Below are positions 1 through 33,911 of a DNA stretch of 33,911 nt, one piece after another. This DNA is from Clostridiales bacterium (GTDB lineage: Bacteria > Bacillota > Clostridia > Christensenellales > CAG-138): assembly GCA_024698505.1 (NCBI GenBank), contig JAILRE010000059.1, forward strand, positions 1-33,911. The letters are read 5' to 3'. Made by a program: the position numbers and the translations under genes. The notes below the pieces were generated by a model. The model was given only the letters and a program-made list of their open reading frames with translations. It made no database searches and was not told the DNA's origin. Numbering within the stretch: position 1 is the first letter of the stretch; the number at the start of each line of letters is the position of its first letter.

Positions 1-1
1 A

Positions 2-636
2 ACCGTTCCGGCTATTGAAATGGATATGACAAAGGACGAGGCCGCCATCGCGCTTGTGGACAGCAATCTGCACAGAGAACGGTTGCTTCCGAGCGAAAAG
101 GCGTTTGCGTATAAGCTCAAGGCGGAAGCAATGGAGCATCAGGGCCGTCGATTAACTTCGGGACAAGTTGTCCCGAAGTCGGATGACAATCGAACGACAG
201 CGGTAATCGGTGAGCAAACCGGAGAGAGCTACAAGACCGTTCAGCGCTATATCCGCCTCACACATCTTATCCCCGCGCTGCTGGATATGGTAGATGACCA
301 GCGTATCGCGTTCTCCGTCGGCGGGGAGCTGTCATTCCTTGACAGCGATATGCAGGCGGCGCTCATGATCGCGATCGATTTGAACGACTGCACGCCGTCG
401 TATGCCCAGGCATGCCGTATGCACAAGGCTGTGAACGACGGGACTATCAGCGAGGAATTGATCGATAGCATCATGGCCGAAGAAAAGCCGAATCAGAAGG
501 AGAAGGTCAGTATCTCAGCGGATGAGCTTCGCGGTTACGTTCCCAACGGTACGCCCTCTGAGATTAAGGCATTTATTCGCAAAGCGTGCGAGCACTATTC
601 GGATTATCTCAAGAGAAAGCGGGAGGAGGTTCGCTG

Positions 637-637
<1 letters not shown>
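2..637 (+). CDS. ParB-like partition protein of a mobilizable element, 5' end cut by window
   Basis: The reading frame is open from base 2, so the gene starts outside the window; 211 residues remain. They match the parB-like gene at 31389-32255 from just after its ParB box II onward, with long near-identical stretches (VDSNLHRE, LPSEKAFAYKLK, RYIRLTHLIPALLDMVDD, DLNDCTPSYAQA, MAEEKPNQKEKVS). A helix-turn-helix lies around AVIGEQTGESYKTVQRYIR. ParB/Spo0J-type proteins bind DNA; in such elements the role (partition, regulation or transfer) is not settled. The gene is first in a compact set with a TnpW-like gene and a serine recombinase. Its stop TGA shares a base with the next ATG, suggesting translational coupling. 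A 25-bp palindrome lies inside the coding sequence at 155-179. Confidence 0.85.
155..179. repeat. 25-bp perfect palindrome inside parB-like gene
   Basis: Arm ACTTCGGGACAA (155-166), centre G (167), arm TTGTCCCGAAGT (168-179): 12 of 12 positions are complementary. It encodes TSGQVVPK, between the N-terminal ParB region and the helix-turn-helix. The other parB-like gene has a 25-bp palindrome at the same codons but with different inner arm bases (31838-31862). No T-run follows, so it is not an intrinsic terminator. It could be a ParB-binding (parS-like) or operator site, or an mRNA hairpin. Confidence 0.85.
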
Positions 638-2579
<1,942 letters not shown>

Positions 2580-2596
2580 CTGATTTTATGCATAAG
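2580..2596. other. Presumed right end of left mobile element
   Basis: The element's recombinase stops at 2579 and the terminator of the chromosomal tRNA array begins about 15 bases later, so the element-chromosome junction should fall in or very near this stretch. No att sequence can be proven because the other end of the element is outside the window. The junction lies right at the U-tract of the tRNA-array terminator. Confidence 0.35.
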
Positions 2597-2635
2597 AAAA
2601 GCGAGTATTGACTGAAATCCGTTGTCAATACTCGC
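2594..2635 (-). terminator. Terminator of the tRNA array
   Basis: Read on the minus strand: GCGAGTATTGAC, an 11-base loop, GTCAATACTCGC, then TTTTCTT. The 12-bp stem is perfect and begins about 2 bases after the CCA end of tRNA-Gly. The plus-strand side lacks a T-run, so it mainly serves the tRNA transcript. Confidence 0.85.
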
Positions 2636-2637
2636 TA

Positions 2638-2711
2638 TGGAGCGGGTAAAGGGACTCGAACCCTCTATCTCAGCTTGGAAGGCTAATGTGTTACCATTAC
2701 ACTATACCCGC
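2638..2711 (-). tRNA. tRNA-Gly(TCC)
   Basis: Cloverleaf read on minus: acceptor GCGGGTA/TACCCGC, anticodon loop CTTCCAA with anticodon TCC, T-loop TTCGAGT, discriminator T and encoded CCA at 2638-2640. Last gene of the array, followed directly by its terminator. Confidence 0.95.
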
Positions 2712-2727
2712 AGTATGAAGTTGTTTT

Positions 2728-3019
2728 CCCGGCAGTTTTTCGCGAAGCAGAATACTGCGATCCCGGGATGCTTTCCGGTTTTCCGAAGGAAAGTGCCGAC
2801 GTCTGCTCGATGGAAACTCCCGGCAGTTTTTCGCGAAGCAGAATACGGCGATCCCGGGATGCTTTCCGGTTTTCCGAAGGAAAGTGCCGACGTCTGCTCG
2901 ATGGAAACTCCCGGCAGTTTTTCGCGAAGCAGAATACTGCGATCCCGGGATGTTTTCCGGTTTTCCGAAGGAAAATTGTGCCGACGTCTGCTCGATGGAA
3001 ACTCCCGGCAGTTTTTCGC
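2728..3019. repeat. 91-bp tandem repeat, about 3.2 copies, between tRNA-Gly and tRNA-Leu
   Basis: Copies start at 2728, 2819 and 2910 with a fourth partial copy at 3004-3019 (CCCGGCAGTTTTTCGC). Spacing is 91, 91 and 94 bases; the third unit has a 3-base insertion (GAAAATTGTG for GAAAGTG). Point differences are few. Each unit contains short palindromes (TTCGCGAA, TCCCGGGA) and an inverted pair CTTTCC/GGAAAG. The period is not a multiple of three, so the reading frames across it on both strands are not genes. On the minus strand it would be part of the tRNA precursor transcript. Confidence 0.9.
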
Positions 3020-3037
3020 TTTGCGGAAAACTGCAAG

Positions 3038-3064
3038 TTCAAAATAGCCGAAGGCTGTTTTGAA
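3038..3064 (-). other. Hairpin directly after tRNA-Leu
   Basis: On minus: TTCAAAACAGCC, TTC, GGCTATTTTGAA, a 12-bp stem with one G-T pair. It starts four bases past the tRNA-Leu CCA. Only a weak T-run follows the stem, so it may be a processing or partial termination signal rather than a full terminator. Confidence 0.5.
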
Positions 3065-3067
3065 ACA

Positions 3068-3153
3068 TGGTGCGGGCGAAGAGACTCGAACTCACACGCC
3101 CGGAGGGCATCGGAACCTAAATCCGACGCGTCTGCCAATTCCGCCACGCCCGC
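3068..3153 (-). tRNA. tRNA-Leu(TAG)
   Basis: 86 bases on minus with CCA encoded (3068-3070). Acceptor GCGGGCG/CGCCCGC, anticodon stem TCGGA/TCCGA around loop TTTAGGT (anticodon TAG), and a long variable arm (GCCC TCC GGGC) as expected for a class II tRNA. Confidence 0.95.
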
Positions 3154-3165
3154 ACGAAAAGGTGG

Positions 3166-3241
3166 TGGTGACCCGTCGGGGATTCGAACCCCGGACACCT
3201 TGATTAAAAGTCAAGTGCTCTACCGACTGAGCTAACGGGTC
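3166..3241 (-). tRNA. tRNA-Lys(TTT)
   Basis: 76 bases on minus with encoded CCA. Acceptor GACCCGT/ACGGGTC, anticodon stem CTTGA/TCAAG around CTTTTAA (anticodon TTT), T-loop TTCGAAT. Twelve bases separate it from tRNA-Leu. Confidence 0.95.
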
Positions 3242-3245
3242 ATGC

Positions 3246-3320
3246 TGGCTGGGGTGGCAGGATTTGAACCTACGATGTGGGAGTCAAAGTCCCATGCCTT
3301 GACCGCTTGGCGACACCCCA
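3246..3320 (-). tRNA. tRNA-Gln(TTG)
   Basis: 75 bases on minus with encoded CCA. Acceptor TGGGGTG/CACCCCA, anticodon stem TGGGA/TCCCA around CTTTGAC (anticodon TTG). Four bases separate it from tRNA-Lys. Confidence 0.95.
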
Positions 3321-3340
3321 ACGGGATCGCCGCTTCCTTT

Positions 3341-3374
3341 CAAAAATAAAGCCTTTGCTTCCTGCAAAAGCTTT
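3341..3374 (-). terminator. Hairpin with T-run between tRNA-His and tRNA-Gln
   Basis: On minus: AAAGCTTTTGC, AGGAA, GCAAAGGCTTT, then ATTTTTG. The 11-bp stem has one G-T pair and a T-run follows, so it resembles an intrinsic terminator. I see no promoter between it and tRNA-Gln, so it is more likely a partial terminator or a processing hairpin that lets some transcripts through to the distal tRNAs. Confidence 0.55.
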
Positions 3375-3381
3375 ACTGAAA

Positions 3382-3459
3382 TGGGGTGAGTGGTGGGGCT
3401 CGAACCCACGACCTCCAGAGCCACAATCTGGCATTCTAGCCAACTGAACTACACCCACC
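3382..3459 (-). tRNA. tRNA-His(GTG)
   Basis: 78 bases on minus, including the extra 5' G(-1) opposite C73 that marks tRNA-His, and encoded CCA. Anticodon stem CCAGA/TCTGG around TTGTGGC (anticodon GTG). Confidence 0.95.
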
Positions 3460-3491
3460 ATAAGGCTGCCGCAGACGACCGCTTGAAAAAA

Positions 3492-3568
3492 TGGCGCGCC
3501 TGCAGGGACTCGAACCCCGGGCCCACGGTTTAGAAGACCGTTGCTCTATCCACCTGAGCTACAGGCGC
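3492..3568 (-). tRNA. tRNA-Arg(TCT)
   Basis: 77 bases on minus with encoded CCA. Acceptor GCGCCTG/CAGGCGC, anticodon stem ACGGT/ACCGT around CTTCTAA (anticodon TCT). First gene of the array, about 30 bases from the promoter. Confidence 0.95.
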
Positions 3569-3598
3569 ACGCCGTCCATACCCTGCCGACGGTAGACA

Positions 3599-3627
3599 AT
3601 TCTATCATTATTTCATAGCATTGTCAA
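3599..3627 (-). promoter_or_regulatory. Promoter of the tRNA array
   Basis: On minus: -35 TTGACA (3622-3627), 17-base spacer, -10 TAGAAT (3599-3604). One mismatch from consensus overall, as expected for a strong stable-RNA promoter. Confidence 0.85.
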
Positions 3628-3653
3628 CTGCTTTTATCAAAAACAATATTATA

Positions 3654-4178
3654 TTATTTGCCGAAAAAACGGCCGCCGACGAGTTCGGCCCTTACAACGC
3701 GGTAGGCGGGGGAGTAGGCCTTGTTGTAGGCTTCGCTGTGATGCACGGCGGGGCAGCCGGAGCCCACGTACTCCTTGACGAAGGCGCGCGTATTCTCGCC
3801 GTCGAAGGGAAGGAGCCCGGGTTCTTCGATCAGATCGAGCAGGAGCTTCGCAAAATGCTCCCTGCTTCCCGCGGGCTCGGCGCTCTTTATGAAGAGCGAG
3901 AGCAGCTCGTCCGGCGTCATCCCGTGCGCTTTCAGCGCGTGAAGATCGACGCGCGAATACCCGCCGCCGAGGGGCTCCGTCAGGGGCAGGCCCTCCTTTT
4001 GAACGACCGAGGCGAGCTCTTCCTCAAGCCATGCCCTGGCCGCGGCCTCGTCCCTTATCGCGTGCGCGCAGCCGAACTCGCTCTGGAAGAGGAGCTTTAT
4101 CACGTCCCGCATCTCCATCAGCGGGTATTTTTCAAGATGCAGCTTAATAAGCGCCGCCGCTTCGTTCCTTTCAAGCAT
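3654..4178 (-). CDS. Conserved protein of unknown function (174 aa)
   Basis: I do not recognise a named family with certainty. The protein is soluble, mostly helical by composition and has no signal peptide. Candidate conserved stretches are FQSEFGCAHAIRD (about 31-43), LGGGYSRVDLHALK (about 70-83) and VHHSEAYNKAYSPAYRVV near the C-terminus. These are rich in His, Asp, Tyr and Arg, so an enzyme is possible but not shown. I recall similar uncharacterised Clostridia proteins with an EFG.GH.I motif. Start: ATG at 4178, with AGGGAGG a few bases upstream. It has its own promoter (4199-4227), divergent from dsdA. The stop is about 27 bases before the -35 of the tRNA-array promoter on the same strand, and no terminator is visible between them. 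Confidence 0.8.
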   Translation of the reverse strand: MLERNEAAALIKLHLEKYPLMEMRDVIKLLFQSEFGCAHAIRDEAAARAWLEEELASVVQKEGLPLTEPLGGGYSRVDLHALKAHGMTPDELLSLFIKSAEPAGSREHFAKLLLDLIEEPGLLPFDGENTRAFVKEYVGSGCPAVHHSEAYNKAYSPAYRVVRAELVGGRFFGK

Positions 4179-4198
4179 ACAAGCCTCCCTTTTTCCTC

Positions 4199-4227
4199 AT
4201 TATACACCCTTCGGGCGCTCCTGTCAC
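4199..4227 (-). promoter_or_regulatory. Promoter of the 174-aa gene
   Basis: On minus: -35 GTGACA (4222-4227), 17-base spacer, -10 TATAAT (4199-4204), about 20 bases before the start codon. Confidence 0.65.
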
Positions 4228-4249
4228 GGGCCCAAATCGGGCCGCCCGC

Positions 4250-4278
4250 TTGAAAACGCTCCGCGAGTTATTTATAAT
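4250..4278 (+). promoter_or_regulatory. Promoter of the dsdA-Nudix gene
   Basis: -35 TTGAAA (4250-4255), 17-base spacer, -10 TATAAT (4273-4278). The predicted start of transcription is near 4285, giving a leader of about 20 bases that holds GGAG before the ATG. Confidence 0.8.
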
Positions 4279-4302
4279 AAAGACAAACAAAGCACGGAGC
4301 GT
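4256..4302. promoter_or_regulatory. Inverted repeat bracketing the dsdA -10 box and ribosome site
   Basis: ACGCTCCG (4256-4263) and CGGAGCGT (4295-4302) are perfect complements 31 bases apart. The left arm starts right after the -35 and lies upstream of the predicted transcript; the right arm contains the GGAG ribosome site. It is therefore a possible operator rather than an mRNA hairpin, or chance. Confidence 0.4.
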
Positions 4303-4305
4303 CGT

Positions 4306-5943
4306 ATGGATAATTTGAAACTGTTAAGATGTGCGGAGGAACAGCTTTGGCTGAACCGGGATTTCGGGACGGGCGGCTGCGCGTTCGGCATTGAGGACGT
4401 TATTGAGGCGGAGGAGAGGCTTATGCGTTTCGCTCCGCTGATAAGAGAGCTCTTTCCCGAAACGGAGGAGAGCCGCGGCGTCATCGAATCCCCGCTGACG
4501 GAGGCGCCTTCCCTCGCGGAAACGCTCGGCGTCCGCGGCAGGCTCTTCATCAAAAGGGACAGCGACCTGCCGATAGCCGGCTCCGTAAAGGCAAGGGGCG
4601 GCATATACGAGGTGCTGAAGCATACCGAGGACGTGCTCGCCGAGACCGGCAATTCCCGCCTTCTCGATTTTGAAGGCGCGGATATGGGGGAAAGGGCTAA
4701 GGCCATCCGCTCGGCGCTTGCGGGCCGCAGGATGCAGGTCGGCTCCACGGGCAATCTCGGCATGAGCATCGGAATTATGAGCGCGGCCCTCGGATACGAG
4801 GCGATAGTCCACATGTCCTCCGACGCGAAGGATTGGAAGAAGCGCCTCCTTCGCGGGAGGGGCGTTACCGTTATCGAGTACGACGGGGATTATTCCTCCG
4901 CAGTGGCGATGGGAAGGGCGGCGTCCGAGGCCGATCCCATGAGCTATTTCGTCGACGACGAGAATTCGAAGGAGCTCTTCATGGGCTACGCCGTCGCCGC
5001 GCTGAGGCTGAAAAGACAGCTTGACGCGCTCGGAGTGACCGTGGACGAGGAGCATCCCGTAAACCTTTACCTTCCCTGCGGGGTGGGCGGCGCTCCCGGA
5101 GGGATCTGCTTCGGAGCGAGCCTCGTTTTCGGCAGGGCGGCAAGATGCTTTTTTGCGGAACCGACTCAGGCGTCCTGCATGCTGGCGGCGTTCCTCACAG
5201 GCGCGCCCGTCGCCGTGACGGAGCTCGGCCTCACCGGGCGGACGCAGGCGGACGGGCTTGCCGTCGGCAAGGCTTCCGCGCTGGTTTACAACGTCTGCCG
5301 CGGGCTTGCCGCGGGCGAGTACACGATCGGTGACGACCGCCTCGCATACTATCAAAACCTGCTTTTCAACAAGGAGGGGATCTTCATAGAGCCCTCGAGC
5401 GCGGCTTCGCTCGGGTTCGCGAAATACCTCGGCAGCGGCGTCGAAAACGGCGCCGAAGTCACGCATATCGCCTGGGCGACGGGCGGCAGGCTCGTTCCCG
5501 AGGAGGAGCGCAAAAAACAGCTCGCGTGGCCGAATCTGACCGAGGTCGCGGCGGCGCTCATCAGAAAAAACGGCAGATTCCTCATCTGCAGAAGGCCCGA
5601 AAGCAAGAAAAGGGGCGGCCTCTGGGAATTCGTCGGCGGCAAGCTCGAGCCGCATGAGGACGGCAGGGCGGCCCTCGTCAGGGAGTGCCGCGAGGAGCTC
5701 GGCATACTGATCTCGGCGGGGGAAGTGTTCTGCGAGGTCGTCCACGAATACCCCGATATAACCGTGCATCTGACCGTGTACGAGGCGAAGATAGAGGAGG
5801 GCCTGCCGAGGCTTCTCGAGCATTCCGCTATAGCCTGGATAACCCCCGCCGATATCGAAAGATTCGGATTCTGCCCGGCGGATGAATCGATACTTCAAAG
5901 AATAATCAAGGAGGATACGGCCCGTGACACAGAGGGATATTGA
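4306..5943 (+). CDS. dsdA: D-serine dehydratase fused to a Nudix hydrolase
   Basis: 545 residues. Residues 1 to about 405 are a DsdA-type D-serine ammonia-lyase, a PLP enzyme turning D-serine into pyruvate and ammonia: GSVKARGGIYEVL with Schiff-base Lys95, the GSTGNLGMS loop, SSDAKDWKK, the phosphate-binding run PCGVGGAPGG, and the C-terminal HIAWATGGRLVPEEE where stand-alone DsdA normally ends. Residues about 412-545 are a Nudix domain with a full box, Gly445 x5 Glu451 x7 Arg459-Glu460-Cys-Arg-Glu463-Glu464-Leu-Gly-Ile467, preceded by RRPESKKRGGLWEFVGG as in MutT-like pyrophosphohydrolases. There is one continuous frame with no stop or slip site at the join. Start: ATG at 4306 with GGAG upstream. 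The last 20 bases overlap alkD. Both active sites look intact; the substrate of the Nudix half and the reason for the fusion are unknown. Confidence 0.93.
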   Translation: MDNLKLLRCAEEQLWLNRDFGTGGCAFGIEDVIEAEERLMRFAPLIRELFPETEESRGVIESPLTEAPSLAETLGVRGRLFIKRDSDLPIAGSVKARGGIYEVLKHTEDVLAETGNSRLLDFEGADMGERAKAIRSALAGRRMQVGSTGNLGMSIGIMSAALGYEAIVHMSSDAKDWKKRLLRGRGVTVIEYDGDYSSAVAMGRAASEADPMSYFVDDENSKELFMGYAVAALRLKRQLDALGVTVDEEHPVNLYLPCGVGGAPGGICFGASLVFGRAARCFFAEPTQASCMLAAFLTGAPVAVTELGLTGRTQADGLAVGKASALVYNVCRGLAAGEYTIGDDRLAYYQNLLFNKEGIFIEPSSAASLGFAKYLGSGVENGAEVTHIAWATGGRLVPEEERKKQLAWPNLTEVAAALIRKNGRFLICRRPESKKRGGLWEFVGGKLEPHEDGRAALVRECREELGILISAGEVFCEVVHEYPDITVHLTVYEAKIEEGLPRLLEHSAIAWITPADIERFGFCPADESILQRIIKEDTARDTEGY

Positions 5944-6601
5944 AAGAAAGCTGTTCGCGCTTCGTGACGGGGGCTATGCCGCCATGCAGTCGAAGATCGT
6001 TCCCAACGTCGCACCCGAAACGGTGATAGGCGTAAGGATACCGGAGCTGCGCAGATTCGCGAAGGAGCTCAAAAACGATCCCTCGACCGTACTGTTTTTG
6101 TCAAGGCTCCCGCACGCCTATTACGACGAAAACGTGCTGCACGCCCTCATCATCAACGAGGAGCGCGATCACGATCTGCTTATGGAGAAGCTCCGCGCCT
6201 TCCTTCCCTTTGTGGATAACTGGGCCGTGTGCGACACGATAAAGCCCAAGATAGCGAAAACGCGCAGGGAGGAGTTCCTGGAGAGCCTGAAGCTCTGGCT
6301 CGTATCGGAGCGCCCTTACGAGGTGCGCTTCGCGATAGGGATGCTCATGTCGCATTTCCTCGACGACGAGCACGTAAACGAGGCGCTCGAGCTCGTTAAC
6401 GGGGTAAAGAGCGGCGAATACTACGTCCAAATGATGCAGGCGTGGTTCTTCGCGACGGCGCTTGCAAAGCAGTACGAGGCCGCGATCCCCTATCTTGAGC
6501 GGGGGCTGGAGGATCCGTTCGTAATGGCGAAGACCAAATCCAAATGCAGCGACAGCTTCCGCATATCATCCGATAAAAAAAGCTACATAAAAAGTCTGTA
6601 G
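5924..6601 (+). CDS. AlkD-like DNA alkylation repair protein
   Basis: 225 residues of HEAT-like helical repeats, the usual size of AlkD DNA glycosylases that remove bulky or cationic alkylated purines. Residues matching the known AlkD lesion-facing set are present: Trp100 and Asp104 in DNWAVCD, Arg135 in YEVRFAIG, Trp174 in QAWFFATA, with spacings close to the Bacillus enzyme. Start: GTG at 5924, with AAGGAGG 9 bases upstream inside the end of the dsdA-Nudix gene; the 20-base overlap implies translational coupling. Pairing with a possible nucleotide-pool-cleaning Nudix domain would make sense for DNA damage control, but that link is inference. Confidence 0.9.
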   Translation: MTQRDIERKLFALRDGGYAAMQSKIVPNVAPETVIGVRIPELRRFAKELKNDPSTVLFLSRLPHAYYDENVLHALIINEERDHDLLMEKLRAFLPFVDNWAVCDTIKPKIAKTRREEFLESLKLWLVSERPYEVRFAIGMLMSHFLDDEHVNEALELVNGVKSGEYYVQMMQAWFFATALAKQYEAAIPYLERGLEDPFVMAKTKSKCSDSFRISSDKKSYIKSL

Positions 6602-6605
6602 GGGC

Positions 6606-6634
6606 TTGCAAAAATCGCAGACATATTGTAGAAT
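6606..6634 (+). promoter_or_regulatory. Promoter of the zinc-ribbon membrane gene
   Basis: -35 TTGCAA (6606-6611), 17-base spacer, -10 TAGAAT (6629-6634), starting five bases after the alkD stop. Confidence 0.65.
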
Positions 6635-6663
6635 TAAAACAGAATACGGCAACGGAGGCGCTT

Positions 6664-7275
6664 TTGGCAGCTTTTATGGCAAAATGCCCCTGCTGCGGCG
6701 GGGAAATACGCTTCGATAAAACGGAAGAGGAGCACGTCTGCGGGCATTGCGGAACGAAGCTCATGACTTCCGCGCTGGTTTGCGAGCCCGTTAAGGAGGA
6801 GCCCCGCAGATCGGAGCATGAGCATCACAGCCATTCGGAGCCCGTTATCAACGCTCCCGAGCTCACCGAGGAGGAGATCCGCGCCGAGCTTGACAGAAAG
6901 GCCGCCTATAAGGCCGAGCTGAAAAAGACCGTCCGCCGCATAGACGAGCTCCGTTCGAGGAGGCACGTTTACGAAAAGCGGGAGGCCTCCGCGAAGAAGC
7001 TCTCGCTGGGCGGAGCCGTTGCGGCCGCCGCAGCCGTGCTGGAGGTCATATTCCTTATCGACAACGAGAGCATGCGCATGCCGAGCCTCGTAATCGGCGG
7101 TCTGCTGATGCTGGGAGCGATAGCGCTGTTCATAGCCTCCGCCTCGGGCATGAAGGCGGTCGGCAGATCCCGCGAAAGGCTCGAAGCCTCCATAAAGGAG
7201 AAGAAGGCCAGAAGGGACGAGCTCATCCACGAGCTCAACTCCATAAACCGAAAACTGCATATCCACTCGCATTGA
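6664..7275 (+). CDS. Zinc-ribbon, coiled-coil membrane protein of unknown function
   Basis: 203 residues from TTG at 6664. GGAGG (6654-6658) is 5 bases from the TTG but 17 from the ATG at 6676, so TTG is preferred; starting at ATG would lose only 4 residues. Order: zinc ribbon with two CxxC pairs (CPCCGGE ... CGHCGTK, residues about 8-32), a His/Glu-rich linker (HEHHSHSE), a charged coiled coil (about 70-108), two hydrophobic segments (about 112-135 and 142-160), and a second coiled coil (about 165-195). Both ends are probably cytoplasmic. Comparable zinc-ribbon membrane proteins are common in Clostridia and have no assigned role. It is a single-gene unit ending at the terminator at 7402. Confidence 0.8.
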   Translation: MAAFMAKCPCCGGEIRFDKTEEEHVCGHCGTKLMTSALVCEPVKEEPRRSEHEHHSHSEPVINAPELTEEEIRAELDRKAAYKAELKKTVRRIDELRSRRHVYEKREASAKKLSLGGAVAAAAAVLEVIFLIDNESMRMPSLVIGGLLMLGAIALFIASASGMKAVGRSRERLEASIKEKKARRDELIHELNSINRKLHIHSH

Positions 7276-7401
7276 AAATATATTTTCGATTTGCGGAACC
7301 CGAGTGGGAGGATATTCGTTATATAAGCGAAGGGCGAAAGAAGTTCCCCCGCTTCATACCCTTCAAAAAGCAATCGATCCCTCCAAAATTGCGAAGAACA
7401 G
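7276..7401 (+). other. Possible structured 3' UTR or small RNA
   Basis: No coding signal. The stretch can fold: GGAGGAT (7307-7313) faces ATCCCTCC (7377-7384), and inside it AAGCG/CGCTT plus GGG/CCC form a hairpin at 7325-7354. It runs into a strong terminator. It does not match tmRNA, SRP RNA or RNase P motifs that I can recognise, and a 6S RNA fold is not convincing. It may simply be the 3' UTR of the upstream gene. Confidence 0.3.
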
Positions 7402-7434
7402 AAGCCGGAGCAGAAAGCTCCGGCTTTTGTTTTG
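7402..7434 (+). terminator. Intrinsic terminator
   Basis: AAGCCGGAGC, AGAAA, GCTCCGGCTT, then TTGTTTTG. Perfect 10-bp stem. Ends the 6664-7275 transcript. Confidence 0.85.
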
Positions 7435-7558
7435 TTTGATTTCCATAATAATGCAAAAGCTTTTCGCCCCGAATAAGAAGGCCGAAAGCTTCGCATACTG
7501 CAAGCAGAAAAAAACGGCCGGCCGAATTTTACGGAAGGCCGCCCGAACGGAGGTCACA

Positions 7559-8032
7559 ATGCATTTTTTCAAAAAGAAACTCCTGCCCCTTCTGCTGGCG
7601 CTGACTGTTCTGCTCGCCGCGGGGTGCAGCAAGAAGATCGGAGAGCCCGATAACTCGGCGAAGCCCTCAGCTTCCCCGAAGGCGACGGCCGAAACCTCTC
7701 CTTCCGCCATGGCTTCGGAGAGCCCCATGACGAGCCCCTCGGGTTCGCCGGAGGCCTCGCCCGATGCTTCGCCGGATACCTCGCCCGACGCCTCGCAGGA
7801 GGCCGACGCCATACCCGGCTTCATGGAGGGCGAGATCGTCGATCCCGACGACGTGCCGAGCCTCGTCGCGCTCCTTGCGGAGCATGAGGGGTACAGGGGT
7901 ATGTCGATACAGTCCATCACCTATAAGCTGTTCGAGGGCCGCCAGGCGTATTACGTCATACTCCAGGGCGAGGGAGAGGCTTCCTATCCCGTCTACGTGT
8001 TCGGCGACGATACGGTAGTCCCCGCCGAGTAA
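7559..8032 (+). CDS. Lipoprotein with Ser/Pro/Ala repeat linker
   Basis: 157 residues. ATG at 7559 with CGGAGG 6 bases upstream; the frame is open further upstream but crosses the terminator, so the longer start is rejected. A type II signal peptide (KKK, a hydrophobic stretch, then LLAAGC) puts the lipidated Cys at about residue 23, on the outer face of the membrane. Residues about 30-90 are low complexity with SPxAS-type units (SPEASPDASPDTSPDAS), a flexible wall-spanning linker. The C-terminal 60-70 residues form a small folded domain (VPSLVALLAEHEGYRGMSI ... YPVYVFGDDTVVP) that I do not recognise. It converges with the lipoprotein at 8131-8694 on a shared terminator. Confidence 0.85.
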   Translation: MHFFKKKLLPLLLALTVLLAAGCSKKIGEPDNSAKPSASPKATAETSPSAMASESPMTSPSGSPEASPDASPDTSPDASQEADAIPGFMEGEIVDPDDVPSLVALLAEHEGYRGMSIQSITYKLFEGRQAYYVILQGEGEASYPVYVFGDDTVVPAE

Positions 8033-8081
8033 GACGGAGCCTCCTGCCTGCGCGGGTATTCCGCATGCGGGCCGAGGCGAA

Positions 8082-8118
8082 AAAAGATCCGGAGGCCATA
8101 ATATCTCCGGATCTTTTA
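8082..8118. terminator. Bidirectional terminator between convergent lipoprotein genes
   Basis: AAAAGATCCGGAG (8082-8094), a 10-base loop, CTCCGGATCTTTT (8105-8117). Perfect 13-bp stem with A-run and T-run, usable from both strands. Confidence 0.9.
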
Positions 8119-8130
8119 TTTACTTTGGGA

Positions 8131-8694
8131 TCACTCGGTCCAGACGGCGGAATTCACGGGGAAATGCTCCGCGTGCCCGTCGAGGTACCTTATGGCCGCG
8201 ACGACGATGGTTTTCGAGCCGAGGCCTATCACTTCGTCGCCCTTCTTGATTGCGAATACGCTGGCTTCCCGATCGATGGCGGAAAGCTCGACAGTGACCT
8301 TATCGCCGCCCTCGCCGGAGAATGTGAGCTTCGTTAAGCCTTCCGCTCCGACTGCCGCAAGCGATTCGCTCACGGTGAAGCCGGTGAAGATCACGCTGCC
8401 GTCGTCCTCCTTGAATTCGGCAAGCTCCTCCCTGTCGATAACGGAGAGCAGGAGCTTTGCGCGCAGCTTGCCGTCAAATGAAAGCAGCGCGATATCCTTG
8501 CCGAAACCGCGGAACTTCTTCTGATCCGCAATGGTGCCGGCCCTGTCGTCCTTCGTTTTGTCCGAACCGGGGGAGTCGGTCCCGCGGACGAGCCTTTCCT
8601 TGTTGTCGGGCGTATTGCCGCCGCAGCTGCCGCAGCCGAAAGCGGATAGAGCGATGAGAGCGGCAAGCAGTAATATGAGGATCTTCTTTATCAT
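8131..8694 (-). CDS. Putative lipoprotein of unknown function
   Basis: 187 residues from ATG at 8694, which has AAAGGA 8 bases upstream; starts further out lack a site. The N-terminus MIKKILILLLAALIALSAFGC is a lipoprotein-like signal with a slightly unusual lipobox (AFGC). A Gly/Asp/Lys-rich linker follows (to about 60), then a beta-rich domain of about 120 residues (repeated patterns such as KVTVELSAIDREASVFAI). I do not recognise the domain. It lies directly downstream of mutS2 on the same strand and has its own promoter (8724-8752), so it may be expressed alone or at the tail of the zapA-U32-mutS2 operon. Confidence 0.8.
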   Translation of the reverse strand: MIKKILILLLAALIALSAFGCGSCGGNTPDNKERLVRGTDSPGSDKTKDDRAGTIADQKKFRGFGKDIALLSFDGKLRAKLLLSVIDREELAEFKEDDGSVIFTGFTVSESLAAVGAEGLTKLTFSGEGGDKVTVELSAIDREASVFAIKKGDEVIGLGSKTIVVAAIRYLDGHAEHFPVNSAVWTE

Positions 8695-8723
8695 ATCAAG
8701 CATCCTTTCGGTTCGATGACGTA

Positions 8724-8752
8724 ATGATAGCATATTCCGGGCCGGTTTTCAA
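8724..8752 (-). promoter_or_regulatory. Promoter of the 8131-8694 lipoprotein
   Basis: On minus: -35 TTGAAA (8747-8752), 17-base spacer, -10 TATCAT (8724-8729), just downstream of the mutS2 stop. Confidence 0.65.
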
Positions 8753-8759
8753 CAGTCCG

Positions 8760-11120
8760 TCATTTCAGCGTAACGACAGTCACGCCGAAGTCGCCCTCGC
8801 CGTAATTGCCGTTGCGGAAGCTCTTCACCTTGGGGTGCGTCTTCAGGAAGGCCTGTATGCCCGCCCTCAAAGCGCCGGTGCCCTTGCCGTGGATTATCGA
8901 TACCTCGTTCAGCGCCTGACGCTTGCAGTCGTAGAGGTATCGGTCGACGACGGGCTTCGCGTCCTCCACCATCATGCCCCTTATGTCAAGCTCAAGGCCC
9001 ACCGTCTTATCGGCGGCGTATTCGACCTTCGTGTTCGAGGAGGCGGCCTTCGTCTCCTTCACCTCGCGAAGATCGTCGAGCTTTACGTTGAGCTTTATAA
9101 TGCCCACCTGCACGGGGACCTCGCCGCCTTTGGCCTTGCCAATTACCGTGCCCTCCTTATCGAGCGAGACCACCCTTACCGTCTGCCCGGGGGTGACGAA
9201 TTTGGGGGCGCTGCCCTCGATCATGCGCTGCTCCTGCGGGGTCTCGTAGAGCTCCTTGTCCTTCTGGCGCACGGCGTCGCGGGCCTGCTGGATCACGCGG
9301 TCGGCGGCCCTCTGGTCGATATCCTTCATGGAGCGTATCTGCATTATCAGCGCTTCCATCTCGCGCTTGGCGTCGGCTACGACCTTCCTCGCCTCCTCCT
9401 TGGCCTTAAGGCGGAGCTCGGCCTTCTCGGTCTCGAAGCGCTTCCTCTCGGAGCGCATATCGGCTCTCAGCGCGTCAAGCTCGCGCCTGGCGTTCTCGGC
9501 CTCCTCGCGCTCGCGCTCGGCCTTGTGCTTCTCGTCCTCGGCGGTGGCGAGCACGGTCTCGAAGTCGACGTCCTGCTTGGTAAGATACTCGCGGGCGTTC
9601 TCGATTATGTAATCGCTCATGCCCAGGCGCTTCGAGATCTCGAACGCGTTGGATTTGCCGGGTATGCCTATGAAGAGGCGGTAAGTGGGGCAAAGCCTGT
9701 CGACGTCGAACTCCATGGAGGCGTTCTGCATGCCCTCGTGCGTCAGCGCGAAGGCCTTTATCTCGCTGTAATGGGTGGTAGCGGCTGTGCGGCAGCCCCT
9801 CGAATGGAGCTCCTCCAGTATGCTCATGGCAAGCGCCGCGCCCTCCACGGGGTCGGTTCCCGCGCCGAGCTCGTCGAGCAGTATCAGCGATTCGTCGTCG
9901 GCCTCTTCGAGTATGCCGACTATGTTCTTCATGTGCGAGGAGAAGGTAGAAAGGCTCTGCTCAATGGACTGCTCGTCGCCTATATCCGCGAAAACGTTCC
10001 TGAAGACGGCAAGCTCCGTGCCGACGTTCGCGGGGACGAACATGCCCGCCTGCGCCATCAGCGTGAAGAGGCCAAGCGTCTTCAGCGTTACCGTTTTGCC
10101 GCCCGTATTGGGGCCGGTGACTATCAGCGTCGTGAATTCGCCGCCCAGCCATATGTCGATCGGGACGACCTTGTCGTTCGCTATGAGGGGATGGCGGCCC
10201 TTCTTTATCGTGATGCGGCCTTCCGAGTTCAGCTTGGGGCAGACCGCGCGCATATCCCGCGCGAGCTTGGCCTTCGCGAAGCAAAGATCGATCTCGCCCA
10301 GGGTGAGAAGATCGGCGTAAATGTCGTTCGCGGAGGGCTTTATCATTTCGGTGAGCTCGGCGAGGATCCTTTCCACCTCGGCGGCTTCCTCCATGACGAG
10401 CTTCTTGTATTCGTTGCCGAGCTCCACCACGGCGGAGGGCTCTATAAACAGCGTCGCTCCCGTGCCGGACTGATCGTGTATCAGGCCGGGTATGTTCTGG
10501 CGGTATTCCTGCTTTACGGGGATAACGAACCTGCCGTTCCTTATCGTTACGAGCGGATCCTGCAGGTATTTCGAGTAGGTGGAGGAGCGGATCATGTCGT
10601 TCAGCTTCGCTCGCACCTTCTCGTTCGCTATCTTCATCTGGCGCCTTATGCGGCTGAGGGCGGGGGAGGCGGCGTCCGCTACCTCGTCCTCGCTGAGGAT
10701 GCAGCGCTCGATCTCCTCCTCAATGGCCCTGTGCGCCATAAGCCCCGAGGCCATGTTGCCGAGCAGGGGCAGCGCGTTCTCGCCCTCGGGGTTTTCGCGG
10801 AAGAGCTGTTCGCGGCAGCGGCGGATGGCTTTCAGGCATTTGCCCACGTTGAGCAGTTCCTCGCAGGAGAGGTGCAGTACGGCGTTAACGCGCTTCAATG
10901 TGGAGCGCATGTCGGGGAAATCGTCCACTGGCGAGGACCCCGTCCTTATATTGAAGGTCTCCGCCTCGGAAGTGAGCGCAAGCTCCGAGTTGACGTCGTC
11001 GAGCTCGTCGAAGGGGCGGAGCGAGGCCGCAAGCTCGCGGCTCACGCAGCATCCGCATTTCAGGGCGAGCTGTTCGAGTATCTTGTTGAATTCAAGCGTG
11101 TTGAGCGTTTTTTGGTTCAT
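8760..11120 (-). CDS. mutS2: Endonuclease MutS2
   Basis: 786 residues, the usual size. ATG at 11120 (MNQKTLNTLEF) has AAAGG 7 bases upstream and matches the family start; a longer frame is not supported. A MutS-like helical core comes first, then the ATPase with Walker A TGPNTGGKT, Walker B LILLDELGAGTDP and the following ATTHY signature. A long charged coiled coil (about 520-620), a KOW-like stretch (about 640-670) and a C-terminal Smr nuclease domain (LDIRG ... HGKGTGALR ... GVTVVTLK) follow. The family suppresses recombination and, in Bacillus, splits collided ribosomes. The gene starts 32 bases after the U32 peptidase stop, in the order zapA-U32-mutS2 common in Clostridia. Confidence 0.97.
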   Translation of the reverse strand: MNQKTLNTLEFNKILEQLALKCGCCVSRELAASLRPFDELDDVNSELALTSEAETFNIRTGSSPVDDFPDMRSTLKRVNAVLHLSCEELLNVGKCLKAIRRCREQLFRENPEGENALPLLGNMASGLMAHRAIEEEIERCILSEDEVADAASPALSRIRRQMKIANEKVRAKLNDMIRSSTYSKYLQDPLVTIRNGRFVIPVKQEYRQNIPGLIHDQSGTGATLFIEPSAVVELGNEYKKLVMEEAAEVERILAELTEMIKPSANDIYADLLTLGEIDLCFAKAKLARDMRAVCPKLNSEGRITIKKGRHPLIANDKVVPIDIWLGGEFTTLIVTGPNTGGKTVTLKTLGLFTLMAQAGMFVPANVGTELAVFRNVFADIGDEQSIEQSLSTFSSHMKNIVGILEEADDESLILLDELGAGTDPVEGAALAMSILEELHSRGCRTAATTHYSEIKAFALTHEGMQNASMEFDVDRLCPTYRLFIGIPGKSNAFEISKRLGMSDYIIENAREYLTKQDVDFETVLATAEDEKHKAEREREEAENARRELDALRADMRSERKRFETEKAELRLKAKEEARKVVADAKREMEALIMQIRSMKDIDQRAADRVIQQARDAVRQKDKELYETPQEQRMIEGSAPKFVTPGQTVRVVSLDKEGTVIGKAKGGEVPVQVGIIKLNVKLDDLREVKETKAASSNTKVEYAADKTVGLELDIRGMMVEDAKPVVDRYLYDCKRQALNEVSIIHGKGTGALRAGIQAFLKTHPKVKSFRNGNYGEGDFGVTVVTLK

Positions 11121-11152
11121 GGTTTTTCCTTTGCGGCTTCGCCGTGGTTCGA

Positions 11153-13192
11153 TCAGTCTACGGGCCTTGCCCAATGCCCGCGGGTAACGGGGGAGTCCGG
11201 CGCCCGGTCGGGAGTCTCGGCGGAGGCAAAAACCCTTATTCCGCTGGCCTTCAGGGCCTCCCTTATATCCGTAACGGCCGAGTTCATCATCCGGACCAGG
11301 CAGTAATTATCCGCTCCGCTGCGGAAGCGGACGTTCTGCAGGGGGAATCTTCGCCCGTCGCCGTCCGTCAGAACGCCGGGATACCCCTTGCAGTTCCGGC
11401 AGCCGCGGTATTCCTTGACGGGGCAGTGAAGAAGCTGCATGAGCGGCGCGCGGCCGAGCGTGTTCACTATCATGACGCTTCCGAATTTCTCGGAAAGGGC
11501 GGCAAGCTGCGGCCTCGTCAGCTCGGGCGAGGGCATTACGTGCGTTATCCCCATGGAGAGGAGCTTCGTTATGGAGGCGGAGTTCGCGGCGTTCACGCCT
11601 ATGCCCGCGATCCTTATGGGGAGCTCCCGCCCCAGGTACAGCTGGCCAACGTTGTTTATCTCTATCCCGCTGAATGCGCCGGAGGCGGCGAGCCTTTCAT
11701 ACGAGCTCCTCGCTCCCTCCGTTATCAGCACGTTCGGCAGTATGAGTATGAGCTTTTTACCGCTGGCGAACAGCGGCGATACGTCCGTGTTCGCGGGATC
11801 CGTCGGATCGAAGCCGATCATATCGGCGGAAGACGCCAGCGCTTTTTCGATGTCGCGGAACCTTTCGTAGAGCAGGGGGGAGCCCTCCGCCGCACCTGCG
11901 GGCTTTATGAAGCGGGCGATATCCGCCTCCGTGAAAAGCCTTTCCCCGCGCGGTTTGCCGAGTATCGCGGCAGTCAGGTTTTCAACGGCCTCGCGGCGAA
12001 GCGCGTTAACCTGCGAAACGGGCAGGAAGCCGCAGCCGTCGACCCGGCATTCGTCCATGTAAAACGGCGTGCCGCCGAGCTTTTTGACCTGTTCGGCGTA
12101 TCTCTCGCGGTCGACGGGGTTATTCGCCTTCTCGCATACGGGGCCGTAAGCCCTGCCGCAGTATTCGCCCGAGAAGAGCACAAGCTCCGCGCGGGAGCCT
12201 TCCTCAAGCGAAAGCTCGCCCCGGACCTTTCTTGCCTGCCTGTCGGAACGCACGCTCTCGTGCGCCTCGTTTATAAGCTCCTTCGAGGGGCGGGCGGAGC
12301 CTACGCGGCCCGTCCTTACGCTGTCGCCCCTTATATGGGAGGTGGAGAATTCGCCCCTGTTGAATATCTCGAAGAGGCGGGCCCGCGCGTCCTTCGGCTT
12401 GTCGCCGTCGAGCGCGCGCCGGTAAATACCGGTCACCGTCGCAACGTATTCGGGCTGCTTCATGCGGCCCTCTATCTTGAGCGAGCATATCCCGGCGGAG
12501 GCCAGGGCGCTCAGCTCGTCTATCATGCAGATGTCGTTCGTTGAAAGCGCGAACTCGTTTTCGTTCGCCCTGCGGTCGAATACGGTCGCGTTCTTGCGGC
12601 AGGGCTGGGCGCAGGTGCCGCGGTTGCCGCTGCGTTCGCCCGCCATGGAGGAATAGAGGCAGCTTCCCGAAAACCCCATGCAGAGCGCGCCGTGGCAGAA
12701 AAACTCCAGATCCACGGGGCTGTTTTCGTGCATGCGGCGGATCTCGTCAAGGCTCACCTCGCGCGAGAGGACGGCTCTTTCGATGCCGTTCTCCTCGCAG
12801 AAACGGAGCCCGCCGGGGGAGTGGACGCCCATCTGCGTGCTCGCGTGAACTGGCAGCTCGGGCAGGTATTCGCGTAACAGCGCGGCAAGGCCGATATCCT
12901 GCACTATAACGGCGTCCGCCCGAAGGGAACAGAGCTTCGAAGCGAAATTCAAGGCGTCCGTCAGCTCCGTATCGAAGAGGATCGTGTTGAGGGTGATGTG
13001 CGTCTTGACGTTCCTCAGCCTGCAGAAATCGATCGCGGCGGCAAGATCGTCGCCCGTGAAATTCTTTGCGCCTCTGCGCGCGTTAAAGGCCCCGCCGCCG
13101 AAATACACGGCGTCGGCCCCGTTCCTGACGGCCGCCGTCAGACATTCCATATTGCCCGCCGGAGCGAGCAGTTCGGGCTTTCGATCGTTCAT
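11153..13192 (-). CDS. U32 family peptidase / collagenase-like protein
   Basis: 679 residues. The N-terminal TIM-barrel-like U32 domain begins with PELLAPAGNMECLTAAVRNGADAVYFGG split by short gaps. The family signature is present: FFCHGALCMGFSGSCLYSS, then NRGTCAQPCR. Its four cysteines Cys171, Cys178, Cys194 and Cys198 are those that hold an iron-sulfur cluster in studied members. A long C-terminal part has a second Cys cluster (LHCPVKEYRGCRNC). Related proteins (RlhA, TrhP) modify rRNA or tRNA by hydroxylation, so an RNA-modifying role is as likely as peptidase activity. Start: ATG at 13192 with a weak GGAAA site. A possible terminator (13196-13232) sits between zapA and this gene. Confidence 0.92.
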   Translation of the reverse strand: MNDRKPELLAPAGNMECLTAAVRNGADAVYFGGGAFNARRGAKNFTGDDLAAAIDFCRLRNVKTHITLNTILFDTELTDALNFASKLCSLRADAVIVQDIGLAALLREYLPELPVHASTQMGVHSPGGLRFCEENGIERAVLSREVSLDEIRRMHENSPVDLEFFCHGALCMGFSGSCLYSSMAGERSGNRGTCAQPCRKNATVFDRRANENEFALSTNDICMIDELSALASAGICSLKIEGRMKQPEYVATVTGIYRRALDGDKPKDARARLFEIFNRGEFSTSHIRGDSVRTGRVGSARPSKELINEAHESVRSDRQARKVRGELSLEEGSRAELVLFSGEYCGRAYGPVCEKANNPVDRERYAEQVKKLGGTPFYMDECRVDGCGFLPVSQVNALRREAVENLTAAILGKPRGERLFTEADIARFIKPAGAAEGSPLLYERFRDIEKALASSADMIGFDPTDPANTDVSPLFASGKKLILILPNVLITEGARSSYERLAASGAFSGIEINNVGQLYLGRELPIRIAGIGVNAANSASITKLLSMGITHVMPSPELTRPQLAALSEKFGSVMIVNTLGRAPLMQLLHCPVKEYRGCRNCKGYPGVLTDGDGRRFPLQNVRFRSGADNYCLVRMMNSAVTDIREALKASGIRVFASAETPDRAPDSPVTRGHWARPVD

Positions 13193-13195
13193 TTT

Positions 13196-13232
13196 CCAAA
13201 AACAAGGGGCAGGCCGAATAAAGCCATGCCCC
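13196..13232 (-). terminator. Possible leaky terminator between zapA and the U32 gene
   Basis: On minus: GGGGCA, a 15-base loop, TGCCCC, then TTGTTTTT. The short stem and long loop suggest partial termination. No separate promoter is evident for the U32 gene, so read-through must supply it. Confidence 0.45.
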
Positions 13233-13255
13233 GGTCAGCTTTTGTGGGATCGGCG

Positions 13256-13582
13256 TTATACGCCGACGGGCTTCTTGCGCTCGAAGGGACGCTTAACGGG
13301 CGCGGCGGGCTTCTTCTCGCCGCCGTCCCTTATGGAGCGAAGCTCGGAGATCTTCCTGTCGACCTCTTCGTTTTCGGCCTTGAGCTTGGCATATTCGTCC
13401 GCGAGATCGAGCATGGCGAGCAGAGCGCACCTTGAAGTGCTCTGATCGGGGCAGTGGAGCTGTACGGCCTTTATGCGCTTGTTGACCTCGGTCTCGAGCT
13501 CGCGCATGTATTCCTTATCACGCTCGGATGAGATGCGGAACTCCTGACCGGCAAGGTTCAATACCATTCTGTTCTTATCCAT
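13256..13582 (-). CDS. zapA: Cell division protein ZapA
   Basis: 108 residues. The head domain (KNRMVLNLAGQEFRISSERDKEYMRELETEVNKRI, with gaps) fits ZapA, which bundles FtsZ filaments at the division site. A dimerising coiled coil (LADEYAKLKAENEEVDRKISELRS) follows. The tail is Lys/Pro-rich (KKPAAPVKRPFERKKP), longer and more basic than usual. ATG at 13582 has AAAGGTG upstream. First gene of the zapA-U32-mutS2 group. Confidence 0.92.
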   Translation of the reverse strand: MDKNRMVLNLAGQEFRISSERDKEYMRELETEVNKRIKAVQLHCPDQSTSRCALLAMLDLADEYAKLKAENEEVDRKISELRSIRDGGEKKPAAPVKRPFERKKPVGV

Positions 13583-13617
13583 GTCAAAAGCACCTTTCCA
13601 TAGTATTCTTCAACTAT

Positions 13618-13646
13618 ATAATACCATCCGCCGCCGCCAAAAGCAA
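13618..13646 (-). promoter_or_regulatory. Promoter of zapA
   Basis: On minus: -35 TTGCTT (13641-13646), 17-base spacer, -10 TATTAT (13618-13623), leader about 30 bases. Confidence 0.7.
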
Positions 13647-13681
13647 CAGCGGAGCCGACAAATACCGCAATTATTTGCGGG

Positions 13682-13714
13682 AATAAAAACGCGCCCCGCA
13701 AAAAGCAGAGCGCG
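13682..13714 (-). terminator. Terminator of the HTH-membrane gene
   Basis: On minus: CGCGCTCTGC, TTTTT, GCGGGGCGCG, then TTTTTATT. The 10-bp stem has two G-T pairs. Confidence 0.85.
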
Positions 13715-13727
13715 GTCGAAAGCGGCG

Positions 13728-15038
13728 TCAGTCGTCGTCGCCGTCGATAAAGTCTTCTTCGTCATCGTCGTCATCGTCATCGGCTTCGGAGCCTGCCTTT
13801 TTCCCGCAGACGGCGTCTATCGCCCAGCGGAGCACGGGGATCAGCACGAAGGCCACCCAGGTGGGATGCCAGATCCCGAACATGAGGCCGACGAAGAGGT
13901 AGCCGGCGACTATCAGAAGCTCCCAGGGGAACCTCTTGAGCCACCTTATGCCGACACTGCGCCTTATCGAGCTGACGATGGAGGAGAACATCGGCACCGT
14001 CAGGAAGAGCAGCCAGCCGACCGCCCAGCCGGTCTTGCCGAAGGCGAAGCCTATCGCGACGTATGCCGCGACCATCACCAGCGAATAGATCCCGACGAGG
14101 CCCTTGCCCCTGAGAGCGTCCTGCCTAACGGCGGAGGAGATGCCGAAATAGATGGGGATCGCAAGGAGCATAAGCCAGAGGGGATGCCACAGCCCGTAGA
14201 CTATACCGAGGCCTATGTAGGCGCCGGTCACGGCGACGGGCAGGACTATATCGAGCCAGTTCAGCCTGTGATTGCGGATCGCGGAGGCGACGGGGTAGTA
14301 AATGGGTATCGTGAGGAAGAGCAGCCATGCGGGATGCCACCAGTTTTTAAGGAAGCCCAGCAGCAGGAACACACCCGTTACGAGCACCGCGTAGGGGAAG
14401 CCGGAGAGGCTGAACCCGCGTTCGGAGCCGATGCGGTCGACGTTGTCGGGCTCGCGGTCGGTGTCTATGACCACCCTCTTGCCGTCCTCGTTTATAACGG
14501 TGGTGCGCCACTTGCCGGTGCTCTCGCTCTGCTGCTTGTGGACGAAGCGGCGTTTGCCGTCCTTGGTATCGTTCCAATCCCTGTGGACGCGCTCGCCGTT
14601 TTCGGTGTAGGTCACGCCGGCGTCGTCGATCTCGATATCGTTTATGAAATCGCCTATGGGCTCGTCGCCCTCGTCGTCATCGTCGTTGTCGCGAACGCGG
14701 ATGCCGTCCCAACCTATATGTACGCGGGAGCCGTCGTCGTCGACCAGGTTTATGCCCTTGTCAAAGCTTATGTGGACGTTGCCCTTGGTATCGGCGGCCT
14801 TGGTCTCCTCCTCGGGCTCGGGCATGGGGATCTCGTCCTCCGTGGCGAGGAGCGTGTCGAGCGAGACTCCGTAGAGCCTCGAAAGAGTGATGAGGTTATC
14901 CGTATCGGGGGAGGATTCCGCCCTCTCCCATTTGCTGACGGCCTGCCTCGAAATGCCGAGCTGCGCGGCAAGCTCCTCCTGCGAGAAGCCGTGCGCCTTA
15001 CGCATCTGCACCAGCCTGTTGGCTATCTCAATGTTCAT
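13728..15038 (-). CDS. XRE-type regulator with four tandem membrane repeats
   Basis: 436 residues from ATG at 15038 (MNIEIANRL); a longer in-frame start runs over the promoter and is rejected. Residues about 5-60 are an XRE helix-turn-helix (MRKAHGFSQEELAAQLG, ISRQAVSKWER). An acidic linker follows (about 70-185, including DNDDDDEGDEP). Then come four repeats of about 45 residues, each with two hydrophobic segments around a loop with WHPxW or a variant (WWHPAWLLFLTIP, LWHPLWLMLLAIP, WAVGWLLFLTVP, IWHPTWVAFVLIP), giving about eight membrane spans. The tail is nearly all Asp/Glu. This suggests a membrane-held DNA-binding protein that senses something in the bilayer; the ligand and targets are unknown. 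Single gene with its own promoter and terminator. Confidence 0.88.
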   Translation of the reverse strand: MNIEIANRLVQMRKAHGFSQEELAAQLGISRQAVSKWERAESSPDTDNLITLSRLYGVSLDTLLATEDEIPMPEPEEETKAADTKGNVHISFDKGINLVDDDGSRVHIGWDGIRVRDNDDDDEGDEPIGDFINDIEIDDAGVTYTENGERVHRDWNDTKDGKRRFVHKQQSESTGKWRTTVINEDGKRVVIDTDREPDNVDRIGSERGFSLSGFPYAVLVTGVFLLLGFLKNWWHPAWLLFLTIPIYYPVASAIRNHRLNWLDIVLPVAVTGAYIGLGIVYGLWHPLWLMLLAIPIYFGISSAVRQDALRGKGLVGIYSLVMVAAYVAIGFAFGKTGWAVGWLLFLTVPMFSSIVSSIRRSVGIRWLKRFPWELLIVAGYLFVGLMFGIWHPTWVAFVLIPVLRWAIDAVCGKKAGSEADDDDDDDEEDFIDGDDD

Positions 15039-15074
15039 GGTATTTCGTTCCCTTTCTTTGTTTTTTGCAGGCTC

Positions 15075-15104
15075 ATCATACCCGAGATACGGTCGGTTGC
15101 GCAA
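15075..15104 (-). promoter_or_regulatory. Promoter of the HTH-membrane gene
   Basis: On minus: -35 TTGCGC (15099-15104), 18-base spacer, -10 TATGAT (15075-15080), leader about 30 bases. Confidence 0.6.
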
Positions 15105-15179
15105 GCAATTCTGCTTTTCAAATTATACTCCGAGGGAGGATTTTTTGTCAACTACGGGTTGCAGAGCGGTTTCGGGCGT

Positions 15180-15208
15180 TAAAAAGAGCCCGCAGGCTGC
15201 CTGCGGGC
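15180..15208 (-). terminator. Terminator of the dockerin protein gene
   Basis: On minus: GCCCGCAGG, CAG, CCTGCGGGC, then TCTTTTTAA. Perfect 9-bp stem. Confidence 0.9.
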
Positions 15209-15225
15209 CCCTTTCGGTATGCGGC

Positions 15226-18200
15226 TCAGTTCAGGTTCAGAATGAGCTTGTAGAGTTCGGAGATATCGGCCGTGTTGATTACGCCGTCGCCGTTCACGTC
15301 CGCGTTGAGAAGCCCCGCGGGGGTGAGCGAGGACTTGTTAACGGTGTACGCATAGAGCACCGATATGTCGTCGAAATTGACGACGCCGTCGCAGTTGACG
15401 TCGCCCGGGAGCGTCGCCTGAACGGGCTGCTCCTCCGCGTCGAGAACTACGAGTATGGTCATATTCTCGTAGACGGGGGCGGAGGCGTCAAGCACCTCGC
15501 CGTTCACGAGGAATATGTAGCTGAAACCATCGGGAGCTTCGGGAAGGGGGACCGTCTCGCCCTTCGCGATCTCGACCGTGCCGGTGTAATCGCCTATGAA
15601 GGTGATGGTGACGGACTCGTTGTCGCCGAGGATCCTGACGGTGACCGTGCCGAAAGCAATGCCGTCGTACATGACGGTCATAACGTAGGTTTCGACGACG
15701 GAGCTGTCAAGCGCGGGCTCCCAGGAGTAGGTGATGTGGCTGCTGCTCCATTCGACCGACTGCGTCGCGGCGCTGCGTCCGCTCCTGTAAACGATGGAGG
15801 TGCCCGCCATAACGTCGCTCATGGCGAAGTTCTCGTCGGTCTCGGCAACGTAGTAGAGGGAGCCGGTGAGCGCGGCCTGAGCCACCGCGGGAGCGTAGAC
15901 GTAGACCGTAGCGGAGGAGGTGGTGAGCTTCCAGCCGCCGCTGTAATAGAGGTAGACCTTCGTGCTCTGGCCCGGAGGGGTGGGGCCGCCGCCACCGCCG
16001 CCCGAGGAGGTCGCAGTGGTGTAGATCTTCGCCGCGCTGCCGGAGCCTTCGACCGCCCACGAGGCCGCCGCTGTGACGTCCGTCGTCATGCCGATGGTGT
16101 AGCTGCTCGACCAGCCGGAGGAGGAGCTCGTGTACATGAGGTAGTAGTTCGTGCCGCCGACCGTGGTGTAGAGGTGGCCGGAAGCGTCGGTGTACCAGGT
16201 GTTGTTCTCGTTCACCGTGCCGAAGGAATAGCCGCCCGTCACTGTGGAGAGGGTGCTGGTGACCGCGCTGACCGCCGTGCTGCCGGCCAGGGTGGAGACC
16301 GAGGTCGAAGCGGAGGCGTTCGTGATTATGTAGCGGCTGCCGACCGTCATGGAGGTCACGCGCTCGTAGACGTTGGTATTGCCCTGCTCAAGATCCGCCC
16401 ACTGGGTGCTGTCGACGCCGGTACCCGTGGCGGTTCCCGTCTTGGCGGAGGAGGAGCCGTTGATGTAGAGGTAATAGGTGCTGCCCGAAACGAGGGCGGG
16501 ATGGCTGAATACGATGTAAGTCGCCTTGTTGGAGGAGCTTGCGAAATACGCCTGAGTGCTCTTCAGCACGTTGCCGGAGCCGTCCTTGATCACGATGGAA
16601 TAACCGGACCTGATGGAGAGGTTCGTGAACTCCACGTAAATGCCCGCGGACGGGCTGCCCTGCATCTGGTTCATGCCGCAGGCGAGGGTGATACCGCCGT
16701 ACAGCGCGAGGGTGTCCTCGGTATCGAGAGGATCGTTCGAGGTGTTGGATGCGGAGTAGACCTCAAGGTCGCCGCCGCGGAAGTAACAGCCGCCGTTGGA
16801 GTCGACGCCGTCGCCGCCCGAGGTGTACAGACGGTAGACTCCGCCGTACTCGTTGATGGTGTAGTGGTAGTTGGAGAGGTTCTTGTTCGCCGCGTTGATC
16901 ACGTCGTCCGTGGCGTAGACGGTGGCATAGCCGGAATTGAGGACTATGTCCGCGCCCTCCATGCCCTCGTAGCAGGTGTTGACCCTGAGATTGAGCATAT
17001 CGTCGGGGGCGCCCCTCATGCCGAAGGTGAGCTCCTGATCGGCGTGAACGCCGTCGTCCCGCGTCCAGATCTTGTACGAGCCGCCCTCGAAGGTGATGTT
17101 GCCGTCGCTGTGGATGGCGTCGTCGGGAGCGGAGATCGTCACGTCGCCGTCCTTCAGGAGAAGCTCGAGCTCGGCCTTCAGGCCCTTGGCGCTGGGGTCG
17201 GTGTCCTTATTGTAGGAGGTGTTCGTGTAGCCGTTCGCGCAGGTGATGTCGAACGTGCCGCCCGATATCTCCACGTTGAAGCCCGAAACGCCGTCGCCCG
17301 AGCTCACGATGGTGAAATCGCCGCCCGAGATCGTGATATCGCCGTAGGTCGGGGTGTCGGCGCCGTCCTCCGCCTTTATCGCGTCGCCCGCGCAGGTGAT
17401 GTTGAGCACGCCGCCCGAGATGTTCACTAGCCCGCGCGCGAGTATGCCCTCGTCCGCGGAATTGGCGGTGATAGTGCCGCCCGTGATGTAGACCGTGCCG
17501 AGGGTCTCGGCGTCGTTCTCGGCCTTTATCGCGTCGCCCTCGGTGGTGGTGAGGGTGATGTTGCCGCCCGAGATCAGCATCTCGTTCTCGGTGGAGAGCG
17601 CGCTGTTGGGGGCCGTCACGCTGACCGTGGATTCGGCTATCGTCAGGAAGCCGTTTTCGCCGATCTTGACGCCGTTCTTCGCGTTGGCGACGACGTTCAG
17701 CACGCCGTTGCCGGAGATGGTGAGGTTGGCGGCCGTCTTGCCCTTTATGACTGCGCTCTCGGCGTAGAAGGCGTTCGTGCCGTCGCCGCCGTCCTCGGTC
17801 GTATCGCCGTAAACGTCTGCGTTATTCATGGCCGTATCGGAGAGCGTGTTGACCGTTCCTCCGAGCGTGTGGAGGTAGACCGCCGCGGTGGAATCCTTCT
17901 TAATGGTCAGCGCCGCGGTGAAGTCGCTCTTTAAGGTGAGGCCGTCCAGAAGCAGCGTCGCGTCCTTTGTGGCTCCCTTCTTGACGGCGATCGCGCCGTT
18001 TTCGGTGGTCCCGCCGAACACGTATGTACCGCCTTTATTTTTGATGGAAACGAGCAGATCGTAGCCATCCGCCGCGGTGTAGAGGACGCCTCCGTCGGAG
18101 GTGACCATGGAGCTCATGGCGTCGGTGCCGGCGGCATACCCGGTATCGGAGCTCTGCTCGATGGCGACGACCTCGAAGTTAGTGTCGCTGCCCTCGTAGA

Positions 18201-18540
18201 CGGTGACGGTCCTGCCGTCGAAACGGAATGCGGTGTAGCCGACCGCGACCTCCATGTCGGCGGTCGAGCCGCCCCTCGTTACGGTGATCGTGACGACGCC
18301 CTTCTTGCCGGAAACGCCGTTTACCCTGACTACCGTGCCGTTTACCTCGACCGTGGCAATGCTCTCATTGCTCGAAACGGCGGTGACGGTGCCCGAGCCG
18401 CCCGAAACGGCGATTGTCGCGCCCGTGTTGCCTATCACGGTCTTAGTGAGGGTCATCGCGTTCTCGGCGGCGCCCGTCACGGGGAGCAGCGTCAGCAGCA
18501 TGCAGAATGCCGCCAACAGGCTGATGATGCGTTTTCTCAT
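15226..18540 (-). CDS. Secreted carbohydrate-binding (Cthe_2159-like) protein with C-terminal dockerin
   Basis: 1104 residues. Signal peptide at 1-24 (MRKRIISLLAAFCMLLTLLP, cut near TGA-AEN). An Ig-like bacterial domain spans about 30-105 (SIATVEVNGTVVRVNG). Residues about 110-640 are a repetitive beta-helix with many ISGG and GDAIKAED/DDAIHSDG/DDGVHADQ turns, like the Cthe_2159 family that binds acidic polysaccharide and calcium. A Ser/Thr-rich beta region follows, then a Gly6 linker (about 850), a short starch-binding-like module (VYLYYSGGWKL) and two beta domains. A type I dockerin closes the protein (about 1043-1104) with two calcium loops, GDVNCDGVVNFDD and ADVNGDGVINTAD. The dockerin should bind a cohesin on a scaffoldin or the cell surface; none is encoded here. 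Start: ATG at 18540 with AAAGGGG 7 bases upstream. Confidence 0.9.
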   Translation of the reverse strand: MRKRIISLLAAFCMLLTLLPVTGAAENAMTLTKTVIGNTGATIAVSGGSGTVTAVSSNESIATVEVNGTVVRVNGVSGKKGVVTITVTRGGSTADMEVAVGYTAFRFDGRTVTVYEGSDTNFEVVAIEQSSDTGYAAGTDAMSSMVTSDGGVLYTAADGYDLLVSIKNKGGTYVFGGTTENGAIAVKKGATKDATLLLDGLTLKSDFTAALTIKKDSTAAVYLHTLGGTVNTLSDTAMNNADVYGDTTEDGGDGTNAFYAESAVIKGKTAANLTISGNGVLNVVANAKNGVKIGENGFLTIAESTVSVTAPNSALSTENEMLISGGNITLTTTEGDAIKAENDAETLGTVYITGGTITANSADEGILARGLVNISGGVLNITCAGDAIKAEDGADTPTYGDITISGGDFTIVSSGDGVSGFNVEISGGTFDITCANGYTNTSYNKDTDPSAKGLKAELELLLKDGDVTISAPDDAIHSDGNITFEGGSYKIWTRDDGVHADQELTFGMRGAPDDMLNLRVNTCYEGMEGADIVLNSGYATVYATDDVINAANKNLSNYHYTINEYGGVYRLYTSGGDGVDSNGGCYFRGGDLEVYSASNTSNDPLDTEDTLALYGGITLACGMNQMQGSPSAGIYVEFTNLSIRSGYSIVIKDGSGNVLKSTQAYFASSSNKATYIVFSHPALVSGSTYYLYINGSSSAKTGTATGTGVDSTQWADLEQGNTNVYERVTSMTVGSRYIITNASASTSVSTLAGSTAVSAVTSTLSTVTGGYSFGTVNENNTWYTDASGHLYTTVGGTNYYLMYTSSSSGWSSSYTIGMTTDVTAAASWAVEGSGSAAKIYTTATSSGGGGGGPTPPGQSTKVYLYYSGGWKLTTSSATVYVYAPAVAQAALTGSLYYVAETDENFAMSDVMAGTSIVYRSGRSAATQSVEWSSSHITYSWEPALDSSVVETYVMTVMYDGIAFGTVTVRILGDNESVTITFIGDYTGTVEIAKGETVPLPEAPDGFSYIFLVNGEVLDASAPVYENMTILVVLDAEEQPVQATLPGDVNCDGVVNFDDISVLYAYTVNKSSLTPAGLLNADVNGDGVINTADISELYKLILNLN

Positions 18541-18609
18541 TGTTTTTCCCCTTTCCGGATCCTCGTTGCGGGATCGCTTCGGAAGCTGGGATATGCTTCC
18601 ACGGATCCT

Positions 18610-18618
18610 ATTTTAACA
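18610..18618 (-). promoter_or_regulatory. Possible extended -10 promoter of the dockerin gene
   Basis: On minus: TGTTAAAAT, an extended -10 (TGn followed by TAAAAT at 18610-18615). A -35 is weak at best (TTTCTT, 17 bases upstream). The leader would be about 65 bases. Confidence 0.4.
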
Positions 18619-18699
18619 CCGCTAAATAATTGAAGAAACCGAATCGCCGCGACAGAACCGTGACTTTTTGTGTATCAAATTTGTTAAAATTGTGGCAGT

Positions 18700-18748
18700 A
18701 AAAAAGGCCCCGTTACCGCGCGGACGGACCCATCCGCGGGGGGCCTTT
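18700..18748 (-). terminator. Terminator of plsY
   Basis: On minus: AAAGGCCCC, a long insert containing its own CGCGGA/TCCGCG pair, GGGGCC, then TTTTTT. Confidence 0.8.
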
Positions 18749-18767
18749 ATGGTATTCGGTCAACGGT

Positions 18768-19379
18768 CTATGGCTTCAGCCGGCGGCCGCCGAAGGTGAT
18801 GCGCTTTTCGGTGCCTGCGATAAGCCTCTTTATATTGGGGACGTGCTTGATTATGACGGCCACAGCCGCGGCAGCTCCCAGGAGCTTCAGTATGAGCTCG
18901 GGCGCGAGTATAAGCGACAGCACGCCTACCGTCACAGTTGCGGCTATCGAGGCGGCGGAGACGATCTTTATGGCGAAGGCCGTTATGAAGAACACGGCTA
19001 TCGCGGCAAGGAAGATGCGCCAGTCGATCATGAGCGCCAGAGCCGCGCCTACGGAAACGCCCTTTCCGCCGCGCAGGTCGAACCACAGCGGGAAGAAATG
19101 CCCCGCCATGCACGCCGCGCCGGCTGCCGCCATGCAGACCGGGCCGCCGAGCAGCTTTCCTATAAGGCAGGAGAGCAGGCCCTTTATGAGATCCCCCGCG
19201 AAAGTGAGCACGCCGAAACCGAGGCCGTAGACCCTCGCGGCGTTGGTCGCGCCGGAGTTTCCGCTGCCCTTATCGCGCACGTCCTCTTTGAATACGAGCC
19301 TTGAAATGAGTATCGCGGTCACTACCGAACCCAGAAGATACCCTATGCCGAGGCTCGCAATTATGGGAAATAGAATCAT
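18768..19379 (-). CDS. plsY: Glycerol-3-phosphate acyltransferase PlsY
   Basis: 203 residues, the family size. It transfers acyl from acyl-phosphate to glycerol-3-phosphate in the membrane, the first step of phospholipid synthesis. The three signature motifs are present: GSGNSGATNAARVYG, GHFFPLWFDLRGGKGVSVG, and KHVPNIKRLIAGTE near the end. Several hydrophobic segments are visible. ATG at 19379 (MILFPIIASLGIGYLLGS) is chosen over an in-frame extension to 19706 because it gives the normal N-terminus in the first membrane helix and lies just downstream of a good promoter. Monocistronic between two terminators. Confidence 0.95.
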   Translation of the reverse strand: MILFPIIASLGIGYLLGSVVTAILISRLVFKEDVRDKGSGNSGATNAARVYGLGFGVLTFAGDLIKGLLSCLIGKLLGGPVCMAAAGAACMAGHFFPLWFDLRGGKGVSVGAALALMIDWRIFLAAIAVFFITAFAIKIVSAASIAATVTVGVLSLILAPELILKLLGAAAAVAVIIKHVPNIKRLIAGTEKRITFGGRRLKP

Positions 19380-19422
19380 AACACCGCGCTCCGAAAGAAT
19401 GAGCGACAGACGCTCTCCCCAT

Positions 19423-19451
19423 ATAATACATCCCCCGCGCCGAAAAATCAA
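19423..19451 (-). promoter_or_regulatory. Promoter of plsY
   Basis: On minus: -35 TTGATT (19446-19451), 17-base spacer, -10 TATTAT (19423-19428), leader about 37 bases. Confidence 0.75.
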
Positions 19452-19664
19452 CTCCGCGCGGAAAAGACGGCGGGCCGACCGCCGCGCAATAATATATTGT
19501 TTTTTGGACGGAACCGGAGGGCCCCCGCGTTCGTTCAATAGATGAAAGCAGCGGGGACAACGCCGATGAAAACCGGAGGCCCGCCCTCGTCCGCTTTCGC
19601 AAAGGATCGGAATACTTCCCGAGGGGCGGGAAAACCCCGCCCCCGGGGTGAACATAGATCGCTC
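19452..19664. other. Intergenic stretch, no gene seen
   Basis: Between the plsY promoter and the etfA terminator. It holds a GC hairpin GGGGCGGG (19623-19630), AAAAC, CCCGCCCC (19636-19643); a short inverted repeat CAATA-ATA-TATTG around 19488-19500; and a loosely repeated AACCGGAGG near 19512 and 19571. I see no convincing open frame with a ribosome site and no known RNA. Confidence 0.5.
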
Positions 19665-19703
19665 ACATAAAAGCGGCGGCCCGCGTCTTACGGGCCGCCG
19701 CTT
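19665..19703 (-). terminator. Terminator of the bcd-etfB-etfA operon
   Basis: On minus: AAGCGGCGGCCCG, TAAGACG, CGGGCCGCCGCTT, then TTATGTG. Perfect 13-bp stem. Confidence 0.9.
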
Positions 19704-19716
19704 CATTTCGTTAAAT

Positions 19717-20730
19717 TCAATTCTGTTCCTTCAGCTCGAGTATCTTCTTCGTGAGCATGGGGACTACCTTGTTGAGGTCGCCCACCACGCCGTAATCCGC
19801 CACGCCGAATATGGGAGCGGTCTCGTCGCGGTTGATGGCGATTATGATCTCGGATTCCTCCATGCCGGCGATGTGCTGGATCGCGCCGGAGATGCCTACG
19901 GCGATATAGAGCTTGGGCCTGACGGTCTTGCCCGTCTGACCGACCTGCAGCTCCTTATCGGCCCAGCCTGCGTCGACCGCCGCGCGGGATGCGGAAACTC
20001 TGCCGCCCAGCGCGTCCGCAAGGTCGTAGAGCATGCGGAAGTTCTCCTTGGAGCCCATGCCGCGGCCGCCGGAAACGAGTACCTTCGCCTCGGAGATATC
20101 GACCGCCTCGTTCATCTTTTTGATGACGTCCAGTATCTCGACGAAACGGTCGTTGCGCTCGATCTTGAGGTTGAAGGGGAGCACGCGCGCGCGCCTGCCC
20201 TCCTCGCGGGGAGCCTTCTGCATGACGCCGGGACGCACCGTAGCCATCTGGGGACGGAAATAGGGGCAGACGATGGTGGCCATCAGGTTGCCGCCGAATG
20301 CGGGGCGCGTCATGAGGAGCCTGCCGGTCTCCTCGTCTATGGCGAGCTTCGTGCAGTCGGCGGTGAGGCCGGTGTGCACCCTCGCGGAGACCCTGGGCGC
20401 GAGATCGCGGCCGATGGTGGTCGCGCCGTAGAGGAATATCTCGGGCTTGAAATAATCGATCGCGCCGTAGACCGCCTGGGCGTAGGGCTCGGTGGTGTAT
20501 TCGGCAAGAGCGGGATCGTCGATGAGGACGACGGTATCCGCGCCGTACTCGCCCAGCTCGTCGCAGAGCCCCGCGACGTTGTGGCCGCAGAGAACGGCGG
20601 AAACGGTGGTGTTGAGGGACTTGGCCAGCTCCTTCGCCTTGCCGATCAGCTCGAACGAAACGGGAGCGATAACGCCCTCCACCTGCTGAACAAATACGTA
20701 AACGCCTTTATATTCGCTGAATTCTTTCAT
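19717..20730 (-). CDS. etfA: Electron transfer flavoprotein subunit alpha
   Basis: 337 residues. The N-terminal domain begins YKGVYVFVQQVEGVIAPVSFE. The C-terminal FAD-binding domain carries VSGGRGMGSKENF, SASRAAVDAGW, VGQTGKTVRP, YIAVGISGAIQHIAGM and the closing IFGVADYGVVGDL. With EtfB it carries electrons to or from the acyl-CoA dehydrogenase; in butyrate-forming Clostridia this complex couples crotonyl-CoA reduction by NADH to ferredoxin reduction (flavin-based bifurcation). The start codon is 14 bases after the etfB stop. Last gene of the operon, followed by a strong terminator. Confidence 0.97.
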   Translation of the reverse strand: MKEFSEYKGVYVFVQQVEGVIAPVSFELIGKAKELAKSLNTTVSAVLCGHNVAGLCDELGEYGADTVVLIDDPALAEYTTEPYAQAVYGAIDYFKPEIFLYGATTIGRDLAPRVSARVHTGLTADCTKLAIDEETGRLLMTRPAFGGNLMATIVCPYFRPQMATVRPGVMQKAPREEGRRARVLPFNLKIERNDRFVEILDVIKKMNEAVDISEAKVLVSGGRGMGSKENFRMLYDLADALGGRVSASRAAVDAGWADKELQVGQTGKTVRPKLYIAVGISGAIQHIAGMEESEIIIAINRDETAPIFGVADYGVVGDLNKVVPMLTKKILELKEQN

Positions 20731-20744
20731 GGCTTATACCTCTC

Positions 20745-21530
20745 TCAGATGACGAACTTTTCGCGGAGCTTGGAGACGAGATAATCCGCCTCGGCCTCGG
20801 CGTCCATGGTGACGACCTCGCCCTTGGCCTTCAGCGCCTTGGGGAAGGATTCCTTTACCCTGGTGGGGGAGCCCTTGAGGCCTATGTTGGCGTCGTCAAC
20901 GGGAACGTCGGGACGGGTCCAGACCGTGACCTGCTTCTCGCGGTAGGCGCTGAAAATGCCGCCGGGAGTCATGTAGCGGGGACGGTTGAGCTCGGTCAGA
21001 GCGGTGACCAGGCAGGGCATCTTCACCCTGACGACCTGATAGCTGTTCTCAAACTGACGCTTGACGATCAGGTATTCGCCAACCACCCTTATCTCCTCGG
21101 CGTAGCTGACGTTGGGTATGCCGAGATGCTCGGCCATCTGGGGGCCGACCTGCGCGGTATCGCCGTCGATGGCCTGGCGGCCGGTGAAGACGATATCGTA
21201 GGGCAGCTTGCTGACCGCCGCCGCGATGGTGGAGGAGGTAGCCCAGGTGTCTGCGCCGCCGAACGCGCGGTCGCTCACGAGATACGCTTCGTCCGCGCCC
21301 ATAGCGAGGGCTTCGCGAAGCACGGCGTCCGCCTGGGCGGGGCCCATGGAGACGACTCTGACGACTGCGCCGAGCTCGTCCTTAATGCGGAGAGCCGCTT
21401 CAAGGCCGGCCTTGTCGTCGGGGTTCATTATGGAGGGGACGCCCTCCCTTATAAGGGTACCCGTCTTGGGATCGAGCCTGACCTCGTTAGTGTCGGGGAC
21501 CTGCTTTATGCATACAACGATATTCAACAT
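20745..21530 (-). CDS. etfB: Electron transfer flavoprotein subunit beta
   Basis: 261 residues. The N-terminus IVVCIKQVPDTNEVRLDPKT and the motifs NPDDKAGLEAALRIKDE, FTGRQAIDGDTAQVGPQ and ALTELNRPRYMTP are typical of clostridial EtfB paired with Bcd, where this subunit binds the bifurcating FAD and NADH. Start: ATG at 21530 with AGGAGG 9 bases upstream. Gaps are 16 bases to bcd and 14 to etfA. Confidence 0.97.
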   Translation of the reverse strand: MLNIVVCIKQVPDTNEVRLDPKTGTLIREGVPSIMNPDDKAGLEAALRIKDELGAVVRVVSMGPAQADAVLREALAMGADEAYLVSDRAFGGADTWATSSTIAAAVSKLPYDIVFTGRQAIDGDTAQVGPQMAEHLGIPNVSYAEEIRVVGEYLIVKRQFENSYQVVRVKMPCLVTALTELNRPRYMTPGGIFSAYREKQVTVWTRPDVPVDDANIGLKGSPTRVKESFPKALKAKGEVVTMDAEAEADYLVSKLREKFVI

Positions 21531-21546
21531 AATCGGCTTCCTCCTA

Positions 21547-22686
<1,140 letters not shown>

Positions 22687-22763
22687 ATGATCCTCCATAG
22701 ATTGATGATCTTAGCTGTTGAGGACGGGTGCACAAAAACAAACGGCGCGCCGCGTCAAATTAG

Positions 22764-22792
22764 ATTATAACCCGCAGAGCCGTCCGTTTCAA
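22764..22792 (-). promoter_or_regulatory. Promoter of the bcd-etfB-etfA operon
   Basis: On minus: -35 TTGAAA (22787-22792), 17-base spacer, -10 TATAAT (22764-22769). The leader is about 70 bases and includes a palindrome CGGCGCGCCG just after the -10. I see no Rex-type operator. Confidence 0.85.
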
Positions 22793-22897
22793 TCGTTTTT
22801 TCCTTTTGCGAAAAGTATATTTAGACAGCTGCGGGCTTTGCGGAAACGATATAATCTGTCACACAAGATAAATTCGTTTTATAAATCAGATTTGATG

Positions 22898-22926
22898 TTG
22901 CAAATCGCGCCGCGCTGTGATAGAAT
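22898..22926 (+). promoter_or_regulatory. Promoter abutting the acetyltransferase-like gene
   Basis: -35 TTGCAA (22898-22903), 17-base spacer, -10 TAGAAT (22921-22926). The next ATG is at 22933, so transcription would start at or next to the start codon. A second TATAAT at 22850-22855 has no good -35. Confidence 0.55.
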
Positions 22927-22932
22927 GCAGGC

Positions 22933-24228
22933 ATGAAGCACGCAAACGAAAAAAAGGCGGCGCCCCGCTGGCTCCCGCTCGATAACGCCGCGAAGATCTA
23001 TCCCCCCGCCATGACGGAGGGATGGAACGCGCTGTTCAGGGTATCGGTCGTAATGGACGAGCCGGTGGACAGGGCCGTCCTCGAAAGGGCGCTGGAAAGG
23101 ACGGTTGCGCGGTTCCCGAATTTCGCCATGAGGCTTCGCAGGGGCTTCTTCTGGTATTATCTGGAGCAGCTTTCGGGCGTGCCCGAAATACAGGACGACG
23201 TAAAGAACCCCTGCGCCAGGATGAGCTTCGGCGAAAACGGCGGCTTCGCCTTCCGCGTGCGGTGCTATAACCGAAGGATCGCAGTCGAGATATTCCACGT
23301 TATTACCGACGGCGCGGGAGGTCTCTCGTTCCTGAAGACGCTCGCAGCCGAATACGTTTCGCTCAAATACGGCGTGAAGGTCCCCAGGGAGGGCGACATA
23401 CTCGATTGCGGCGACGAGCCCACGGAGGAGGAGCTTTCCGACGGCTTCCTCACCCACGCGGGGCCCAAGGCCGTTCCCGAGCCTCCCGGCAGGGCGTGGC
23501 GCCTCCGCGGCACCCCGGACAGGGATTTCCTCCACGTTACGACGGGCATTATGGACGCTGCGGCCCTTTCCGAAAGGTCGAAGGCCCTCGGCGTGACCGT
23601 CACCGAGTATCTGACCACCGTGCTGCTCTTCGCCGCGGCGGACGTGAAGAAGGCCACGGGCGGGCTTTTCGGCAGGCGCCGCCCCGTCAGAGTGACCGTC
23701 CCCGTCAATCTCAGGAAGCTTTTCGGCTGCCGCACACTCCGCAATTTCGCCAATTACGCGAACGTCGGCCTCGATCCGAGGCTCGGCGAGTACGAGTTCG
23801 AGGAGGCGGCTAAGATCGTCCACCATCAGCTCAAGCTCGGCTCCGACCCGAAGCTTCTCGCCGCGAAGATAGCGAGCAACGTCGGCATAGAAAAGAACGT
23901 GTTCATGCGCCTCGTTCCGAGGTTCATAAAGAACCCGATAATGAGCATCGCCTACCGCGAGGAGGGCGACCGCAAGAGCACCACCTGCCTCTCCAATCTG
24001 GGGCTCGTGAAGCTGCCCCCGGAGATGGAGGCGCACGTCGAGCGGTTCGATTTCATGCTCGGCTCGCTCATAGAAAACCCCGTCGCCTCGGCCGCCATCG
24101 GCTACGGCGGCAGGCTGATAGTCAATTTCACCCGCACGATCGAGGAGCCGTTCCTCGAGCGCGCGTTCTTCACAAGGCTCGTCAGGATGGGCGTACACGT
24201 GAAGATAGAGAGCAATTTCGGAGGTTGA
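22933..24228 (+). CDS. Alcohol acetyltransferase / condensation-domain-like protein
   Basis: 431 residues. It has the fold signature of CoA-dependent acyltransferases: HxxxDG as His122-Val-Ile-Thr-Asp126-Gly127, and the N-terminal WLPLDNAAKIYPPAM stretch typical of the alcohol-acetyltransferase-like group in Clostridia. Later motifs are VTVPVNLRKLFGCRTLRNF and STTCLSNLG. No signal peptide. The acyl donor and acceptor are unknown. ATG at 22933 fits the family N-terminus, but there is no clear ribosome site (GCAGGC only) and a good promoter sits only 6 bases upstream, so the mRNA may be leaderless. The gene 37 bases downstream (24266) is probably co-transcribed. Confidence 0.85.
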   Translation: MKHANEKKAAPRWLPLDNAAKIYPPAMTEGWNALFRVSVVMDEPVDRAVLERALERTVARFPNFAMRLRRGFFWYYLEQLSGVPEIQDDVKNPCARMSFGENGGFAFRVRCYNRRIAVEIFHVITDGAGGLSFLKTLAAEYVSLKYGVKVPREGDILDCGDEPTEEELSDGFLTHAGPKAVPEPPGRAWRLRGTPDRDFLHVTTGIMDAAALSERSKALGVTVTEYLTTVLLFAAADVKKATGGLFGRRRPVRVTVPVNLRKLFGCRTLRNFANYANVGLDPRLGEYEFEEAAKIVHHQLKLGSDPKLLAAKIASNVGIEKNVFMRLVPRFIKNPIMSIAYREEGDRKSTTCLSNLGLVKLPPEMEAHVERFDFMLGSLIENPVASAAIGYGGRLIVNFTRTIEEPFLERAFFTRLVRMGVHVKIESNFGG

Positions 24229-24265
24229 GCCTTTATGGCGCGCCTTCCGACCGTATGGAGGTACC

Positions 24266-24970
24266 ATGTCCTATTGCGTTAACTGCGGCGTCGAGCTGGC
24301 TCCGTCCGAAAGGCGCTGCCCGCTCTGCGGCGTCGAGGTGATAAACCCCGCCGCGCCGTTTGACGATTCCGCCGAAATGCCCTTCCCCGAAAGGAGGGAG
24401 ACCGTCCGTCACAGGCAGGTGAGGATAGCCGCCGCGAAGGTGCTGTCCCTGCTCCTCGCGATCCCGTTCATATCGGTGCTGATCGCCGACCTTATAGAGG
24501 ACGGGGCTTTGAGCTGGTCGCTAATACCCGCCTCGGCGATAGCGCTGCTGTTCATGGCGGTGGTTTTCCCGTGCCTGTTCAAAAAGCCCGCGGTCTGGCT
24601 GTTCATGCTCTTTGCGACTCTTGAGACCGCGCTCTTCCTTTTCGCGCTCAGCGTGATACTCGGCGGGAACTGGTATTTCCTTTTCGCCCTGCCGCTGACG
24701 CTCCTGACCGGCGCCGCCGCGATAGGCTGCTGGCTGATGATAAGCGCAAAGAAGCCGTCTGTATCGCTCAAAATGATGATAGTGCTGATAATTCTGACGG
24801 TGTACGTGCTACTCCTGCAGATGCTTATAGAGCTCCATCTGCATAGGGCGATCCGCTTCGTCTGGTCGATCTACGTCGCCGTCTCCTGCGCCGTGCTCGC
24901 GATAGCCGTGCTGATAGTCAGCCGCCTCATCAGAAAGAACGAGGCGGTGAGGAAGAAGCTGTTTTTCTGA
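24266..24970 (+). CDS. Zinc-ribbon, six-helix membrane protein (DUF6320-like)
   Basis: 234 residues. A zinc ribbon with two CxxC pairs comes first (YCVNCGVEL ... RCPLCGVEV, residues about 3-25), then a short linker and about six hydrophobic segments (about 55-80, 85-105, 108-135, 140-160, 168-190, 200-222), ending in a basic tail. ATG at 24266 has GGAGG 5 bases upstream. From memory, this kind of protein often sits next to the alcohol-acetyltransferase-like gene, as here, suggesting a functional pair at the membrane; what they do is not known to me. Confidence 0.8.
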   Translation: MSYCVNCGVELAPSERRCPLCGVEVINPAAPFDDSAEMPFPERRETVRHRQVRIAAAKVLSLLLAIPFISVLIADLIEDGALSWSLIPASAIALLFMAVVFPCLFKKPAVWLFMLFATLETALFLFALSVILGGNWYFLFALPLTLLTGAAAIGCWLMISAKKPSVSLKMMIVLIILTVYVLLLQMLIELHLHRAIRFVWSIYVAVSCAVLAIAVLIVSRLIRKNEAVRKKLFF

Positions 24971-25032
24971 GGAGGGAAGGAAAAATAGCCGAGGATGCAT
25001 TCGCCGAGAGAAAAGACTTGCGTGAGATAATG

Positions 25033-25067
25033 AACAAAACCGGACCCATCGAGGATCCGGTTTTGTT
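25033..25067. terminator. Terminator of the acetyltransferase pair
   Basis: AACAAAACCGGA, an 11-base loop, TCCGGTTTTGTT. Perfect 12-bp stem with A/T-rich flanks on both sides, so possibly bidirectional. Confidence 0.8.
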
Positions 25068-25068
25068 A

Positions 25069-25162
25069 CAGGGGCTCGTCTTGCCCGCCTTCGGCGGGCT
25101 TCGGTCACTTGCAAAAAACCCACGGGATTTTTGCTGCGCTTCGAGCCCCTGCTTTGCAGGGG
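25069..25162. other. Multi-hairpin stretch with two exclusive folds
   Basis: CAGGGGCTCG (25069-25078) pairs with CGAGCCCCTG (25142-25151). The loop between holds GCCCGCC-TTC-GGCGGGC (25083-25099) and GCAAAAA..CCC-AC-GGG.TTTTTGC (25111-25134). CCCCTGC (25146-25152) can instead pair with GCAGGGG (25156-25162), so the two folds compete. CAGGGGCTCG also occurs in tRNA-Lys (25213-25222). Confidence 0.5.
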
Positions 25163-25167
25163 GTGCC

Positions 25168-25203
25168 AAAAAGAATGGCTCCCGTTTGGGAGCCATTCTT
25201 TTT
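25168..25203 (-). terminator. Terminator abutting tRNA-Lys(CTT)
   Basis: On minus: AAAAAGAATGGCTCCC, AAAC, GGGAGCCATTCTTTTT. Perfect 16-bp stem that begins at the last base of the tRNA CCA. It may also act on the plus strand. Confidence 0.85.
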
Positions 25204-25278
25204 GGTACACCTTCAGGGGCTCGAACCCTGGACACCCTGATTAAGAGTCAGGTGCTCTACCAACTGAGCTAAAGGTGC
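25203..25278 (-). tRNA. tRNA-Lys(CTT)
   Basis: 76 bases on minus with encoded CCA. Anticodon stem CCTGA/TCAGG around CTCTTAA (anticodon CTT), T-loop TTCGAGC. Acceptor GCACCTT/AAGGTGT has a G-T first pair. It complements tRNA-Lys(TTT) at 3166-3241. Confidence 0.93.
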
Positions 25279-25297
25279 AATTCGTTTTGCAAAGAGT

Positions 25298-25325
25298 ATT
25301 ATACTCGGTTATTCCAAAAAAGCAA
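25298..25325 (-). promoter_or_regulatory. Promoter of tRNA-Lys(CTT)
   Basis: On minus: -35 TTGCTT (25320-25325), 16-base spacer, -10 TATAAT (25298-25303), about 20 bases before the tRNA. Confidence 0.75.
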
Positions 25326-25406
25326 GCCCTTTTTAAGATATATTTCACGGTTTTTATGCGATTTCGGGTCCGCCGCCGCGATATTTTACGCGCTTTTTAC
25401 AAATTC

Positions 25407-25435
25407 TTGATGACAAAGACTAAAAACAGTATTAC
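25407..25435 (+). promoter_or_regulatory. Possible promoter of the DUF975-type gene
   Basis: -35 TTGATG (25407-25412), 17-base spacer, -10 TATTAC (25430-25435), in an AT-rich stretch. The leader is about 28 bases. Confidence 0.5.
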
Positions 25436-25469
25436 AATACAGCTATCCCAAACAGGAGGTAAAAGCCAA

Positions 25470-26156
25470 ATGGACAGAGTAAATATCAAGCAGCGCGCAA
25501 AGGCGGCTTTTCTCGGAAACTACTGGAAGCTCGTCGGTACAGTATTGCTGGCGATAATCCTCATCGGCGGCATATACGTCTTTACCGCGGATAAGGAGAG
25601 CCTCTACGGCCTCAAGGACGGCTTCAGCTTCAGCGTGAATATCACGTCGAGGCCCATAAACTACGTCGCGATACTCTATTCGATATTCGTCGGCAACGTC
25701 GTGGCGGTCGGCCTTGCGAAGGTCGGGCTCGCCGCGTTCCGCAACAGGGAGTTCGAGCTGGCGGATCTCTTCTACTTCTTCACGGGCGGCAGGTACGTCC
25801 GCACCATGGGCACGATGGCGCTCGTCACCGTGTTCACGACGCTCGGCTTCATCTGCCTCGTGATCCCCGGCATAATCGTTTCTCTCGGGCTCTCGCAGGT
25901 GGTTTATCTGCTCGTGGAGGACGAGAATATCGCCTACATGGACGCGATCAAGAAGTCCTGGGAGATGACCCGCGGCTACAAGGGGGATCTGTTCGTGATG
26001 ATACTCTCCTTCATAGGCTGGTTCCTCCTCGCGCTCGTCACCTTCGGGATCGCCGGCGTGCTCTTCGTGAACCCCTATCTGACGCTCACCTTCGCCGGAT
26101 ACCACAACGATCTTGCAGGGCTTCGCGGCATGACGACCGAGGTCGAGGTGATCTGA
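25470..26156 (+). CDS. DUF975-type integral membrane protein
   Basis: 228 residues from ATG at 25470 with AGGAGGT about 10 bases upstream; the longer frame runs through the promoter. It starts IKQRAKAAFLGNYWKLVG, typical of the DUF975 family in Firmicutes. About five or six hydrophobic segments follow (about 20-42, 65-88, 112-145, 180-210). Other family motifs are LFYFF, VIPGIIVSLGLSQVVYLLVEDENI, DAIKKSWEMTRGYKGDLF and NPYLTLTFAGYHNDL. Function unknown; members are thought to act in the cell envelope. Single-gene unit between its own promoter and a terminator. Confidence 0.88.
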   Translation: MDRVNIKQRAKAAFLGNYWKLVGTVLLAIILIGGIYVFTADKESLYGLKDGFSFSVNITSRPINYVAILYSIFVGNVVAVGLAKVGLAAFRNREFELADLFYFFTGGRYVRTMGTMALVTVFTTLGFICLVIPGIIVSLGLSQVVYLLVEDENIAYMDAIKKSWEMTRGYKGDLFVMILSFIGWFLLALVTFGIAGVLFVNPYLTLTFAGYHNDLAGLRGMTTEVEVI

Positions 26157-26178
26157 CCGCAAAGGCCTGAACCGTATT

Positions 26179-26212
26179 AAAAAAGCATGGAGCTTTGCTC
26201 CGTGCTTTTTTT
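26179..26212. terminator. Bidirectional terminator between DUF975-type and GH2 genes
   Basis: AAAAAAGCATGGAGC, TTT, GCTCCGTGCTTTTTT with one mismatch. A-run and T-run serve both convergent genes. Confidence 0.9.
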
Positions 26213-26217
26213 GCGTT

Positions 26218-27921
26218 TTATTCCGCCTGAGCGGCTTTTTTTATTTCCCCGGCGGCGTCCAGGAACTCCTCGGGAGAAAGCTTCATCACCCTCCGGTCGT
26301 AGGTCAGAAGGCCGTTCGTCTCGTCCTCAACGTCCGAAACCTGCGTGTAAACCGCCGCTGAAAGCCCCCCTTTCACGAGGGGCAGGAGCTCGTCGAGATA
26401 GAGGCTTCGGATCGCCTTGACGAACTCCTCCCGCGATCTCAGTATCCTGTAGCCGTAGGTCTTTTCGGGGTTGAAGCTGTGCGCCGCGTCCTTCCATACG
26501 TAGCCGCCGAATTCCGATACGGCCTGCGGGAGGCCGCCCTTTTTGAACGGGCGGAGCTTTTTGAAATAGACGTGCAGGCTGAATACGTCGGTCTTTTTTT
26601 GATGGAACCAGCCGCTCGTCGTGTCGATCGGGCGGGATGGATCGAGCTTTTTGAGCATTTCATAAGCCTCGTCCGCGCAAAACTGCCCCCAGCCCTCGTT
26701 GAAGATCGTCCAATAGACTATGGAAGGATGGGACCCGAGCAGGCCGACCGTCTCCCGCAGGGACCCGAGGAACCTTTCGCGCGCCGCTTCGCTGCGGTTG
26801 AGGCGCCTGTCGTCGAGCCTCGTTATGCCCGCGGTGGGCAGCAGCGTATCGCGGAAGAAGCTGCAGCGGCCGTTGTTCACCATGTCCTGGAAAACCGCCA
26901 TGCCCAGCCTGTCGCAGTAATAGTAAAAGAGCTCGGGCTCGATCTTTATGTGCTTCCTCAGCATATTGAAGCCCAGCGACTTCATTCTCATAATATCGCG
27001 CTCGTATTCCGCGGGCTCGGCCGGCGTCCACAGCCCGTCCGAAAAATACCCCTGATCGAGCAGCCCGTTGAAGAAATACGGTTTTCCGTTAAGGCAAAGG
27101 CGCGGAACGCCGTTTATCGTCTTCGTCTCGATCGTGCGGAACGCGAAATAGCTTTCCGCCTCGTCCTCTCCGGCAACGATCCTGAACTCGTAGAGGTTCG
27201 GCTCCTCCGGCGACCAAAGGCGCGGCGGATCGAACCTTAAAAGGCACTCTCCGTTCACGAGGGGGTAGGTTTTTCCCTCGCAGACGAGCTCGCCGTTCAT
27301 TGAAGGAGAAACGAATATCGTCTGCTCGTTTCCGTCCTGAAAGCACCGGATATCCGCAATAAAGTCTTCCGGCACGGGCTCGAGCCAGACGGTCTGCCAC
27401 ATGCCGGAGCAGGGCGTGTACCACATCCCGCCGCGCTTTATCCTCTGCTTGCCGTAGGGGTATGCGGGGTCGAGATCGTTCGAGCAGATTATTTTAAGCT
27501 CGTTTTGCCCCTCGGAAATCGCTTTCGTGATATCGCGGCAGACCGCGAAATACGCGCTGTCTCCGCCCCGGAAGCGCGCGCCGTTCACGAACGCCTCGCT
27601 TTGGCGGCTTGCCGTGTAATGGAGCAGTATCCTTTTGCCGCGCCAGCCCTCGGGAACGGTGAAGGAACGCTTGTACGTCAGCTTTTCGCCGTACCTCAGC
27701 TCGCCCTCAAAGCCGGAAAGCGGGCTTTCGGCGGGGAAGGGCACGCGGATATTCCCCCTGTAACCGCTCTCCGTTTCGAATTCCCAGAGGCCGTTCAGGT
27801 TCAGCCATTCCTTCCGCCTAAGATGCGGGCGCGGGTATTCGTCCCACGGGATGGCCCGGGGATCGTTTTTCAGCCTTTCGCCGGCCTCGGTATAGAGCCT
27901 GTTAAACCTCTGCTTTTTCAT
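26218..27921 (-). CDS. Glycoside hydrolase family 2 protein
   Basis: 567 residues. The N-terminal jelly-roll sugar-binding domain (WLNLNGLWEFETESGYRG, VPFPAESPLSG, YKRSFTVPEGW) is followed by an Ig-like middle part and a TIM barrel with the acid/base Glu409 in FNEGWG and the nucleophile Glu470 in VSEFGGY. Together these indicate a retaining beta-glycosidase (galactosidase, glucuronidase or mannosidase type; specificity not readable). No signal peptide, so it acts in the cytoplasm on sugars brought in by the MFS transporter encoded just upstream. Its ATG (27921) lies inside the last codons of that gene: a 20-base overlap, hence translational coupling. Shorter than LacZ but normal for compact GH2 enzymes. 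Confidence 0.93.
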   Translation of the reverse strand: MKKQRFNRLYTEAGERLKNDPRAIPWDEYPRPHLRRKEWLNLNGLWEFETESGYRGNIRVPFPAESPLSGFEGELRYGEKLTYKRSFTVPEGWRGKRILLHYTASRQSEAFVNGARFRGGDSAYFAVCRDITKAISEGQNELKIICSNDLDPAYPYGKQRIKRGGMWYTPCSGMWQTVWLEPVPEDFIADIRCFQDGNEQTIFVSPSMNGELVCEGKTYPLVNGECLLRFDPPRLWSPEEPNLYEFRIVAGEDEAESYFAFRTIETKTINGVPRLCLNGKPYFFNGLLDQGYFSDGLWTPAEPAEYERDIMRMKSLGFNMLRKHIKIEPELFYYYCDRLGMAVFQDMVNNGRCSFFRDTLLPTAGITRLDDRRLNRSEAARERFLGSLRETVGLLGSHPSIVYWTIFNEGWGQFCADEAYEMLKKLDPSRPIDTTSGWFHQKKTDVFSLHVYFKKLRPFKKGGLPQAVSEFGGYVWKDAAHSFNPEKTYGYRILRSREEFVKAIRSLYLDELLPLVKGGLSAAVYTQVSDVEDETNGLLTYDRRVMKLSPEEFLDAAGEIKKAAQAE

Positions 27922-29239
27922 GCTTTTTCGAAACGCATACCGCGATTGCGAGCCCGACCGCGAGCACGGCCGCGACTATCAGCGCCGCAATGAATATCTT
28001 GTTGGAGGGCAGGAAGGATTCCGTGCCGTCGGAGTTTATTATCGTCGCGGCGTCCCTCAGCACCCATGCGCCTATATAGGGGCCGACCACGCCGGGGATC
28101 AGCACCTGCGCGATTATCCTCAGGCCCTGGAACCTGCCCGCCATGGCCTCGGGCGTTTGGTTCCTGATCTCGGCGCCGAACACCGCCATGCCCGAGAGGA
28201 AGCCCGAGAGCATGAGCAAAGAGCCTATGAACAGCGGCGCGAGCATGGCGGCGCCGCCCGTCTTCAAAACCTCGGGGAAGAGCCCGCCCGTGAAGGCCCA
28301 GATCAAGATATAGCCCAGCATCAGCATCGCAAGGGAAGGGACTATGCTTTTATAAAAACCGTGCCTGTCGATGAATTTCCCGTAGAAAGCGGTGAACAGC
28401 GCGGCAAGGAGTATCGCCGGGGCGAATATCAGGACGTAATTCGATATGCCGAGCGTCTTTTCGTAGAATATGATGAGATACGGCATGAACACCTGTATGG
28501 AGATGTTGAATATCACGAACCCGATAAGGGTGAGGTACAGGCCCCTGTTTTTGCTTATCACCTTCGGGCGGAAGCCGTAGAGTATCGTGCCGAAATACCC
28601 GAGCTCGTCTGCGGGCTTCGCGCGGGGCTCGTCCACAAGGAAGAAACCTGATATGCCTATCAGCAGCACTATCCCGCCGATTATGAGGTAGATGACGGTC
28701 CAGCTCTCGGCTTTGTCGAGATCGAAGCCCATGAACCCGCCGAATACCGCGAGTATCGCGACGAGGGGCATCATGGAGTTTATGCCCTCGGCCCTGCCGC
28801 GGTTGGTCTTGTCGGTCATGTCGGTGAGCCAGGCGTTATACGCCGCGTCGTTCGCGGAGGAGCCGAAGAACGTCATCACGCAGTCGAGGATTATGACTAT
28901 CGTGACCGCCGCGGCCGCCGCGCTTGCCGCCGTTCCCACGAGGCCCGATATCACGTCGAGCCTTACGAGCGCGAACGCCATTATCGATACGCCCCAGAGT
29001 ATGTAGCCCGCGCACATGAATATCTTTCTTCTGCCGATCCTGTCGGAAAGCGCGCCTATGAATATCGTCGTGAGCGTCGCCGCGACGGCGCTCGCCGCCA
29101 CCATGAGCGAGATGTCCGAAGCCCTGGCGTTGAACATCTTGTAGATGAATACGTTGAAATACATGTTCTCAACCACCCAGGCTATCTGCCCCACGAGCGA
29201 GAAAACGATCAGCGCCGCAAAGAATTTCTTCGTGTTCAT
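27902..29239 (-). CDS. MFS transporter, sugar/glycoside type
   Basis: 445 residues with about 12 hydrophobic segments. Motif A (GALSDRIGRRK) follows the second helix, and the central cytoplasmic loop (VDEPRAKPADELGYFGTILYGFRPKVISKNR) separates the two halves. ATG at 29239 has AGGGGGGA 5 bases upstream. Overlap with the GH2 gene suggests uptake of a glycoside or oligosaccharide that GH2 then splits; direction and substrate are inferred from context only. First gene of a two-gene operon whose promoter overlaps a palindrome. Confidence 0.9.
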   Translation of the reverse strand: MNTKKFFAALIVFSLVGQIAWVVENMYFNVFIYKMFNARASDISLMVAASAVAATLTTIFIGALSDRIGRRKIFMCAGYILWGVSIMAFALVRLDVISGLVGTAASAAAAAVTIVIILDCVMTFFGSSANDAAYNAWLTDMTDKTNRGRAEGINSMMPLVAILAVFGGFMGFDLDKAESWTVIYLIIGGIVLLIGISGFFLVDEPRAKPADELGYFGTILYGFRPKVISKNRGLYLTLIGFVIFNISIQVFMPYLIIFYEKTLGISNYVLIFAPAILLAALFTAFYGKFIDRHGFYKSIVPSLAMLMLGYILIWAFTGGLFPEVLKTGGAAMLAPLFIGSLLMLSGFLSGMAVFGAEIRNQTPEAMAGRFQGLRIIAQVLIPGVVGPYIGAWVLRDAATIINSDGTESFLPSNKIFIAALIVAAVLAVGLAIAVCVSKKHEKAEV

Positions 29240-29261
29240 AGGATCCCCCCTTGTTTGTTAT

Positions 29262-29296
29262 GATATATTTTACATCAAGGGAGGCGCCGTGGCAAG
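29262..29296 (-). promoter_or_regulatory. Promoter of the MFS-GH2 operon with overlapping palindrome
   Basis: On minus: -35 TTGCCA (29291-29296), 17-base spacer, -10 TAAAAT (29268-29273). TGATATA (29262-29268) and TACATCA (29272-29278) form a near-perfect inverted repeat over the -10, a possible operator for a sugar-responsive repressor. Confidence 0.55.
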
Positions 29297-29297
29297 T

Positions 29298-29324
29298 GCG
29301 GGGCAATAAAAAACGCCCCGCAGT
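29298..29324. other. Hairpin / half-terminator next to right mobile element
   Basis: TGCGGGGC (29298-29305) pairs with GCCCCGCA (29316-29323) across an A-rich loop. The run AAAAAACGCCCCGCAG also looks like the left half of the bidirectional terminators common in this genome, with the matching right half missing. That half could lie beyond the inserted element. Confidence 0.4.
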
Positions 29325-29354
29325 ATGTGCCCGACCGTCATAAGGATGTTTTTT

Positions 29355-29404
29355 GAAGGAGTGGTGCAGACCCGGTTTTTCGGGTCCGCACCCTCCTTCT
29401 TTTT
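29355..29404 (+). terminator. Strong inward-facing terminator at element end
   Basis: GAAGGAG..GGTGC..GACCCG (29355-29374), loop GTTTTT, CGGGTC..GCACC..CTCCTTC (29381-29399), then TTTTT. The minus side has no T-run, so it stops plus-strand transcription heading from the chromosome into the element. No gene lies upstream of it on plus. Confidence 0.75.
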
Positions 29405-29405
29405 G

Positions 29406-31109
29406 TCAAGATACGAGCTTGATCGATTTGGGCATGTTCTTGATCTCTTCGATCATTGCGCGGATCTCGTTTTCGTCGGGGATGCTCATCATCCCGACTA
29501 CGGTGAAATAGATATCCACCTTCACATGGCAATGGCCATCGTACTTATCGTTGTTGTGGACTTCGATGCGCTCGATCAGGGAATTGACGAGCGTAGGCGT
29601 AAGCTCCTTGACGTCGGTAAGCTCACGTACGGTCTTGAGAAGCAGCCTGAGATCGATCGCCTTCTGCTCTGCTGAGGCAAGCTGTTCCTTGGCGGATTGA
29701 ACCTTTTCAACGAGTTCCTGCTGCTCATTTTCATATTGGAGCATGAGCTTTTTGTAACGTTCCTCGGAAAGGTATCCGAGCTTGAAATCGGAGTACAGGC
29801 CCGAAATGAGCCGATCGAGATCGTTGATACGCTTTTCGCCGGATTCCGTTAGCTGGACAAGCTTTCGGTGCTCCATCTGACGGAGAACGTCATGCTTCTT
29901 TGCGAGCAGGTATAGGAGCACAGGTTCATAACCCCTTACGAAATCAACGAAGTCGCTTATGGCTTCGAGCACGAGCCTTTCAAGGACGACGTTGCGAATG
30001 AAGTGTATCTTACAAGGTCCGCGACCGTCTTTGTAGTTCGCACAGCGATAGAATTCCTGATTGCGTGTCAGGCTCTTAGCCGCACAGAAATGCAGCTTCG
30101 CTCCGCAGTCGGCACAGAACACCTTGCCGGAGAACAGGCTCGTCCGTCCGGTAGCCGTCGGGCGGATGCGATTCTCACGGAGCTCCTGAACACGAAGCCA
30201 TTGATCCTCCGGGATTATCGCTTCCTGCATATCGGGGATTATCTGCTGTTTCTCCTCGGGATTATAGACCGTCTTGTGAACCTTGTAGCTCACCGTCGTA
30301 GTCATGAAGTTCACAGCGCAGCCGGTGTACTGACGGTTCGAGAGGATGTGAACAACGGTCGAGGAATCCCAGCCGTAGATATCGGCAGGAGTCGGAGACG
30401 AGTGCTTCCTTCCGATCGAATCGTAATACGCCGTGGGGACGAGTACCTTTTCCCTTTGAAGGAGCTTTGCTATCTGCATGGGACCTTTTCCGTCAAGGCA
30501 AAGAGCGTAGATACGTTTTACGACCTCCGCTGCAGGCTCATCGATCACCCATTGCTTGGGATCGGTATCGCTCCGCTTGTAGCCGAAAGCTACGGTGGAG
30601 GATACACGCTCGCCGTGCTCGGATTTCGTTTTCCATACTTGCCGTATCTTCTGACTGGTCTGGGAAGCGTACCATTCGTTGAAGATATTGTAGAAGGGCA
30701 TCATCTCCATACCGGCTCCGGTCCTGCTGTTGACGTTCTCCTGTAAAGAAATGAACGTGACGCCAAGGGACGGATACACCACCTGCGTGAGCCTTCCCAT
30801 CTCCACCTGCTCTCTTCCAAAACGGCTGAGGTCCTTTACGATGACGGTCGATATCTCGCCCGCTTCGATCATCCTTTCCATACGGAGGAAATCGGGACGG
30901 TTGAAGGTCGTGCCCGATACTCCGTCGTCCGCAAAGAACATGTAATTTGTTATACCGTGCTTATTGCAGTAATCCTCCAAAATGGTCTTCTGGTTCTTGA
31001 TGCTGTTCGATTCCATATCGGGATCGCCGCCGAGCTCCCTGTCATCGACGGAGAGACGGCAGTACAGCGCTGTTATCTTTTCTGCGTTTCCGTTATCATT
31101 GTTATTCAT
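29406..31109 (-). CDS. Large serine recombinase (TnpX-like integrase)
   Basis: 567 residues. The resolvase domain has nucleophile Ser20 in YCRLS and VKDLSRFGREQVEMG. A recombinase domain follows, then a zinc ribbon (CADCGAKLHFC ... CANYKDGRGPC), a coiled coil (about 400-500) and a DUF4368-like tail (LIERIEVHNND ... VDIYF). ATG at 31109 has GGAG about 9 bases upstream. Same architecture as the recombinase at 879-2579 but clearly divergent, so the two elements probably use different att sites. Intact. It lies at the chromosome-proximal end of the element, 86 bases after the TnpW-like gene. Confidence 0.93.
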   Translation of the reverse strand: MNNNDNGNAEKITALYCRLSVDDRELGGDPDMESNSIKNQKTILEDYCNKHGITNYMFFADDGVSGTTFNRPDFLRMERMIEAGEISTVIVKDLSRFGREQVEMGRLTQVVYPSLGVTFISLQENVNSRTGAGMEMMPFYNIFNEWYASQTSQKIRQVWKTKSEHGERVSSTVAFGYKRSDTDPKQWVIDEPAAEVVKRIYALCLDGKGPMQIAKLLQREKVLVPTAYYDSIGRKHSSPTPADIYGWDSSTVVHILSNRQYTGCAVNFMTTTVSYKVHKTVYNPEEKQQIIPDMQEAIIPEDQWLRVQELRENRIRPTATGRTSLFSGKVFCADCGAKLHFCAAKSLTRNQEFYRCANYKDGRGPCKIHFIRNVVLERLVLEAISDFVDFVRGYEPVLLYLLAKKHDVLRQMEHRKLVQLTESGEKRINDLDRLISGLYSDFKLGYLSEERYKKLMLQYENEQQELVEKVQSAKEQLASAEQKAIDLRLLLKTVRELTDVKELTPTLVNSLIERIEVHNNDKYDGHCHVKVDIYFTVVGMMSIPDENEIRAMIEEIKNMPKSIKLVS

Positions 31110-31195
31110 TATACTTTTCTCCTTTCCGACAACCGGAGGCGCAGCAAGGCATATTGAGCTTACCGCGTCCCGGGTCGAATATCAAATGTACGGGA

Positions 31196-31402
31196 TCAGA
31201 CAAGGCCGCTTTGGATCAGCATCTGCTTGAACTGATCGAGCACTGTGCGCTTGCCTTCCGTTTTCATATGGGTGGACACAAGGTATTCCGTACCGCCGAT
31301 ACGGATAGAGAAAGAACGGTCGGCGGGGATTTCATGAGTGAGCTCGTTATCGCAGAAACCCTTTACACCGGTAATGGTACGTTTGTTGTTATCTTGCTTC
31401 AT
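31196..31402 (-). CDS. TnpW-like transposon-encoded protein
   Basis: 68 residues. The core IRIGGTEYLVSTHMKTEGKRTVLDQFKQMLI fits the TnpW family known from Tn4451-type mobilizable transposons (a beta-hairpin then a helix); function unknown. ATG at 31402 lies 14 bases inside the end of the parB-like gene, with AAAGGAG upstream, so translation is coupled. The gene at 637-882 is its positional counterpart in the left element. Confidence 0.75.
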   Translation of the reverse strand: MKQDNNKRTITGVKGFCDNELTHEIPADRSFSIRIGGTEYLVSTHMKTEGKRTVLDQFKQMLIQSGLV

Positions 31403-32255
31403 CCGATCGCTGCTCCTTTCCTTTGTCCTTCATATGGCGGTCAAGCATACGGAGGATCGCGCTGCGGATATCCGCCGCCGTGCGGGCGTTCGGAAAGTAG
31501 CGCTGCATTTCGGCCATATTGAAGCTGACTTTTTCCTTTTGATTCGGCTTTTCCTCGGCCATGATCTCGAAGAGCATATCCTCATCGATCGAGCCGTCAT
31601 TCACGGCTTTGTGCATATGGACTGCCTGGGCATATGAGGGAGTGCAGTCATTCAGGTCGATAGCGGTCATGAGCGCAGCCTGCAAGTCACTATCAAGGAA
31701 AGAGAGCTCCACGCCTACTGAGAACGCGATGCGTCCGTCATCCACCATATCTAGCAGAGCGGGGATAAGGTGGGTGAGACGGATATAACGCTTAACTTGA
31801 GTCGGACCGTCATCATCGGAGATCTCTGCCGCGGTCAACTTCGGACCGAATTGGTCCGAAGTCAAATCAGTACGCCTGCCTTGGCGCTTCATAGCTTCGA
31901 GCTTCAGCTTGTAAGCGAACGCCTTTTCGCTCGGGAGGATGTGCTCGCGGTGAAGATTGCTGTCAACGAGCATTATCGCCGCTTCATCGCGGCTGACAGC
32001 TTCAACAACGACGGGGACTTCGGTAAGCCCGGCGAGCTGCGCCGCATGCAGTCGGCGATGCCCGGAGATGAGTTCATATACATCCGAACGGCCCTCTATT
32101 GGCCGAACAATGAGCGGGGACATGATGCCCTGCTCATTGATGCTGTTTACAAGCGCGCTCATCTCTTCGTTATCGAGCACCTTGTAGGGATGTCCCGCAA
32201 AGGGACGGATACTGCTTGCCGGTATCATGACCGGCGCATTGTTTGTGTTTTGCAT
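31389..32255 (-). CDS. ParB-like partition protein of the right mobile element
   Basis: 288 residues from ATG at 32255 (MQNTNNAPVMIPASSIRPF) with AAAGGA 8 bases upstream; the longer frame to 32618 overlaps the relaxase gene and is rejected. The ParB N-terminal domain has box II ELISGHRRLHAAQL (about 61-74). Residues 132-139 (TSDQFGPK) are encoded by the conserved palindrome. The helix-turn-helix region (AEISDDDGPTQVKRYIR) is two residues shorter than in the left copy (AVIGEQTGESYKTVQRYIR), so DNA reading may be weakened or changed. The C-terminal part is near-identical to the left copy. It may act in element maintenance or regulation; this is inferred. Confidence 0.88.
   Translation of the reverse strand: MQNTNNAPVMIPASSIRPFAGHPYKVLDNEEMSALVNSINEQGIMSPLIVRPIEGRSDVYELISGHRRLHAAQLAGLTEVPVVVEAVSRDEAAIMLVDSNLHREHILPSEKAFAYKLKLEAMKRQGRRTDLTSDQFGPKLTAAEISDDDGPTQVKRYIRLTHLIPALLDMVDDGRIAFSVGVELSFLDSDLQAALMTAIDLNDCTPSYAQAVHMHKAVNDGSIDEDMLFEIMAEEKPNQKEKVSFNMAEMQRYFPNARTAADIRSAILRMLDRHMKDKGKEQRSDEAR
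31838..31862. repeat. 25-bp palindrome inside the second parB-like gene
   Basis: ACTTCGGACC (31838-31847), GAATT, GGTCCGAAGT (31853-31862); 11 of 12 pairs complementary, same length and same codons as 155-179. The outer seven pairs are identical to the left copy. Two inner pairs have changed on both arms together (G:C to A:T, A:T to C:G). Confidence 0.85.
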
Positions 32256-32288
32256 ATTTGATTCCTTTCGTTTTTTTGAGAAATAATA

Positions 32289-32309
32289 GGAGCGGCTTTC
32301 GGACGCTCC
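32289..32309 (-). other. Hairpin between relaxase and parB-like genes
   Basis: On minus: GGAGCG, a 9-base loop, CGCTCC, then TATTATTTC. The short stem and broken T-run suggest at most a weak terminator or mRNA stabiliser. Confidence 0.4.
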
Positions 32310-32322
32310 CAGTGAAATTGTG

Positions 32323-33612
32323 TTATCGTTCTTCTTCATAGTACATCGGCTTACCATCGATCTCCGGCACGTCCTCGAACGCCTTTTGCATCTTGGGGAT
32401 ATCGGCCTTGATGTCTTCGCAGATACGCAGCTCTCTCCGAACGAAGCGCATTTGCTTTGTGAGCTCGGCGATCTCGGGGATTGGTTCCTTCGTTCTGCGC
32501 TGTTCCTTTCGGAGCTCCGCGCGCCTTTCTTCCAGCTCGGCATATTCAGCGGCGCGTATCGCGGCGTGAGCGTCAAGCTGATCCTCATTGTCGATGCTGT
32601 ATTTATCGAGCAGATCATGCTGTCTGATGTACCGTTTGAGCTTCCGTACCTCTTCGCGGTTCACCCGGTACACGACCTTTTTGCCCTTGCCGATAATGCC
32701 CAGCACATACATCCACGAAAGCACGAGCGCGCTGAGGCCAATGCCTTTATAATATGGAACAGGCGGCTTTTCCGCTCTCGGTATGACAAGCACTTCCGTC
32801 TGCCTCTCGAAGCTGTCCCAAAGCATTTCCTCTATATCGTCCTCGGTCATGCTCTTACCGCCCTTTTTAAGACGCAATGGACGCTTTCCCCCGGGAGGGA
32901 GGAAAGAAGGATACTTGCATCGATGATCGACCGTATAGCCGATCTCCTGCATGAGGCGGTAGAAGTGCTGTACATCGATCGCCCTGTCAATACACTCCCT
33001 CATGTCGAGCTCGAGCATATCCTTCATGGTGAGCTGACCGTCCTTGTGAGCCCGCCACTCTGCAAAGCTCAGGCCGTGACTGCGGGGTTTTTCTATAACG
33101 TAAAGCCCGTGCTCGCGGCAAAGCTCGTCCGATACTTCTCTTAATCGCTGATGATCCTTTTTATGGTTCTCGTACTTTCTTCCCGTTCGGAAGGATACGG
33201 AATTGACCACGAAATGATTATGTATGTTCTTTGTGTTGAGATGGGTGGTAACGAGCACCTCATATTCATCGCCCCACATGCGCCGTGCCGTTTCCATGCC
33301 CAATGCGTGAGCTTCCTCGGGAGAGACCTCTTTACCATAGAAGCTTTGAAACCCGTGATAACAGGTATTGCCTCCGAGCTTGCCGTATCGTTTCTTTGTA
33401 GCCGTCATCCACTCATACGCCTGCTGCCAGGGGCAGTTGAGAGCGGATACGTACATGAGCTTATCCGTCTTACCGGGATCGGAGGTATAGCGTATTACCT
33501 TTTTGAGATCGTCAGACATATCCTCGGGAGCTATCGTCTTCTCCGGATTGACCACGTAACTGATGATTCTTGAGATACTGTCACCGATCGGCCAGAAGCC
33601 GGTTATTGCCAT
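32323..33612 (-). CDS. Mobilization relaxase (VirD2/MobP type)
   Basis: 429 residues from ATG at 33612 (MAITGFWPIG), with GAGGGG 8 bases upstream; the longer frame to 33633 runs into mobC. The N-terminal relaxase domain has a candidate nicking Tyr19 in ISYVVNPEKT and the metal-binding histidines His124, His131 and His133 (THLNTKNIHNHF), with His86 in CYHGFQSF. The C-terminal half is charged and helical (about 330-420). It would nick at oriT and lead single-strand transfer using a helper conjugation system; no type IV secretion genes are seen here. One base separates it from the mobC stop. Confidence 0.92.
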   Translation of the reverse strand: MAITGFWPIGDSISRIISYVVNPEKTIAPEDMSDDLKKVIRYTSDPGKTDKLMYVSALNCPWQQAYEWMTATKKRYGKLGGNTCYHGFQSFYGKEVSPEEAHALGMETARRMWGDEYEVLVTTHLNTKNIHNHFVVNSVSFRTGRKYENHKKDHQRLREVSDELCREHGLYVIEKPRSHGLSFAEWRAHKDGQLTMKDMLELDMRECIDRAIDVQHFYRLMQEIGYTVDHRCKYPSFLPPGGKRPLRLKKGGKSMTEDDIEEMLWDSFERQTEVLVIPRAEKPPVPYYKGIGLSALVLSWMYVLGIIGKGKKVVYRVNREEVRKLKRYIRQHDLLDKYSIDNEDQLDAHAAIRAAEYAELEERRAELRKEQRRTKEPIPEIAELTKQMRFVRRELRICEDIKADIPKMQKAFEDVPEIDGKPMYYEEER

Positions 33613-33613
33613 A

Positions 33614-33892
33614 TCACATCCCCTCGCTTTCAAAGAAGGCGCGGCGGATATCCGTCAGCAGATCCAATACCGCATTTTCCGCTTCGGATGATAACCCGCC
33701 GTTCGTGAGCTCCGAGAGCCTTCCGGTGATATCGAAAAGAGCATCGGTCGGAGCCCCTCGCGGCTCGTATCCCAATGCTCTCTTTCTCACGTATTCGCTT
33801 ATCGTCAGCCCGCACTTTGCGGCTTTCCTGTGGATGGCGTTCTTCTCGGATTTAGTAACCCTCAGCTCCAATCGCTCTTTCTTTTCTTTCAT
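33614..33892 (-). CDS. MobC-like relaxosome protein
   Basis: 92 residues. The N-terminal ribbon-helix-helix pattern (LELRVTKSEKNAIHRKAAK, then GLTISEYVRKRALG) is that of MobC relaxosome accessory proteins, which bind near oriT and help the relaxase nick. ATG at 33892 has AAAGGCGG upstream. The stop TGA is one base from the relaxase ATG. The oriT would be expected to the right, just outside the window. Confidence 0.85.
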   Translation of the reverse strand: MKEKKERLELRVTKSEKNAIHRKAAKCGLTISEYVRKRALGYEPRGAPTDALFDITGRLSELTNGGLSSEAENAVLDLLTDIRRAFFESEGM

Positions 33893-33911
33893 GGCGCCAC
33901 CGCCTTTGCCG

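Follow-up and report, generated by a model that had tools for sequence, protein, structure and literature searches.

Palindromes at a fixed position inside parB genes are probable binding sites of the ParB proteins that these genes encode

Sites of partition proteins that lie within the gene of the protein itself have been described before. In the Streptomyces coelicolor plasmid SCP2, ChIP-seq and a binding assay placed a parS inverted repeat inside the coding sequence of its own binding protein, ParT (PMC12260392), and the Bacillus subtilis site parS-359 lies within parB/spo0J (PMC4442127). With these two cases, in-gene parS is already known. Canonical parS is even-centred, with the consensus TGTTTCAC-GTGAAACA, and the comparison of Caulobacter ParB with Noc identified residues 173 and 201 as specificity residues that bear on parS/NBS bases 1 and 6, an Arg at 201, as in Noc, going with C6 (PMC7383237). 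SGI1, a mobilizable element with ParB sites, mimics IncC parABS and uses the partition system of its partner (PMC10954446).

We analysed a stretch of 33,911 nucleotides (the window), which is the whole of contig C59 in a 2.03-Mb, 64-contig Clostridiales assembly. Two parB-like genes lie near its opposite ends, each containing a palindrome that we predict to be a parS-like site bound by ParB. Copy 1 is at positions 155..179 on the forward strand, with the letters ACTTCGGGACAA-G-TTGTCCCGAAGT and 12/12 symmetric pairs, and copy 2 is at 31838..31862 on the reverse strand, with the letters ACTTCGGACCAA-T-TCGGTCCGAAGT on the coding strand and 11/12 pairs. The first-pass annotation had described 25-bp odd-centred palindromes at the same codons of both genes, with the outer seven pairs identical between them and pairs 8 and 9 from the outside changed on both arms together, and our analysis confirmed each of these points. 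Absent from that annotation was the single broken inner pair of copy 2, an A/C two from the centre. The palindrome spans the codons T-S-G-Q-V-V-P-K in copy 1 and T-S-D-Q-F-G-P-K in copy 2, plus one base in each case. By chance, 33.9 kb of DNA should contain about 0.002 odd palindromes with all 12 pairs intact (33,900 x 4^-12), and the pattern ACTTCGGNNC-N5-GNNCCGAAGT had no other occurrence in the whole 2.03-Mb assembly.

Like SCP2 ParT, the window genes encode a putative centromere-binding protein and appear to contain its site, and like parS-359 this would be a ParB site inside a parB gene; in our case both statements are predictions from sequence. The SCP2 site differs in being an 18-bp repeat bound by a CTP-independent protein, and it was described as a single site (PMC12260392), while here the position is fixed across a family and the site coevolves with its reader. 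Unlike canonical parS, the in-gene sites are odd-centred and 25 bp long. The canonical chromosomal parS, TGTTNCACGTGNAACA, was rejected as an identity for the window sites, which have a different sequence and an odd centre. Contig C5 of the same genome carries a chromosomal parA with two canonical parS (TGTTTCACGTGAAACA) upstream, at positions 3039 and 3075 of locus L193. Canonical and in-gene site types coexist in this one genome.

parB copy 1 (2..637, forward strand) lost its 5' end at the contig start and retains 211 codons, while parB copy 2 (31389..32255, reverse strand) encodes 288 amino acids with a ParB_N domain (PF02195, residues 10-97) and a helix-turn-helix. The two proteins are 66% identical over copy-2 residues 80-284; the truncated copy 1 had no Pfam match. 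The predicted structure of copy 2 has a ParB/Noc/KorB-like fold, so that it combines the PF02195 N-terminal domain with the ParB fold, as expected of the ParB-CTPase family. The GHRR and N-x-H-R-E residues of the N-domain are invariant in 31 sequences, and we take them to be Box II/III-like motifs of ParB-CTPases. The box names follow an earlier description of these motifs (PMC12704722). The site codons fall within a low-confidence stretch of the model (copy-2 residues 128-140, pLDDT under 50), and the protein there is predicted to be a disordered linker joining the N-terminal domain to the helix-turn-helix. Such linker codons could tolerate a sequence that a DNA site dictates. The predicted recognition helix of copy 2 starts at residues 151-155, encoded by the codons P-T-Q-V-K (31791..31805, reverse strand), and the equivalent copy 1 codons by alignment are Y-K-T-V-Q (230..244, forward strand). 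A second specificity residue is Ser179 of copy 2 (codon at 31719..31721, reverse strand). An ungapped alignment by eye places the equivalent Ser codon of copy 1 at 314..316 on the forward strand.

The window genes stand among genes of mobilizable elements. A large serine recombinase gene lies downstream of copy 1 (849..2579, forward strand) and another downstream of copy 2 (29406..31109, reverse strand), while a MobA/VirD2-type relaxase (32323..33633, reverse strand) lies upstream of copy 2, next to a NikA/MbpA-like relaxosome accessory protein (33614..33892, reverse strand). Six tRNA genes are clustered at 2622-3570, adjoining the left recombinase end, and the list of open reading frames contains repeated peptide-like segments between them. 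No match to the ParA family (PF13614) was found on contig C59, where the upstream side of copy 1 lies off the contig. Since no parA stands beside the window parB genes, we do not class the pair as a ParABS partition system. For the 180 relatives introduced below, we searched for neighbours within 3 kb by phmmer, with four parA queries, one relaxase and one recombinase query. At least 53 of the 180 loci have a same-strand parA that lies upstream by no more than 300 bp, at least 79 have a relaxase like that of the window upstream and at least 73 a serine recombinase downstream, all of them lower bounds because some loci have short flanks. The remaining 127 showed no parA in this upstream position. 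In their ParB-CTPase fold and frequent lack of parA, these proteins resemble the orphan ParB-CTPases of mobile elements (PMC12704722). SGI1 differs from the window's elements in that its sites bind the ParB of a helper plasmid (PMC10954446), whereas the latter encode their own.

We looked for the palindrome in related genes between an AFAYK-like and an RYIRL-like motif. In both window copies and in all of 80 loci (the best 80 of 166), the best odd palindrome had 10-12 pairs and lay in the same codon register. A search of 391 genomes of the class added 109 further loci, giving 194 ORFs, of which 187 (at least 175 amino acids, E<1e-60) were kept with alignment anchors. In 180 of these 187, an in-gene palindrome with 9-12 pairs occupied the common codon register; its start lies 23-39 codons ahead of the RYIRL motif, and that motif is within the predicted recognition helix. 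The fixed-register analysis omitted 21 of the 194 ORFs (17 without an anchor and four below threshold). The first-pass annotation had asked whether relatives lack symmetry here: the palindrome is absent from seven of the 187 (L180, L182 and L184-L188) and kept by the rest. None of these seven has a TSxQ-like stretch in the segment inspected, save for a degenerate one in L180. The scanned viral contigs gave no match. Most in-gene sites have the core CAANTTG or CCANTGG and a highly variable flank. Dispersed palindromic repeats of the REP/RPE type occur in many copies across a genome. We rejected this identity for the in-gene palindrome, which is not many-copy in its own genome, in genome G148 or in the 180 loci.

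The symmetry exceeds what the encoded protein requires. Over 135 unique sites, the mean was 11.0 of 12 pairs, compared with 6.8 pairs after synonymous recoding scored as best of region, where 11 or more pairs were reached in four of 5,400 recoded sequences. A fixed-register synonymous null gave 5.35 pairs (128 unique sites). Pairs 4-7 from the centre each show CG, GC, AT and TA, pair 3 is nearly fixed by codons alone, and the excess over the null extends to pair 13 and weakly to pair 14, where it ends. Thus, the covariation of the arms, which had been proposed as a check, is far above the codon null, and the earlier claim that protein selection alone would not keep a palindrome is borne out.

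Such compensatory changes would by themselves be compatible with an mRNA hairpin, an alternative raised in the first-pass annotation, in which a stem in the transcript controls translation, decay or termination. Both window copies fold stably as RNA if transcribed (z -4.7 and -4.9), with the second-from-centre pair formed in the copy 1 fold, but any long palindrome would fold so. The centre of the site discriminates better. The innermost pair is symmetric in 0.93 of the 135 sites, against 0.38 expected under the codon null, although it could not form in a hairpin, where it would enclose a one-base loop; its conservation therefore disfavours an mRNA structure. The second pair is also kept (0.92 against 0.36 expected), but it could form over a three-base loop and does not tell DNA from RNA. 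Among mismatched pairs on the coding strand, G.U (G.T at the DNA level) is rarer than A.C, at 23 against 53. The sites hence show neither the wobble tolerance nor the unconstrained loop of structured RNAs, and a search of the window against Rfam at the gathering threshold returned tRNAs only. Considering also that the arms track predicted DNA-reading residues and that the same palindrome type occurs outside the gene for some ParBs that lack an in-gene site, both described below, we find a hairpin very improbable. The roughly two-to-one excess of A.C mismatches perhaps reflects codon choice.

We then compared the arms with the encoded proteins in 167 of the 180 genes, excluding the truncated copy 1, the two-site locus L152 and 11 near-duplicates. 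A partial Mantel analysis related 231 protein columns to half-site positions 5-9 while controlling for distance elsewhere in the protein. The two top columns were residue 152 (r=0.48) and residue 151 (r=0.41), against a median of 0.00; in the predicted structure, both immediately precede the helix of residues 153-162, which is presumed to be the recognition helix. Column 141, just after the site, also scored r=0.34. The tracking is ordered along the half-site, with residue 151 following positions 7-8, residue 152 positions 8-9 and residue 153 position 9. Asp at residue 152 goes with G at position 9 in 38/38 genes, Asn with C in 36/37, Glu with A in 13/13 and Thr with C in 17/17, while Arg or Lys at 152 goes with G at position 8 in 48/48. 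When the arms were predicted from four residues after training only on ParBs more than 40% different elsewhere, positions 8 and 9 were correct in 91% and 90% of the 167 genes, compared with 29% and 38% when taken from the gene with the most similar remainder of the protein. Copy 1, which stood outside the training set, has the helix Y-K-T.Q and the word CGGGA at positions 5-9, as do all nine Y-K-T.Q genes of the set. These inverted-repeat DNA sites thus have bases that match the specificity residues of the cognate helix-turn-helix, as judged by coevolution, which is what would be expected of a parS. A separate link joins residue 126 (copy 2 numbering) to outer position 2, where Gly/Ala tracks C/A with a partial r of 0.98. 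Base reading by the helix-turn-helix does not explain it, and residue 126 is maybe a lineage marker of the upstream border of an exchanged segment.

A stretch of about 100 bp holds both the site and the recognition helix, and linkage could account for some of the association. With training limited to genes with a diverged linker (identity under 0.2), the accuracy at positions 8 and 9 was 0.75 and 0.69. On a tree built for 165 genes from the remainder of the protein, there were 52 sister pairs. In 24 of these the two genes differ at residue 152, and in all 24 they also differ at positions 8-9, while the sites agree in 23 of the 28 pairs that share residue 152. Six control residues each changed without a change of the site four to nine times in the 52 pairs, whereas residue 152 never did.

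Position 11 follows a second residue. It is C in 20 of the 167 genes, all of which have Arg179, and Arg179 occurs in none of the 147 others; where position 11 is A, residue 179 is mostly Ser, Asn or Thr. No other single residue separates C at this position from the alternatives as well as Arg179 does, and on the 165-gene tree the two labels have only five inferred changes each, fully concordant. In the held-out loci described below, where residue 179 was read except in L223 and L226, C11 came with Arg179 in 7/7 and Arg was absent in 10/10 others. The spacing of 28 between residues 151 and 179 equals that between Caulobacter residues 173 and 201, and by this criterion the two pairs may be equivalents. 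The comparison draws on the equal spacing, on the Noc stretch ITERHARAL, which aligns ungapped with IAFRPAVEL of the relatives, on alignment by eye and on the fold match. A search of the DNA-binding domain against PDB chains by sequence only gave one weak and irrelevant match. Arg at 201 or 179 goes with C in both systems. The Caulobacter and Noc residues bear on half-site bases 1 and 6 (PMC7383237), and likewise residues 151 and 179 here track half-site positions 7-8 and 11. That study compared two specificities (PMC7383237), whereas here 61 distinct words at positions 5-9 in 165 genes were read from the genes themselves.

Some closely related genes differ sharply in the segment that holds site and helix. 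Requiring more than 80% DNA identity in each flank gave 166 gene pairs (window copy 1 excluded, and the pairs not independent), of which 102 differ at four or more of the 24 site bases. In one such pair, L103 and L108, the flanks are 96% and 98% identical and the segment between them 58%. Site and reader were apparently exchanged together as one cassette. Lying side by side within about 100 bp, the site and the codons that specify its reader would be exchanged by a single recombination, which would preserve their match. The window's own genome holds a parB on contig C2 (locus L152, also L194) with two palindromes 36 bp apart, at 1044-1068 and 1080-1104 of L194. The helix-proximal one fits the code of its own helix at 4/5 bases and the distal one at 0/5, so the latter appears to be left over from a former specificity. 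The distal palindrome is also the only other match in the assembly to the copy-2 core, allowing up to three mismatches.

The same exchange invites another explanation, in which the palindrome serves a host regulator, is a recombination hotspot or is an inserted repeat, and is tied to the helix merely by riding on a shared segment. The 102 of 166 flank-matched pairs with differing sites are what this explanation has in its favour. Against it, the arms are predicted less well by the columns of the intervening linker than by residues 151 and 152, and the sister pairs separate residue 152 from the control residues. Moreover, our definition of the exchanged segment leaves residue 179 outside it, on the downstream side, so simple linkage explains the pairing of Arg179 with C11 poorly, and the palindrome is not a dispersed repeat. 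We therefore give such hitchhiking little credence.

We also applied the code to 22 held-out plasmid and phage loci from the top of two lists totalling 70 rows, omitting rows H3, H4 (both E. faecalis) and H54-H56. An in-gene palindrome was present in 19 of the 22. At positions 5-9, the code was right for 74/95 bases, compared with 53/95 for the majority word, a baseline counted by hand; two of the scored sites (L216 and L219) are also present in the training set. The 74/95 combines 62/80 from 16 sites with 12/15 from three loci, and for five of the 22 loci the anchors were typed in.

Four of the seven parBs that lack an in-gene site have a palindrome with the CAANTTG core in the searched stretch, where 0.0-0.23 were expected per stretch. 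In G072 it lies five bases past the parB stop codon and matches 5/5 code bases, and in G325 it lies eight bases past the stop codon and matches 4/5. G026 has two intergenic palindromes about 1.6 kb downstream of parB, with 3/5 and 4/5 code bases, and the palindrome of G242, about 3.4 kb from parB, is a poor fit at 2/5. For the other three, no external site was found in the stretch searched, which was only 3.7 kb long in one case. By locus, the external-site scan found nothing for L180, L182, L184, L189, L190 and L191, nor within the short flanks of L218, L231 and L232, and one weak 9-pair match for L192. In G072 (L188 and L200), two further copies of the 15-base core, each with one mismatch, occur in L200.

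Considering that the arms change in step with the predicted DNA-reading residues of the ParB, the palindrome is likely that ParB's own docking site, and we conclude that it is very probably a parS-like site for the protein encoded by the surrounding gene. Of the binders named in the first-pass annotation, the element's own ParB, acting in a parS-like or autoregulatory way, is thus strongly supported by covariation and residue coevolution, both of which are read from sequences, while we found no support for another regulator. A ParB dimer would bind the palindrome symmetrically, with one helix-turn-helix per arm; residues 151-155 would read the inner half-site (positions 5-9) and residue 179 position 11. 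As for other ParB-CTPases, the site would be the loading point on the element for a CTP-dependent sliding clamp. Where parA lies just upstream, the site would serve partition, a plausible role in the parA-bearing elements. In ParA-less mobilizable elements like those of the window, regulation, or partition with a ParA borrowed from another element in the way that SGI1 relies on the IncC system (PMC10954446), seems more likely.

A narrower role is that of an operator rather than a centromere, with ParB bound in the gene as a local roadblock that represses its own gene and the neighbours without clamp spreading or partition. The 127 loci with no parA detected just upstream are consistent with this, and the ParB of NAH7 activates conjugation genes from its parS (PMC12421886). 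At L164, a near-copy of the in-gene palindrome (1634-1658, 3/24 mismatches) stands just upstream of parA in a promoter-like position, possibly as an autoregulatory operator. However, a second near-copy near parA was found in only this one of 180 loci (about 5.6 kb each), and at least 53 relatives have a parA closely upstream on the same strand. The PF02195 domain, the invariant GHRR and N-x-H-R-E residues and the ParB/Noc/KorB fold also point to a CTP clamp. We regard a pure operator as possible but rather unlikely. Beyond the parS-like site itself, we lean towards seeing site and helix as a self-contained address cassette of about 100 bp that generates an open-ended series of private ParB-parS pairs with a code readable from the genes, and in which ParA-less elements may borrow the ParA of co-resident conjugative elements.

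A literature search, with most subscription papers and bioRxiv outside its scope, found no report of the site family, of the fixed in-gene position or of the coevolution with the reader, and these we consider new within the literature searched. In-gene sites and site-reader covariation are likewise absent from the available text of the work on orphan ParB-CTPases (PMC12704722). Because one gene contains both a predicted site and its reader, each gene records a protein specificity alongside its matching DNA target. The 61 words in 165 genes provide ready-made natural data on the ParB recognition code, by which the sites of uncharacterised ParBs become predictable, and they offer many potentially orthogonal ParB-parS pairs for imaging. 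The sites further show selection on DNA dictating the make-up of a protein stretch, T-S-x-Q-x-x-P-K, and they suggest how mobile elements switch partition or regulatory specificity with the match of site and reader intact. Sites differing by two or fewer bases were found in 8 of 71 same-genome parB pairs, compared with 3.9% of 2,932 other pairs. Avoidance of similar sites among ParBs that share a genome was thus not found, which argues against a simple story of incompatibility avoidance.
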